DNA of 39,200 bases from the NCBI GenBank assembly GCA_949948785.1, contig CATLGX010000007.1, positions 1-39,200 on the forward strand. Direction: 5' to 3'. This stretch comes from an uncultured Christensenella sp. (GTDB taxonomy: Bacteria; Bacillota; Clostridia; Christensenellales; Pumilibacteraceae). Below are positions 1 to 39,200 of the stretch, piece by piece (position 1 is the first letter of the stretch; each line of letters opens with the position of its first letter). The notes under the pieces were generated by a model. It saw only the letters and a list, made by a program, of their open reading frames with translations, had not been told where the DNA came from and did no database searches. Both the position numbers and the translations under genes were made by a program.

Positions 1-68
1 TAATTCTGTTCCTGTCCGGCAGTTGATATTCTGACATCGGCACACCTCGCTATATCTTCGTACGACAA
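1..68 (-). CDS. 5' end of a possible LacI-family HTH regulator, truncated by window start
   Basis: Minus-strand reading from TTG (68..66): (M)SYEDIARCADVRISTAGQEQN, which aligns without gaps to the LacI HTH pattern (DVAxxAGVSxxTVSRVxN). Only 22 codons visible. Confidence 0.35.
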   Translation of the reverse strand, partial: MSYEDIARCADVRISTAGQEQN

Positions 69-469
69 ATTATACCATATTCCGCACGCCTCTGCGCGTC
101 AGGTTACAAAATTACACAAAAGTTTTTCGTCGCTTTGTTTTATCAATTATAATTGTCGTTTCGATTTATGCAACGGTTAAACTTCGGAAAATTGTTGCGG
201 ACAAACACGAGAGTTTATTTCCGTTTTAGCTCGCCGTAAAGTTCAAATAAATTTTACCGACCCGCCGAATATTTGGCGCTCCGCAAAGGTGCAGGTAATC
301 CTCCGCTCATGCGGGTTTTGTTTTGCGTAAAACCAAGCGAATTGTGCGCCGCGTCCAATCGCATTTTAACATAATTTCTTCCGATTGTAAACAGCGGGGA
401 TATATTTTGTCGGCGCGTGCGCATCGTTAGGTTTGTCGTGCATCGCCGCGCCGCGCGACGTTATTTAAC

Positions 470-498
470 TTGACAAGGCGGGCGCTATGTCGTATAAT
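470..498 (+). promoter_or_regulatory. sigmaA-type promoter for the Na/Pi cotransporter gene
   Basis: TTGACA (470-475), 17-nt spacer, TATAAT (493-498); strong SD (aggagagga) before TTG start at 525. Confidence 0.8.
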
Positions 499-524
499 GA
501 TGAATAGTAGGAGAGGACATCGGT

Positions 525-2408
525 TTGGACGTTTTATACAGCGTACTGGCGCTCATCGCCGGCATAGGAATATTTATTTTCGGAATGAAGTTTATGTCGG
601 ACGGTCTCGAACGCAGCGCGGGGCCGGGGATGCGCAAACTGTTGGGAAAGATTACGAATAACCGTTTTGCCGCGGCGGGTGTGGGTGCAACCGTTACGGG
701 CGTTATACAAAGTTCTGCGGCGACGACGGTCATGGTCATGGGCTTTGTCAATGCGGGGCTTATGACCCTTTTTCAAGCGACGGCGATTATCATGGGCGCC
801 AATGTCGGCACGACCGTTACCGGTATTCTTGCGTCGCTTTCGGCGTTTAACGTAAGCAAATTTTTCGGCGTGCTCGCTTTGGTCGGCGCGCTGATGGTCA
901 TGTTTCTTAAAAAAGAAAAGTATCAGCGCATAGGCTATATTCTCGGCGGCTTGGGCATGATTTTCGTAGGTTTGGACCTTATGGGCGGCGCGTTTAATCA
1001 GCCCGACGTCAAGAGCTTTATGAAAAAAATGTTTTCGAGTATCGACTTCCCGCTTCTGCTTATTCTCGTGGGCGTGCTGTTTACCGCGCTTATGCAAAGT
1101 TCGTCGGCGGTTACGGGCATACTCGTTACCATGATAGGCGCGAAAGCGGTCGGGCTGGAAGCTGCGATGTTCATTGTGCTCGGAAGCAATATCGGAACGT
1201 GTATCACGGCGTGGATTGCGGCAATCGGAGCAAGCACGGACGCCAAAAGAGTGGCGGTAATTCATCTTACCAATAAGGTCGTGGGAACGGTTATTTTTAC
1301 CGCGATAATCTGGCCGCTTACAACGCAGGTCGCCGACGTTTTGCGGTATTGTTTTCCGAAACCCGAATTTCAAGTGGCGATGTTCCACTTCTTTTTCAAC
1401 TTGTTTACGACGATAATACTTTTGCCCGTCATAAAGTGGGTGGTTAAGTTTGCCGAATTTGTCGTGCGCGAAAAACGCGGCGGCAAAGACGAAGCTCCGC
1501 ACATGTATTATATAGACGAGCGCTTTTTGCAGACGCCGCCCATTGCGGTAGCGCAGGTCAAGAGCGAGGTCGACCACATGGGCGATATGGCAAAGGTTAA
1601 CCTTAAACGCGCGATGACCGCCGTTCTTACGCTCGACCTCGGCGACAAAGCCGCCGTCGAAAAGGACGAACAGCGTATTAACTATATAAATAAGGGCGTA
1701 TCCCGATACCTGATTAAACTTTCGGCGCAGTCGCTCACGCGCGCCGACGAGAAGTTTGTCGGTTCGCTGTATCACGTAATCGATGACATAGAGCGTATTG
1801 CCGACCATGCGAAAAACTTCATGGAGGACGCGCAGGCGATGGTCGACGCGGACTGCTGGTTTACGCAGGAAGCGCTCGACGAGCTTGAAGACATGTACGA
1901 CAAGGTAATGGCGATGTTCGACGAGGCGATGTTTATTTTCGAGAACAACGCCGTCGGCAGGCTTAAAGAGTTTTCGGAACGCGAAGAGGATATCGACATG
2001 ACGAAACGCCTGCTTTCGGATAACCATGTCGCGCGGCTCAACGCAGGCGGTTGCTCGGTGGAGAGCGGCACGCATTTCTATTCCATAATAAGCGCGCTCG
2101 AACGCATTGCCGACCACCTTACCAATATCGCGTTTTCAATCAAGTCTCCGTCCGGCTCGCAGCGCGAGGCGATGGAAAAGATTGCGGAAGAGCAGAAGCG
2201 CCGCAGTCATGAAAAACGCAAAAGCGGCACGGGGTTGCGCAATTCGTCGGGCGCGGAAAAGAACGGCAAGACGATTGACGCCGAAACCGAACGGACAAGC
2301 CCCGTCGGCGGCATGACGCAAAGCGAGACGGCGGGCGAAGTCGCTTCGACAGGCGGAGTTATGCAGAGCGCGCAAACCGAAGAAGCGGAGGGCGGCGTCG
2401 AAATATGA
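525..2408 (+). CDS. Na+/phosphate cotransporter family protein with C-terminal PhoU-like domain
   Basis: Duplicated QSSAATT / QSSSAVTG motifs, multiple TM helices, PhoU-like helical C-terminus; TTG start with SD. Confidence 0.93.
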   Translation: MDVLYSVLALIAGIGIFIFGMKFMSDGLERSAGPGMRKLLGKITNNRFAAAGVGATVTGVIQSSAATTVMVMGFVNAGLMTLFQATAIIMGANVGTTVTGILASLSAFNVSKFFGVLALVGALMVMFLKKEKYQRIGYILGGLGMIFVGLDLMGGAFNQPDVKSFMKKMFSSIDFPLLLILVGVLFTALMQSSSAVTGILVTMIGAKAVGLEAAMFIVLGSNIGTCITAWIAAIGASTDAKRVAVIHLTNKVVGTVIFTAIIWPLTTQVADVLRYCFPKPEFQVAMFHFFFNLFTTIILLPVIKWVVKFAEFVVREKRGGKDEAPHMYYIDERFLQTPPIAVAQVKSEVDHMGDMAKVNLKRAMTAVLTLDLGDKAAVEKDEQRINYINKGVSRYLIKLSAQSLTRADEKFVGSLYHVIDDIERIADHAKNFMEDAQAMVDADCWFTQEALDELEDMYDKVMAMFDEAMFIFENNAVGRLKEFSEREEDIDMTKRLLSDNHVARLNAGGCSVESGTHFYSIISALERIADHLTNIAFSIKSPSGSQREAMEKIAEEQKRRSHEKRKSGTGLRNSSGAEKNGKTIDAETERTSPVGGMTQSETAGEVASTGGVMQSAQTEEAEGGVEI

Positions 2409-3376
2409 TATACGTTCTCGGCAGTGTTAACAACGATATTTCGATAGAGCTGCCGCGCATGCCCAAGAAGGGCGAGACGATAAGCGCGGAAAACTGTCGT
2501 ATGGGTTTGGGCGGTAAGGGCGCGAACCAGGCGGTCGCCATAGCCAAACTCGATTACCGTCCGCAAGAAGTCGGGGCGTCGGTCAAGCTGATTGCTCATG
2601 TCGGAAAAGACGCGGCAGGCGCGGAGCTAATAGCCAAACTTCAAGAAAACCGCGTCGATACCGAGTTCGTTCGCAAGGTCAACCGCGCGACGGGCACGGC
2701 TATAGTAACGGTTACGCCCAAGGATAACAGAATAATCGTTTACGGCGGCGCAAACTCGGGACTTACGAAATCGGACGTCGACGAGGCGCTCGAAGGCGCG
2801 ACGAGTGCGGACACGCTTTTGTGTCAGCTTGAAATTCCGTTGTATATCGCGGCATACGCGTTGCGTCGCGCTCGGCAGATAGGCATGACCACTATATTAA
2901 ATCCGTCTCCCGTCAAAACCCCTCTGCCCGACGACATATATTACAACGTAGACATCATTGTTCCCAACGAGACGGAAACGCAGGCTCTTACTGGTATAAA
3001 CCCGCAAGACCGAGACAGCGAGATTGCCGCTATGCGCGCGTTCCATATGCGCGGCGTGCAATACGTCGTATTGACGCTCGGCGCGCGCGGCGCGGCGATG
3101 TCGGATGGAGCGTATATATTCGACAGGATTCCCGCGCGAAAAGTCAATACTGTCGATACGACGGGGGCGGGCGATACGTTTGTGGGCGCGCTCGCGCTCG
3201 CATATCCGCACATAGGCATGTACTCTTTTAAGGAAGCGTGTCTTTTCGCAACGCGCGCGGCGTCGATAACCGTGTCGCGCTACGGTGCGGCGGAGAGCAT
3301 CCCCACGGCGGCGGAAGTGGACGAATTGTACTGCAACGTCATAGAGGGCGGAGACGGGTTCGACGACAGGTTTTGA
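2405..3376 (+). CDS. rbsK: Ribokinase / PfkB-family carbohydrate kinase
   Basis: GGKGANQAVA and DTTGAGDTFVGALA signatures; ATGA overlap with upstream gene. Confidence 0.88.
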   Translation: MIYVLGSVNNDISIELPRMPKKGETISAENCRMGLGGKGANQAVAIAKLDYRPQEVGASVKLIAHVGKDAAGAELIAKLQENRVDTEFVRKVNRATGTAIVTVTPKDNRIIVYGGANSGLTKSDVDEALEGATSADTLLCQLEIPLYIAAYALRRARQIGMTTILNPSPVKTPLPDDIYYNVDIIVPNETETQALTGINPQDRDSEIAAMRAFHMRGVQYVVLTLGARGAAMSDGAYIFDRIPARKVNTVDTTGAGDTFVGALALAYPHIGMYSFKEACLFATRAASITVSRYGAAESIPTAAEVDELYCNVIEGGDGFDDRF

Positions 3377-3401
3377 TTAATCAAACCGTATTATCAACAT
3401 T

Positions 3402-3437
3402 AAAAAACTACCGTAAAAATTCGCGGTAGTTTTTTTG
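3402..3437 (+). terminator. Rho-independent terminator
   Basis: AACTACCG-taaaaattcg-CGGTAGTT followed by T-run. Confidence 0.85.
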
Positions 3438-3467
3438 TGAAAATTATATCGGTGCAAAACCCGATTT

Positions 3468-3674
3468 TCAATTGTCGGAGTCTACGCCGAGGAGGTAATC
3501 GGCGGAAACGTTAAACACCGCGCAAAGCCGTTTTATAGTGTCTATATTGGGCTCGGTTCTGCCTTGCTCGTAGCTTGCGTATCCGTTCGGCGACATGTTG
3601 AGCTTAATATACACGTCGCGTTGCGTCATATTACAATTCTTTCGAATTGTTTTTAATCTTTCGGCAAACTCCAT
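3468..3674 (-). CDS. XRE-family HTH transcriptional regulator
   Basis: MEFAERLKTIRKNCNMTQRDVYIKLNMSPNGYASYEQGRTEPNIDTIKRLCAVFNVSADYLLG is a classic Cro/CI HTH. Confidence 0.92.
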   Translation of the reverse strand: MEFAERLKTIRKNCNMTQRDVYIKLNMSPNGYASYEQGRTEPNIDTIKRLCAVFNVSADYLLGVDSDN

Positions 3675-3712
3675 ATTGAAATTTTACCACAAAATACCCG
3701 CTTTGGAGTTAA

Positions 3713-3731
3713 CATACCCATTATGGGTATG
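3713..3731. promoter_or_regulatory. Putative XRE operator 1
   Basis: Perfect 19-bp palindrome CATACCCATTATGGGTATG. Confidence 0.65.
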
Positions 3732-3749
3732 ATATACTTGTGCGAACCA

Positions 3750-3768
3750 AATACCCATTACGGGTATT
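3750..3768. promoter_or_regulatory. Putative XRE operator 2
   Basis: Near-perfect 19-bp palindrome AATACCCATTACGGGTATT, same core as operator 1. Confidence 0.65.
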
Positions 3769-3815
3769 GTGTGTAAATCGGCAAGCGTTTATGCCGTCTA
3801 ATCTAAGGAGAAATA

Positions 3816-4676
3816 ATGGCTATCATATCGTGTCCGAGTTGCGGTAAATCGGTTTCCGATAAATCGTTCAGTTGCGTGCACTGCGGTGCTCCGCTGGTGC
3901 GAGAGCCGGATAATTCGCCGCCGTTCGACAAAACGGGTGTCGGCGACGGCGGACAACGCGGTCTTGGTTCCGCCGTAGCCGTTGAACATTCGAATATGGA
4001 TTATATGGAAGCATTTTTAAAAGACGATGCAAAAACGGCGAGGATGGTCGGTAAATATAATAAACTGAACGCCGTTTACAAGCGAATCGCTTGGCTGTGG
4101 GATGTTTTTATTTTAGTCATTATCGGGTTGGCGGTTGTGCTTTCGCAAGGCACGGATTTTTTAAATACATTTGCAGGCTCATATTTAATTATGTTGCTTA
4201 TCGGAGTCTTATTGGCGCTGTTGCTCGGGTTTCGGTTTATTTATAACAGAAGCGTTGAGTTTGTTTATTCTTTGCGTTGCGCAAAATGGATTAAAAAGAA
4301 CGGTTACGACGTTTCGCAATACATAATCGATAAATTTAATGAAACGGAAGCTAATCTCGATAATGAGGGGGTAATAGGCACCGGCGAATTATTCGATTTT
4401 ACCGCCGCTTCTTTGTTTGCGAAAGACGAGCGGGCGCGAGAAACCGTCAAATTGCATTTTATAATACGAACGATGATAGCCGCGGTTTTATCGGCGTGGT
4501 TGGTGATACCGGCACCTATAATTTTATCTTTTCTTCTGACGTCGAGCTTCAATGTGGGTGTGCTCTTATCGGCGTTGATACCCATGGCAATATTGCTATT
4601 GGCTTACTTTATAACATTTTTTACATTTACCGTAAAAGACAGCGCCAAAGTCAGAAAGTTATATTATAAAGTTTAA
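3816..4676 (+). CDS. Zinc-ribbon domain membrane protein
   Basis: N-terminal CPSCGKSVSDKSFSCVHCGAPL zinc ribbon, several TM helices; SD aaggag. Confidence 0.8.
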   Translation: MAIISCPSCGKSVSDKSFSCVHCGAPLVREPDNSPPFDKTGVGDGGQRGLGSAVAVEHSNMDYMEAFLKDDAKTARMVGKYNKLNAVYKRIAWLWDVFILVIIGLAVVLSQGTDFLNTFAGSYLIMLLIGVLLALLLGFRFIYNRSVEFVYSLRCAKWIKKNGYDVSQYIIDKFNETEANLDNEGVIGTGELFDFTAASLFAKDERARETVKLHFIIRTMIAAVLSAWLVIPAPIILSFLLTSSFNVGVLLSALIPMAILLLAYFITFFTFTVKDSAKVRKLYYKV

Positions 4677-4696
4677 TTTAAGGCGGAGTAAAATTT

Positions 4697-5557
4697 ATGG
4701 AAAAACAAAACAAATATGATAAAGGACCAATCTGTCCCGAGTGCGGATGTCCGATAACCGACGGCATAGAAAAATGTCCTGAGTGCGGATGCCTGATTGC
4801 GCGAAGAGATATGAATGAATCGGCGGCCGACGACGGACGAAAGAGCCGCATCCAAAGCGAAGTAGATACAGTCGGGTGTGTAAAAGCGTGGGAAAACGGC
4901 TGTCGCTCCGAAAAAACGACGGTAAAAGTTTTTGAGTATTTGTGCATTGCCTTGAATATCGTCGCCGTCGCTCTTGTAATTGCCGCCATTATTCATTTGA
5001 GCGTAAAATGGTCGGACATACACGACAATATTTTAATGTATCACGTATTCTGGCGGAATATGGTAAGATATTGCGTATGGTTCGGCATGGCCTTGGCGTT
5101 TGCGAAATTATTCGACGATATTTCCGAATGTTTGAAAATAAAACGATGCGCGCTATGGCTGCACGCGAAAGGCGTGGAGACGTCATCCTGCATGACTTTA
5201 AAATCTTACGCCGCCGCAAAACGTCGCAAGGCAGGGTCGCTGTCTTGCAATCTATACATAGCTTACTATGCGCGGCATACGCAATATCTGAGAGCGCACA
5301 TAATCGCTTTCGTTATTAAAAGCGTCATAGTGTTTATTTGTTTTATCGCGGGCGGAATATGCTTGGGTCCGGGATTGAACGAGGTCGTGTTTCTTTCGGA
5401 TACGGACTATATAGATTGGGCGGTTGCAATCGGATGTTGCGTCGGAGGTTTGGCCGCGTTCGGCATGGATACGATTGCGGACTATATCTTTAAAAAGATA
5501 ATGGCTCCGCGGGCAGAGAAATGGCTTTTCGAATCAAAGGATAATAACCGCACTTAA
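4697..5557 (+). CDS. Zinc-ribbon domain membrane protein (architectural paralog of upstream gene)
   Basis: N-terminal CPECGCPITDGIEKCPECGCLI zinc ribbon, TM helices; SD aaggcgga. Confidence 0.8.
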   Translation: MEKQNKYDKGPICPECGCPITDGIEKCPECGCLIARRDMNESAADDGRKSRIQSEVDTVGCVKAWENGCRSEKTTVKVFEYLCIALNIVAVALVIAAIIHLSVKWSDIHDNILMYHVFWRNMVRYCVWFGMALAFAKLFDDISECLKIKRCALWLHAKGVETSSCMTLKSYAAAKRRKAGSLSCNLYIAYYARHTQYLRAHIIAFVIKSVIVFICFIAGGICLGPGLNEVVFLSDTDYIDWAVAIGCCVGGLAAFGMDTIADYIFKKIMAPRAEKWLFESKDNNRT

Positions 5558-5602
5558 ATACCGAGGTTTGATTTTTAAATTGTAAAAATTTGCGTGAAAC
5601 GC

Positions 5603-5632
5603 TTGACAAGCGTGTCCGCGGTGTGGTAATCT
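5603..5632 (+). promoter_or_regulatory. Promoter for rpmG-secE-nusG-rplKA
   Basis: TTGACA (5603-5608), 18-nt spacer, TAATCT (5627-5632). Confidence 0.65.
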
Positions 5633-5684
5633 TATAGAGCACCGTTTAGGCGGTGTTTTATTTAGTGCCATTTCGGAGGGCATC

Positions 5685-5843
5685 ATGGAACCTAAAAACG
5701 TAAGAATAACGCTCGAATGCACGGAGTGCAAACAGCGCAATTACGACACGACCAAAAATAAAAAGAACGACCCCGACAGAATCGAGCTTAAAAAGTACTG
5801 CCGTTTCTGCAAGAAGCGCACCGTTCATAAGGAAGCCAAATAA
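5685..5843 (+). CDS. rpmG: 50S ribosomal protein L33
   Basis: [52 protein letters not shown] (52 aa, below the ORF track cutoff); CxxC pairs, SD cggagg. Confidence 0.95.
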
Positions 5844-5844
5844 A

Positions 5845-6162
5845 ATGGCGGATGAGAAACTCAACGCCAAGGGCAATAATAAAAAGGAAAAAGGAAAAAA
5901 AGAGCCCGGCAGAATACGCCGCTGGTTCAAGGATTTCTTTTCCGAGCTGAAAAAGGTAACGTGGCCGTCCTTTTCCAAGGTATTAAAGCAGACCGGCGTC
6001 GTGCTTTTGGTCGTCGTCGTGTTTTTGCTCGTGCTTATGGGCTTCGACGCACTGCTCAAACTGTTCCATGAATTCCTTATCAGCAATATCCCGTCCGAGC
6101 CTGCGGGCACGGAAGCCGTTGCGGCTGCGTTTAGGTTGATATCGGGAGGAGGGTTGCTATGA
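5845..6162 (+). CDS. secE: Preprotein translocase subunit SecE
   Basis: [40 protein letters not shown] motif; position between rpmG and nusG. Confidence 0.95.
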
Positions 6163-6692
6163 CGGAAGTACAACTCCCCGAAGCGCAGTGGTATATACTG
6201 CACACATATTCCGGTTATGAGAACCTCGTAAAGGTAAATCTCGAAACGGCGTTCCAAAAGAATAACATCGAAGACAGGCTCATCGACGTTCGTATCCCCA
6301 TGGAGGACGTCGTCGAGGAAAAGAACGGCAAGCGCAAGATAGTTCACCGCAGAATGTTCCCCTCGTATGTGCTTGTGAAAATGATTTACACGCGCGACAT
6401 GTGGCACCTTATTACGGGCACGCGTGGCGTAACGGGCTTTGTCGGACCTCAGGGCAAACCCACACCGTTGACCGACGACGAAATCCGTCGCATGCAGCTT
6501 GAAAAAGTAACGGTCAAGACCGATTTCGCGGTGGGCGACAATATACGCGTCGTCAACGGACCTCTCACCGATATGACGGGCGAGATAAAAAGCATCAATA
6601 CTACGACGGGCAAGTGCTCGGTTGACATCAACATGTTCGGCCGCATGACCCCTGCGGAACTCGATACCTATCAAATAGAAAAGATAGACTGA
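6159..6692 (+). CDS. nusG: Transcription termination/antitermination protein NusG
   Basis: [30 protein letters not shown] region; overlaps secE stop. Confidence 0.97.
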
Positions 6693-6740
6693 TAAAGCCG
6701 CGAGCGTTCTGTAACGCGGAACGCGAAAAACGGCGCAAAC

Positions 6741-6788
6741 AACGTACATAACGGGAGGAGCAAAACCGCTCCGCTTGCACCGCGATTG
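6741..6788 (+). promoter_or_regulatory. Candidate L1-binding leader upstream of rplK-rplA
   Basis: GGGAGGAGCAAAACCGCTCC...GCACCGCG resembles Firmicute L11-L1 leaders as recalled; not modelled with Rfam. Confidence 0.35.
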
Positions 6789-6815
6789 TAAATAAAATTT
6801 TACAAGGAGAAAGAA

Positions 6816-7241
6816 ATGGCAAAGAAACTGCAAGCAGTCGTAAAACTGCAACTGCCCGCCGGCAAAGCCACCCCGGGACCTCCCGTCGGTTCGAGTCTCG
6901 GCCCGCACGGCATCAACATCCCCGGCTTCGTCAAGGAGTTCAACGAGCGCACGCGCGACAAGGAAGGGCTTATCATCCCCGTGGTCATGAGCATTTATTC
7001 CGACCGTTCGTTCACGTTCGTGCTCAAAAGCCCGCCCGCGGCGGTTCTTATCAAGAAAGCGTTGGGACTTGAATCCGCTTCGGCTAAACCCAACCGCGAC
7101 AAGGTGGGTAAGATAACGAAAGCGCAAATCGAAGAAATAGCCAAGATTAAGCAAGCCGACCTTAACGCCGGTTCGCTCGAAACGGCTATGTCTATGGTTG
7201 CGGGCACTGCTCGCTCCATGGGCGTCGTGGTGGAGGACTGA
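6816..7241 (+). CDS. rplK: 50S ribosomal protein L11
   Basis: [37 protein letters not shown]. Confidence 0.98.
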
Positions 7242-7242
7242 T

Positions 7243-7929
7243 ATGAAACACGGAAAGAGATATACAGCCGCCGCCGCCGCAATCGAACGCGGTAAGATGT
7301 ACGACACGAACGAGGCATTCGGCAAGATAGAAGAGATTGCCACCGCCAAGTTCGACGAGACGATAGAAGCCCATATCAAATTGGGCGTCGACCCCCGCCA
7401 AGCCGACCAACAGGTTCGCGGCACGGTCGTTCTTCCCAACGGCACAGGTAAAGCCGTGCGTGTGCTCGTAATCGCCAAGGGCGACAAGGCGGATATAGCG
7501 CAAAAAGCGGGCGCGGACATCGTCGGCGCGGAAGAGATAATAGCCAAGATTCAAAACGAGAACTATCTCGACTTCGACGTTGTAATCACGTCGCCCGACA
7601 TGATGGGTCAGCTCGGCCGCGTCGCGCGTATCCTCGGACCGCGCGGTCTCATGCCCAGCCCCAAGTCGGGCACAATCACGCAAGACATCGCAAAAGCGAT
7701 TGCCGACACAAAAGCGGGTAAAGTCGAATACAGAGTCGACAAGACTTCAATCGTGCACTGCATTATCGGCAAAAAGAGTTTCGGCGCGGACAAGCTCAAA
7801 GAGAACTTCGAAACACTTATCGACGCCATTGTCAAAGCCAAACCCGCCGCGGCGAAGGGCACGTATCTTAAAAGTGTGTACGTAACCCCCGCCATGGGTC
7901 CCGGCGTAAAAGTCAACGTAAGAGGCTGA
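7243..7929 (+). CDS. rplA: 50S ribosomal protein L1
   Basis: [25 protein letters not shown]..., [17 protein letters not shown] at 7243 preferred over ORF-track start 7198. Confidence 0.97.
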
Positions 7930-7952
7930 GACAATTCGCAATCGATAAGAGC

Positions 7953-8002
7953 GGCGTAACGGAATTTTCGAAACGGCGCAAAGCTCCTCGGGCGTAACAA
8001 TC
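7953..8002. repeat. 50-bp direct repeat, copy 1
   Basis: GGCGTAACGGAATTTTCGAAACGGCGCAAAGCTCCTCGGGCGTAACAATC, identical to copy 2. Confidence 0.95.
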
Positions 8003-8041
8003 GATAAAAGACAGTCGAACTTGCGGCACCTTGGGTAATGT

Positions 8042-8091
8042 GGCGTAACGGAATTTTCGAAACGGCGCAAAGCTCCTCGGGCGTAACAATC
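8042..8091. repeat. 50-bp direct repeat, copy 2
   Basis: Identical to copy 1, 89-bp period. Confidence 0.95.
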
Positions 8092-8171
8092 AACAAAAGA
8101 CAAAAGTCAACACACGACAGTAAAAAAATAGCCTAAGACACAAGCGGTAAAACATAACGGGCAATAGCCCA

Positions 8172-8249
8172 CTTGTCGAGGCGCGGAGATTGACACCCGA
8201 AAAGGGTGTAGATTAAAGCGGCGCACTCGACAAGAGCGGCGCCGCTTTT
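8172..8249 (+). promoter_or_regulatory. Candidate ribosomal protein L10 leader with attenuator
   Basis: Hairpin ACACCC-gaaaa-GGGTGT; terminator-like AAAGCGGCGC/GCGCCGCTTT+TTTT; competing pairing CTTGTCGAG-GCGC with GCGC-a-CTCGACAAG; located directly before rplJ. Confidence 0.6.
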
Positions 8250-8280
8250 GACAGAACAAAATCTTTAAGGAGGTTAAGAA

Positions 8281-8769
8281 ATGTCGAAGAACAATATAGA
8301 GCAGAGAAAAGCGTATGTCGCGGAAGTAACCGACAAGATAAAGAATTCGTCGTCGGTAGTGCTCGTAGACTATCGCGGCATCAACGTCGAGCAAGACACG
8401 GCAATGCGTAAAGCAATGCGCGAGGCGGGTATCGAATACCGCGTAATCAAGAACAGCGCACTTTCCCGTGCGTTCGAAGCGACCGGTAACACGGGCTACG
8501 ACGACGCGTTTGTCGGACCGACCGCCGCGGCGTTCGGCGGCGACGACCCGATAGCGCCTTGCCGCGTGCTCAACGAGTATGCGGGCAAAACCCCCATTTC
8601 GGTCAAGTGCGCAGTCGTCGAGGGCAAGAAGTTCGACGCCGACGGCGTTAAAGCGCTTGCGCAAATCCCCGACAAGCAGACCCTGCTTGCACAGCTTTTG
8701 GGCTTGCTTACAAGCCCCATGCGCTCGCTGGCTATCGGGCTGAGCGAGGTCGCAAAACAGCGCGCATAA
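8281..8769 (+). CDS. rplJ: 50S ribosomal protein L10
   Basis: VVLVDYRGINVEQDTAMRKAMREAGIEYRVIKNSALSRAFE; SD aaggagg. Confidence 0.97.
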   Translation: MSKNNIEQRKAYVAEVTDKIKNSSSVVLVDYRGINVEQDTAMRKAMREAGIEYRVIKNSALSRAFEATGNTGYDDAFVGPTAAAFGGDDPIAPCRVLNEYAGKTPISVKCAVVEGKKFDADGVKALAQIPDKQTLLAQLLGLLTSPMRSLAIGLSEVAKQRA

Positions 8770-8925
8770 CTACGCATCGGCGAATACGCGCTACGTGCGG
8801 CTCGACCGAACGTCAGGCGCGACAGGCTGTGCGCGTGCTGTGATGTAAACAATCTAATATTAAAAAACCAACCGACGCGGGACGGCTTCCCGCAAACAAA
8901 CAATAAATTCAAGGAGAATTAAATC

Positions 8926-9300
8926 ATGGCAGATTTGGACAAGATGCTCGAAGAAATCGAGAAAATGACCGTTCTCGAGCTTAACGACCTCGTAAAGAAA
9001 ATCGAGGAGAAGTTCGGCGTATCGGCGGCGGCTATGGCTGTTGCGGCTCCCGCGGCAGGCGGCGCGGCGGCTCCCGCGGCGGAAGAGCAGACCGAGTTCA
9101 CGGTTGTGCTTAAAGACGTGGGTCCCAACAAGATACCCGTTATCAAGGTTGTGCGCGAGATAACCTCGCTCGGCCTCGGCGAAGCGAAAGCGCTTGTAGA
9201 CAACGCGCCTTCGACCATCAAGGAGAATGTTTCCAAGAGCGAAGCCGAAGAAATGTCGAACAAGTTCAAAGAAGTCGGCGCTACCGTCGAACTCAAATAA
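8926..9300 (+). CDS. rplL: 50S ribosomal protein L7/L12
   Basis: Acidic Ala-rich hinge, EKTEFTVVL-type C-terminal domain ([39 protein letters not shown]). Confidence 0.98.
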
Positions 9301-9322
9301 TCCATACGGTAAAAGCACAGAG

Positions 9323-9347
9323 AAGCCCCCGAGCAATCGGGGGCTTT
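9323..9347 (+). terminator. Terminator-like hairpin after rplL
   Basis: AAGCCCCCGA-gcaa-TCGGGGGCTTT; short U-tract. Confidence 0.8.
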
Positions 9348-9460
9348 GTCGTGCCCGGAATTATGCGGAGAATTTCCGTTTATTTCGGTTTGTCCGAAAT
9401 TGACTTGATTAGCAAGCGGCAGTGTGGTACAATATTTGAAAGGAGTTAAGGAGCGAGACT

Positions 9461-10021
9461 ATGAACATTTACGAAACTTGTCCTACGTTTGAAAACGATA
9501 AGTACGTCGTACGCCCCGTTGCGGACGGCGACGACAAGGCTTTGTTGGATGTGTACGGCGACGAAAAAGCGACGCCGTTTTTTAACAGCGACAACTGCCA
9601 CGGCGACGATTTTCATTATACTACGCTTGAACGCATGCGGCAGGCTTTGGATTTTTGGAAACAGGCGTACGCCAACGGCTGGTTTGTTCGGCTTGCGATA
9701 GCGGATAAGAATAAAGGCAAAGCGGTAGGAACGATAGAGGCGTTTCTTCGCGTCGCCGACGATTATTTTACCGACTGCGTATTATTGCGGTTGGACCTGC
9801 ACAGCGCATACGAAAAATCGGAGGAAATCAAAAGCATACTGTCTTTGACGGCGCAGCCATTGTTTGCATTGTTCGGTTGCGGCAAAATTGCGACAAAAGC
9901 AATTCCGTCCGCCTCCGAACGAATCAAAGCGTTGACCGAATTCGGTTTTATTAAATCGGACGAGCCTTTAATCGGGCATGACGGCACGAAATATTACGAT
10001 TATTTTGTTTTGGATGAGTAA
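9461..10021 (+). CDS. GNAT-family N-acetyltransferase
   Basis: YVVRPVADGDDKALLDVYGDEKATPFF..., fits RimJ/RimL-like GNAT; SD aaggag. Confidence 0.65.
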   Translation: MNIYETCPTFENDKYVVRPVADGDDKALLDVYGDEKATPFFNSDNCHGDDFHYTTLERMRQALDFWKQAYANGWFVRLAIADKNKGKAVGTIEAFLRVADDYFTDCVLLRLDLHSAYEKSEEIKSILSLTAQPLFALFGCGKIATKAIPSASERIKALTEFGFIKSDEPLIGHDGTKYYDYFVLDE

Positions 10022-10023
10022 AT

Positions 10024-10590
10024 ATGAATAGAAATAAATGTGTGAAAGTTTTGGCAATGGTCGCGGACGGGACGGAAGAGGGCGAGCTTATCAACGTCGT
10101 CGATATTCTGCACCGTGCGGGTGCGGAGATTAAACTCGTCTCAATCGACGGCGCGGAGGTAAAGAGTTCGCACGGTGTAAGGCTTGCCGCGGACGCACTT
10201 GTCGCCGATGCGGACTTTGCCGCCGCGAACCTCGTGTTCGTGCCGGGCGGCATGCCCGGGTCGGAGCGGCTGGGTCGGTGCGTTTCGCTCGTTGCCGGAA
10301 TAAAGAAAACGTTGGATGCGGGCGGCCGCGTCGCCGCGATTTGCGCCGCGCCTGCGCTCGTTCTCGGCGCGAACGGATTTTTGCGCGGCAAGCGCGGCGT
10401 ATGTTTTCCGGGATTCGAGACTGAAATGTCCGGTTGCAAAATTGCGGACGGCGCGCGCGTCGTAACCGACGGCAATATAACCACGGCGCGCGGGCTGGGC
10501 TGTGCGATAGACCTCGGTTTGGAGCTTGTCGCGCTTTTGTTCGACGAGCGCACCGCCGAGGATATAAAGAGAAAGATACAGTATTATTGA
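10024..10590 (+). CDS. DJ-1/PfpI family protein
   Basis: VLAMVADGTEEGELINVVDILHRAG, FVPGGMPGSERL, AAICAAPALVLG nucleophile elbow. Confidence 0.92.
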   Translation: MNRNKCVKVLAMVADGTEEGELINVVDILHRAGAEIKLVSIDGAEVKSSHGVRLAADALVADADFAAANLVFVPGGMPGSERLGRCVSLVAGIKKTLDAGGRVAAICAAPALVLGANGFLRGKRGVCFPGFETEMSGCKIADGARVVTDGNITTARGLGCAIDLGLELVALLFDERTAEDIKRKIQYY

Positions 10591-10598
10591 AATTGCGA

Positions 10599-10646
10599 TA
10601 TGCGGGTTTGAATCTCCGACCGTATGCGGGTTTGAATCTCCGACCG
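10599..10646. repeat. Tandem duplication of a 24-bp unit
   Basis: (TATGCGGGTTTGAATCTCCGACCG)x2. Confidence 0.95.
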
Positions 10647-10719
10647 TGCGCGCGGTTTTAATACGCGATTTCGATTCGACCGCGTTTGCCGACAAAATCA
10701 ATCTGTGATTGTAAATTGT

Positions 10720-10748
10720 TTGACTTACGGCACAGCGTCGGGTATAAT
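10720..10748 (+). promoter_or_regulatory. sigmaA-type promoter abutting the mini-RNase III start
   Basis: TTGACT (10720-10725), 17-nt spacer, TATAAT (10743-10748). Confidence 0.8.
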
Positions 10749-10754
10749 ATGTGT

Positions 10755-11144
10755 GTGGATAAATCGCACGCACAAAGACTGACGCCGACGGCGTTGGCGT
10801 TTCTCGGCGACGCGGCTTACGCGCTTTATGTGCGCATGCGGCTTGTCGAAAACAGCGACGACGTTTGCGGCACTCTGCACGTCAAAGCGACGAAGTACGT
10901 AAACGCCAAAGCTCAGGCGGCGGCGTTCGACGCGCTCGACGCGGACGGCGTATTTACCGATGAGGAACGCGACATTGCGCGCCGTGCAAAAAACGCGCAT
11001 CTCCATGCGCACACCAAAGCGGCAACCGTTGCGGACTATCACAAAGCGACCGCGCTCGAAGCGGTTATAGGGTACTCGGAAGCGATTGGCGATGTTGCTC
11101 GGCGCGACGAACTGCTCTCAATGTGTTGCGCGGCGATAGAATAA
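10755..11144 (+). CDS. mrnC: Mini-ribonuclease III
   Basis: LTPTALAFLGDAAYALYVRMRLV...KATKYVNAKAQAAAFDAL...RRAKNAHLHAHTKAATVADYHKATALEAVIGY; start GTG 10755 or ATG 10749. Confidence 0.88.
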   Translation: MDKSHAQRLTPTALAFLGDAAYALYVRMRLVENSDDVCGTLHVKATKYVNAKAQAAAFDALDADGVFTDEERDIARRAKNAHLHAHTKAATVADYHKATALEAVIGYSEAIGDVARRDELLSMCCAAIE

Positions 11145-11198
11145 CCGCCGATTATAAAGAAAAACTTTCCGCTCGCGCGGAACAAGGAAAAGGATTTT

Positions 11199-11969
11199 AT
11201 GCAGGTATCACCCAAAGTAACGTTAATACGCTATACTTCCGACCCCGAAGCAACGGTGGCTCTCGCCGCCAAGCTGTGTTATTCCGACCGCGAGCTTCCC
11301 GACCTTACCGAAAACATTTTGGCTAAGGATAACTCGGCTTTTATCGCGCGTCTCACCGAGATGGGGCATCTTTCGCCGATAGAGCACGCGTCGTTCACCT
11401 TTTCGATAGAAGGCGTTTCGCGCGCGTTTTTGGCGCAGATAACCCGCCATCGCATAGCGTCGTTTTCGGTGCGCTCGCAACGTTACGTCTCGGAAGATTC
11501 GTTTAACTACGTTGTTCCGCCCGCAATCGAAGAACTCGGCGCGGCGGCGGTCGCGCGCTATGTCGGACAGATGGATACGATTATGGACTGGTACCGCGAT
11601 TGGCAGAGCGCGCTCGGCAGAGGTGAGAAGTCCAACGAGGACGCGCGCTTTATTCTTCCCAATGCGTGCGAGACAAAAATGATAGTAACTATGAACGCGC
11701 GCGAGCTGATGCACTTTTTCGAACTGCGTTGCTGTAACCGCGCGCAGTGGGAAATACGTTCCGTCGCATGGCTCATGCTCGCGGAGGTTTTCAAGGTCGC
11801 GCCCAACCTTTTTAAGGACTGCGGACCCGGATGCTTGCGCGGCGGCTGCCCCGAGGGTATCAAGTCGTGCGGCAAGCGCGACGAGGTGATTGACCAAAAA
11901 CAAGCGCTTGTCGAAGCGGCGGAAAAATGCGCAAAAGCGTGCGAAAGCAAGGCAAATCAAAAGCAATAG
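11199..11969 (+). CDS. thyX: FAD-dependent thymidylate synthase ThyX
   Basis: ThyX motif RHRIASFSVRSQRY; C-terminal EMIV-type flavin region. Confidence 0.95.
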   Translation: MQVSPKVTLIRYTSDPEATVALAAKLCYSDRELPDLTENILAKDNSAFIARLTEMGHLSPIEHASFTFSIEGVSRAFLAQITRHRIASFSVRSQRYVSEDSFNYVVPPAIEELGAAAVARYVGQMDTIMDWYRDWQSALGRGEKSNEDARFILPNACETKMIVTMNARELMHFFELRCCNRAQWEIRSVAWLMLAEVFKVAPNLFKDCGPGCLRGGCPEGIKSCGKRDEVIDQKQALVEAAEKCAKACESKANQKQ

Positions 11970-11978
11970 GCGGACGTT

Positions 11979-12722
11979 ATCAAGATTTACGGCAAAAACG
12001 CCGTTCTCGAACGGCTTAAAAGCGGCGGTTCCGTCAACCGTATAGAACTGCTCGACGGTGCGAAACGCGACGCGCGCGTGGGTGAGATTCTCGACCTCGC
12101 AAGACGCGCGGGCGCGGCGGTGCGTTTCGTCGACAGGCAGGCGCTCGACCGCACGGCTGAGGGTGCCGCGCATCAGGGCTGTATAGGACATTGTTCGGAC
12201 TTTGAATATTCGGATATAGACGACATTCTGTCGGTTGCGCAGTCGCGCGGAGAACCTCCGTTTATCGTCGTGCTCGACGGAATAGTCGACCCGCACAACT
12301 TCGGGAGTATTTTGCGGACGTGCGAATGCGGCGGCGTTCACGGCGTGATTATCGGAAAGAACCGTCAAGTTCCCGTAACCGATACGGTTATCAAGGTGGC
12401 TGAGGGCGCGGCGGAATACGTCAAGGTCGCGCGCGCGGTCAACATAAACGACGCGGTACGCGCACTCAAAAAAAGCGGTGTGTGGGTGTACGCGCTCGAC
12501 GCGGCAGGCAGAGATATATATAAGGAAAACCTTACGGGCGCGGTCGCGCTCGTCGTCGGCGCCGAGGGCAAGGGCGTTTCGAAATTGACCAAGGACCTTT
12601 GCGACGGCGTGCTGTCGCTCCCCATGCGCGGTAAAATCAACTCGCTCAATGCGTCGGTCGCCGCCGCGCTCGGCATATACAGAAAGCTCGAATGCGACGG
12701 CGGTATAGCAAGCGCCGAGTAA
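11979..12722 (+). CDS. rlmB: 23S rRNA 2'-O-methyltransferase RlmB-like (SPOUT, TrmH family)
   Basis: Reading from 11979: (I/M)KIYGKNAVLERLKSGGSVNRIELLDGAKRDARVGEILDLARRAGAAVRFVDRQALDR...; SPOUT motifs VLDGIVDPHNFGSILRTCECGGVHGVI, LVVGAEGKGVS, LPMRGKINSLNASVAAALGIY. No canonical start codon before 12078 (GTG). Confidence 0.88.
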   Translation: MKIYGKNAVLERLKSGGSVNRIELLDGAKRDARVGEILDLARRAGAAVRFVDRQALDRTAEGAAHQGCIGHCSDFEYSDIDDILSVAQSRGEPPFIVVLDGIVDPHNFGSILRTCECGGVHGVIIGKNRQVPVTDTVIKVAEGAAEYVKVARAVNINDAVRALKKSGVWVYALDAAGRDIYKENLTGAVALVVGAEGKGVSKLTKDLCDGVLSLPMRGKINSLNASVAAALGIYRKLECDGGIASAE

Positions 12723-12787
12723 AAAGATACTAACCGTATCGGCAAACAAATCAATCAAAACACTCAGTAAAAAACGAGGGTAAAAAA

Positions 12788-13540
12788 ATGAGAAAACCGA
12801 TAATTGCAGGCAATTGGAAAATGAACAAGACGGCGGCGGAGTGCCGCGAGCTTGTAACTGCGCTCGTGCCCAAAGTCAAGGACGCGAAGTGCGACGTGGT
12901 GATATGCGTGCCGTTTACGGACATCGCGCTTGCCGCGGAACTGACTAAGGGCAGCAATATAAAAGTGGGCGCGCAGAACGTCGCATGGGCGGACAGCGGC
13001 GCGTTTACGGGCGAAATAAGCGCGGCAATGCTGGCGGAAGCCGGCGCGGAGTACGTCGTTATCGGGCACAGCGAACGCCGTCAGTATTTCGGCGAGACCG
13101 ATAAAACGGTAAACGCGCGTTTGACGCAGGCGCTCAAATACGGCTTGAAACCGATATTATGCGTGGGCGAAAAGCTCGAAGAACGCGAAGGCGGCATGAC
13201 CGAGCGCGTATGTGCGACGCAGGTAGAGGGCGCATTCGAAGGCGTGAGCGCGGCGGATGCGGAAAAAGTCGTAATTGCCTACGAGCCCGTCTGGGCGATT
13301 GGCACGGGCAAGACCGCTACCGACGAGCAAGCCGACGAAACGATTGGATATATCCGTTCGGTGGTGGAAAAGCTTTACGGCAAAAATACGGCAGACGGCA
13401 TGCGCATACAGTACGGCGGAAGCATGAATGCGAAAAACGTAGATGGGCTTATGGCTAAACCGCAAGTCGACGGCGGGCTAATCGGCGGCGCGAGTCTAAA
13501 AGCGGACGATTTCGCGTATATTGTAATGGCGGCAAAATAA
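12788..13540 (+). CDS. tpiA: Triosephosphate isomerase
   Basis: MRKPIIAGNWKMNKT, VIGHSERR, AYEPVWAIGTGKTA, YGGSM. Confidence 0.98.
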   Translation: MRKPIIAGNWKMNKTAAECRELVTALVPKVKDAKCDVVICVPFTDIALAAELTKGSNIKVGAQNVAWADSGAFTGEISAAMLAEAGAEYVVIGHSERRQYFGETDKTVNARLTQALKYGLKPILCVGEKLEEREGGMTERVCATQVEGAFEGVSAADAEKVVIAYEPVWAIGTGKTATDEQADETIGYIRSVVEKLYGKNTADGMRIQYGGSMNAKNVDGLMAKPQVDGGLIGGASLKADDFAYIVMAAK

Positions 13541-13614
13541 GCCTCTGACCCCGAAATAACGGCAAAGCGCGGCGGGCGGATACCGCCGACTATTCAAGAA
13601 ACATCGGAGATAAA

Positions 13615-15129
13615 ATGGACGCATTGATTATTCTCGACGGCTTCGGCGAAAACCCGAACGAGTACGGTAACGCAGTCAAACAGGCGAAAACGCCGTTTTT
13701 CGATTCGTTAATCGCAAAATACCCGCACACGCTAATCAACGCGTCGGGCTACGCGGTGGGACTGCCCGAGGGGCAAATGGGCAACAGCGAGGTCGGGCAT
13801 CTCAATCTCGGCGCGGGTCGCGTGGTGTATCAGGATATTACGACGATTGACGACGCGATAAAGAACGGGTCGTTCAATACAAATCCCGCTTTTAACAAAG
13901 CGATTGACGACGTTTTGAAAAATGAATCCGCGCTCCATCTCGTGGGACTGCTCAGCAACGGCGGCGTACACAGTATGAACACGCATTTATACGCGTTGCT
14001 TGCTTTGTGCAAAAAGCGCGGCGTAAAAGACGTGTACGTGCATGCGATTACCGACGGCAGAGACGTCCCTCCCGATTCCGGCCGTGCCTTTTTGCGCGAG
14101 CTTTCCGACAAAATATCGGAAATAGGCGTGGGAAGCATCGCAACCGTCGTCGGCAGATATTATTATATGGACAGGGACAACCGCTGGGAACGCGTCGAGC
14201 GCGGATATAACGCGGTGTTTGCGGCAAGCGGCAAGCACTTCTCGTCGGCGGACTCGGCGATAGCGGCGAGCTATGCCGCGGGCACTAAGGACGAGTTTGT
14301 AGAGCCCGTCGTAATAGGCGATTACCGCGGCGTAAACGCGGGCGACGCAATGATTTTTTATAACTTCCGCGCCGACCGCGCGCGTCAGATTTCCCGTGCG
14401 ATAACCGAACCTGAGTTTTCCAATTTCGAACGCATGGGCGGATACAAGAAAATAACGTACGTCGGTATGACGCAGTACGACGTAACTCTTAATAATATAG
14501 AAACGGCGTTCCCTCCGCGCCACCTCGACAATACGCTCGGCGAGTATCTGGCAAAGCTCGGAAAGACGCAGGCGCGCGTAGCCGAAACCGAAAAGTACGC
14601 GCACGTAACGTTCTTCTTTAACGGCGGGGTGGAAAAACCCAACGAAAACGAAACCCGCGTGCTCGTCGCAAGCCCCAAAGTGGCTACGTACGATTTACAG
14701 CCCGAAATGAGCGCTTACGAAGTAGCCGATAAAGCGGTCGAACAGGTCGAAAGCGGTAAAGACGTGCTCATTCTCAATTTCGCCAACTGCGACATGGTAG
14801 GACATACGGGCGTGCTTCACGCCGCGGTAAAAGCAGTCGAAGCGGTAGACGTCTGCCTCGAAAAGGTGGTGAAAGCGGTGTGGAAATCGGGCGGAACGGT
14901 TATCGTTACCGCCGACCACGGCAATTCCGAAGTCATGATGTTCGAGAGCGGCTCGCCGTGCACGTCGCACACCACAAATCTCGTTCCGCTCGTTGTCGCG
15001 GGAGAAAAGTATATAGGCAAAACGTTAAAGAGCGATATGGCGCTGTGCGACGTCGCGCCTACCTTGCTCGACGTCATGGGCGTGGAAAAACCGCAGGAAA
15101 TGACGGGCGAGAGCATTTTGAACAAATAG
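13615..15129 (+). CDS. gpmI: 2,3-bisphosphoglycerate-independent phosphoglycerate mutase
   Basis: LIILDGFG, MGNSEVGHLNLGAGRVVYQ, ITDGRDVPPDSG, TADHGNSEVM. Confidence 0.97.
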   Translation: MDALIILDGFGENPNEYGNAVKQAKTPFFDSLIAKYPHTLINASGYAVGLPEGQMGNSEVGHLNLGAGRVVYQDITTIDDAIKNGSFNTNPAFNKAIDDVLKNESALHLVGLLSNGGVHSMNTHLYALLALCKKRGVKDVYVHAITDGRDVPPDSGRAFLRELSDKISEIGVGSIATVVGRYYYMDRDNRWERVERGYNAVFAASGKHFSSADSAIAASYAAGTKDEFVEPVVIGDYRGVNAGDAMIFYNFRADRARQISRAITEPEFSNFERMGGYKKITYVGMTQYDVTLNNIETAFPPRHLDNTLGEYLAKLGKTQARVAETEKYAHVTFFFNGGVEKPNENETRVLVASPKVATYDLQPEMSAYEVADKAVEQVESGKDVLILNFANCDMVGHTGVLHAAVKAVEAVDVCLEKVVKAVWKSGGTVIVTADHGNSEVMMFESGSPCTSHTTNLVPLVVAGEKYIGKTLKSDMALCDVAPTLLDVMGVEKPQEMTGESILNK

Positions 15130-15141
15130 AATCGACGCATC

Positions 15142-15171
15142 AAAAACGCGCGGGAAACCCCGTGCGTTTTT
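15142..15171 (+). terminator. Terminator-like hairpin after gpmI
   Basis: AAAAACGCGCGGG-aaac-CCCGTGCGTTTTT, one internal mismatch. Confidence 0.7.
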
Positions 15172-15270
15172 ATGTGCGTAAAAATATCGCCGTAAACGCC
15201 GCGCCTTTTCGGGCTTGACAGTGCCGCGTTTTTGCGATATAATATAACGACTACGTAAAAAGGAGCACGC

Positions 15271-16113
15271 ATGAAAAACACGAGGACGGCGGAAAAATTA
15301 AGGCTCGGCTGCGAAATAGCGCTGAGCGTCTTTACCGTTGCGCTCGCCGTCGTGTTTATCTCGATAATTGCGCAGATATATTTTTCGGCGGACTCCGACG
15401 GCGTTATGTACAGCCGCGAAATCGTTTGGAGCCGACTGCAATATGCGATAGCGCCCGTCGCGGTTTGGCTCGTGCTTGTCGTCGCATGCTTTGTTATTTC
15501 GGTGCTTTTCCCGAAAGCGTCGGCAAAGCGTCCGCCGTCCGCCGCGGAGCGCGTCGGGCGGTTGCGCAAACGCATTCCTAACAAGCGGCGCGATACGGCT
15601 GACGGAAAATACATAAACGCCGAGCACAAGCAATACGCGACGATAGAACTCGTGCGGATAATTGCGTACGCGACAGCGTCGGCGTTCGCTTTGGGCGTCG
15701 CCATATATACGATAGTTTACATAAGCGACAAATCCAACTTCACGTCGCCCAAAATCAACCCCGATATAATAAAAATGTTGCGCAACGTGCTTCCTCTGAT
15801 TGCCGTCGGTTTTTTGCTGTTTATCGGCGTGATAATCTACGAACGCGCAACGGCGAAAAGACAGCTCGGAAGAATAACAAATCTGCTCGTGGCATGTAAA
15901 GGTATGCCTATTTCGCAGTCTCCGCTCGCGGCGCGGCTGGATAAAATAAAAGCATTGCTTGTCAAAAACGAGAAAGTCTCGGTATGGTGCGTGCGCGCGG
16001 CGGTATTGGTTGTCGCCGTTGTGTTTATCGGCTTGGGCGTGTGGGACGGCGGCGCAAACGATGTTTTGGGCAAAGCCGTACTGCTTTGCACCGAGTGTAT
16101 AGGGTTGGGGTGA
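15271..16113 (+). CDS. Membrane protein with C-terminal CXXC tail (CD1871A-like)
   Basis: Several TM helices; C-terminus LGVWDGGANDVLGKAVLLCTECIGLG resembles small CD1871A-family CXXC proteins. Confidence 0.65.
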   Translation: MKNTRTAEKLRLGCEIALSVFTVALAVVFISIIAQIYFSADSDGVMYSREIVWSRLQYAIAPVAVWLVLVVACFVISVLFPKASAKRPPSAAERVGRLRKRIPNKRRDTADGKYINAEHKQYATIELVRIIAYATASAFALGVAIYTIVYISDKSNFTSPKINPDIIKMLRNVLPLIAVGFLLFIGVIIYERATAKRQLGRITNLLVACKGMPISQSPLAARLDKIKALLVKNEKVSVWCVRAAVLVVAVVFIGLGVWDGGANDVLGKAVLLCTECIGLG

Positions 16114-16116
16114 GAC

Positions 16117-18318
16117 ATGGAAGAAAATAAGAAAAAAGTCATGCCGCCCGAAAAAGAAAGCGAAAATATAAATCCGTCTATGCAAGCGGAAACGGGCGAA
16201 CGCGCGGCGGATTACGGCGCGCCCGAACAAGCGCCGACCGCACAAGTCCCGACCGCCGAACAGGACAATGCTCAGAATGAGGTATCGGCGGAGGACGCGC
16301 CAGCCGAAGCGGAAGAACGCGTCGGCGGTCAAACCAATCAAGCCTGTCCCGAGAGAAAAAAGGGGATACGCGCGTGGTGGGCGCGACATAAGCCGAGCAA
16401 GCGGCGGTTTATACCGATATATTCGTTCTTGCTGTACAATGCGTATGCGCGCGGTTTTATAAAGGGCGAGATTTTCACGGGAATGACCAAGTCCGCCTGC
16501 GTGCCTGGGCTTAACTGCTATTCGTGCCCGGGCGCGGTCGCGGCGTGTCCTTTGGGCGCATTGCAAAACGCTTTGACGGGTACGGGACACGGCAGCGCGT
16601 ATTACATGCTCGGAATACTGCTTTTGTATGGGCTGATTTTCGGACGCACGATATGCGGTTTTCTCTGCCCGATGGGACTCGGACAGGATTTATTGTATAA
16701 GATAAAAACGCCGAAACTGAAAAAGAGCAAAATTACGCGGGTGCTGTCCTATTTTAAATACGTGCTTCTAGTCGTGCTCGTAGTGGCGGTGCCGATTATT
16801 TATTCGATAGACAAAACGGCGGTGCCGGGATTTTGTAAATACGTGTGTCCCGCAGGAACGCTCGAAGGCGCGATAATGCTTTTGATACATCCGAGCAACG
16901 ATTCGCTGTACGGCATGCTCGGCGCATTGTTCAGCTGGAAGACAGTCGTTTTGGTGAGTGTATTCACGGCGAGCATATTCATTTACAGATTTTTCTGTCG
17001 GTTCTTGTGTCCGCTCGGCGCGATTTACGGATTATTCAACAGATTCGCATTGCTCGGGATAAAGGTCGACCGCAGTAAATGCACGAATTGCGGCAAGTGC
17101 GTCGACAAGTGCAAAATGGATATTAAGTCCGTCGGCGACCACGAATGTATAAATTGCGGCGAGTGCATAAGCGCGTGCCCGACAAAAGCAATCGGCTGGA
17201 AGGGAAGCAAAGTATTTCTCAAAAACGTCGACAGCTCGCTTGTCAAGCCCGTGCCGACAGACATCGACGCGTCTGCGGGAGTTCCGAGAGGAAAAGCAGA
17301 AGTTTCTGCCGACATTGCGGCGGTTGTTGACCGCAACGAAAATTCGCCGTGCGGCGCAGAAGTCGCCGCGACGGGCGCGATAAGCAAGCCGCGCAAGCCT
17401 CGCGGTCGTGCGTTTTGGCTGAAAGCGCTGTGCATCGCGCTTGCCGCAATCTTGTATGCGGGCGTTTTCACGTACGTCAACTTTTTCGCGGCGGCGGAAG
17501 ACGAGAGCGTCGAGTATTTGATTGCCGTCGATTCCGCAGACGGCGGAGCCGGACTTGTATCATTTACAATCGGCGGGAGCGATAAACCCGTGTCGACGCG
17601 CGGCGACGGCGACGGCACGAAAGATGCGCCGTACGAAGTTTCCGCGTTAAAAGGACGGTGGGACGTTCCCGTCGACGGCACGACGGCGGTTTACTTCAAG
17701 TTTACGGCGCACGACGCGGCGACATACACCGTCGACGGCGGCGAAAATCTGGAATTGAAAATTTACTATTTGACGGCGGGCAAGGCGTACGCTTTATACG
17801 ATTATCAAGTGGACGGAAACAAATTTACGCTGTCGCTTAAAGCGCCCGAAGGTTACGGAAACGGCGTGGGCGATATTTGCTACGATTTCACGCTTAAAGG
17901 TTATAACGGCGTTGACGACGTAACGCTGTCGGCTTATCGCGGTAAAGTAGTTGTCGTCAATTTCTGGGGAACATGGTGCGGACCTTGCGTAAAAGAACTT
18001 CCCGAGTTCGAACAAGTGCGAGCGCAATATGCGGACAGCGCGGTAGTCATTGCCGTGCACAGCGTATACATGTCGGAGAACGGCGCGGTGCAGCGCTTCC
18101 TCGACGATAAAAAATGGAATGAGTGGGGCATACTATTCGCGCAGGATACGGGTACCAAACAAAAGAGCGACGTGTTCGCTCTTCTCGGCGGCAAAACCAA
18201 CGCATATCCGCGCACGCTCGTTATCGACGCGGAGGGAGTAATCCGCGATGCGTTCGACGGCGAGGTGTCCGCACAGCAACTCTCCGCCGCAGTCGAAAAA
18301 GCGTCGGATAAAAACTAA
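16117..18318 (+). CDS. Membrane 4Fe-4S (NapH/polyferredoxin-like) protein fused to TlpA-like thioredoxin domain
   Basis: TICGFLCPMGLGQD, FFCRFLCPLGAIYG, two ferredoxin motifs (CTNCGKCVDKCKMD; CINCGECISACPTKAI), later TM, C-terminal VVVNFWGTWCGPCVKELPEFEQ. Confidence 0.88.
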   Translation: MEENKKKVMPPEKESENINPSMQAETGERAADYGAPEQAPTAQVPTAEQDNAQNEVSAEDAPAEAEERVGGQTNQACPERKKGIRAWWARHKPSKRRFIPIYSFLLYNAYARGFIKGEIFTGMTKSACVPGLNCYSCPGAVAACPLGALQNALTGTGHGSAYYMLGILLLYGLIFGRTICGFLCPMGLGQDLLYKIKTPKLKKSKITRVLSYFKYVLLVVLVVAVPIIYSIDKTAVPGFCKYVCPAGTLEGAIMLLIHPSNDSLYGMLGALFSWKTVVLVSVFTASIFIYRFFCRFLCPLGAIYGLFNRFALLGIKVDRSKCTNCGKCVDKCKMDIKSVGDHECINCGECISACPTKAIGWKGSKVFLKNVDSSLVKPVPTDIDASAGVPRGKAEVSADIAAVVDRNENSPCGAEVAATGAISKPRKPRGRAFWLKALCIALAAILYAGVFTYVNFFAAAEDESVEYLIAVDSADGGAGLVSFTIGGSDKPVSTRGDGDGTKDAPYEVSALKGRWDVPVDGTTAVYFKFTAHDAATYTVDGGENLELKIYYLTAGKAYALYDYQVDGNKFTLSLKAPEGYGNGVGDICYDFTLKGYNGVDDVTLSAYRGKVVVVNFWGTWCGPCVKELPEFEQVRAQYADSAVVIAVHSVYMSENGAVQRFLDDKKWNEWGILFAQDTGTKQKSDVFALLGGKTNAYPRTLVIDAEGVIRDAFDGEVSAQQLSAAVEKASDKN

Positions 18319-18332
18319 AATCTGTCTAAATG

Positions 18333-18385
18333 AAAAAGCAAGGCGGCGGTTACGGAAAAACTTCCCGTAACCGCCGTGCTTTTTG
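18333..18385 (+). terminator. Rho-independent terminator
   Basis: AAAAAGCA-agg-CGGCGGTTACGG...CCGTAACCGCCG-TGCTTTTT. Confidence 0.9.
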
Positions 18386-18414
18386 TTGACTATGCGGTAA
18401 ATATGTGGTAAAAT
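18386..18414 (+). promoter_or_regulatory. Promoter for lipoprotein gene
   Basis: TTGACT (18386-18391), 17-nt spacer, TAAAAT (18409-18414). Confidence 0.75.
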
Positions 18415-18477
18415 AGTACAAATCTTGCACGAAGAAGTGTGCGGATTTATTTTTATACCATTTTTATGGAGGATAGC

Positions 18478-21462
18478 ATGAAAAGACTGCAAAGAGCCGT
18501 AATCGCCATTATGTGCGTTGTATGTCTCGCGTTCGGCATGATTGCCTGCGGCGACGACAACAAGCCGAGCGGCGACAAGGCGACCTATACCGTTACCGTT
18601 AAAGCAGGCAGCGGCGTAACCGGCACGACTATGCGCGGCGTTACGGTCAAGCTCCTCAACACCGCCGACGGCACGGACGCCGCAGCGGCGAAAGAGCTTA
18701 CGCTCAACGCAGACAGAACGCAGGGCACTGCGAAATTCAGCCTTAAAAAGGGCAACTACACCGTGGATATAGGAAACATTCCAGGTCTGTACGTGAACGG
18801 TTCCGTTACTCTCACATCGACAGTAACCAAGACGACCGTTACTATTACAGACCAGGCTCCGCCCGCGCCCACCGTGGAATACAAGGTGCTGTTCAAACTT
18901 CCCGACGGTACGCCCGTTGCGAATACGAGCGTGCAGATATGCGGCGGCGCTAACGGACAGTGCTACCCCGCGACGACGGACGCAAACGGCTGGGCTACTT
19001 GGAATCAGCCCGCAGGCGACTACGAAGTTCACGTTCCCTCCGCAGGCTGGCCGACTGGCTACTATTTCGACGATAGTGCGTTCAAACTTACCGCTTCGGT
19101 AAACTCGCTCAACGTAGAATTCCGCGCGCTTGTAAGCCATACCGTAACGTTTAAGTACGCGACAAATTACGACCATTCTTATTACGGATATTATGATGCA
19201 GGAGACCCCGCAGTCAATGTTTCGTTCGATATTTATGCTCACAGCAATGCGTACGGCGGTCAAGCGGTCGGCGAGAAATTCGCAACCGTTACAACGGATG
19301 AAAACGGCGTAGCAACCTTTACCGCACCTGAAATCTGCCGGTTCGAAAACATAGTCGACCCCAACGGCTGTGTCCTCGGCGACGAAGGCTCGCGCGTTCT
19401 CGAATCTCAATACTCGCGCGAAGTCGTTCTGCACAAGCCCGGTATGTGCAATAGCGCACCCATAAAGTTCACTCTCGACAAAGCCGAAACGGTAAGCTAT
19501 ACCGCCGACGGCGCGCTTGTTTGGTTCGAGTTCCCCAATAAGAAATCGGGTGTTTACACGCTTTCTTCCGCGGGCACCGACGGCGTAGCGAAGACCGTAA
19601 AGATGTTCGATAAGTCGGGCAGCGTGGTTAATCTCGGTTACGACCTTATTGCGGTAGCAAAAGAAACTCCCGAAAAAGTCGACATCATATTCACCGAAGA
19701 GAACAACAACTTCACCGTCGAAATTCCTCTTTCCAACGCATATGCCAGCGAAAGCGGTTTGGGTAGCAATTTGTTCGCTATAGGCGTCGACAGCGCGGAC
19801 GAGGCGGGAACGTTTACCGTTACACTCACTCGTACGGGCGACTATGTCGAACCAGTATTGCCCGAAGAGGTGGATGTCGAGCCTAAGCAAATGTTTGCCA
19901 AAGAAGATTTGCCCGCCATACCCGACGAGAGCAAATTCGTATTCCTCGCGGACGGATATTATACTGACGACCAACTCGTAAAAGGCTCGGACGGCATCTA
20001 TCGCTTGAAAGCCAACGAACAAATTATTTATGCGTCGTTCGGCGATAAGTACTCGTCGCCTTCCGTATTCATAAACGGCGGCGGATTTAACCAAGCTGTA
20101 CTCGAGTCGGGCGGAATAGGCTTCATATTCTCCGACCAAAAAACTTACAACAACAACTATTTGGAATTTGTGAAAGCATACATAGCAGGCAGCAACGCCG
20201 ACGGCTTGCACCCGCTTAACGACGAAATCAAAGATTTCCTTGTGTTGTACTCCAAGGGGCAGGGAAAAGCCGACCTTACGTATCAATACGCGACAGGATA
20301 TTATGCTCCCAAATACACCGAAGTCGCTGTTACGGAAGGCGTAGGACAAATCCCCGAGTTCGGCGATTTCAAAGTAGAAGTTCCCGCAAACTCCACCGTC
20401 GCAATTGCCAACATGGTTCCTGTCAGACCGTTTGGATACCAAGAATCGGCAATAACGCTTATTACCGATAACGCGTCGATTAAACTCAGTGCGACGGAAG
20501 ACGGCGCGGCTGTTAAAAAAGTCGTAGTGGACGGCGGGGCGAAGTTCTATATCAAGAACGAGAGCGCGCAAGCCGTATCCGTAAAGTTTAATGCTTTCTA
20601 CGATACCGCTGACGAGAACATAACCGCCGTAGGCACGTATGTGCTCAAAGCGTTACCCGGCAACGACGCTGTAACTTACAAGTTCACGGTTCCCGAAGAC
20701 GGCGTTTATACGTTCGATTACGACGACGATACGTACGGATGGAGCATTGCAGACGAAGTTGAGGGTCTTAGTTATCAAACGGTTGCGCAGCTTAAGCGAG
20801 GCACGGAACTCAAAATATCCGTCGTTCCCAACGATAATTGGTGCGAGCCCATTGCAGAGATTACGATAGCCAAAGTCGACGTCGTTACAAGTCTTTCGGT
20901 CGGCGCGAACCAAGTCTATGTCAATGCGGCCGAAAGGACGAGTTTTGTGTTCACCGCTCCCGCGGCAGATACGTACTCGTTTGCTTGCGACAAGGGCGTA
21001 TTCATGAGCGCGGATAAAGACGGTAAACAGGAAATTTCCGAACCCGTCGAATTGGAAGCCGGCGCCGAATACACAGTTTGGCGTTATACGTATAATCCCG
21101 TTCTCTGCACGTTAACCGTTTCCGACAGCAATGCCCCGCCTCCTCCGTCGACTCTTACGGGCGGCGAGACGATTGAATTGGGTCAGACGTATATCGTATC
21201 GGCAAGCCCCGACGGAACGACTTATACGTTTACGGCAGATGAAGACGGAACGTATGTAGTATCCGTTCCGAAGAGCGACACCGCCGATGAACCCGTAGCC
21301 TATATCACTTTCGAAGCCGGAATGGCCGTTGAAACGGTGTCAGACATAGACGGAACCATAACGCTCAAGGCAGGAACCACATACACGGTTACATGCAGTC
21401 CGTATTCTTGGGACGTAACGGATACTATTACGTTTACGCTTACTATAACCAAACAAGCGTAA
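18478..21462 (+). CDS. Large predicted surface lipoprotein with repeated beta domains
   Basis: MKRLQRAVIAIMCVVCLAFGMIACGDDNK lipoprotein signal; prealbumin/SpaA-like Ig segments and repeated T-Y-x-FT-x(3)DGTY motifs. ATG at 18478 (SD ggagg) preferred over track start 18439. Confidence 0.8.
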   Translation: MKRLQRAVIAIMCVVCLAFGMIACGDDNKPSGDKATYTVTVKAGSGVTGTTMRGVTVKLLNTADGTDAAAAKELTLNADRTQGTAKFSLKKGNYTVDIGNIPGLYVNGSVTLTSTVTKTTVTITDQAPPAPTVEYKVLFKLPDGTPVANTSVQICGGANGQCYPATTDANGWATWNQPAGDYEVHVPSAGWPTGYYFDDSAFKLTASVNSLNVEFRALVSHTVTFKYATNYDHSYYGYYDAGDPAVNVSFDIYAHSNAYGGQAVGEKFATVTTDENGVATFTAPEICRFENIVDPNGCVLGDEGSRVLESQYSREVVLHKPGMCNSAPIKFTLDKAETVSYTADGALVWFEFPNKKSGVYTLSSAGTDGVAKTVKMFDKSGSVVNLGYDLIAVAKETPEKVDIIFTEENNNFTVEIPLSNAYASESGLGSNLFAIGVDSADEAGTFTVTLTRTGDYVEPVLPEEVDVEPKQMFAKEDLPAIPDESKFVFLADGYYTDDQLVKGSDGIYRLKANEQIIYASFGDKYSSPSVFINGGGFNQAVLESGGIGFIFSDQKTYNNNYLEFVKAYIAGSNADGLHPLNDEIKDFLVLYSKGQGKADLTYQYATGYYAPKYTEVAVTEGVGQIPEFGDFKVEVPANSTVAIANMVPVRPFGYQESAITLITDNASIKLSATEDGAAVKKVVVDGGAKFYIKNESAQAVSVKFNAFYDTADENITAVGTYVLKALPGNDAVTYKFTVPEDGVYTFDYDDDTYGWSIADEVEGLSYQTVAQLKRGTELKISVVPNDNWCEPIAEITIAKVDVVTSLSVGANQVYVNAAERTSFVFTAPAADTYSFACDKGVFMSADKDGKQEISEPVELEAGAEYTVWRYTYNPVLCTLTVSDSNAPPPPSTLTGGETIELGQTYIVSASPDGTTYTFTADEDGTYVVSVPKSDTADEPVAYITFEAGMAVETVSDIDGTITLKAGTTYTVTCSPYSWDVTDTITFTLTITKQA

Positions 21463-21485
21463 TAGCGCGACAATACAGAAAATGC

Positions 21486-21517
21486 AAAAAGAAGAGGCAA
21501 CGCCTCTTCTTTTTTTG
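21486..21517 (+). terminator. Rho-independent terminator
   Basis: AAAAAGAAGAGGC-aac-GCCTCTTCTTTTTTT. Confidence 0.92.
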
Positions 21518-21624
21518 TGCATTGAACTGTATAGTGTGCTGTGCCTTTCGCGCGCAGGCGGAGAACACAGGCGGGCGATTGCACGTTGTACGTTTGCGGC
21601 CACCCCTGTCCGCATACGACGGAC

Positions 21625-22012
21625 ATCTTCTCTCGTCGGAGGGGGTTAAGTGCGTCGCCGTTTAATCAAAGCCGTCTCTCCGTACGCGAGAGCGCGGGTT
21701 ACAGCTTGTCCGCAAGGTTCGTCATTGTGCGAGCGTTCAATGCGCATTGCTATTTATCGGTAAGCTCCCTTCCGTTTTATGTGCGATGAGCATGGTCGTT
21801 TATATAAAAGCTCACACCGTACGCGAGAGCGAGAGCAAAGCTGTCGTTAGGCTCTCTCTTCGGAAAGTGAGCAAGTAGCGTCGTCGTTTATTTTAAAATT
21901 CTCATTGGAAGACGGCGAGGAGCGCTACCTTTTATTCGCAATCTCTCCTTATGCGAGTGCGCGAGGTTAATACAAAAGCCCCCTCCTTGGGAGGGACAGT
22001 GCGTCTAATCCC
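21625..22012. repeat. Degenerate intergenic repeat cluster with small hairpins
   Basis: Related segments GTTTAATCAAAGCCGTCTCTCCGTACGCGAGAGCG, GTTTATATAAAAGCTCACACCGTACGCGAGAGCGAG, AAAAGCCCCCTCCTTGGGAGGGACAGTG. Confidence 0.5.
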
Positions 22013-22017
22013 GTATA

Positions 22018-23769
22018 TTACACGGCTGTTTTTGCGAACTGCGCGTTATAAAGTTCGGCATATATTCCGCCTTTTTCGAGGAGTTCCCTGTGTCTGCCGC
22101 GTTCTACTATTTTGCCGCTGTCCATAACGAGAATTACGTCGGCGTTGACTACGGTGGAAAGCCTGTGCGCGACGACAAAGCCTGTCTTTTTTTCGCCGTT
22201 TTCGGGGCGGAGCAGGCGGTCGAACGCCGCTTGTACGCGAAGCTCTGTGCGCGTGTCGATATTGCTCGTCGCTTCGTCGAGTATCATCATGGGCGGGTCG
22301 GTGAGAAATATTCGCGCGATATTTATAAGCTGTTTCTGTCCTTGCGATATGCCGTCGCCGTCGTCGATTACGGTGTCGTAACCGTCTGGCAGACGGGATA
22401 TGAAGCCGTCGATGTCGGCGGCTTTCGCGGCGGCAATCACTTCTTCGTCGGTTGCGTCGGGCTTGCCGTAAGCAATGTTTTCGCGCACGGTGCCTTTGAA
22501 TATCCAGCTGTCTTGAAGCACCATGCCGAAAGACTTGCGTACGCAACTGCGGCTTATATCGTCGGCGTTGTTGCCGTCGAATATTATAGCGCCCGCATCG
22601 GGGTCGTAGAATCGCATCAGTAAGTTGATGAGCGTGGTTTTGCCGCAACCCGTACGCCCGACTATCGCAACCATTGTGCCGCGCGGAACGTCGAGCTTGA
22701 GATTTTGTATGAGCGGGCGTTCGGGCGTATACGAAAAGTCCAAGCCGTCGAGACGTATGTCGCCCGAAAGAGCGACGGATTTTCCGCCGTCGTCTTGCGG
22801 TTCGACTTCGGTTAGGTCGAGAATGCGCTTTGCCGCGGCGAGAGATGTCTGGAACTCAGTTATTACGCCCGTGATTTCGTTCAAGGGGCGGGCGAATTGG
22901 TTGGCGAACAGCAAAAGCGTCGTGATGTCTCCGACGTTCATCTTCCCGTCGATTGCAAAAAGCGCGCCCATGATTGCGGCGACGGCATATACGAGCGAGT
23001 TGATAAGACGGGTCGACGGGTTGACCAACGACGAGTAGAACGTCGCTTTGAACCCGCACGTTTTGTATTCGGCGTTTGTTTCGCCGAACTCCGCTTCGGC
23101 GCGGTCGGAATACCCGTATGCGGTAAGAAGCGCGTGATTTTTGATTATTTCTTCGCCGCGCTGAAAAAGCTCGCCGCGGACGCGCGATTGCTCTGCAAAA
23201 TATTTATGCGAGCCGCGCGCGATAAAGTACGACACCAACAGCGAAAGCGGAGTGAGCGCGGCTACCGCAAGCGCAATCCACCCGTTTATGCGAATCATCA
23301 ATACGAGCGTGCCGATTATCGTAACGACGCCCGTAAAAATCTGCGTCGCGCCCTGTACGACGCCGTCCGCTATTTGGTCGGCGTCTACGGACAGCCTCGA
23401 CGTCAAATCGCCGTGAGCCGCGCCGTCTATGAATTTGAGCGGCGCGTCCGTCATCGCCGAAAACCCGTCCAACCGCGCGTCGCGCACGGTGAGGAACGCC
23501 GCGCGTTGAGCACACAGGTTCATAAGCCATTGGAATACGAGCACCGCCGCTATAATGCCGGCAAGAACGATTACGTACACCGTCATCGTTTTAAAGTCGA
23601 CGTCGTGCACGCCCGTCGCGCAATTGATTGCTTCGCCTATGACTACCGGCGCGAAAAGCTGGCTTGCCGCCGAAACGATTGCGCACAAAAACGCGGCGAC
23701 CATAAGCCATGCGTGCGGTTTCAAATATTTCATGAGGCGGGTTATCGTATATTTTTCGCGCTTGTTCAT
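22018..23769 (-). CDS. ABC exporter (TMD-NBD fusion), subunit with canonical Walker B Glu
   Basis: VGRTGCGKTT Walker A, SQGQKQ signature, MMILDEATSNID; start MNKREKYTITRLMKYLKPH with SD. Confidence 0.92.
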   Translation of the reverse strand: MNKREKYTITRLMKYLKPHAWLMVAAFLCAIVSAASQLFAPVVIGEAINCATGVHDVDFKTMTVYVIVLAGIIAAVLVFQWLMNLCAQRAAFLTVRDARLDGFSAMTDAPLKFIDGAAHGDLTSRLSVDADQIADGVVQGATQIFTGVVTIIGTLVLMIRINGWIALAVAALTPLSLLVSYFIARGSHKYFAEQSRVRGELFQRGEEIIKNHALLTAYGYSDRAEAEFGETNAEYKTCGFKATFYSSLVNPSTRLINSLVYAVAAIMGALFAIDGKMNVGDITTLLLFANQFARPLNEITGVITEFQTSLAAAKRILDLTEVEPQDDGGKSVALSGDIRLDGLDFSYTPERPLIQNLKLDVPRGTMVAIVGRTGCGKTTLINLLMRFYDPDAGAIIFDGNNADDISRSCVRKSFGMVLQDSWIFKGTVRENIAYGKPDATDEEVIAAAKAADIDGFISRLPDGYDTVIDDGDGISQGQKQLINIARIFLTDPPMMILDEATSNIDTRTELRVQAAFDRLLRPENGEKKTGFVVAHRLSTVVNADVILVMDSGKIVERGRHRELLEKGGIYAELYNAQFAKTAV

Positions 23770-25460
23770 GCTCCCTCCTGCGACGCGCAAAACTCCGCGT
23801 AGAGCGGACAATCCGCTTTAAGCGTTTCGTGCGTGCCGCGTCCGACTACTTCGCCGCCGTCGAGCACGAGTATTTCGTCGCAGCCCGATACGGCGCTGAT
23901 GCGCTGGGAAACGAATATTTTTGCGCCCGAAACGGTTTTCAAGGCGTTTATGAATTGGCGTTCGGTCTTGTAGTCGAGCGCCGACGTCGCGTCGTCGAAG
24001 AGATACAAAATATTGTCGCGCATGAGCGCGCGCGCAATGTTGACGCGTTGGCGCTGCCCGCCAGAAAGATTTTTGCCGCCTGCCGCGACGTGTCCGTCCA
24101 AACCGTGTGAAGCGAGGAGTTCGCCTGCCTGTGCAAGTTCGAGCGCGCGTTTTTCGCGTTCTTCTGTCGCGTCGGGGGCGGCTATTCTGAGGTTTTTATC
24201 GAGCGTGCCCGCAACGACGGCGGCGCGTTGCGGCACGTAGCCGATGTTTCCGCGCACAACGTCGGCGCGGTAGCGCGACGCGGGCTTGCCGCAAAAATAT
24301 ATCTCGCCGTCATTAGGCGAGTAAAAACGTTCGATTAGATTTATAATCGTCGTTTTGCCGCTGCCCGTTCCGCCGATTATGCCGAGCGTCTTATCCTTTT
24401 CGAGAGAAAACGACACGCCGCGGACGTCGTAGTCGCCGTCGTAGGCGAAACTTACGTTGTCGAAGCGCACGACTTCACGCGCGTCTATATCGACGTCGGT
24501 TTCGTCGCCGTCCTCCGGCAGAGGCGCGTCGAGAATTTCGTTTATTCGTGCGGCGCATGCCGACGAACGCGTGAATATGGTAAATACGTTGCCTATTGCG
24601 ACGATTGCGAAAAACGCCTGCGTCATGTAATTTATGAGCGCGACGAGTTCGCCCTGCGAAAGCCCGCCGTTTTCGACCTTTACGCCGCCGAACCACAGCG
24701 TGGCTATTATTGCGAGATTTACGACTGCAAACGCGAGCGGTGTGAGAAGCGCCGACAGCCGCGCCGCCGAAATATTGGTTTTTGCGGTGTTGTCGGCGGC
24801 TTTTTCAAACTCCGCTTTTGCGTGCGCCTGTTTGGAAAACGCGCGTATTACCCGAGCGCCGCCGAGCGACTGCGCCGACAGCCGCGCGGTCTCGTCGAGC
24901 GTTTTTTGTGCTTTTTTTATTCGCGGCAACGTGATTTTGAGCACGCACGACATAATGCAGGCGAGAGTTAGCGCCATTGCGAGGAAGATTAGCGCGAGTA
25001 TCGGGTCGATAATCACGCTCATGACAAAAGCGCCTATTATGACAAACGGAGTGCGCAAAGCGAGCCGCAAAGTCATATTAAGCGTGTTTTGGCAGTAAAC
25101 GGTGTCCGACGTCAGCCTTGTAACAAGCGACGCGCCGCCTATTCTGTCGTGCGTTGCGGCGGGCAGAGCGTTAATGCGTTTAAACGTATTTTCACGCAGT
25201 CGCGTGCCGAAAAACAATGCGACTTTGGACGCGAGATATTGACCCGTAACGGAAATTGCAAAGCCGCCGACGGCGAGCGCGGCGATTATTACGCAGTATT
25301 TTATAACGTACGTTTTATCGCCGTCCGCAATGCCTATGTCTATAACGTTTGCGACTATCAGAGGCACCGCGAGTTCGGCGATAGCTTCTATCAGCTTGCA
25401 CAGCGGCGCGGCAATCGCTCCGACCGTCTTTCCTTTTATGAATTTTATCAGTTTGAACAT
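23766..25460 (-). CDS. ABC exporter (TMD-NBD fusion), partner subunit with degenerate Walker B
   Basis: IGGTGSGKTT, LSGGQRQRVNIARAL, LYLFDDATSALD; start MFKLIKFIKGKTVG at 25460 preferred over track start. Confidence 0.9.
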   Translation of the reverse strand: MFKLIKFIKGKTVGAIAAPLCKLIEAIAELAVPLIVANVIDIGIADGDKTYVIKYCVIIAALAVGGFAISVTGQYLASKVALFFGTRLRENTFKRINALPAATHDRIGGASLVTRLTSDTVYCQNTLNMTLRLALRTPFVIIGAFVMSVIIDPILALIFLAMALTLACIMSCVLKITLPRIKKAQKTLDETARLSAQSLGGARVIRAFSKQAHAKAEFEKAADNTAKTNISAARLSALLTPLAFAVVNLAIIATLWFGGVKVENGGLSQGELVALINYMTQAFFAIVAIGNVFTIFTRSSACAARINEILDAPLPEDGDETDVDIDAREVVRFDNVSFAYDGDYDVRGVSFSLEKDKTLGIIGGTGSGKTTIINLIERFYSPNDGEIYFCGKPASRYRADVVRGNIGYVPQRAAVVAGTLDKNLRIAAPDATEEREKRALELAQAGELLASHGLDGHVAAGGKNLSGGQRQRVNIARALMRDNILYLFDDATSALDYKTERQFINALKTVSGAKIFVSQRISAVSGCDEILVLDGGEVVGRGTHETLKADCPLYAEFCASQEGA

Positions 25461-25467
25461 CGCTAAT

Positions 25468-25496
25468 ATTATATAAAGTATGTTCGTCGTTGTCAA
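25468..25496 (-). promoter_or_regulatory. Promoter abutting the ABC exporter start codon
   Basis: Minus strand TTGACA (25496-25491), 17-nt spacer, TATAAT (25473-25468), ATG 7 nt downstream. Confidence 0.8.
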
Positions 25497-25533
25497 GCCG
25501 ATACGGCGCGTGCCGTGCGTCGCATGTTAATAC

Positions 25534-25562
25534 TTGACAGCAAAACGCATATATGTTATAAT
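25534..25562 (+). promoter_or_regulatory. Promoter for CNNM-type gene
   Basis: TTGACA (25534-25539), 17-nt spacer, TATAAT (25557-25562). Confidence 0.85.
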
Positions 25563-25602
25563 GTTACGTACAATAATTCCCAAGGGAGAGTAAAGCGTCC
25601 GA

Positions 25603-26886
25603 ATGGACCCATCTAATTTAGCGTCCGCAATGTCATCTACGCAGATAGGTATGCTTATAGCGCTTGTTGCGCTTGTGCTTCTGTCTGCGTTTTTTTCGTC
25701 GTCGGAGACGGCGTTCACCACAATCAGCCGCGTGCGGTTGCACACTCTCGAATCCAACGGAGTCAAGTGGGCAAAGCGCGCAGGCAAGATGATTGACAGT
25801 TACGATAAGCTGATAACTACCATACTTATCGGGAACAACATCGTTAATATTGTCGGCTCGTCGCTTGCAACGGTGTTTTTCACAAGCGTCATATTGGACG
25901 GTTCGACGGCGGTTACCGTATCCACCGTCGTGATGACGCTCGCCGTCCTTATATTCGGCGAGATAACGCCGAAAACTCTTGCCAAAGAACATCCCGAAGG
26001 CATGGTTCGCGCGTTTGTCAATATTATTTGGTTACTCGAAATTCTGCTTTTCCCGCTGACCTGGATTTTCTCGATGTGGAAAAAGCTGCTGTTAAAAGTT
26101 TTCAAATTCAAAAAATCGCCGGGCATAACCGAAGATGAGCTTTTGACTTACGTCGAGACGGCGCACAGCGAGGGCGGTATAGACGAGCACGAATCGGAAC
26201 TTATACGCTCGGCAATCGAGTTCGAGGACCTCGACGTGGGCGACATAATGGTTCACCGCGTGGGCGTGGTCGCCGTGTCCGAGACCGCCGACATGGATGA
26301 AGTGGCAAAGGCGTTCCGAGACAACGGGTATTCGCGCATCCCCGTTTACAGCGGCACTATCGATACGGTCGTGGGCGTTATCCACGAAAAGGATTTTCTG
26401 CTCGCATACCTCGACGGTGCGAAGAGCTTTGAAAAATGTATACAGCCGACCGTTTGCCTATCCGCCAACATGAAGATTTCGGCGGCGTTGCGTATGATGC
26501 AAAAGGGCAAGATACACATGGCTATCGTCGTCGACGAGTACGGCGGCACGAGCGGTATAATAACAATGGAAGATATTCTCGAAGAGCTTGTAGGCGAAAT
26601 TTACGACGAGCACGACGAGATTGAAGAGTTTATCAAAAAAACCTCCGACAATACTTTTGTCATAAACGGAAATGCTCCGCTCCTCGATGCGTTCGATTAT
26701 ATGGACGTCGACATCAAAGAGGAGTTCGAGTCGTCGTCCGTCGGCGGATGGATTACCGAACTTATGGAAAAAATCCCCGTTGCGGGCGAAAAGATAGATT
26801 ACGAAAACTTGCATATCGTGGTTACGCGCTCCACCGCGAAGCGCGTCGCCGAGGTGCAAATCACCGTTCAAAAAGAAGAGGAATAA
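25603..26886 (+). CDS. CNNM/CorC hemolysin-family protein with CBS pair
   Basis: DUF21-type N-terminus FFSSSETAFTTISRVRL, FGEITPKTLAKEHPE, CBS VMVHR-type region, VDEYGGTSGIITMEDILEELVGEIYDEHD. Confidence 0.94.
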   Translation: MDPSNLASAMSSTQIGMLIALVALVLLSAFFSSSETAFTTISRVRLHTLESNGVKWAKRAGKMIDSYDKLITTILIGNNIVNIVGSSLATVFFTSVILDGSTAVTVSTVVMTLAVLIFGEITPKTLAKEHPEGMVRAFVNIIWLLEILLFPLTWIFSMWKKLLLKVFKFKKSPGITEDELLTYVETAHSEGGIDEHESELIRSAIEFEDLDVGDIMVHRVGVVAVSETADMDEVAKAFRDNGYSRIPVYSGTIDTVVGVIHEKDFLLAYLDGAKSFEKCIQPTVCLSANMKISAALRMMQKGKIHMAIVVDEYGGTSGIITMEDILEELVGEIYDEHDEIEEFIKKTSDNTFVINGNAPLLDAFDYMDVDIKEEFESSSVGGWITELMEKIPVAGEKIDYENLHIVVTRSTAKRVAEVQITVQKEEE

Positions 26887-26895
26887 GTACAGTAT

Positions 26896-26926
26896 AAAAA
26901 GCGCCGTTGTCGTACGGCGCTTTTTT
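26896..26926. terminator. Bidirectional terminator between convergent genes
   Basis: AAAAAGCGCCG-ttgtcgta-CGGCGCTTTTTT. Confidence 0.9.
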
Positions 26927-26936
26927 CGTGCACGGG

Positions 26937-27677
26937 TTATCGTTTGTTTGTAAACTCTTCGAACAGCTTTGCGAGGTTGTTCCGTTCGGGGTTCATGATT
27001 GCGCCATGAACGCGCTCGAACGCGAACGGCGCGATATTGTTCATGTAGTCTATAAGTCCTTTCATAGTTTCGCGCTTGGTTTTGCCGTCGGCGGGGCAGG
27101 GGTTTTTTATTACGGGCAGTCCGTTCTCGTTTACGAACGCCGCCGTTTCTTTTTCGCGTACGTATAGGAGCGGGCGAATAAGTTTTATGCCGGAGCGGTC
27201 GAGAAAAGAGCGCGGCGGCAGAGTGTTGAGCCGTCCCTCGAAAATCAGACCGAGAAGAAAGGTTTCCACCGCGTCGTCGGCATTATGTCCGAGAGCGAGC
27301 ACGTTATAGCCGAGTTCGTTGAGCTTGCCGTCAAGCGCGCCGCGCCGCATTTTCGCGCACAGCGAGCACGGGTTTTTCTCCTTGCGCGCGTCGAACACGA
27401 CCGGCTGTATTTCCGTTTTGACAATGTGCAACGGCACGTTAAGCTCGGCGCACAGCGGTTCGAGCGGCGAAAAGTCCGCGCCTGCGCCGGGGTCGATTAC
27501 GACGGCGCACAGCTCGAACGGACTCGTGCAGAACCGCCGATACGCGGCAAGCCCCGCGAGAAGCGCCAAAGAATCCTTGCCGCCCGACAGCCCGACGGCA
27601 ACGCGGTCGCCCTCGGCAATCATCGAAAAGTCGGCGTCGCACCGACGTATGAAAGATAACAACTTTTGAAGCTTCAT
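26937..27677 (-). CDS. TtcA-like PP-loop ATPase (tRNA thiolation family)
   Basis: VGLSGGKDSLALLAGLAAY PP-loop, CSLCAKMRRGAL, LGHNADDAVETFLLGL. Confidence 0.88.
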   Translation of the reverse strand: MKLQKLLSFIRRCDADFSMIAEGDRVAVGLSGGKDSLALLAGLAAYRRFCTSPFELCAVVIDPGAGADFSPLEPLCAELNVPLHIVKTEIQPVVFDARKEKNPCSLCAKMRRGALDGKLNELGYNVLALGHNADDAVETFLLGLIFEGRLNTLPPRSFLDRSGIKLIRPLLYVREKETAAFVNENGLPVIKNPCPADGKTKRETMKGLIDYMNNIAPFAFERVHGAIMNPERNNLAKLFEEFTNKR

Positions 27678-27685
27678 TTGCGTGT

Positions 27686-27714
27686 ATTATACAATAAACC
27701 GCTGCGCAAAGCAA
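27686..27714 (-). promoter_or_regulatory. Promoter abutting the TtcA-like start codon
   Basis: Minus strand TTGCTT, 17-nt spacer, TATAAT; ATG 8 nt downstream. Confidence 0.6.
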
Positions 27715-27756
27715 CCGTTTGCGGCAACCGTCGCACGCGGCGGTTACCGCAAACGC

Positions 27757-27960
27757 TCACAGCATGCGCGGGTCGTCCGTTCGCTCCAAAAGATAATCGA
27801 GCGATACCCCGAAGTAATCGGCAATCGCTATAAGCGTGCTGTAATCGGCTTCGCGCTCGTTGGACTCGTAACGGCTTATGCTGTTTTGGTTCATGTTCAA
27901 GTCGATTGCAAGCTTTATCTGCGTGATTCCGCGTGATTTTCGTAACTCTTTAAGGCGCAT
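27757..27960 (-). CDS. XRE-family HTH transcriptional regulator
   Basis: MRLKELRKSRGITQIKLAIDLNMNQNSISRYESNEREADYSTLIAIADYFGVSLDYLLERTD; ATG at 27960 plausible (track extends to 27972). Confidence 0.92.
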   Translation of the reverse strand: MRLKELRKSRGITQIKLAIDLNMNQNSISRYESNEREADYSTLIAIADYFGVSLDYLLERTDDPRML

Positions 27961-27965
27961 TATGC

Positions 27966-27994
27966 TTGACAATATTATACCACTTAGGTATAAT
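27966..27994 (+). promoter_or_regulatory. Promoter for divergent membrane protein gene
   Basis: TTGACA (27966-27971), 17-nt spacer, TATAAT (27989-27994). Confidence 0.8.
27975..27993. promoter_or_regulatory. Putative XRE operator A
   Basis: TTATACCACTTAGGTATAA (7-bp arms), overlapping the -10. Confidence 0.6.
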
Positions 27995-27998
27995 AATA

Positions 27999-28017
27999 TT
28001 ATCCCGATACGGGATAA
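27999..28017. promoter_or_regulatory. Putative XRE operator B
   Basis: TTATCCCGATACGGGATAA (8-bp arms), at the expected TSS. Confidence 0.65.
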
Positions 28018-28040
28018 TACAAACGTGAGAGATAGCTGTT

Positions 28041-29174
28041 ATGGACGTTACTTATTTGGCTGCCGATATCGCCGTTATAGCTGCGGCGTTCTTTTTGGGC
28101 TTGTTTGCGGGCGGCAACCGCAAAGCGTATAGCTCGCTGACGTTTTGCGGGATAGGGTATTTGACGGTCGTTGCGCTGTTCGGCAGCGGCGGTAATTTCG
28201 ATTTTTACATGCTTGTGCCGGCGCTGTTTTCCGTGGTTATCGCCGCGGCGGTTATGCTCATGCTGTTAAACGGGAGCAAGTCTATCGTCTTTTTTGCTTG
28301 GGTGCTTGCCGTTATATTTTCGGCATGGATGGTATTTGAAACCGTTTTCTTCGGGGGAATTACCGACTATTACGGCAATGCGGCGATAGGCGCGGTCATG
28401 ACGGTGTTTGCTTCGCTGTTGCTGTGCGCCGTCGTCGGGTTCACGGTCGCCGCGACGGTGATTAGGAAAAAGCGCAGAGCGGTCGGGTTTTTCGATAAAG
28501 CTCCGGCTGCGGACGGGAGCGACGGCGGCGGTTACGTTGCCTATCGGGTCGAGCACAAAGGCTGTACGGTGTGCGCAATCGTTTTGGGCGCGTTGTCGTA
28601 CGCCGCGGCTCTACTCGGGTTGCGCGCCGTGTTTGCCGAAATAAATATCGCCGATATGGCGACGGAGGTAATGATTGTCGCGTTTGTAATCATGGCGCTG
28701 AGCGGCGTAGCGTCGTGGCTTTTGATGCGATACGTGTATCGGGAGGGGTACGAGGGCAATGCCGTAACGACGGCGATGTACGTTTGGACTTGGATACCCG
28801 CGGTAATCGTTATTGCCGTCATCGTCGTCGCAATGCTCATAATGTGCGCGTTTACCGACGAGCAGCTGTCAGTCAAGTTCAATAAGAAGTGCTTCAAGGT
28901 CGTAGACGAAAACGGCGAGGTGCGCACGATAGAAAAGCTGACCGCCGACATGTACGAAAAATGCAAGGACGACCGCGGCGATTGGTGGGTAACGGCAGAC
29001 GGCGGCAGGTCGTTCAGAAAATGCGGCGCGTACGTTTTGGAGGACGAGGACGGCAAAAAGACAAACGTGCGCGACCCGTACGACACCGATTCCGGCAGAC
29101 CGTTGACCGTTGTAGACGACAAGGGCGAGATATACGACGTCGATAATTTCGGCGAGGCGACAAAGCGCGAGTAG
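28041..29174 (+). CDS. Polytopic membrane protein with hydrophilic C-terminal tail
   Basis: Multiple TM segments then KKCFKVVDENGEVRTIEKLTADMYEKCKDDRGDWWVTADGGRSFRKCGAYVLEDEDGKK; divergent from XRE gene. Confidence 0.75.
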   Translation: MDVTYLAADIAVIAAAFFLGLFAGGNRKAYSSLTFCGIGYLTVVALFGSGGNFDFYMLVPALFSVVIAAAVMLMLLNGSKSIVFFAWVLAVIFSAWMVFETVFFGGITDYYGNAAIGAVMTVFASLLLCAVVGFTVAATVIRKKRRAVGFFDKAPAADGSDGGGYVAYRVEHKGCTVCAIVLGALSYAAALLGLRAVFAEINIADMATEVMIVAFVIMALSGVASWLLMRYVYREGYEGNAVTTAMYVWTWIPAVIVIAVIVVAMLIMCAFTDEQLSVKFNKKCFKVVDENGEVRTIEKLTADMYEKCKDDRGDWWVTADGGRSFRKCGAYVLEDEDGKKTNVRDPYDTDSGRPLTVVDDKGEIYDVDNFGEATKRE

Positions 29175-29209
29175 TAACAGGCTGTTTATGCCGCAAAGCA
29201 TTGCTTGGA

Positions 29210-29261
29210 TTTCTGTCGTGTGTTTACTGCCGTTATTTGTTCATTGTTTCACCCGAATAAA
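29210..29261. repeat. Dispersed ~50-bp repeat, copy 1
   Basis: TTTCTGTCGTGTGTTTACTGCCGTTATTTGTTCATTGTTTCACCCGAATAAA. Confidence 0.85.
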
Positions 29262-29570
29262 GCCGTCTCCTCGGGAGAGGGGCGCGTTTGCGGGGGGGGG
29301 GCGGTATAGAAAATGAAAAATGAATAGTTAATAGTGAAAGACTGCGGGCTTACGCCCTAGTTCCTTCGCTTGTGCTCAGGAGGACATAATACAAGCGGTA
29401 TTGTTTTTATTTTGTATTTATTTTATCAGAAGAGTTACGCTTCGCTTCTTATATTCCCCTTTATGGAAAAGTGCCCCGAATGGGCAGATGAGATTTGCAA
29501 CGCGCGGCTTTTTGATTTGCATATGAAAGAACGTTACAACGACCACCAATGGCTCGCTTTTGCTCGCCAC

Positions 29571-29645
29571 CCCCCTCCCAACGGAGGGGGCATAGAATGG
29601 CATTGCCTAAATAAATGGTTGCACCCCCTCCAACGGGAGGGGGTG
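29571..29645. repeat. Pair of C-rich perfect hairpins
   Basis: CCCCCTCC-caac-GGAGGGGG (29571-29590) and CACCCCCTCC-aacg-GGAGGGGGTG (29622-29645). Confidence 0.8.
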
Positions 29646-29750
29646 TCCGCAGTGCGGGGGTGGTTGTACAAATGAATAATATATACACCCATCGTCGCGT
29701 TGCGACATCTTTCTTTTTGCGCCCAAAGAGAAAAAGGCCGGCACCGCCTG

Positions 29751-29799
29751 TTTCTGTCGTGTGTTTACTGCCGTTATAGTCGTTTTGTTGCGCCCGAAG
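29751..29799. repeat. Dispersed ~50-bp repeat, copy 2
   Basis: TTTCTGTCGTGTGTTTACTGCCGTTATAGTCGTTTTGTTGCGCCCGAAG. Confidence 0.8.
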
Positions 29800-30054
29800 A
29801 GCGACATTACCTTAGTAACTCTGCGAAGCTATTTTGGACGCGGCTTGCTCATCCTTTTTGCGTCAGCCAATGTGGGATGTGCCGCGGAGCGGGGATATAA
29901 TAAATAATAGATACGAGATAATAAGTATGGGATGACGCCCGGATTACTTACGATGTTATGAATGACATATCAGAATGTTGCCGTTCTTACAATGTTATTT
30001 TGAGCGTAAGCGAAGAATCCGAGCAAGCTACGCGAGCCGCAGGCACAGCCTGAG

Positions 30055-30104
30055 TTTGTCGTGTGTTTACAGCCGTTATTTGTCCATTGTTTTACCCGAT
30101 TAAA
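30055..30104. repeat. Dispersed ~50-bp repeat, copy 3
   Basis: TTTGTCGTGTGTTTACAGCCGTTATTTGTCCATTGTTTTACCCGATTAAA. Confidence 0.8.
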
Positions 30105-30148
30105 ATTTGTACATCCCAAAAAAATTTGCGAAAAAAGTGTTAAATAGC

Positions 30149-30177
30149 TTGACACCGCGACGCCTATTATTTATAAT
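30149..30177 (+). promoter_or_regulatory. Promoter of feo operon
   Basis: TTGACA (30149-30154), 17-nt spacer, TATAAT (30172-30177). Confidence 0.85.
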
Positions 30178-30187
30178 AGCATTATTG

Positions 30188-30223
30188 GTTGCCTATTGCT
30201 AACCAAAGTTGCTTATTGCGAAC
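30188..30223. promoter_or_regulatory. Two tandem operator-like sites downstream of feo promoter
   Basis: GTTGCCTATTGCTAAC (30188-30203) and GTTGCTTATTGCGAAC (30208-30223). Confidence 0.6.
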
Positions 30224-30255
30224 GCTGTGAAAATAATAATTGGGAGGTATTAGTC

Positions 30256-30477
30256 GTGCCGCTTGCTTTGGCTAAACAAGGCGATGTATTGAGAGTCGTA
30301 AAAGTGTCGGGAGATAACGGCGTCTGTCGTCATCTCGAAAACCTCGGCATAACGTCGGGCGCGGAAATCACGCTGTTGTCGTTTGACAAGGGCAATATGA
30401 TTGTGCGCGTTCGTGATTCGCGCTTGGCGCTCGACCGCAACGTCGCGCGCTCGGTTATAGTGCGTCCGATAGAGTAA
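30256..30477 (+). CDS. feoA: FeoA-domain ferrous iron transport protein
   Basis: MPLALAKQGDVLRVVKVSGDNGVCRHLENLGITSGAEITLLSFDKGNMIVRVRDSRLALDRNVARSVIV; GTG start, SD gggagg. Confidence 0.92.
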   Translation: MPLALAKQGDVLRVVKVSGDNGVCRHLENLGITSGAEITLLSFDKGNMIVRVRDSRLALDRNVARSVIVRPIE

Positions 30478-30495
30478 AAAATTTTTTGCCGTGCG

Positions 30496-30511
30496 GTTCG
30501 CAATTGCGAAC
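30496..30511. promoter_or_regulatory. Third operator-like site (perfect palindrome)
   Basis: GTTCGCAATTGCGAAC between the two feoA genes. Confidence 0.55.
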
Positions 30512-30539
30512 TTAAAATTTTGCGGAAAGGAGGTATGTT

Positions 30540-30779
30540 GTGGAAAAGCCGTTATCAGAATTTAAACCCGACGAGTGTGGAATGGTTGTAAAAGTCGGCG
30601 GCGAAGGGCGTATTCGGCGGAGGTTGTTCGATATGGGAATAACGCCCGGCGCGGTTGTTACTATGCGCAAGGCCGCGCCGCTCGGCGACCCCGTGGAGGT
30701 GCGTTTGCGCGGATACGAGCTTACGCTCCGTAAGAGCGAGGCGGCGTGCGTAATCGTATCGGAGGAGGACGCCGAATGA
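30540..30779 (+). CDS. feoA: Second FeoA-domain protein
   Basis: MEKPLSEFKPDECGMVVKVGGEGRIRRRLFDMGITPGAVVTMRKAAPLGDPVEVRLRGYELTLRKSEAACVIV; SD aaaggagg, GTG start. Confidence 0.93.
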   Translation: MEKPLSEFKPDECGMVVKVGGEGRIRRRLFDMGITPGAVVTMRKAAPLGDPVEVRLRGYELTLRKSEAACVIVSEEDAE

Positions 30780-33151
30780 GAACTTTTGCATTGGCAGGCA
30801 ATCCGAATTGCGGTAAGACGACGCTGTTCAATGCGTTGACGGGCGCGACGGCGCACGTCGGCAACTGGCCGGGCGTAACGGTAGATAAGCGCGAGGGCGT
30901 TTACAAAAAGGGCGGCGAGCATATCGCAATAGTCGATTTGCCGGGCATTTATTCTCTGTCGCCGTACACGCCCGAGGAAGTGATTTCGCGCAACTTCATA
31001 CTCGAAGAAAACGTCGGTATTATCAATATCGTGGACGCGACCAATCTCGAGCGCAACCTGTATCTCACGACGCAGCTACTCGAAATGGACGTGCCCGTTA
31101 TAGTCGCGCTCAACATGATGGACGAGGTGGAGCGGTCGGGCGACAGCATGGACGTCGCCGCGCTCGAAGCGGCGCTCGGCGTGCCCGTCGTCGCGATGTC
31201 GGCGCTAAAAGGCAAGGGCGTCAAAGAGCTGATGGCGCGCGCGGCGGCGCTCCCCGAAACGCGTAAAGGCTCGACTGTATTAAAATCGATGGCGCGCGAG
31301 ATAGCCGCGCTTGTCGGACATTTTGAAAGCGAACGAGTTTCGTCGCCGCTTTTCCACGCCGTTAAACTGTTGGAGCGCGACGAACTCGAACTTGCTCGGC
31401 GCGGCGCGGAAAGCGCGCTTTACGCGGCGGTGTCGGGCGGCGTTAAGTCGGACGAAAGAGAAACAGCCGCGGCGCAAAACGTTATAGATTACGAAGCCGA
31501 AATAGCCGACGAGAGGTACAGGTACATTTCGGAAAATCTTGCGCCCGCAAAGGCGCGTTCGGCGTCCGCAAAGACGATGAGCAGGTCGGATAAAACAGAC
31601 AGGGTTTTGACGCACAGAATATGGGCGATACCGATATTCGTTGCGGTAATGTTCATGATATTCCACTTGACTTTTTCGGAAAATCTGTTCTATCTCAACG
31701 GGTTTACCGAAGGGCAGGCGTGGATGCCGTCGCTTGTCGAGTGCGGTTTGGCGCGGGAGATAGACGGCGAAGTCGTATACAATAATTTCGGCGTGGAGTT
31801 ATTGGCGGTGTTTTACGACGGCGCGGTGTTCTCGCCGGGCGTGATACTGACAAACTTTCTCAATCTTTTCCTCGACCATATTTCGAGCGGCGTGGTTACG
31901 CTCATGGAAAACGGCGGCGCGGCGGCGTGGTCGGTGGGGCTTGTCGGCGACGGCATTCTCGGCGGGATATTCGCCGTTCTCGGATTTTTGCCGCAAATAC
32001 TCGTGCTGTTTCTGTTCTTCTCTCTGCTCGAAGATTCGGGGTACATGGCGCGCATAGCGTTTGTACTCGACCGCATATTCCGCCGTTTCGGCGTGTCGGG
32101 CAGGGCGTTCATGCCCATGATAATGGGCTTCGGCTGTTCGGTCCCCGCCGCAATAAACACGCGCACGCTAGCAGACGAAAAGGAACGCACCGCCACGATA
32201 CGCGTGATACCGTTCTTTTCGTGCGGCGCAAAACTGCCCATACTTACGGCTGTGGCGGGCGGAATAGTTGCGGCGTTCGGCATAGGAAACGCCGACGCGA
32301 TAACGTTTTCGATGTATCTTCTCGGAATCGTAGCGGCGATTGTGTGCATACTTTTGATGCGCAATACGACGCTTAAAGGCGAGACGCCGCCGTTCATAAT
32401 GGAACTGCCTACATACCGTGCGCCGAGGCTTAAAAACCTAATGCGGCATTTGTGGGACAAGACCAAACATTTCGTCAAAAAAGCGTTTACTATAATTTTT
32501 GCGTCGACGGTGGTAATCTGGCTGTTCTCGCACCTTGATTGGCGGTGGCATTATCTTCCCGACGAGCAGATGAACGAATCCATACTCGCGTCGATAGGCA
32601 TGTTTATTCAGCCTATATTCACGCCGCTCGGCTTCGGTTCGCAGCTCGGCACGTTCGGCTGGGTGTTCGCGGTAGCGACGATAACGGGGCTTATCGCCAA
32701 GGAGAACGTCATAGCGACGTTTACAACGCTCGCCGTTTGCATAGGCGCGTATTTAGGCGCAGGCACCGAGGACGGCGTGGAAGAGCTGACAGCATTGATA
32801 AGCGCGATACAGGGTACGACAGGCATTTCGACGCAAGTGTTTACCGCCGCGCTCATATCGTTTATTGCGTTTAATATGACGACCGTTCCGTGTTTTGCGG
32901 CGTGCGCGACGGCAAAAGGCGAACTGCAAAAGGGCAAGTTTAAGCGCACATTGCTGTTTTGGCTCGCGTCGAGCTATATAATCGGCGCGGCGGTTTACAC
33001 AATCGGCGCATACGTATGGCCGCTCGCGCTGTGGCTTGCGCTTATCGCGGCGGTTACGGCTCTTATAGTTTTGAGGAATATAGGCAAGTTCGACATAACA
33101 AAAATATTCAAGCGCAAAGGGCGCGCCGAAAAAAGCGAGGTCAAGCAATGA
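30776..33151 (+). CDS. feoB: Ferrous iron transport protein B
   Basis: FALAGNPNCGKTTLFNALTGATAHVGNWPGVTVDKREG, DLPGIYSLSPY, NMMDE, C-terminal Gate domains; ATGA overlap with feoA. Confidence 0.98.
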   Translation: MRTFALAGNPNCGKTTLFNALTGATAHVGNWPGVTVDKREGVYKKGGEHIAIVDLPGIYSLSPYTPEEVISRNFILEENVGIINIVDATNLERNLYLTTQLLEMDVPVIVALNMMDEVERSGDSMDVAALEAALGVPVVAMSALKGKGVKELMARAAALPETRKGSTVLKSMAREIAALVGHFESERVSSPLFHAVKLLERDELELARRGAESALYAAVSGGVKSDERETAAAQNVIDYEAEIADERYRYISENLAPAKARSASAKTMSRSDKTDRVLTHRIWAIPIFVAVMFMIFHLTFSENLFYLNGFTEGQAWMPSLVECGLAREIDGEVVYNNFGVELLAVFYDGAVFSPGVILTNFLNLFLDHISSGVVTLMENGGAAAWSVGLVGDGILGGIFAVLGFLPQILVLFLFFSLLEDSGYMARIAFVLDRIFRRFGVSGRAFMPMIMGFGCSVPAAINTRTLADEKERTATIRVIPFFSCGAKLPILTAVAGGIVAAFGIGNADAITFSMYLLGIVAAIVCILLMRNTTLKGETPPFIMELPTYRAPRLKNLMRHLWDKTKHFVKKAFTIIFASTVVIWLFSHLDWRWHYLPDEQMNESILASIGMFIQPIFTPLGFGSQLGTFGWVFAVATITGLIAKENVIATFTTLAVCIGAYLGAGTEDGVEELTALISAIQGTTGISTQVFTAALISFIAFNMTTVPCFAACATAKGELQKGKFKRTLLFWLASSYIIGAAVYTIGAYVWPLALWLALIAAVTALIVLRNIGKFDITKIFKRKGRAEKSEVKQ

Positions 33152-33375
33152 GCGGCGTCGATATTGCGGTTATTGTATCGGTTGCGGTTTTGTTTTCCGC
33201 GGCGCTTGCCTACGTGATTTACCGTAAAATAAAAGGTAAAGGCAGTTGCGATTGTTCGGACTGCGGCGGCAACTGCGCCGATTGCGGCGGACGGCGTACG
33301 CATGCCGCGAAGAGCGGAACGGGCGAATCGGATTGCTGCTCTCATTGCTCGAAGAGCGGAGCAAAAATCGAATAA
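33148..33375 (+). CDS. FeoB-associated Cys-rich membrane protein
   Basis: One TM then KGSCDCSDCGGNCADCGG...DCCSHCSK; ATGA overlap with feoB stop. Confidence 0.9.
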   Translation: MSGVDIAVIVSVAVLFSAALAYVIYRKIKGKGSCDCSDCGGNCADCGGRRTHAAKSGTGESDCCSHCSKSGAKIE

Positions 33376-33383
33376 TCAAAACA

Positions 33384-33409
33384 AAAGCGCGGCGTGAAAA
33401 CCGCGCTTT
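33384..33409 (+). terminator. Terminator-like hairpin (weak U-tract)
   Basis: AAAGCGCGG-cgtgaaaa-CCGCGCTTT. Confidence 0.6.
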
Positions 33410-33487
33410 GCCATTGCCGACACTGCTTGACAAGCAATTGAATAACGGCTATAATACAGAAAAAGCATATATGCGAGGTGGAACGCA

Positions 33488-33946
33488 ATGAAACTTGCCG
33501 AAGCGCTTATCGAGCGCGCGGATATACAGCGTAAAATATCCGTTTTGCGGTCGCGACTGGAAAATAACGCTCAAGTTCAGGAGGGTACGTCGCCGCACGA
33601 GGACCCCGCCGATTTGTTTAAAGAATTCGACGAAAAAGTAAAGCGGCTTGAATATCTTATTTCGCACATCAACTATACCAATGCTACGGCAAAGTCGGCG
33701 AGCGGAAATACGATTGCCGAGCTTATTGTAAAGCGCGATATGCTCGCGCTCAAAATTTCCGCGCTCGGCGGAGTAGTCAATACGGCAAGCTCTACGGTGC
33801 GGCGCGCTACGCACACCGAGATTAAGATTTTGCCTGCCGTAGACGTCAAAGCGTTGCAAGCGACGGTGGACAAGCTGTCCAAGGAACTGCGCATTACCGA
33901 AACGGAAATCCAAAGCTGCAATTGGCTGACCGATTTGGTCGAGTAA
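33488..33946 (+). CDS. DIP1984-family (septicolysin-like) protein
   Basis: MKLAEALIERADIQRKISVLRSRLENNAQVQEG...EDPADLFKE...INYTNATA. Confidence 0.85.
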   Translation: MKLAEALIERADIQRKISVLRSRLENNAQVQEGTSPHEDPADLFKEFDEKVKRLEYLISHINYTNATAKSASGNTIAELIVKRDMLALKISALGGVVNTASSTVRRATHTEIKILPAVDVKALQATVDKLSKELRITETEIQSCNWLTDLVE

Positions 33947-33986
33947 CGATAAAGCAGGTAGCACCGGCGGGGCGGGCGTCGACTCG

Positions 33987-34019
33987 GCGGTTAAAGTTTT
34001 AACCGCAAAAGCTTTTTTT
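33987..34019 (+). terminator. Terminator-like hairpin
   Basis: GCGGTTAAA-gt-TTTAACCGC then aaaagcTTTTTTT. Confidence 0.65.
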
Positions 34020-34148
34020 AGCATTGTTATCCGAAATCGACTGCGGAGTTTTTATTATTACGTCATTACGATTACACGGGTACTTTTAATCTAAGGTTTA
34101 TTACCTGACGCAGACCGACGGTGCGAGGGCGGGGAAGGGGATTTTGAT

Positions 34149-35381
34149 ATGCAATCGTTACGAGAACTGTACAGAATAGGCAGAGGTCCGTCAAGCTCGC
34201 ACACTATGGGACCGGAGCGGGCGGCTTCGATAATGAAGGAACGCTGTCCCGAGGCGGACGCGTTCCGCGCAGTATTGTTCGGCTCGCTCGCCATGACGGG
34301 CGAAGGACACGGCACTGCGGCGGTTATCGAGCGCGTGTTTTCGCCGTTGCCGTGCGACGTTGCGTTCGACGCGGATTCGCCGTGCGACGTTCATCCCAAT
34401 ACCATGGATATAGAAGCGTTTTCGAACGGAAAAACCGTCGGCAAGCTGAGGTTTTACAGCGTCGGCGGCGGAGCGGTCAGGATTGAAAGCGAGCCGGACG
34501 AAACGCCGTGCAAGGTGTATCCGCACAGCACGTTTACGGAAATTTCGGAATATTGCAAGTCGAATAAGTTGCGGCTTTACGAGTATGTCGGACAGTGCGA
34601 GGGCGGCGGTATTTTCGATTATCTCCAATCTGTGTGGGAGCGCATGAAACAGACCGTGCACGAAGGTCTTGTAGTATCAGGCGTGCTTCCGGGCGTTCTC
34701 GGTACGGAGCGCAGAGCGCAAAAACTGTACAATCAGCGGCATATCGACGAGTCGGCGCAAACGCGCGAAAACCGCTTGGTGTGCTCATACGCTTTTGCGG
34801 CGAGCGAGCAGAACGCCTCGGGCGGTATAGTGGTAACTGCGCCGACATGCGGAGCGTGCGGCGTCGTGCCGTCCGTACTCAAATATATGCAGGACAACCG
34901 CGGTTTTTCGGACGAACGCATAGTGCGCGCTCTTGCCACGGGCGGACTTATCGGCAACCTCGTGAAGCGCAACGCTTCGATAAGCGGCGCGGAGTGCGGA
35001 TGTCAGGCGGAAATAGGCACTGCGTGTTCAATGGCGGCGGCGGCTCTTGCCGAGCTGTTTGAAATGGGTTTGGAGCAGATAGAGTATGCGGCGGAAGTTG
35101 CGATGGAGCATCATCTCGGTCTCACTTGCGACCCTATTGCGGGGCTTGTTCAGATACCGTGCATTGAGCGAAACGCCGTCGCGGCGATGCGTGCCATAAA
35201 CGCGCTGTCTCTCGCCAACTTTTTGGCGGACTCTCGCAAAATAAGTTTCGATATAATAGTAAAGACAATGCTCAATACTGGCATGGATATAAAGAGCTGT
35301 TACCGCGAAACATCGGTCGGCGGGCTTGCAAAATATTACGAGCTGGGCGGAAAGCGCAACGGCACGGCGGAGGACGAATGA
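34149..35381 (+). CDS. L-serine ammonia-lyase, iron-sulfur type (fused beta-alpha)
   Basis: RELYRIGRGPSSSHTMGPERAA, TAPTCGACGVVPSVL, CGCQAEIGTACSMAAA, CDPIAGLVQIPCIERNA. Confidence 0.94.
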   Translation: MQSLRELYRIGRGPSSSHTMGPERAASIMKERCPEADAFRAVLFGSLAMTGEGHGTAAVIERVFSPLPCDVAFDADSPCDVHPNTMDIEAFSNGKTVGKLRFYSVGGGAVRIESEPDETPCKVYPHSTFTEISEYCKSNKLRLYEYVGQCEGGGIFDYLQSVWERMKQTVHEGLVVSGVLPGVLGTERRAQKLYNQRHIDESAQTRENRLVCSYAFAASEQNASGGIVVTAPTCGACGVVPSVLKYMQDNRGFSDERIVRALATGGLIGNLVKRNASISGAECGCQAEIGTACSMAAAALAELFEMGLEQIEYAAEVAMEHHLGLTCDPIAGLVQIPCIERNAVAAMRAINALSLANFLADSRKISFDIIVKTMLNTGMDIKSCYRETSVGGLAKYYELGGKRNGTAEDE

Positions 35382-36067
35382 ACCGCGACGCAATATACGG
35401 AGTAAAAGCCGCCGTGTTCGACCTCGACGGAACGCTGTTTGACAGCGCGCGGTTGTGGTCGCAAATAGATATAGCGTTTTTGAAAAAACGCGGGCTTTAC
35501 CCTACGCCGGAGTACAAGCGCGCGCTCGCCGCGCTCGGCAATATGGAGCTTGCGCGATTTACCGTCGATTATTACAGATTGAGCGACACGCCCGAAGCGC
35601 TTGTTCGCGAGTGGACGGACATGGCGCTTTTCGAGTACGAACACAATATTAAACTTTTCGACGGCGCAAAAGAATACGTGCTCGACGTTTACGAGCGCGG
35701 AATAACCGTTGTCGCCGTTACCAGTCTCGTGCGCGAGCTTGCCGAACCGTGCCTTGCGCGCGGCGGGCTGCTCGACATAATGAAATCGCTCATAACCGCC
35801 GACGAAACGGGGCTTAGCAAAACATCGCCCGAAATATACCGCTATGCCGCGAAAACGGCGCGCGCGGAGACTAAGGCATGCGTTGCGTTCGACGACGTGG
35901 CTCGCGCCGTTCAATCGGCAAAGCTCGCCGGCATGACTACCGTCGCCGTGCGCGACGCGGTCGGAGAGGGCGATTGCGGGCAATTCGAGTACGCAGATTA
36001 CGTCGTCGATTCCGTATCGGACGCGCCGCGGCTTTTTGCCGAGGACGCGCCAACGTCGGACGGTTAA
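35378..36067 (+). CDS. HAD-superfamily hydrolase
   Basis: AVFDLDGTLFDSARLW, TSLVREL, KTSPEIYRYAA, CVAFDDVARAVQSAKLAGM. Confidence 0.9.
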   Translation: MNRDAIYGVKAAVFDLDGTLFDSARLWSQIDIAFLKKRGLYPTPEYKRALAALGNMELARFTVDYYRLSDTPEALVREWTDMALFEYEHNIKLFDGAKEYVLDVYERGITVVAVTSLVRELAEPCLARGGLLDIMKSLITADETGLSKTSPEIYRYAAKTARAETKACVAFDDVARAVQSAKLAGMTTVAVRDAVGEGDCGQFEYADYVVDSVSDAPRLFAEDAPTSDG

Positions 36068-36076
36068 GTCCGTCGG

Positions 36077-36616
36077 TCAGTCGGGTTCTACTATATCGTC
36101 TATAAATTCGTCTTTGACGGCATAGGAATGCAAATGCGCCATGCCGTTTTTGTCTATCAGATAAAACTTGTTGCCGCTTTCCCACGAACAGTCGGCTATG
36201 CGGTCGTACCCGTCGAAGAAGCCCGACAGGTCGGATTTAGTGATGCTGTTTTTAAGTCCGTCGGACAGCATTGCGTACGCGGACGTCGTGTCGCCGTTTT
36301 TGACGAGCGAGAACAGCCGCGCTATTGGCGACGACGGCGGCGGAAGCGGTTGCGCGTTGCCGTAAACGATTATATAGCGCGGCGACAGCGTCAATAAAAA
36401 ATGGTCAGGACCGAGCCGCACGCCCGTGGCAAGCTCGCCGTTGAAATTTTCCGCGCCGTTGAGCTTGACCGTGTAGGGCAGCAGTGTGTGTTTGAGCGGC
36501 AGAGCGGTAACGTACACGACGTCGAACTCCGACATACATAGGCAGTCGGCGCGTTCTACGAAACAGCCGTTTATCAAATACACGCATTCGAATTCGCTTT
36601 TTATATGCAGTTCCAT
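36077..36616 (-). CDS. Hypothetical protein
   Basis: Intact 179-codon ORF in a gap between + strand genes; no recognised domain. Confidence 0.65.
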   Translation of the reverse strand: MELHIKSEFECVYLINGCFVERADCLCMSEFDVVYVTALPLKHTLLPYTVKLNGAENFNGELATGVRLGPDHFLLTLSPRYIIVYGNAQPLPPPSSPIARLFSLVKNGDTTSAYAMLSDGLKNSITKSDLSGFFDGYDRIADCSWESGNKFYLIDKNGMAHLHSYAVKDEFIDDIVEPD

Positions 36617-36723
36617 ATGGAAAATATATGTTTGAAGTCGGCGCGCTATGTATATTTATCGAGCGATATGTCTATTATCGTATGCGAATAAGTGCGGACA
36701 AGCCGCAGTTTTTCGGAGGGTAT

Positions 36724-37296
36724 ATGAATAATAACACAAGCTGGACAATTGAACAGACAAAAAAACTGTTTTCTCTGTGCGACAAAGCAAAATGCGGCGG
36801 TTCGAGTCTGTCCGACGCTTTCGGGCTGATGGCGGCGGAAACGGGACGGTCGGTCAACTCGGTCCGCAATTATTACTACGGTCAAGCCAAGACTTTCGAG
36901 CTGGTTCCCGAAATCGCGCAGAAGCTCGGCATAAAAAACACCAAAGTCAAGCGCGACGCATTCGTGCCGTTTAAAAGCGGCGAGATACGCGAGCTTATAG
37001 AAAATGTGATTGTCGGCAAGGCGCGCGGTAAATCGGTGCGCGCGACAATATACGAAATGGCGGGCGGCGATGCGAAGACGGCGTTGCGGCTTCAAAACAA
37101 ATACCGTTCGGTGTTGCGCTCGCACCGCGACACGGTGGAGAGCGTAATGAATTCGCTCGCCGCACGCGGCGTGGAATACGTCAATCCGTACGATAAGAAC
37201 CGCGGCGACAATTTTGCGCGTTTGACGGAATATATCGCGGCGCTCGACGAGTCCAAAGTCGGCAGTTTTCTGTCGCTGATAGAAAAATTAAAGTAA
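36724..37296 (+). CDS. Hypothetical protein with Myb/SANT-like N-terminus
   Basis: MNNNTSWTIEQTKKLFSLCDKAKCGGSSLSDAFGLMAAETGRSVNSVRNYYYGQAK; SD cggaggg supports ATG at 36724. Confidence 0.75.
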   Translation: MNNNTSWTIEQTKKLFSLCDKAKCGGSSLSDAFGLMAAETGRSVNSVRNYYYGQAKTFELVPEIAQKLGIKNTKVKRDAFVPFKSGEIRELIENVIVGKARGKSVRATIYEMAGGDAKTALRLQNKYRSVLRSHRDTVESVMNSLAARGVEYVNPYDKNRGDNFARLTEYIAALDESKVGSFLSLIEKLK

Positions 37297-37395
37297 TTGC
37301 GGCGCACGCTCCGCAAATATCGCAAATCGCTTGATATTTTGTTCGCCGAGTAGTATAATACACGTACGAAAACAGCGAAATACGGGGTTGGCATC

Positions 37396-38010
37396 ATGGA
37401 ATCGGCAATAGACAAAAACGGAATGACGGAGGCGCAGTTCTTAAAAGAATATGACGTTTCGCGTTATTTTCGTCCGTCGGTAACGGTGGACGCCGTGCTG
37501 TTGCGCGTTTGCGGCGAGAAGGGCAGGATTCTGCTTGTAGAGCGCGGCGGACATCCGTTTATCGGCAAGTGGGCGTTTCCGGGCGGCTTTGTGGAAAAAG
37601 ACGAGTCTTGCGAGACCGCCGTCGTCCGCGAGCTTTGCGAGGAAACGGGCATAGTCGGCGTGCCGCTCCGTCAGGCGGCGGCTGTTTCCACGCCGTGCCG
37701 CGACCCGCGCTGGCGCAATATTACCGTCGTGTTTTATGCCGAACCCGAGTCGGACGTCAACGCCGTCGGCGGCGACGACGCGGCAAAAGCCGAGTGGTTC
37801 GACTTTTCGGTAAGCGCGGACGGTAAACGCGTTCGCTTATCGTTCGATTCGGAAAGCGCGAGCTTTACCGAAACTCTCGATGCGGAGCGCGACGCGTTCG
37901 GCGACGTTGACATAAATAAGACTAAAATAACCGAGCGCGGCGGCATGGCGTTCGACCACGCGAAAATAGTTTACTATTTGTTCGACAAAATCAAGCGAGG
38001 CATAAGATGA
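37396..38010 (+). CDS. NUDIX hydrolase
   Basis: Nudix box GGFVEKDESCETAVVRELCEETGI. Confidence 0.93.
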   Translation: MESAIDKNGMTEAQFLKEYDVSRYFRPSVTVDAVLLRVCGEKGRILLVERGGHPFIGKWAFPGGFVEKDESCETAVVRELCEETGIVGVPLRQAAAVSTPCRDPRWRNITVVFYAEPESDVNAVGGDDAAKAEWFDFSVSADGKRVRLSFDSESASFTETLDAERDAFGDVDINKTKITERGGMAFDHAKIVYYLFDKIKRGIR

Positions 38011-38912
38011 AAATCGCACTTGTAGCCACAGGCGGCACAATAGGCAGCCGCAAGGATTCGGACGGCGTTATCAGACTTTCTTCCGCCGCTACCGAACAGA
38101 TAGCGTCCATAGTGGGCGCAAGCTCGGTGTTCGATTCGCTGTCGACGCACAGCGAGCGCATGGAATTTTCCGACCTCAATAAGTTCCGCAATATAACGCG
38201 CGAGGCGCTGGATACTCATCCCGACGGCGTGGTGGTAACGCACGGCACCGATACTCTCGCGTTTTCTTCGGCGTATCTTGCGTACGCGTTTTGCGATACG
38301 AAAGTGCCCATTGTCATGTGTTCCGCCGATTTGCCGCTCACCGAGCATGACAGCAACGGATTCGACATCTTGCAGTCGGCGAAAATGTTTTTGCAAAACC
38401 GTCGTCCCGGCGTTTTCGTAGTGTACAAAAACGCGGGGTTTGCGCCGCAGGTCCATCACGGCGCGCGGCTTTTGCCCGCGCACTTGCACGAGCATTTTTA
38501 CCATTCGCTCGGCGATTGGGGGTTTAACGACAGCGGGCTTATGCACGGCATGGATTTTGACCTCGGCGGACATAAAGCGCTTATGGTTTCGCCGTACATA
38601 GGTCTTGATTATTCGTCCATCAATCTCGACGGGTATTCCGCCGTAGTACAGTGCGCGTACCATTCGGGCACCGTCAATGCCGCGGACTTCAATGCGTTTG
38701 CGAGCCGTTATCCCGACGTCCCCATGTTCTTGACCGCGGGGCGGAAGAAATACGCGGGGCAGGACTTCGTTCAAAACGTAATACAGTGCCACGGCATAAC
38801 GCAGACCGCGCTGTACATAAAAATATTGATAGGCTTGCAGAATAACGTCAAAGATTTGCCGGGGTTCGTGCTTAAAAACGCTTGCGGCGAAATCGTAACC
38901 GAAAAGTACTGA
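38007..38912 (+). CDS. L-asparaginase family protein
   Basis: ALVATGGTIGSR and VVTHGTDTLAFSSAYLAYAF signatures; ATGA overlap. Confidence 0.93.
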   Translation: MKIALVATGGTIGSRKDSDGVIRLSSAATEQIASIVGASSVFDSLSTHSERMEFSDLNKFRNITREALDTHPDGVVVTHGTDTLAFSSAYLAYAFCDTKVPIVMCSADLPLTEHDSNGFDILQSAKMFLQNRRPGVFVVYKNAGFAPQVHHGARLLPAHLHEHFYHSLGDWGFNDSGLMHGMDFDLGGHKALMVSPYIGLDYSSINLDGYSAVVQCAYHSGTVNAADFNAFASRYPDVPMFLTAGRKKYAGQDFVQNVIQCHGITQTALYIKILIGLQNNVKDLPGFVLKNACGEIVTEKY

Positions 38913-38931
38913 GTAATTAAACGCATAAAGC

Positions 38932-38970
38932 AAAAGCGCTTGCGGCTGTTGAAACCGCAAGCGCTTTTTT
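38932..38970. terminator. Strong terminator (bidirectional)
   Basis: AAAAGCGCTTGCGG-ctgttgaaa-CCGCAAGCGCTTTTTT. Confidence 0.9.
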
Positions 38971-38985
38971 ATAGCGATGTTTCCG

Positions 38986-39200
38986 TTATACAATAGCGTT
39001 CGTCCAGGGGTTTGCGTTGCTGCCCGTTATCGGAAGTTCGCCTTTGAGCACGTCGGCGAGCGACGCATATTCTACGTTTTTGCCGTCAAATATGAATTGT
39101 TTGTTTTCGAGATACCAGTGGTCGTTATAGACCGTAACGCCGCCCAATCCCGTGGAGACGAGCATTTGCGTGCTTTCGTCCACCTTTGCATTGCGCAACG
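38986..39200 (-). CDS. Hypothetical protein, C-terminal part, truncated at window end
   Basis: Open minus-strand frame running off the edge: ...TGLGGVTVYNDHWYLENKQFIFDGKNVEYASLADVLKGELPITGSNANPWTNAIV. Confidence 0.6.
   Translation of the reverse strand, partial: LRNAKVDESTQMLVSTGLGGVTVYNDHWYLENKQFIFDGKNVEYASLADVLKGELPITGSNANPWTNAIV

Follow-up and report, generated by a model that had tools for sequence, protein, structure and literature searches.

What does a membrane protein do that joins a NapH-type polyferredoxin to a thioredoxin in a single chain? This question is raised by a gene at positions 16117-18318 (+) of the window, i.e., the whole stretch of 39,200 nucleotides from an uncultured Christensenella sp. 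that was analyzed here. The earlier note had read the gene product as a single-polypeptide conduit, which leads electrons from cytoplasmic ferredoxin to an extracytoplasmic thiol reductase and thereby takes a role usually given to CcdA/DsbD plus TlpA.

Domain Architecture of the Fusion Protein

The open reading frame encodes 733 aa with no internal stops. A NapH-type polyferredoxin with four transmembrane (TM) helices and two [4Fe-4S] ferredoxin motifs is followed by a fifth TM helix, after which come a beta domain and a thioredoxin of the ResA/TlpA type that carries a WCGPC motif. These parts, all of which the earlier note had listed, were confirmed by translation, Pfam, AlphaFold2, and Foldseek. 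Pfam matches above the cut-off were obtained for Fer4_5 in two stretches (best at residues 164-197), for Fer4/Fer4_7 at the two ferredoxin motifs (C322-C354), and for Redoxin/AhpC-TSA at residues 584-718 (E about 1e-17); DsbD_TM (PF02683) gave no Pfam hit in the 733-aa protein. The AlphaFold2 model (mean pLDDT 81, pTM 0.75, 76-row alignment) contains four N-terminal membrane helices, a fifth helix at residues 431-457, strands at residues 465-573, and a thioredoxin fold at residues 584-731. The N-terminal extension (residues 1-82; 16117-16362, +) is disordered, with pLDDT values mostly below 50, and is conserved only in the closest relatives. A second AlphaFold model gave low confidence for the outer loop.

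The polyferredoxin part carries several groups of cysteines. At the predicted outer face there is a four-cysteine motif (C128, C134, C137, C144; 16498-16548, +) as well as a CX3C motif (C240/C244; 16834-16848, +). Two CX3CP motifs, which are common to NapH and NosR, are formed by C180/C184, where TM2 meets the cytosol (16654-16671, +), and by C294/C298 (16996-17013, +), and the two ferredoxin motifs (C322, C325, C328, C332 and C344, C347, C350, C354; 17080-17178, +) are predicted from Pfam and topology to be cytosolic. All of these cysteines of the membrane and ferredoxin parts, including the six outer ones, are invariant across the 76-row alignment, which argues that the architecture has not arisen by chance.

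The fifth TM helix (17407-17487, +) takes the chain to the outside according to AlphaFold2 and charge bias. It is followed by the beta domain (17509-17835, +), which was recognized by AlphaFold2, occurs in the closest relatives only, and resembles the repeats of the VQxC lipoproteins described below (phmmer 2.4e-5 to L112:3392-5971). The thioredoxin domain (17866-18309, +), with WCGPC at residues 620-624 (17974-17988, +), matches ResA, Etrx2, and TlpA in Foldseek, with ResA as the best hit (TMt 0.81-0.87). Both the Redoxin/AhpC-TSA fold with a WCxxC motif and the predicted extracytoplasmic location agree with a ResA/TlpA-type thioredoxin. For the membrane part no match was found among solved structures; the ferredoxin domains alone gave matches.

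Distinction From NapH

With the NapH/MauN family (TIGR02163, E. coli NapH) the fusion protein shares the four TM helices, the two CX3CP motifs, and the two C-terminal ferredoxin motifs, and all 12 cysteines of these motifs align with E. coli NapH. However, E. coli NapH has none of the six outer cysteines (C128, C134, C137, C144, C240, and C244). They are likewise missing from four other NapH-like paralogs, except for one paralog with a single cysteine aligned at position 144. The curated NapH/MauN models were both missed, with scores of 82.4 bits (cut-off 213) and 64.4 bits (cut-off 234). The partners differ as well: NapH works with NapG/NapA, whereas the partners of the fusion protein are a CD1871A family protein and thioredoxin. 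The genes of a periplasmic nitrate reductase (napA, napG) do not accompany the fusion gene, whose operon consists of the two genes described here.

The Operon and Its CXXC Partner

The fusion gene comes second in an operon of two genes, and only three bases separate its start from the stop of the first gene (15271-16113, +). About 27 nt 5' of this first gene lies a sigma-70-type promoter match (TTGACA-17-TATAAT, 12/12 matches; 15215-15243, +), and a terminator-like 15-pair inverted repeat with a T-rich tail is located 3' of the operon (18344-18376, no strand assigned). The operon is flanked by a gpmI-like gene upstream and a lipoprotein gene downstream. The first gene encodes a membrane protein of 280 aa with five predicted TM helices, which scores 36.3 bits against NF040920 (CD1871A family CXXC motif-containing protein; cut-off 32) and thus belongs to this family. 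The CD1871A domain makes up the final 37 residues (16000-16110, +) and consists of a TM helix and the C-terminal sequence CTECIGLG (Cys273, Cys276), which is predicted to be extracytoplasmic. In the relatives, a tail of the form C.EC[IVML]G[LI]G stands at the very C-terminus in 84/90 cases. Members of this family are usually peptides of about 46 aa, whereas here the domain is the tail of a larger multi-TM protein. The other four helices gave no family above the cut-off. C. difficile papers on CD1871-numbered genes deal with a conjugative transposon and contain no word on function.

The two families are tightly coupled. In the order sample, the 57 of 200 genomes that have CD1871A are, with zero exceptions, also the ones that have this NapH subfamily, and the two genes overlap or lie at most 20 nt apart at 88/89 loci. 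A self-contained single-protein system was therefore rejected, since the CD1871A partner was present in every case in the order sample. For the earlier note this means that its list of parts stands but that the word "single-polypeptide" does not: the NapH part is always paired with a CD1871A CXXC protein in these 200 genomes, here as the separate 280-aa reading frame, and the note had covered neither this upstream partner nor the fact that the fusion recurs, nor the relatives in which the module is split into three genes.

Split and Fused Relatives

In most Bacillota relatives the module consists of three genes, which code for a lipoprotein thioredoxin, a CD1871A peptide of about 46 aa, and a NapH-like protein, in the order thioredoxin - CD1871A - NapH. 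Examples are found in Eubacterium ruminantium (L049) and in Lachnospiraceae (L050, L053). At L069 and L070, NapH and thioredoxin are separate but adjacent and the CD1871A protein is long. Since the same parts are encoded separately in most Bacillota relatives, the fusion can be used as a Rosetta stone, and the joining of two subunits suggests that the three parts work as one machine. Thioredoxin is fused or nearby on the same strand at 75 of 91 loci.

The fusion itself is not unique. It recurs within one clade, at more than 40 loci, and at least 18 of the 57 carrier genomes of the order sample have the fused form. Three changes are enough to explain the fused or split state when it is mapped onto a tree built from the NapH part. 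A chance event or an assembly artefact was rejected because the fused loci come from independent assemblies and belong mostly to a single clade. Four loci in metagenome-assembled genomes labeled Bacilli, Bacillales, or Anaeroplasma (L042, L043, L044, L048) have the fused form and fall inside the fused clade, which suggests either transfer or mislabeled bins. Furthermore, two thioredoxins were observed around one CD1871A gene at L041:4701-7649, L045:489-3434, L071, and L072; in L041, L045, and L072 one of the two is fused to NapH.

A distant branch retains the four-cysteine group with its first cysteine shifted, and C240 can be replaced by serine there. Its members L127-L132 and L134 adjoin a divergent CXXC peptide with the tail LCLSCIGIQ or similar and are mostly without an adjacent thioredoxin, and their neighboring genes gave no common functional hint. 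As this branch keeps the NapH-type protein and the CXXC peptide but mostly has no thioredoxin next to them, the core of the module is formed by these two proteins, and thioredoxin is a usual, but not universal, neighbor.

Topology and Proposed Electron Path

By the positive-inside rule, residues 184-212 and residues 295-432 with the ferredoxin motifs are inside and residues 452-733 are outside; the C-terminus of the 280-aa partner is likewise predicted to be outside from its charge bias. All split thioredoxin partners (36/36) carry a lipobox, a signal, or a TM anchor and are predicted to be exported. Besides the NapH-thioredoxin fusion there is a NapH-CD1871A fusion (L052), and natural fusions in both ways fit a location of CXXC and WCGPC on the outside. 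Judged from these sequence features, the thiols are all predicted to lie outside, whereas the ferredoxin clusters are predicted to lie inside. The incompatible sides that the earlier note had named as an argument against its reading were not found, since the charge bias predicts a cytosolic position for the ferredoxin clusters and an outer one for WCGPC.

On this basis, the operon probably exports electrons for the reduction of disulfides at the cell surface and would thus be an alternative to CcdA/DsbD. We consider it reasonably likely that the two genes constitute a transmembrane thiol-reducing conduit, in which iron-sulfur clusters take the place of the CcdA/DsbD thiol relay. Pyruvate:ferredoxin oxidoreductase, which is encoded in the window genome, would reduce ferredoxin, which in turn would be the donor for the two [4Fe-4S] clusters on the cytosolic side. 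From there, electrons may cross the membrane by way of the two CX3CP motifs to a putative outer-face cluster on C128, C134, C137, and C144, beside which C244 and usually also C240 are conserved. This outer site would then reduce, by a putative disulfide chemistry, the C-terminal CXXC of the CD1871A protein encoded upstream, which is the constant partner of the NapH part. Two electrons would next move from the CXXC to the WCGPC of the thioredoxin, which is predicted to be held in position by the fifth TM helix. Finally, the thioredoxin may reduce disulfides of surface proteins.

It might also be that the electrons come from a different donor, namely that the NapH-type membrane part oxidizes quinol, in line with proposals for NapH, NosR, and PceC, and hands the electrons to the thioredoxin, so that ferredoxin would not be the donor. 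The closest members are found in Clostridia that probably ferment without quinones, and such a route leaves no clear job for the two cytosolic ferredoxin clusters; in addition, the absence of the outer cysteines from NapH indicates a different chemistry. Thus, we regard a quinol route as unlikely, even though NapH, NosR, and RdhC, which have the same membrane module with four TM helices and two CX3CP motifs, have been proposed to oxidize quinol (PMC5928378; PMC8238504).

An equally doubtful explanation is that the thioredoxin serves maturation, in that it maintains the outer cysteines of both the NapH part and CD1871A in the reduced state for cluster loading, whereby the real acceptor of the electrons would be another surface protein. 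This would be in line with what is known of ResA/TlpA-type proteins as assembly reductants for cofactor insertion and with the distant members that mostly have no adjacent thioredoxin. However, the thioredoxin would still need an electron source, with no CcdA/DsbD detected in the genome, and the direct covalent tether better suits an electron path. Very improbable, finally, is a flow in the reverse direction, whereby surface dithiols would be oxidized and electrons would run inward as a route for oxidative folding. Neither DsbA nor VKOR was found in the genome, so that an oxidase is otherwise missing, but the transfer from thiols to a low-potential ferredoxin is uphill and WCGPC motifs of the ResA/TlpA type are normally reducing.

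Candidate Substrates

The gene downstream of the operon (18439-21462, +; likelier ATG start at 18478) encodes an Ig-like lipoprotein of 1007 aa, which is a candidate substrate or partner of the module, with membership that we infer. It contains a VQIC-x6-C cysteine pair (C168/C175; 18940-18963). Related lipoproteins adjoin the module in several relatives and have in common a VQxC-x(4-12)-C motif within a carboxypeptidase-regulatory-like domain. The genes of VQxC lipoproteins are often unlinked and far from the module on the chromosome. The presence of the VQxC domain agrees with the presence of the module in 39/41 relatives (15 with both, 24 with neither; Fisher 4e-9). Due to the adjacency to the module, the co-inheritance, and the likeness to the beta domain of the fusion protein, the Ig-like VQxC lipoproteins are our best guess for the substrates of the thioredoxin. 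In some relatives, the genes next to VQxC genes code for exported proteins that are 950-1200 aa long and have a WxxxCxxC thioredoxin domain of their own; such proteins, with a recurring WLxxCxYYxxxG-like motif, were seen at L112:6009-9251, L113:6135-9344, L115:1929-4805, and L046:7294-10881.

Occurrence of CcdA/DsbD in Carrier Genomes

In the window genome neither DsbD_TM (CcdA/DsbD) nor VKOR nor DsbA was detected, and since this genome is 84% complete, these absences are provisional. Among 399 genomes sampled from the phylum, 9/39 strong carriers of the module had DsbD_TM above the cut-off, vs 258/360 other genomes (Fisher 4e-9, with kinship between genomes ignored). In the order sample, however, CcdA was found in 11/57 carriers and 26/143 others and is thus no rarer in carriers, while none of the 18 fused carriers had DsbD_TM above the cut-off. 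The CcdA/DsbD-like role that the earlier note had suggested is therefore backed by the lack of detected CcdA/DsbD in the genome and by their rarity in carriers at phylum scale, but not at the scale of the order. Because CcdA is no rarer in the order carriers, a replacement of CcdA by the module is not supported as a general rule. Genomes with the module often lack CcdA, which is a correlation.

Relation to Described Systems and Implications

The predicted outcome is the same as for CcdA/DsbD with TlpA/ResA, i.e., a cytosolic reductant drives extracytoplasmic thiol reduction via a ResA/TlpA-type thioredoxin, whereas the membrane part is a DsbD_TM thiol relay in the one case and an unrelated Fe-S polyferredoxin in the other. 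The flavinylated systems of PceC/RdhC, NosR, and their relatives also combine a NapH module with a linked or fused redox domain outside the cytosol, but this domain is FMN-binding there and a thioredoxin with a CXXC tail here (PMC8238504; PMC5928378). The closest description is found in a 2025 preprint, which reports a "novel operon" of "4Fe-4S ferredoxin + TlpA family reductase + CxxC protein" from gut Clostridia as a predictor of immunotherapy side effects and suggests extracellular targets for reduction (PMC12637426). The same three parts are encoded together in both cases; in the passages of the preprint considered here they are three separate proteins, with no fusion and no tested mechanism, whereas here NapH is joined to thioredoxin in a single chain and CD1871A forms the end of a larger membrane protein. 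The fusion is a new variant of a split operon that has already been noted. In the open-access literature, we found no report on the NapH-thioredoxin fusion, on the six outer cysteines, or on the biochemistry of the module.

Whether the module represents a third class, in chemical terms, of pathways that reduce thiols across the membrane appears evenly balanced to us. In such a pathway, an iron-sulfur conduit made of a polyferredoxin with an outer-face cluster and a C-terminal CXXC peptide would couple cytosolic ferredoxin directly to surface dithiols in strict anaerobes often without CcdA/DsbD, and dedicated Ig-like lipoproteins would be its substrates in the lineage of the window. The prediction is that an Fe-S site at the outer face reduces a CXXC peptide, and this chemistry, if shown, would be a new class. 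The module has a wide distribution in Bacillota and occurs in common gut species that PMC12637426 names, and the path proposed here is a candidate mechanism for the operon that is associated there with immunotherapy side effects. More generally, the finding bears on the way in which extracytoplasmic cysteines are kept reduced in strict anaerobes that have no CcdA, DsbD, or Dsb oxidation systems.
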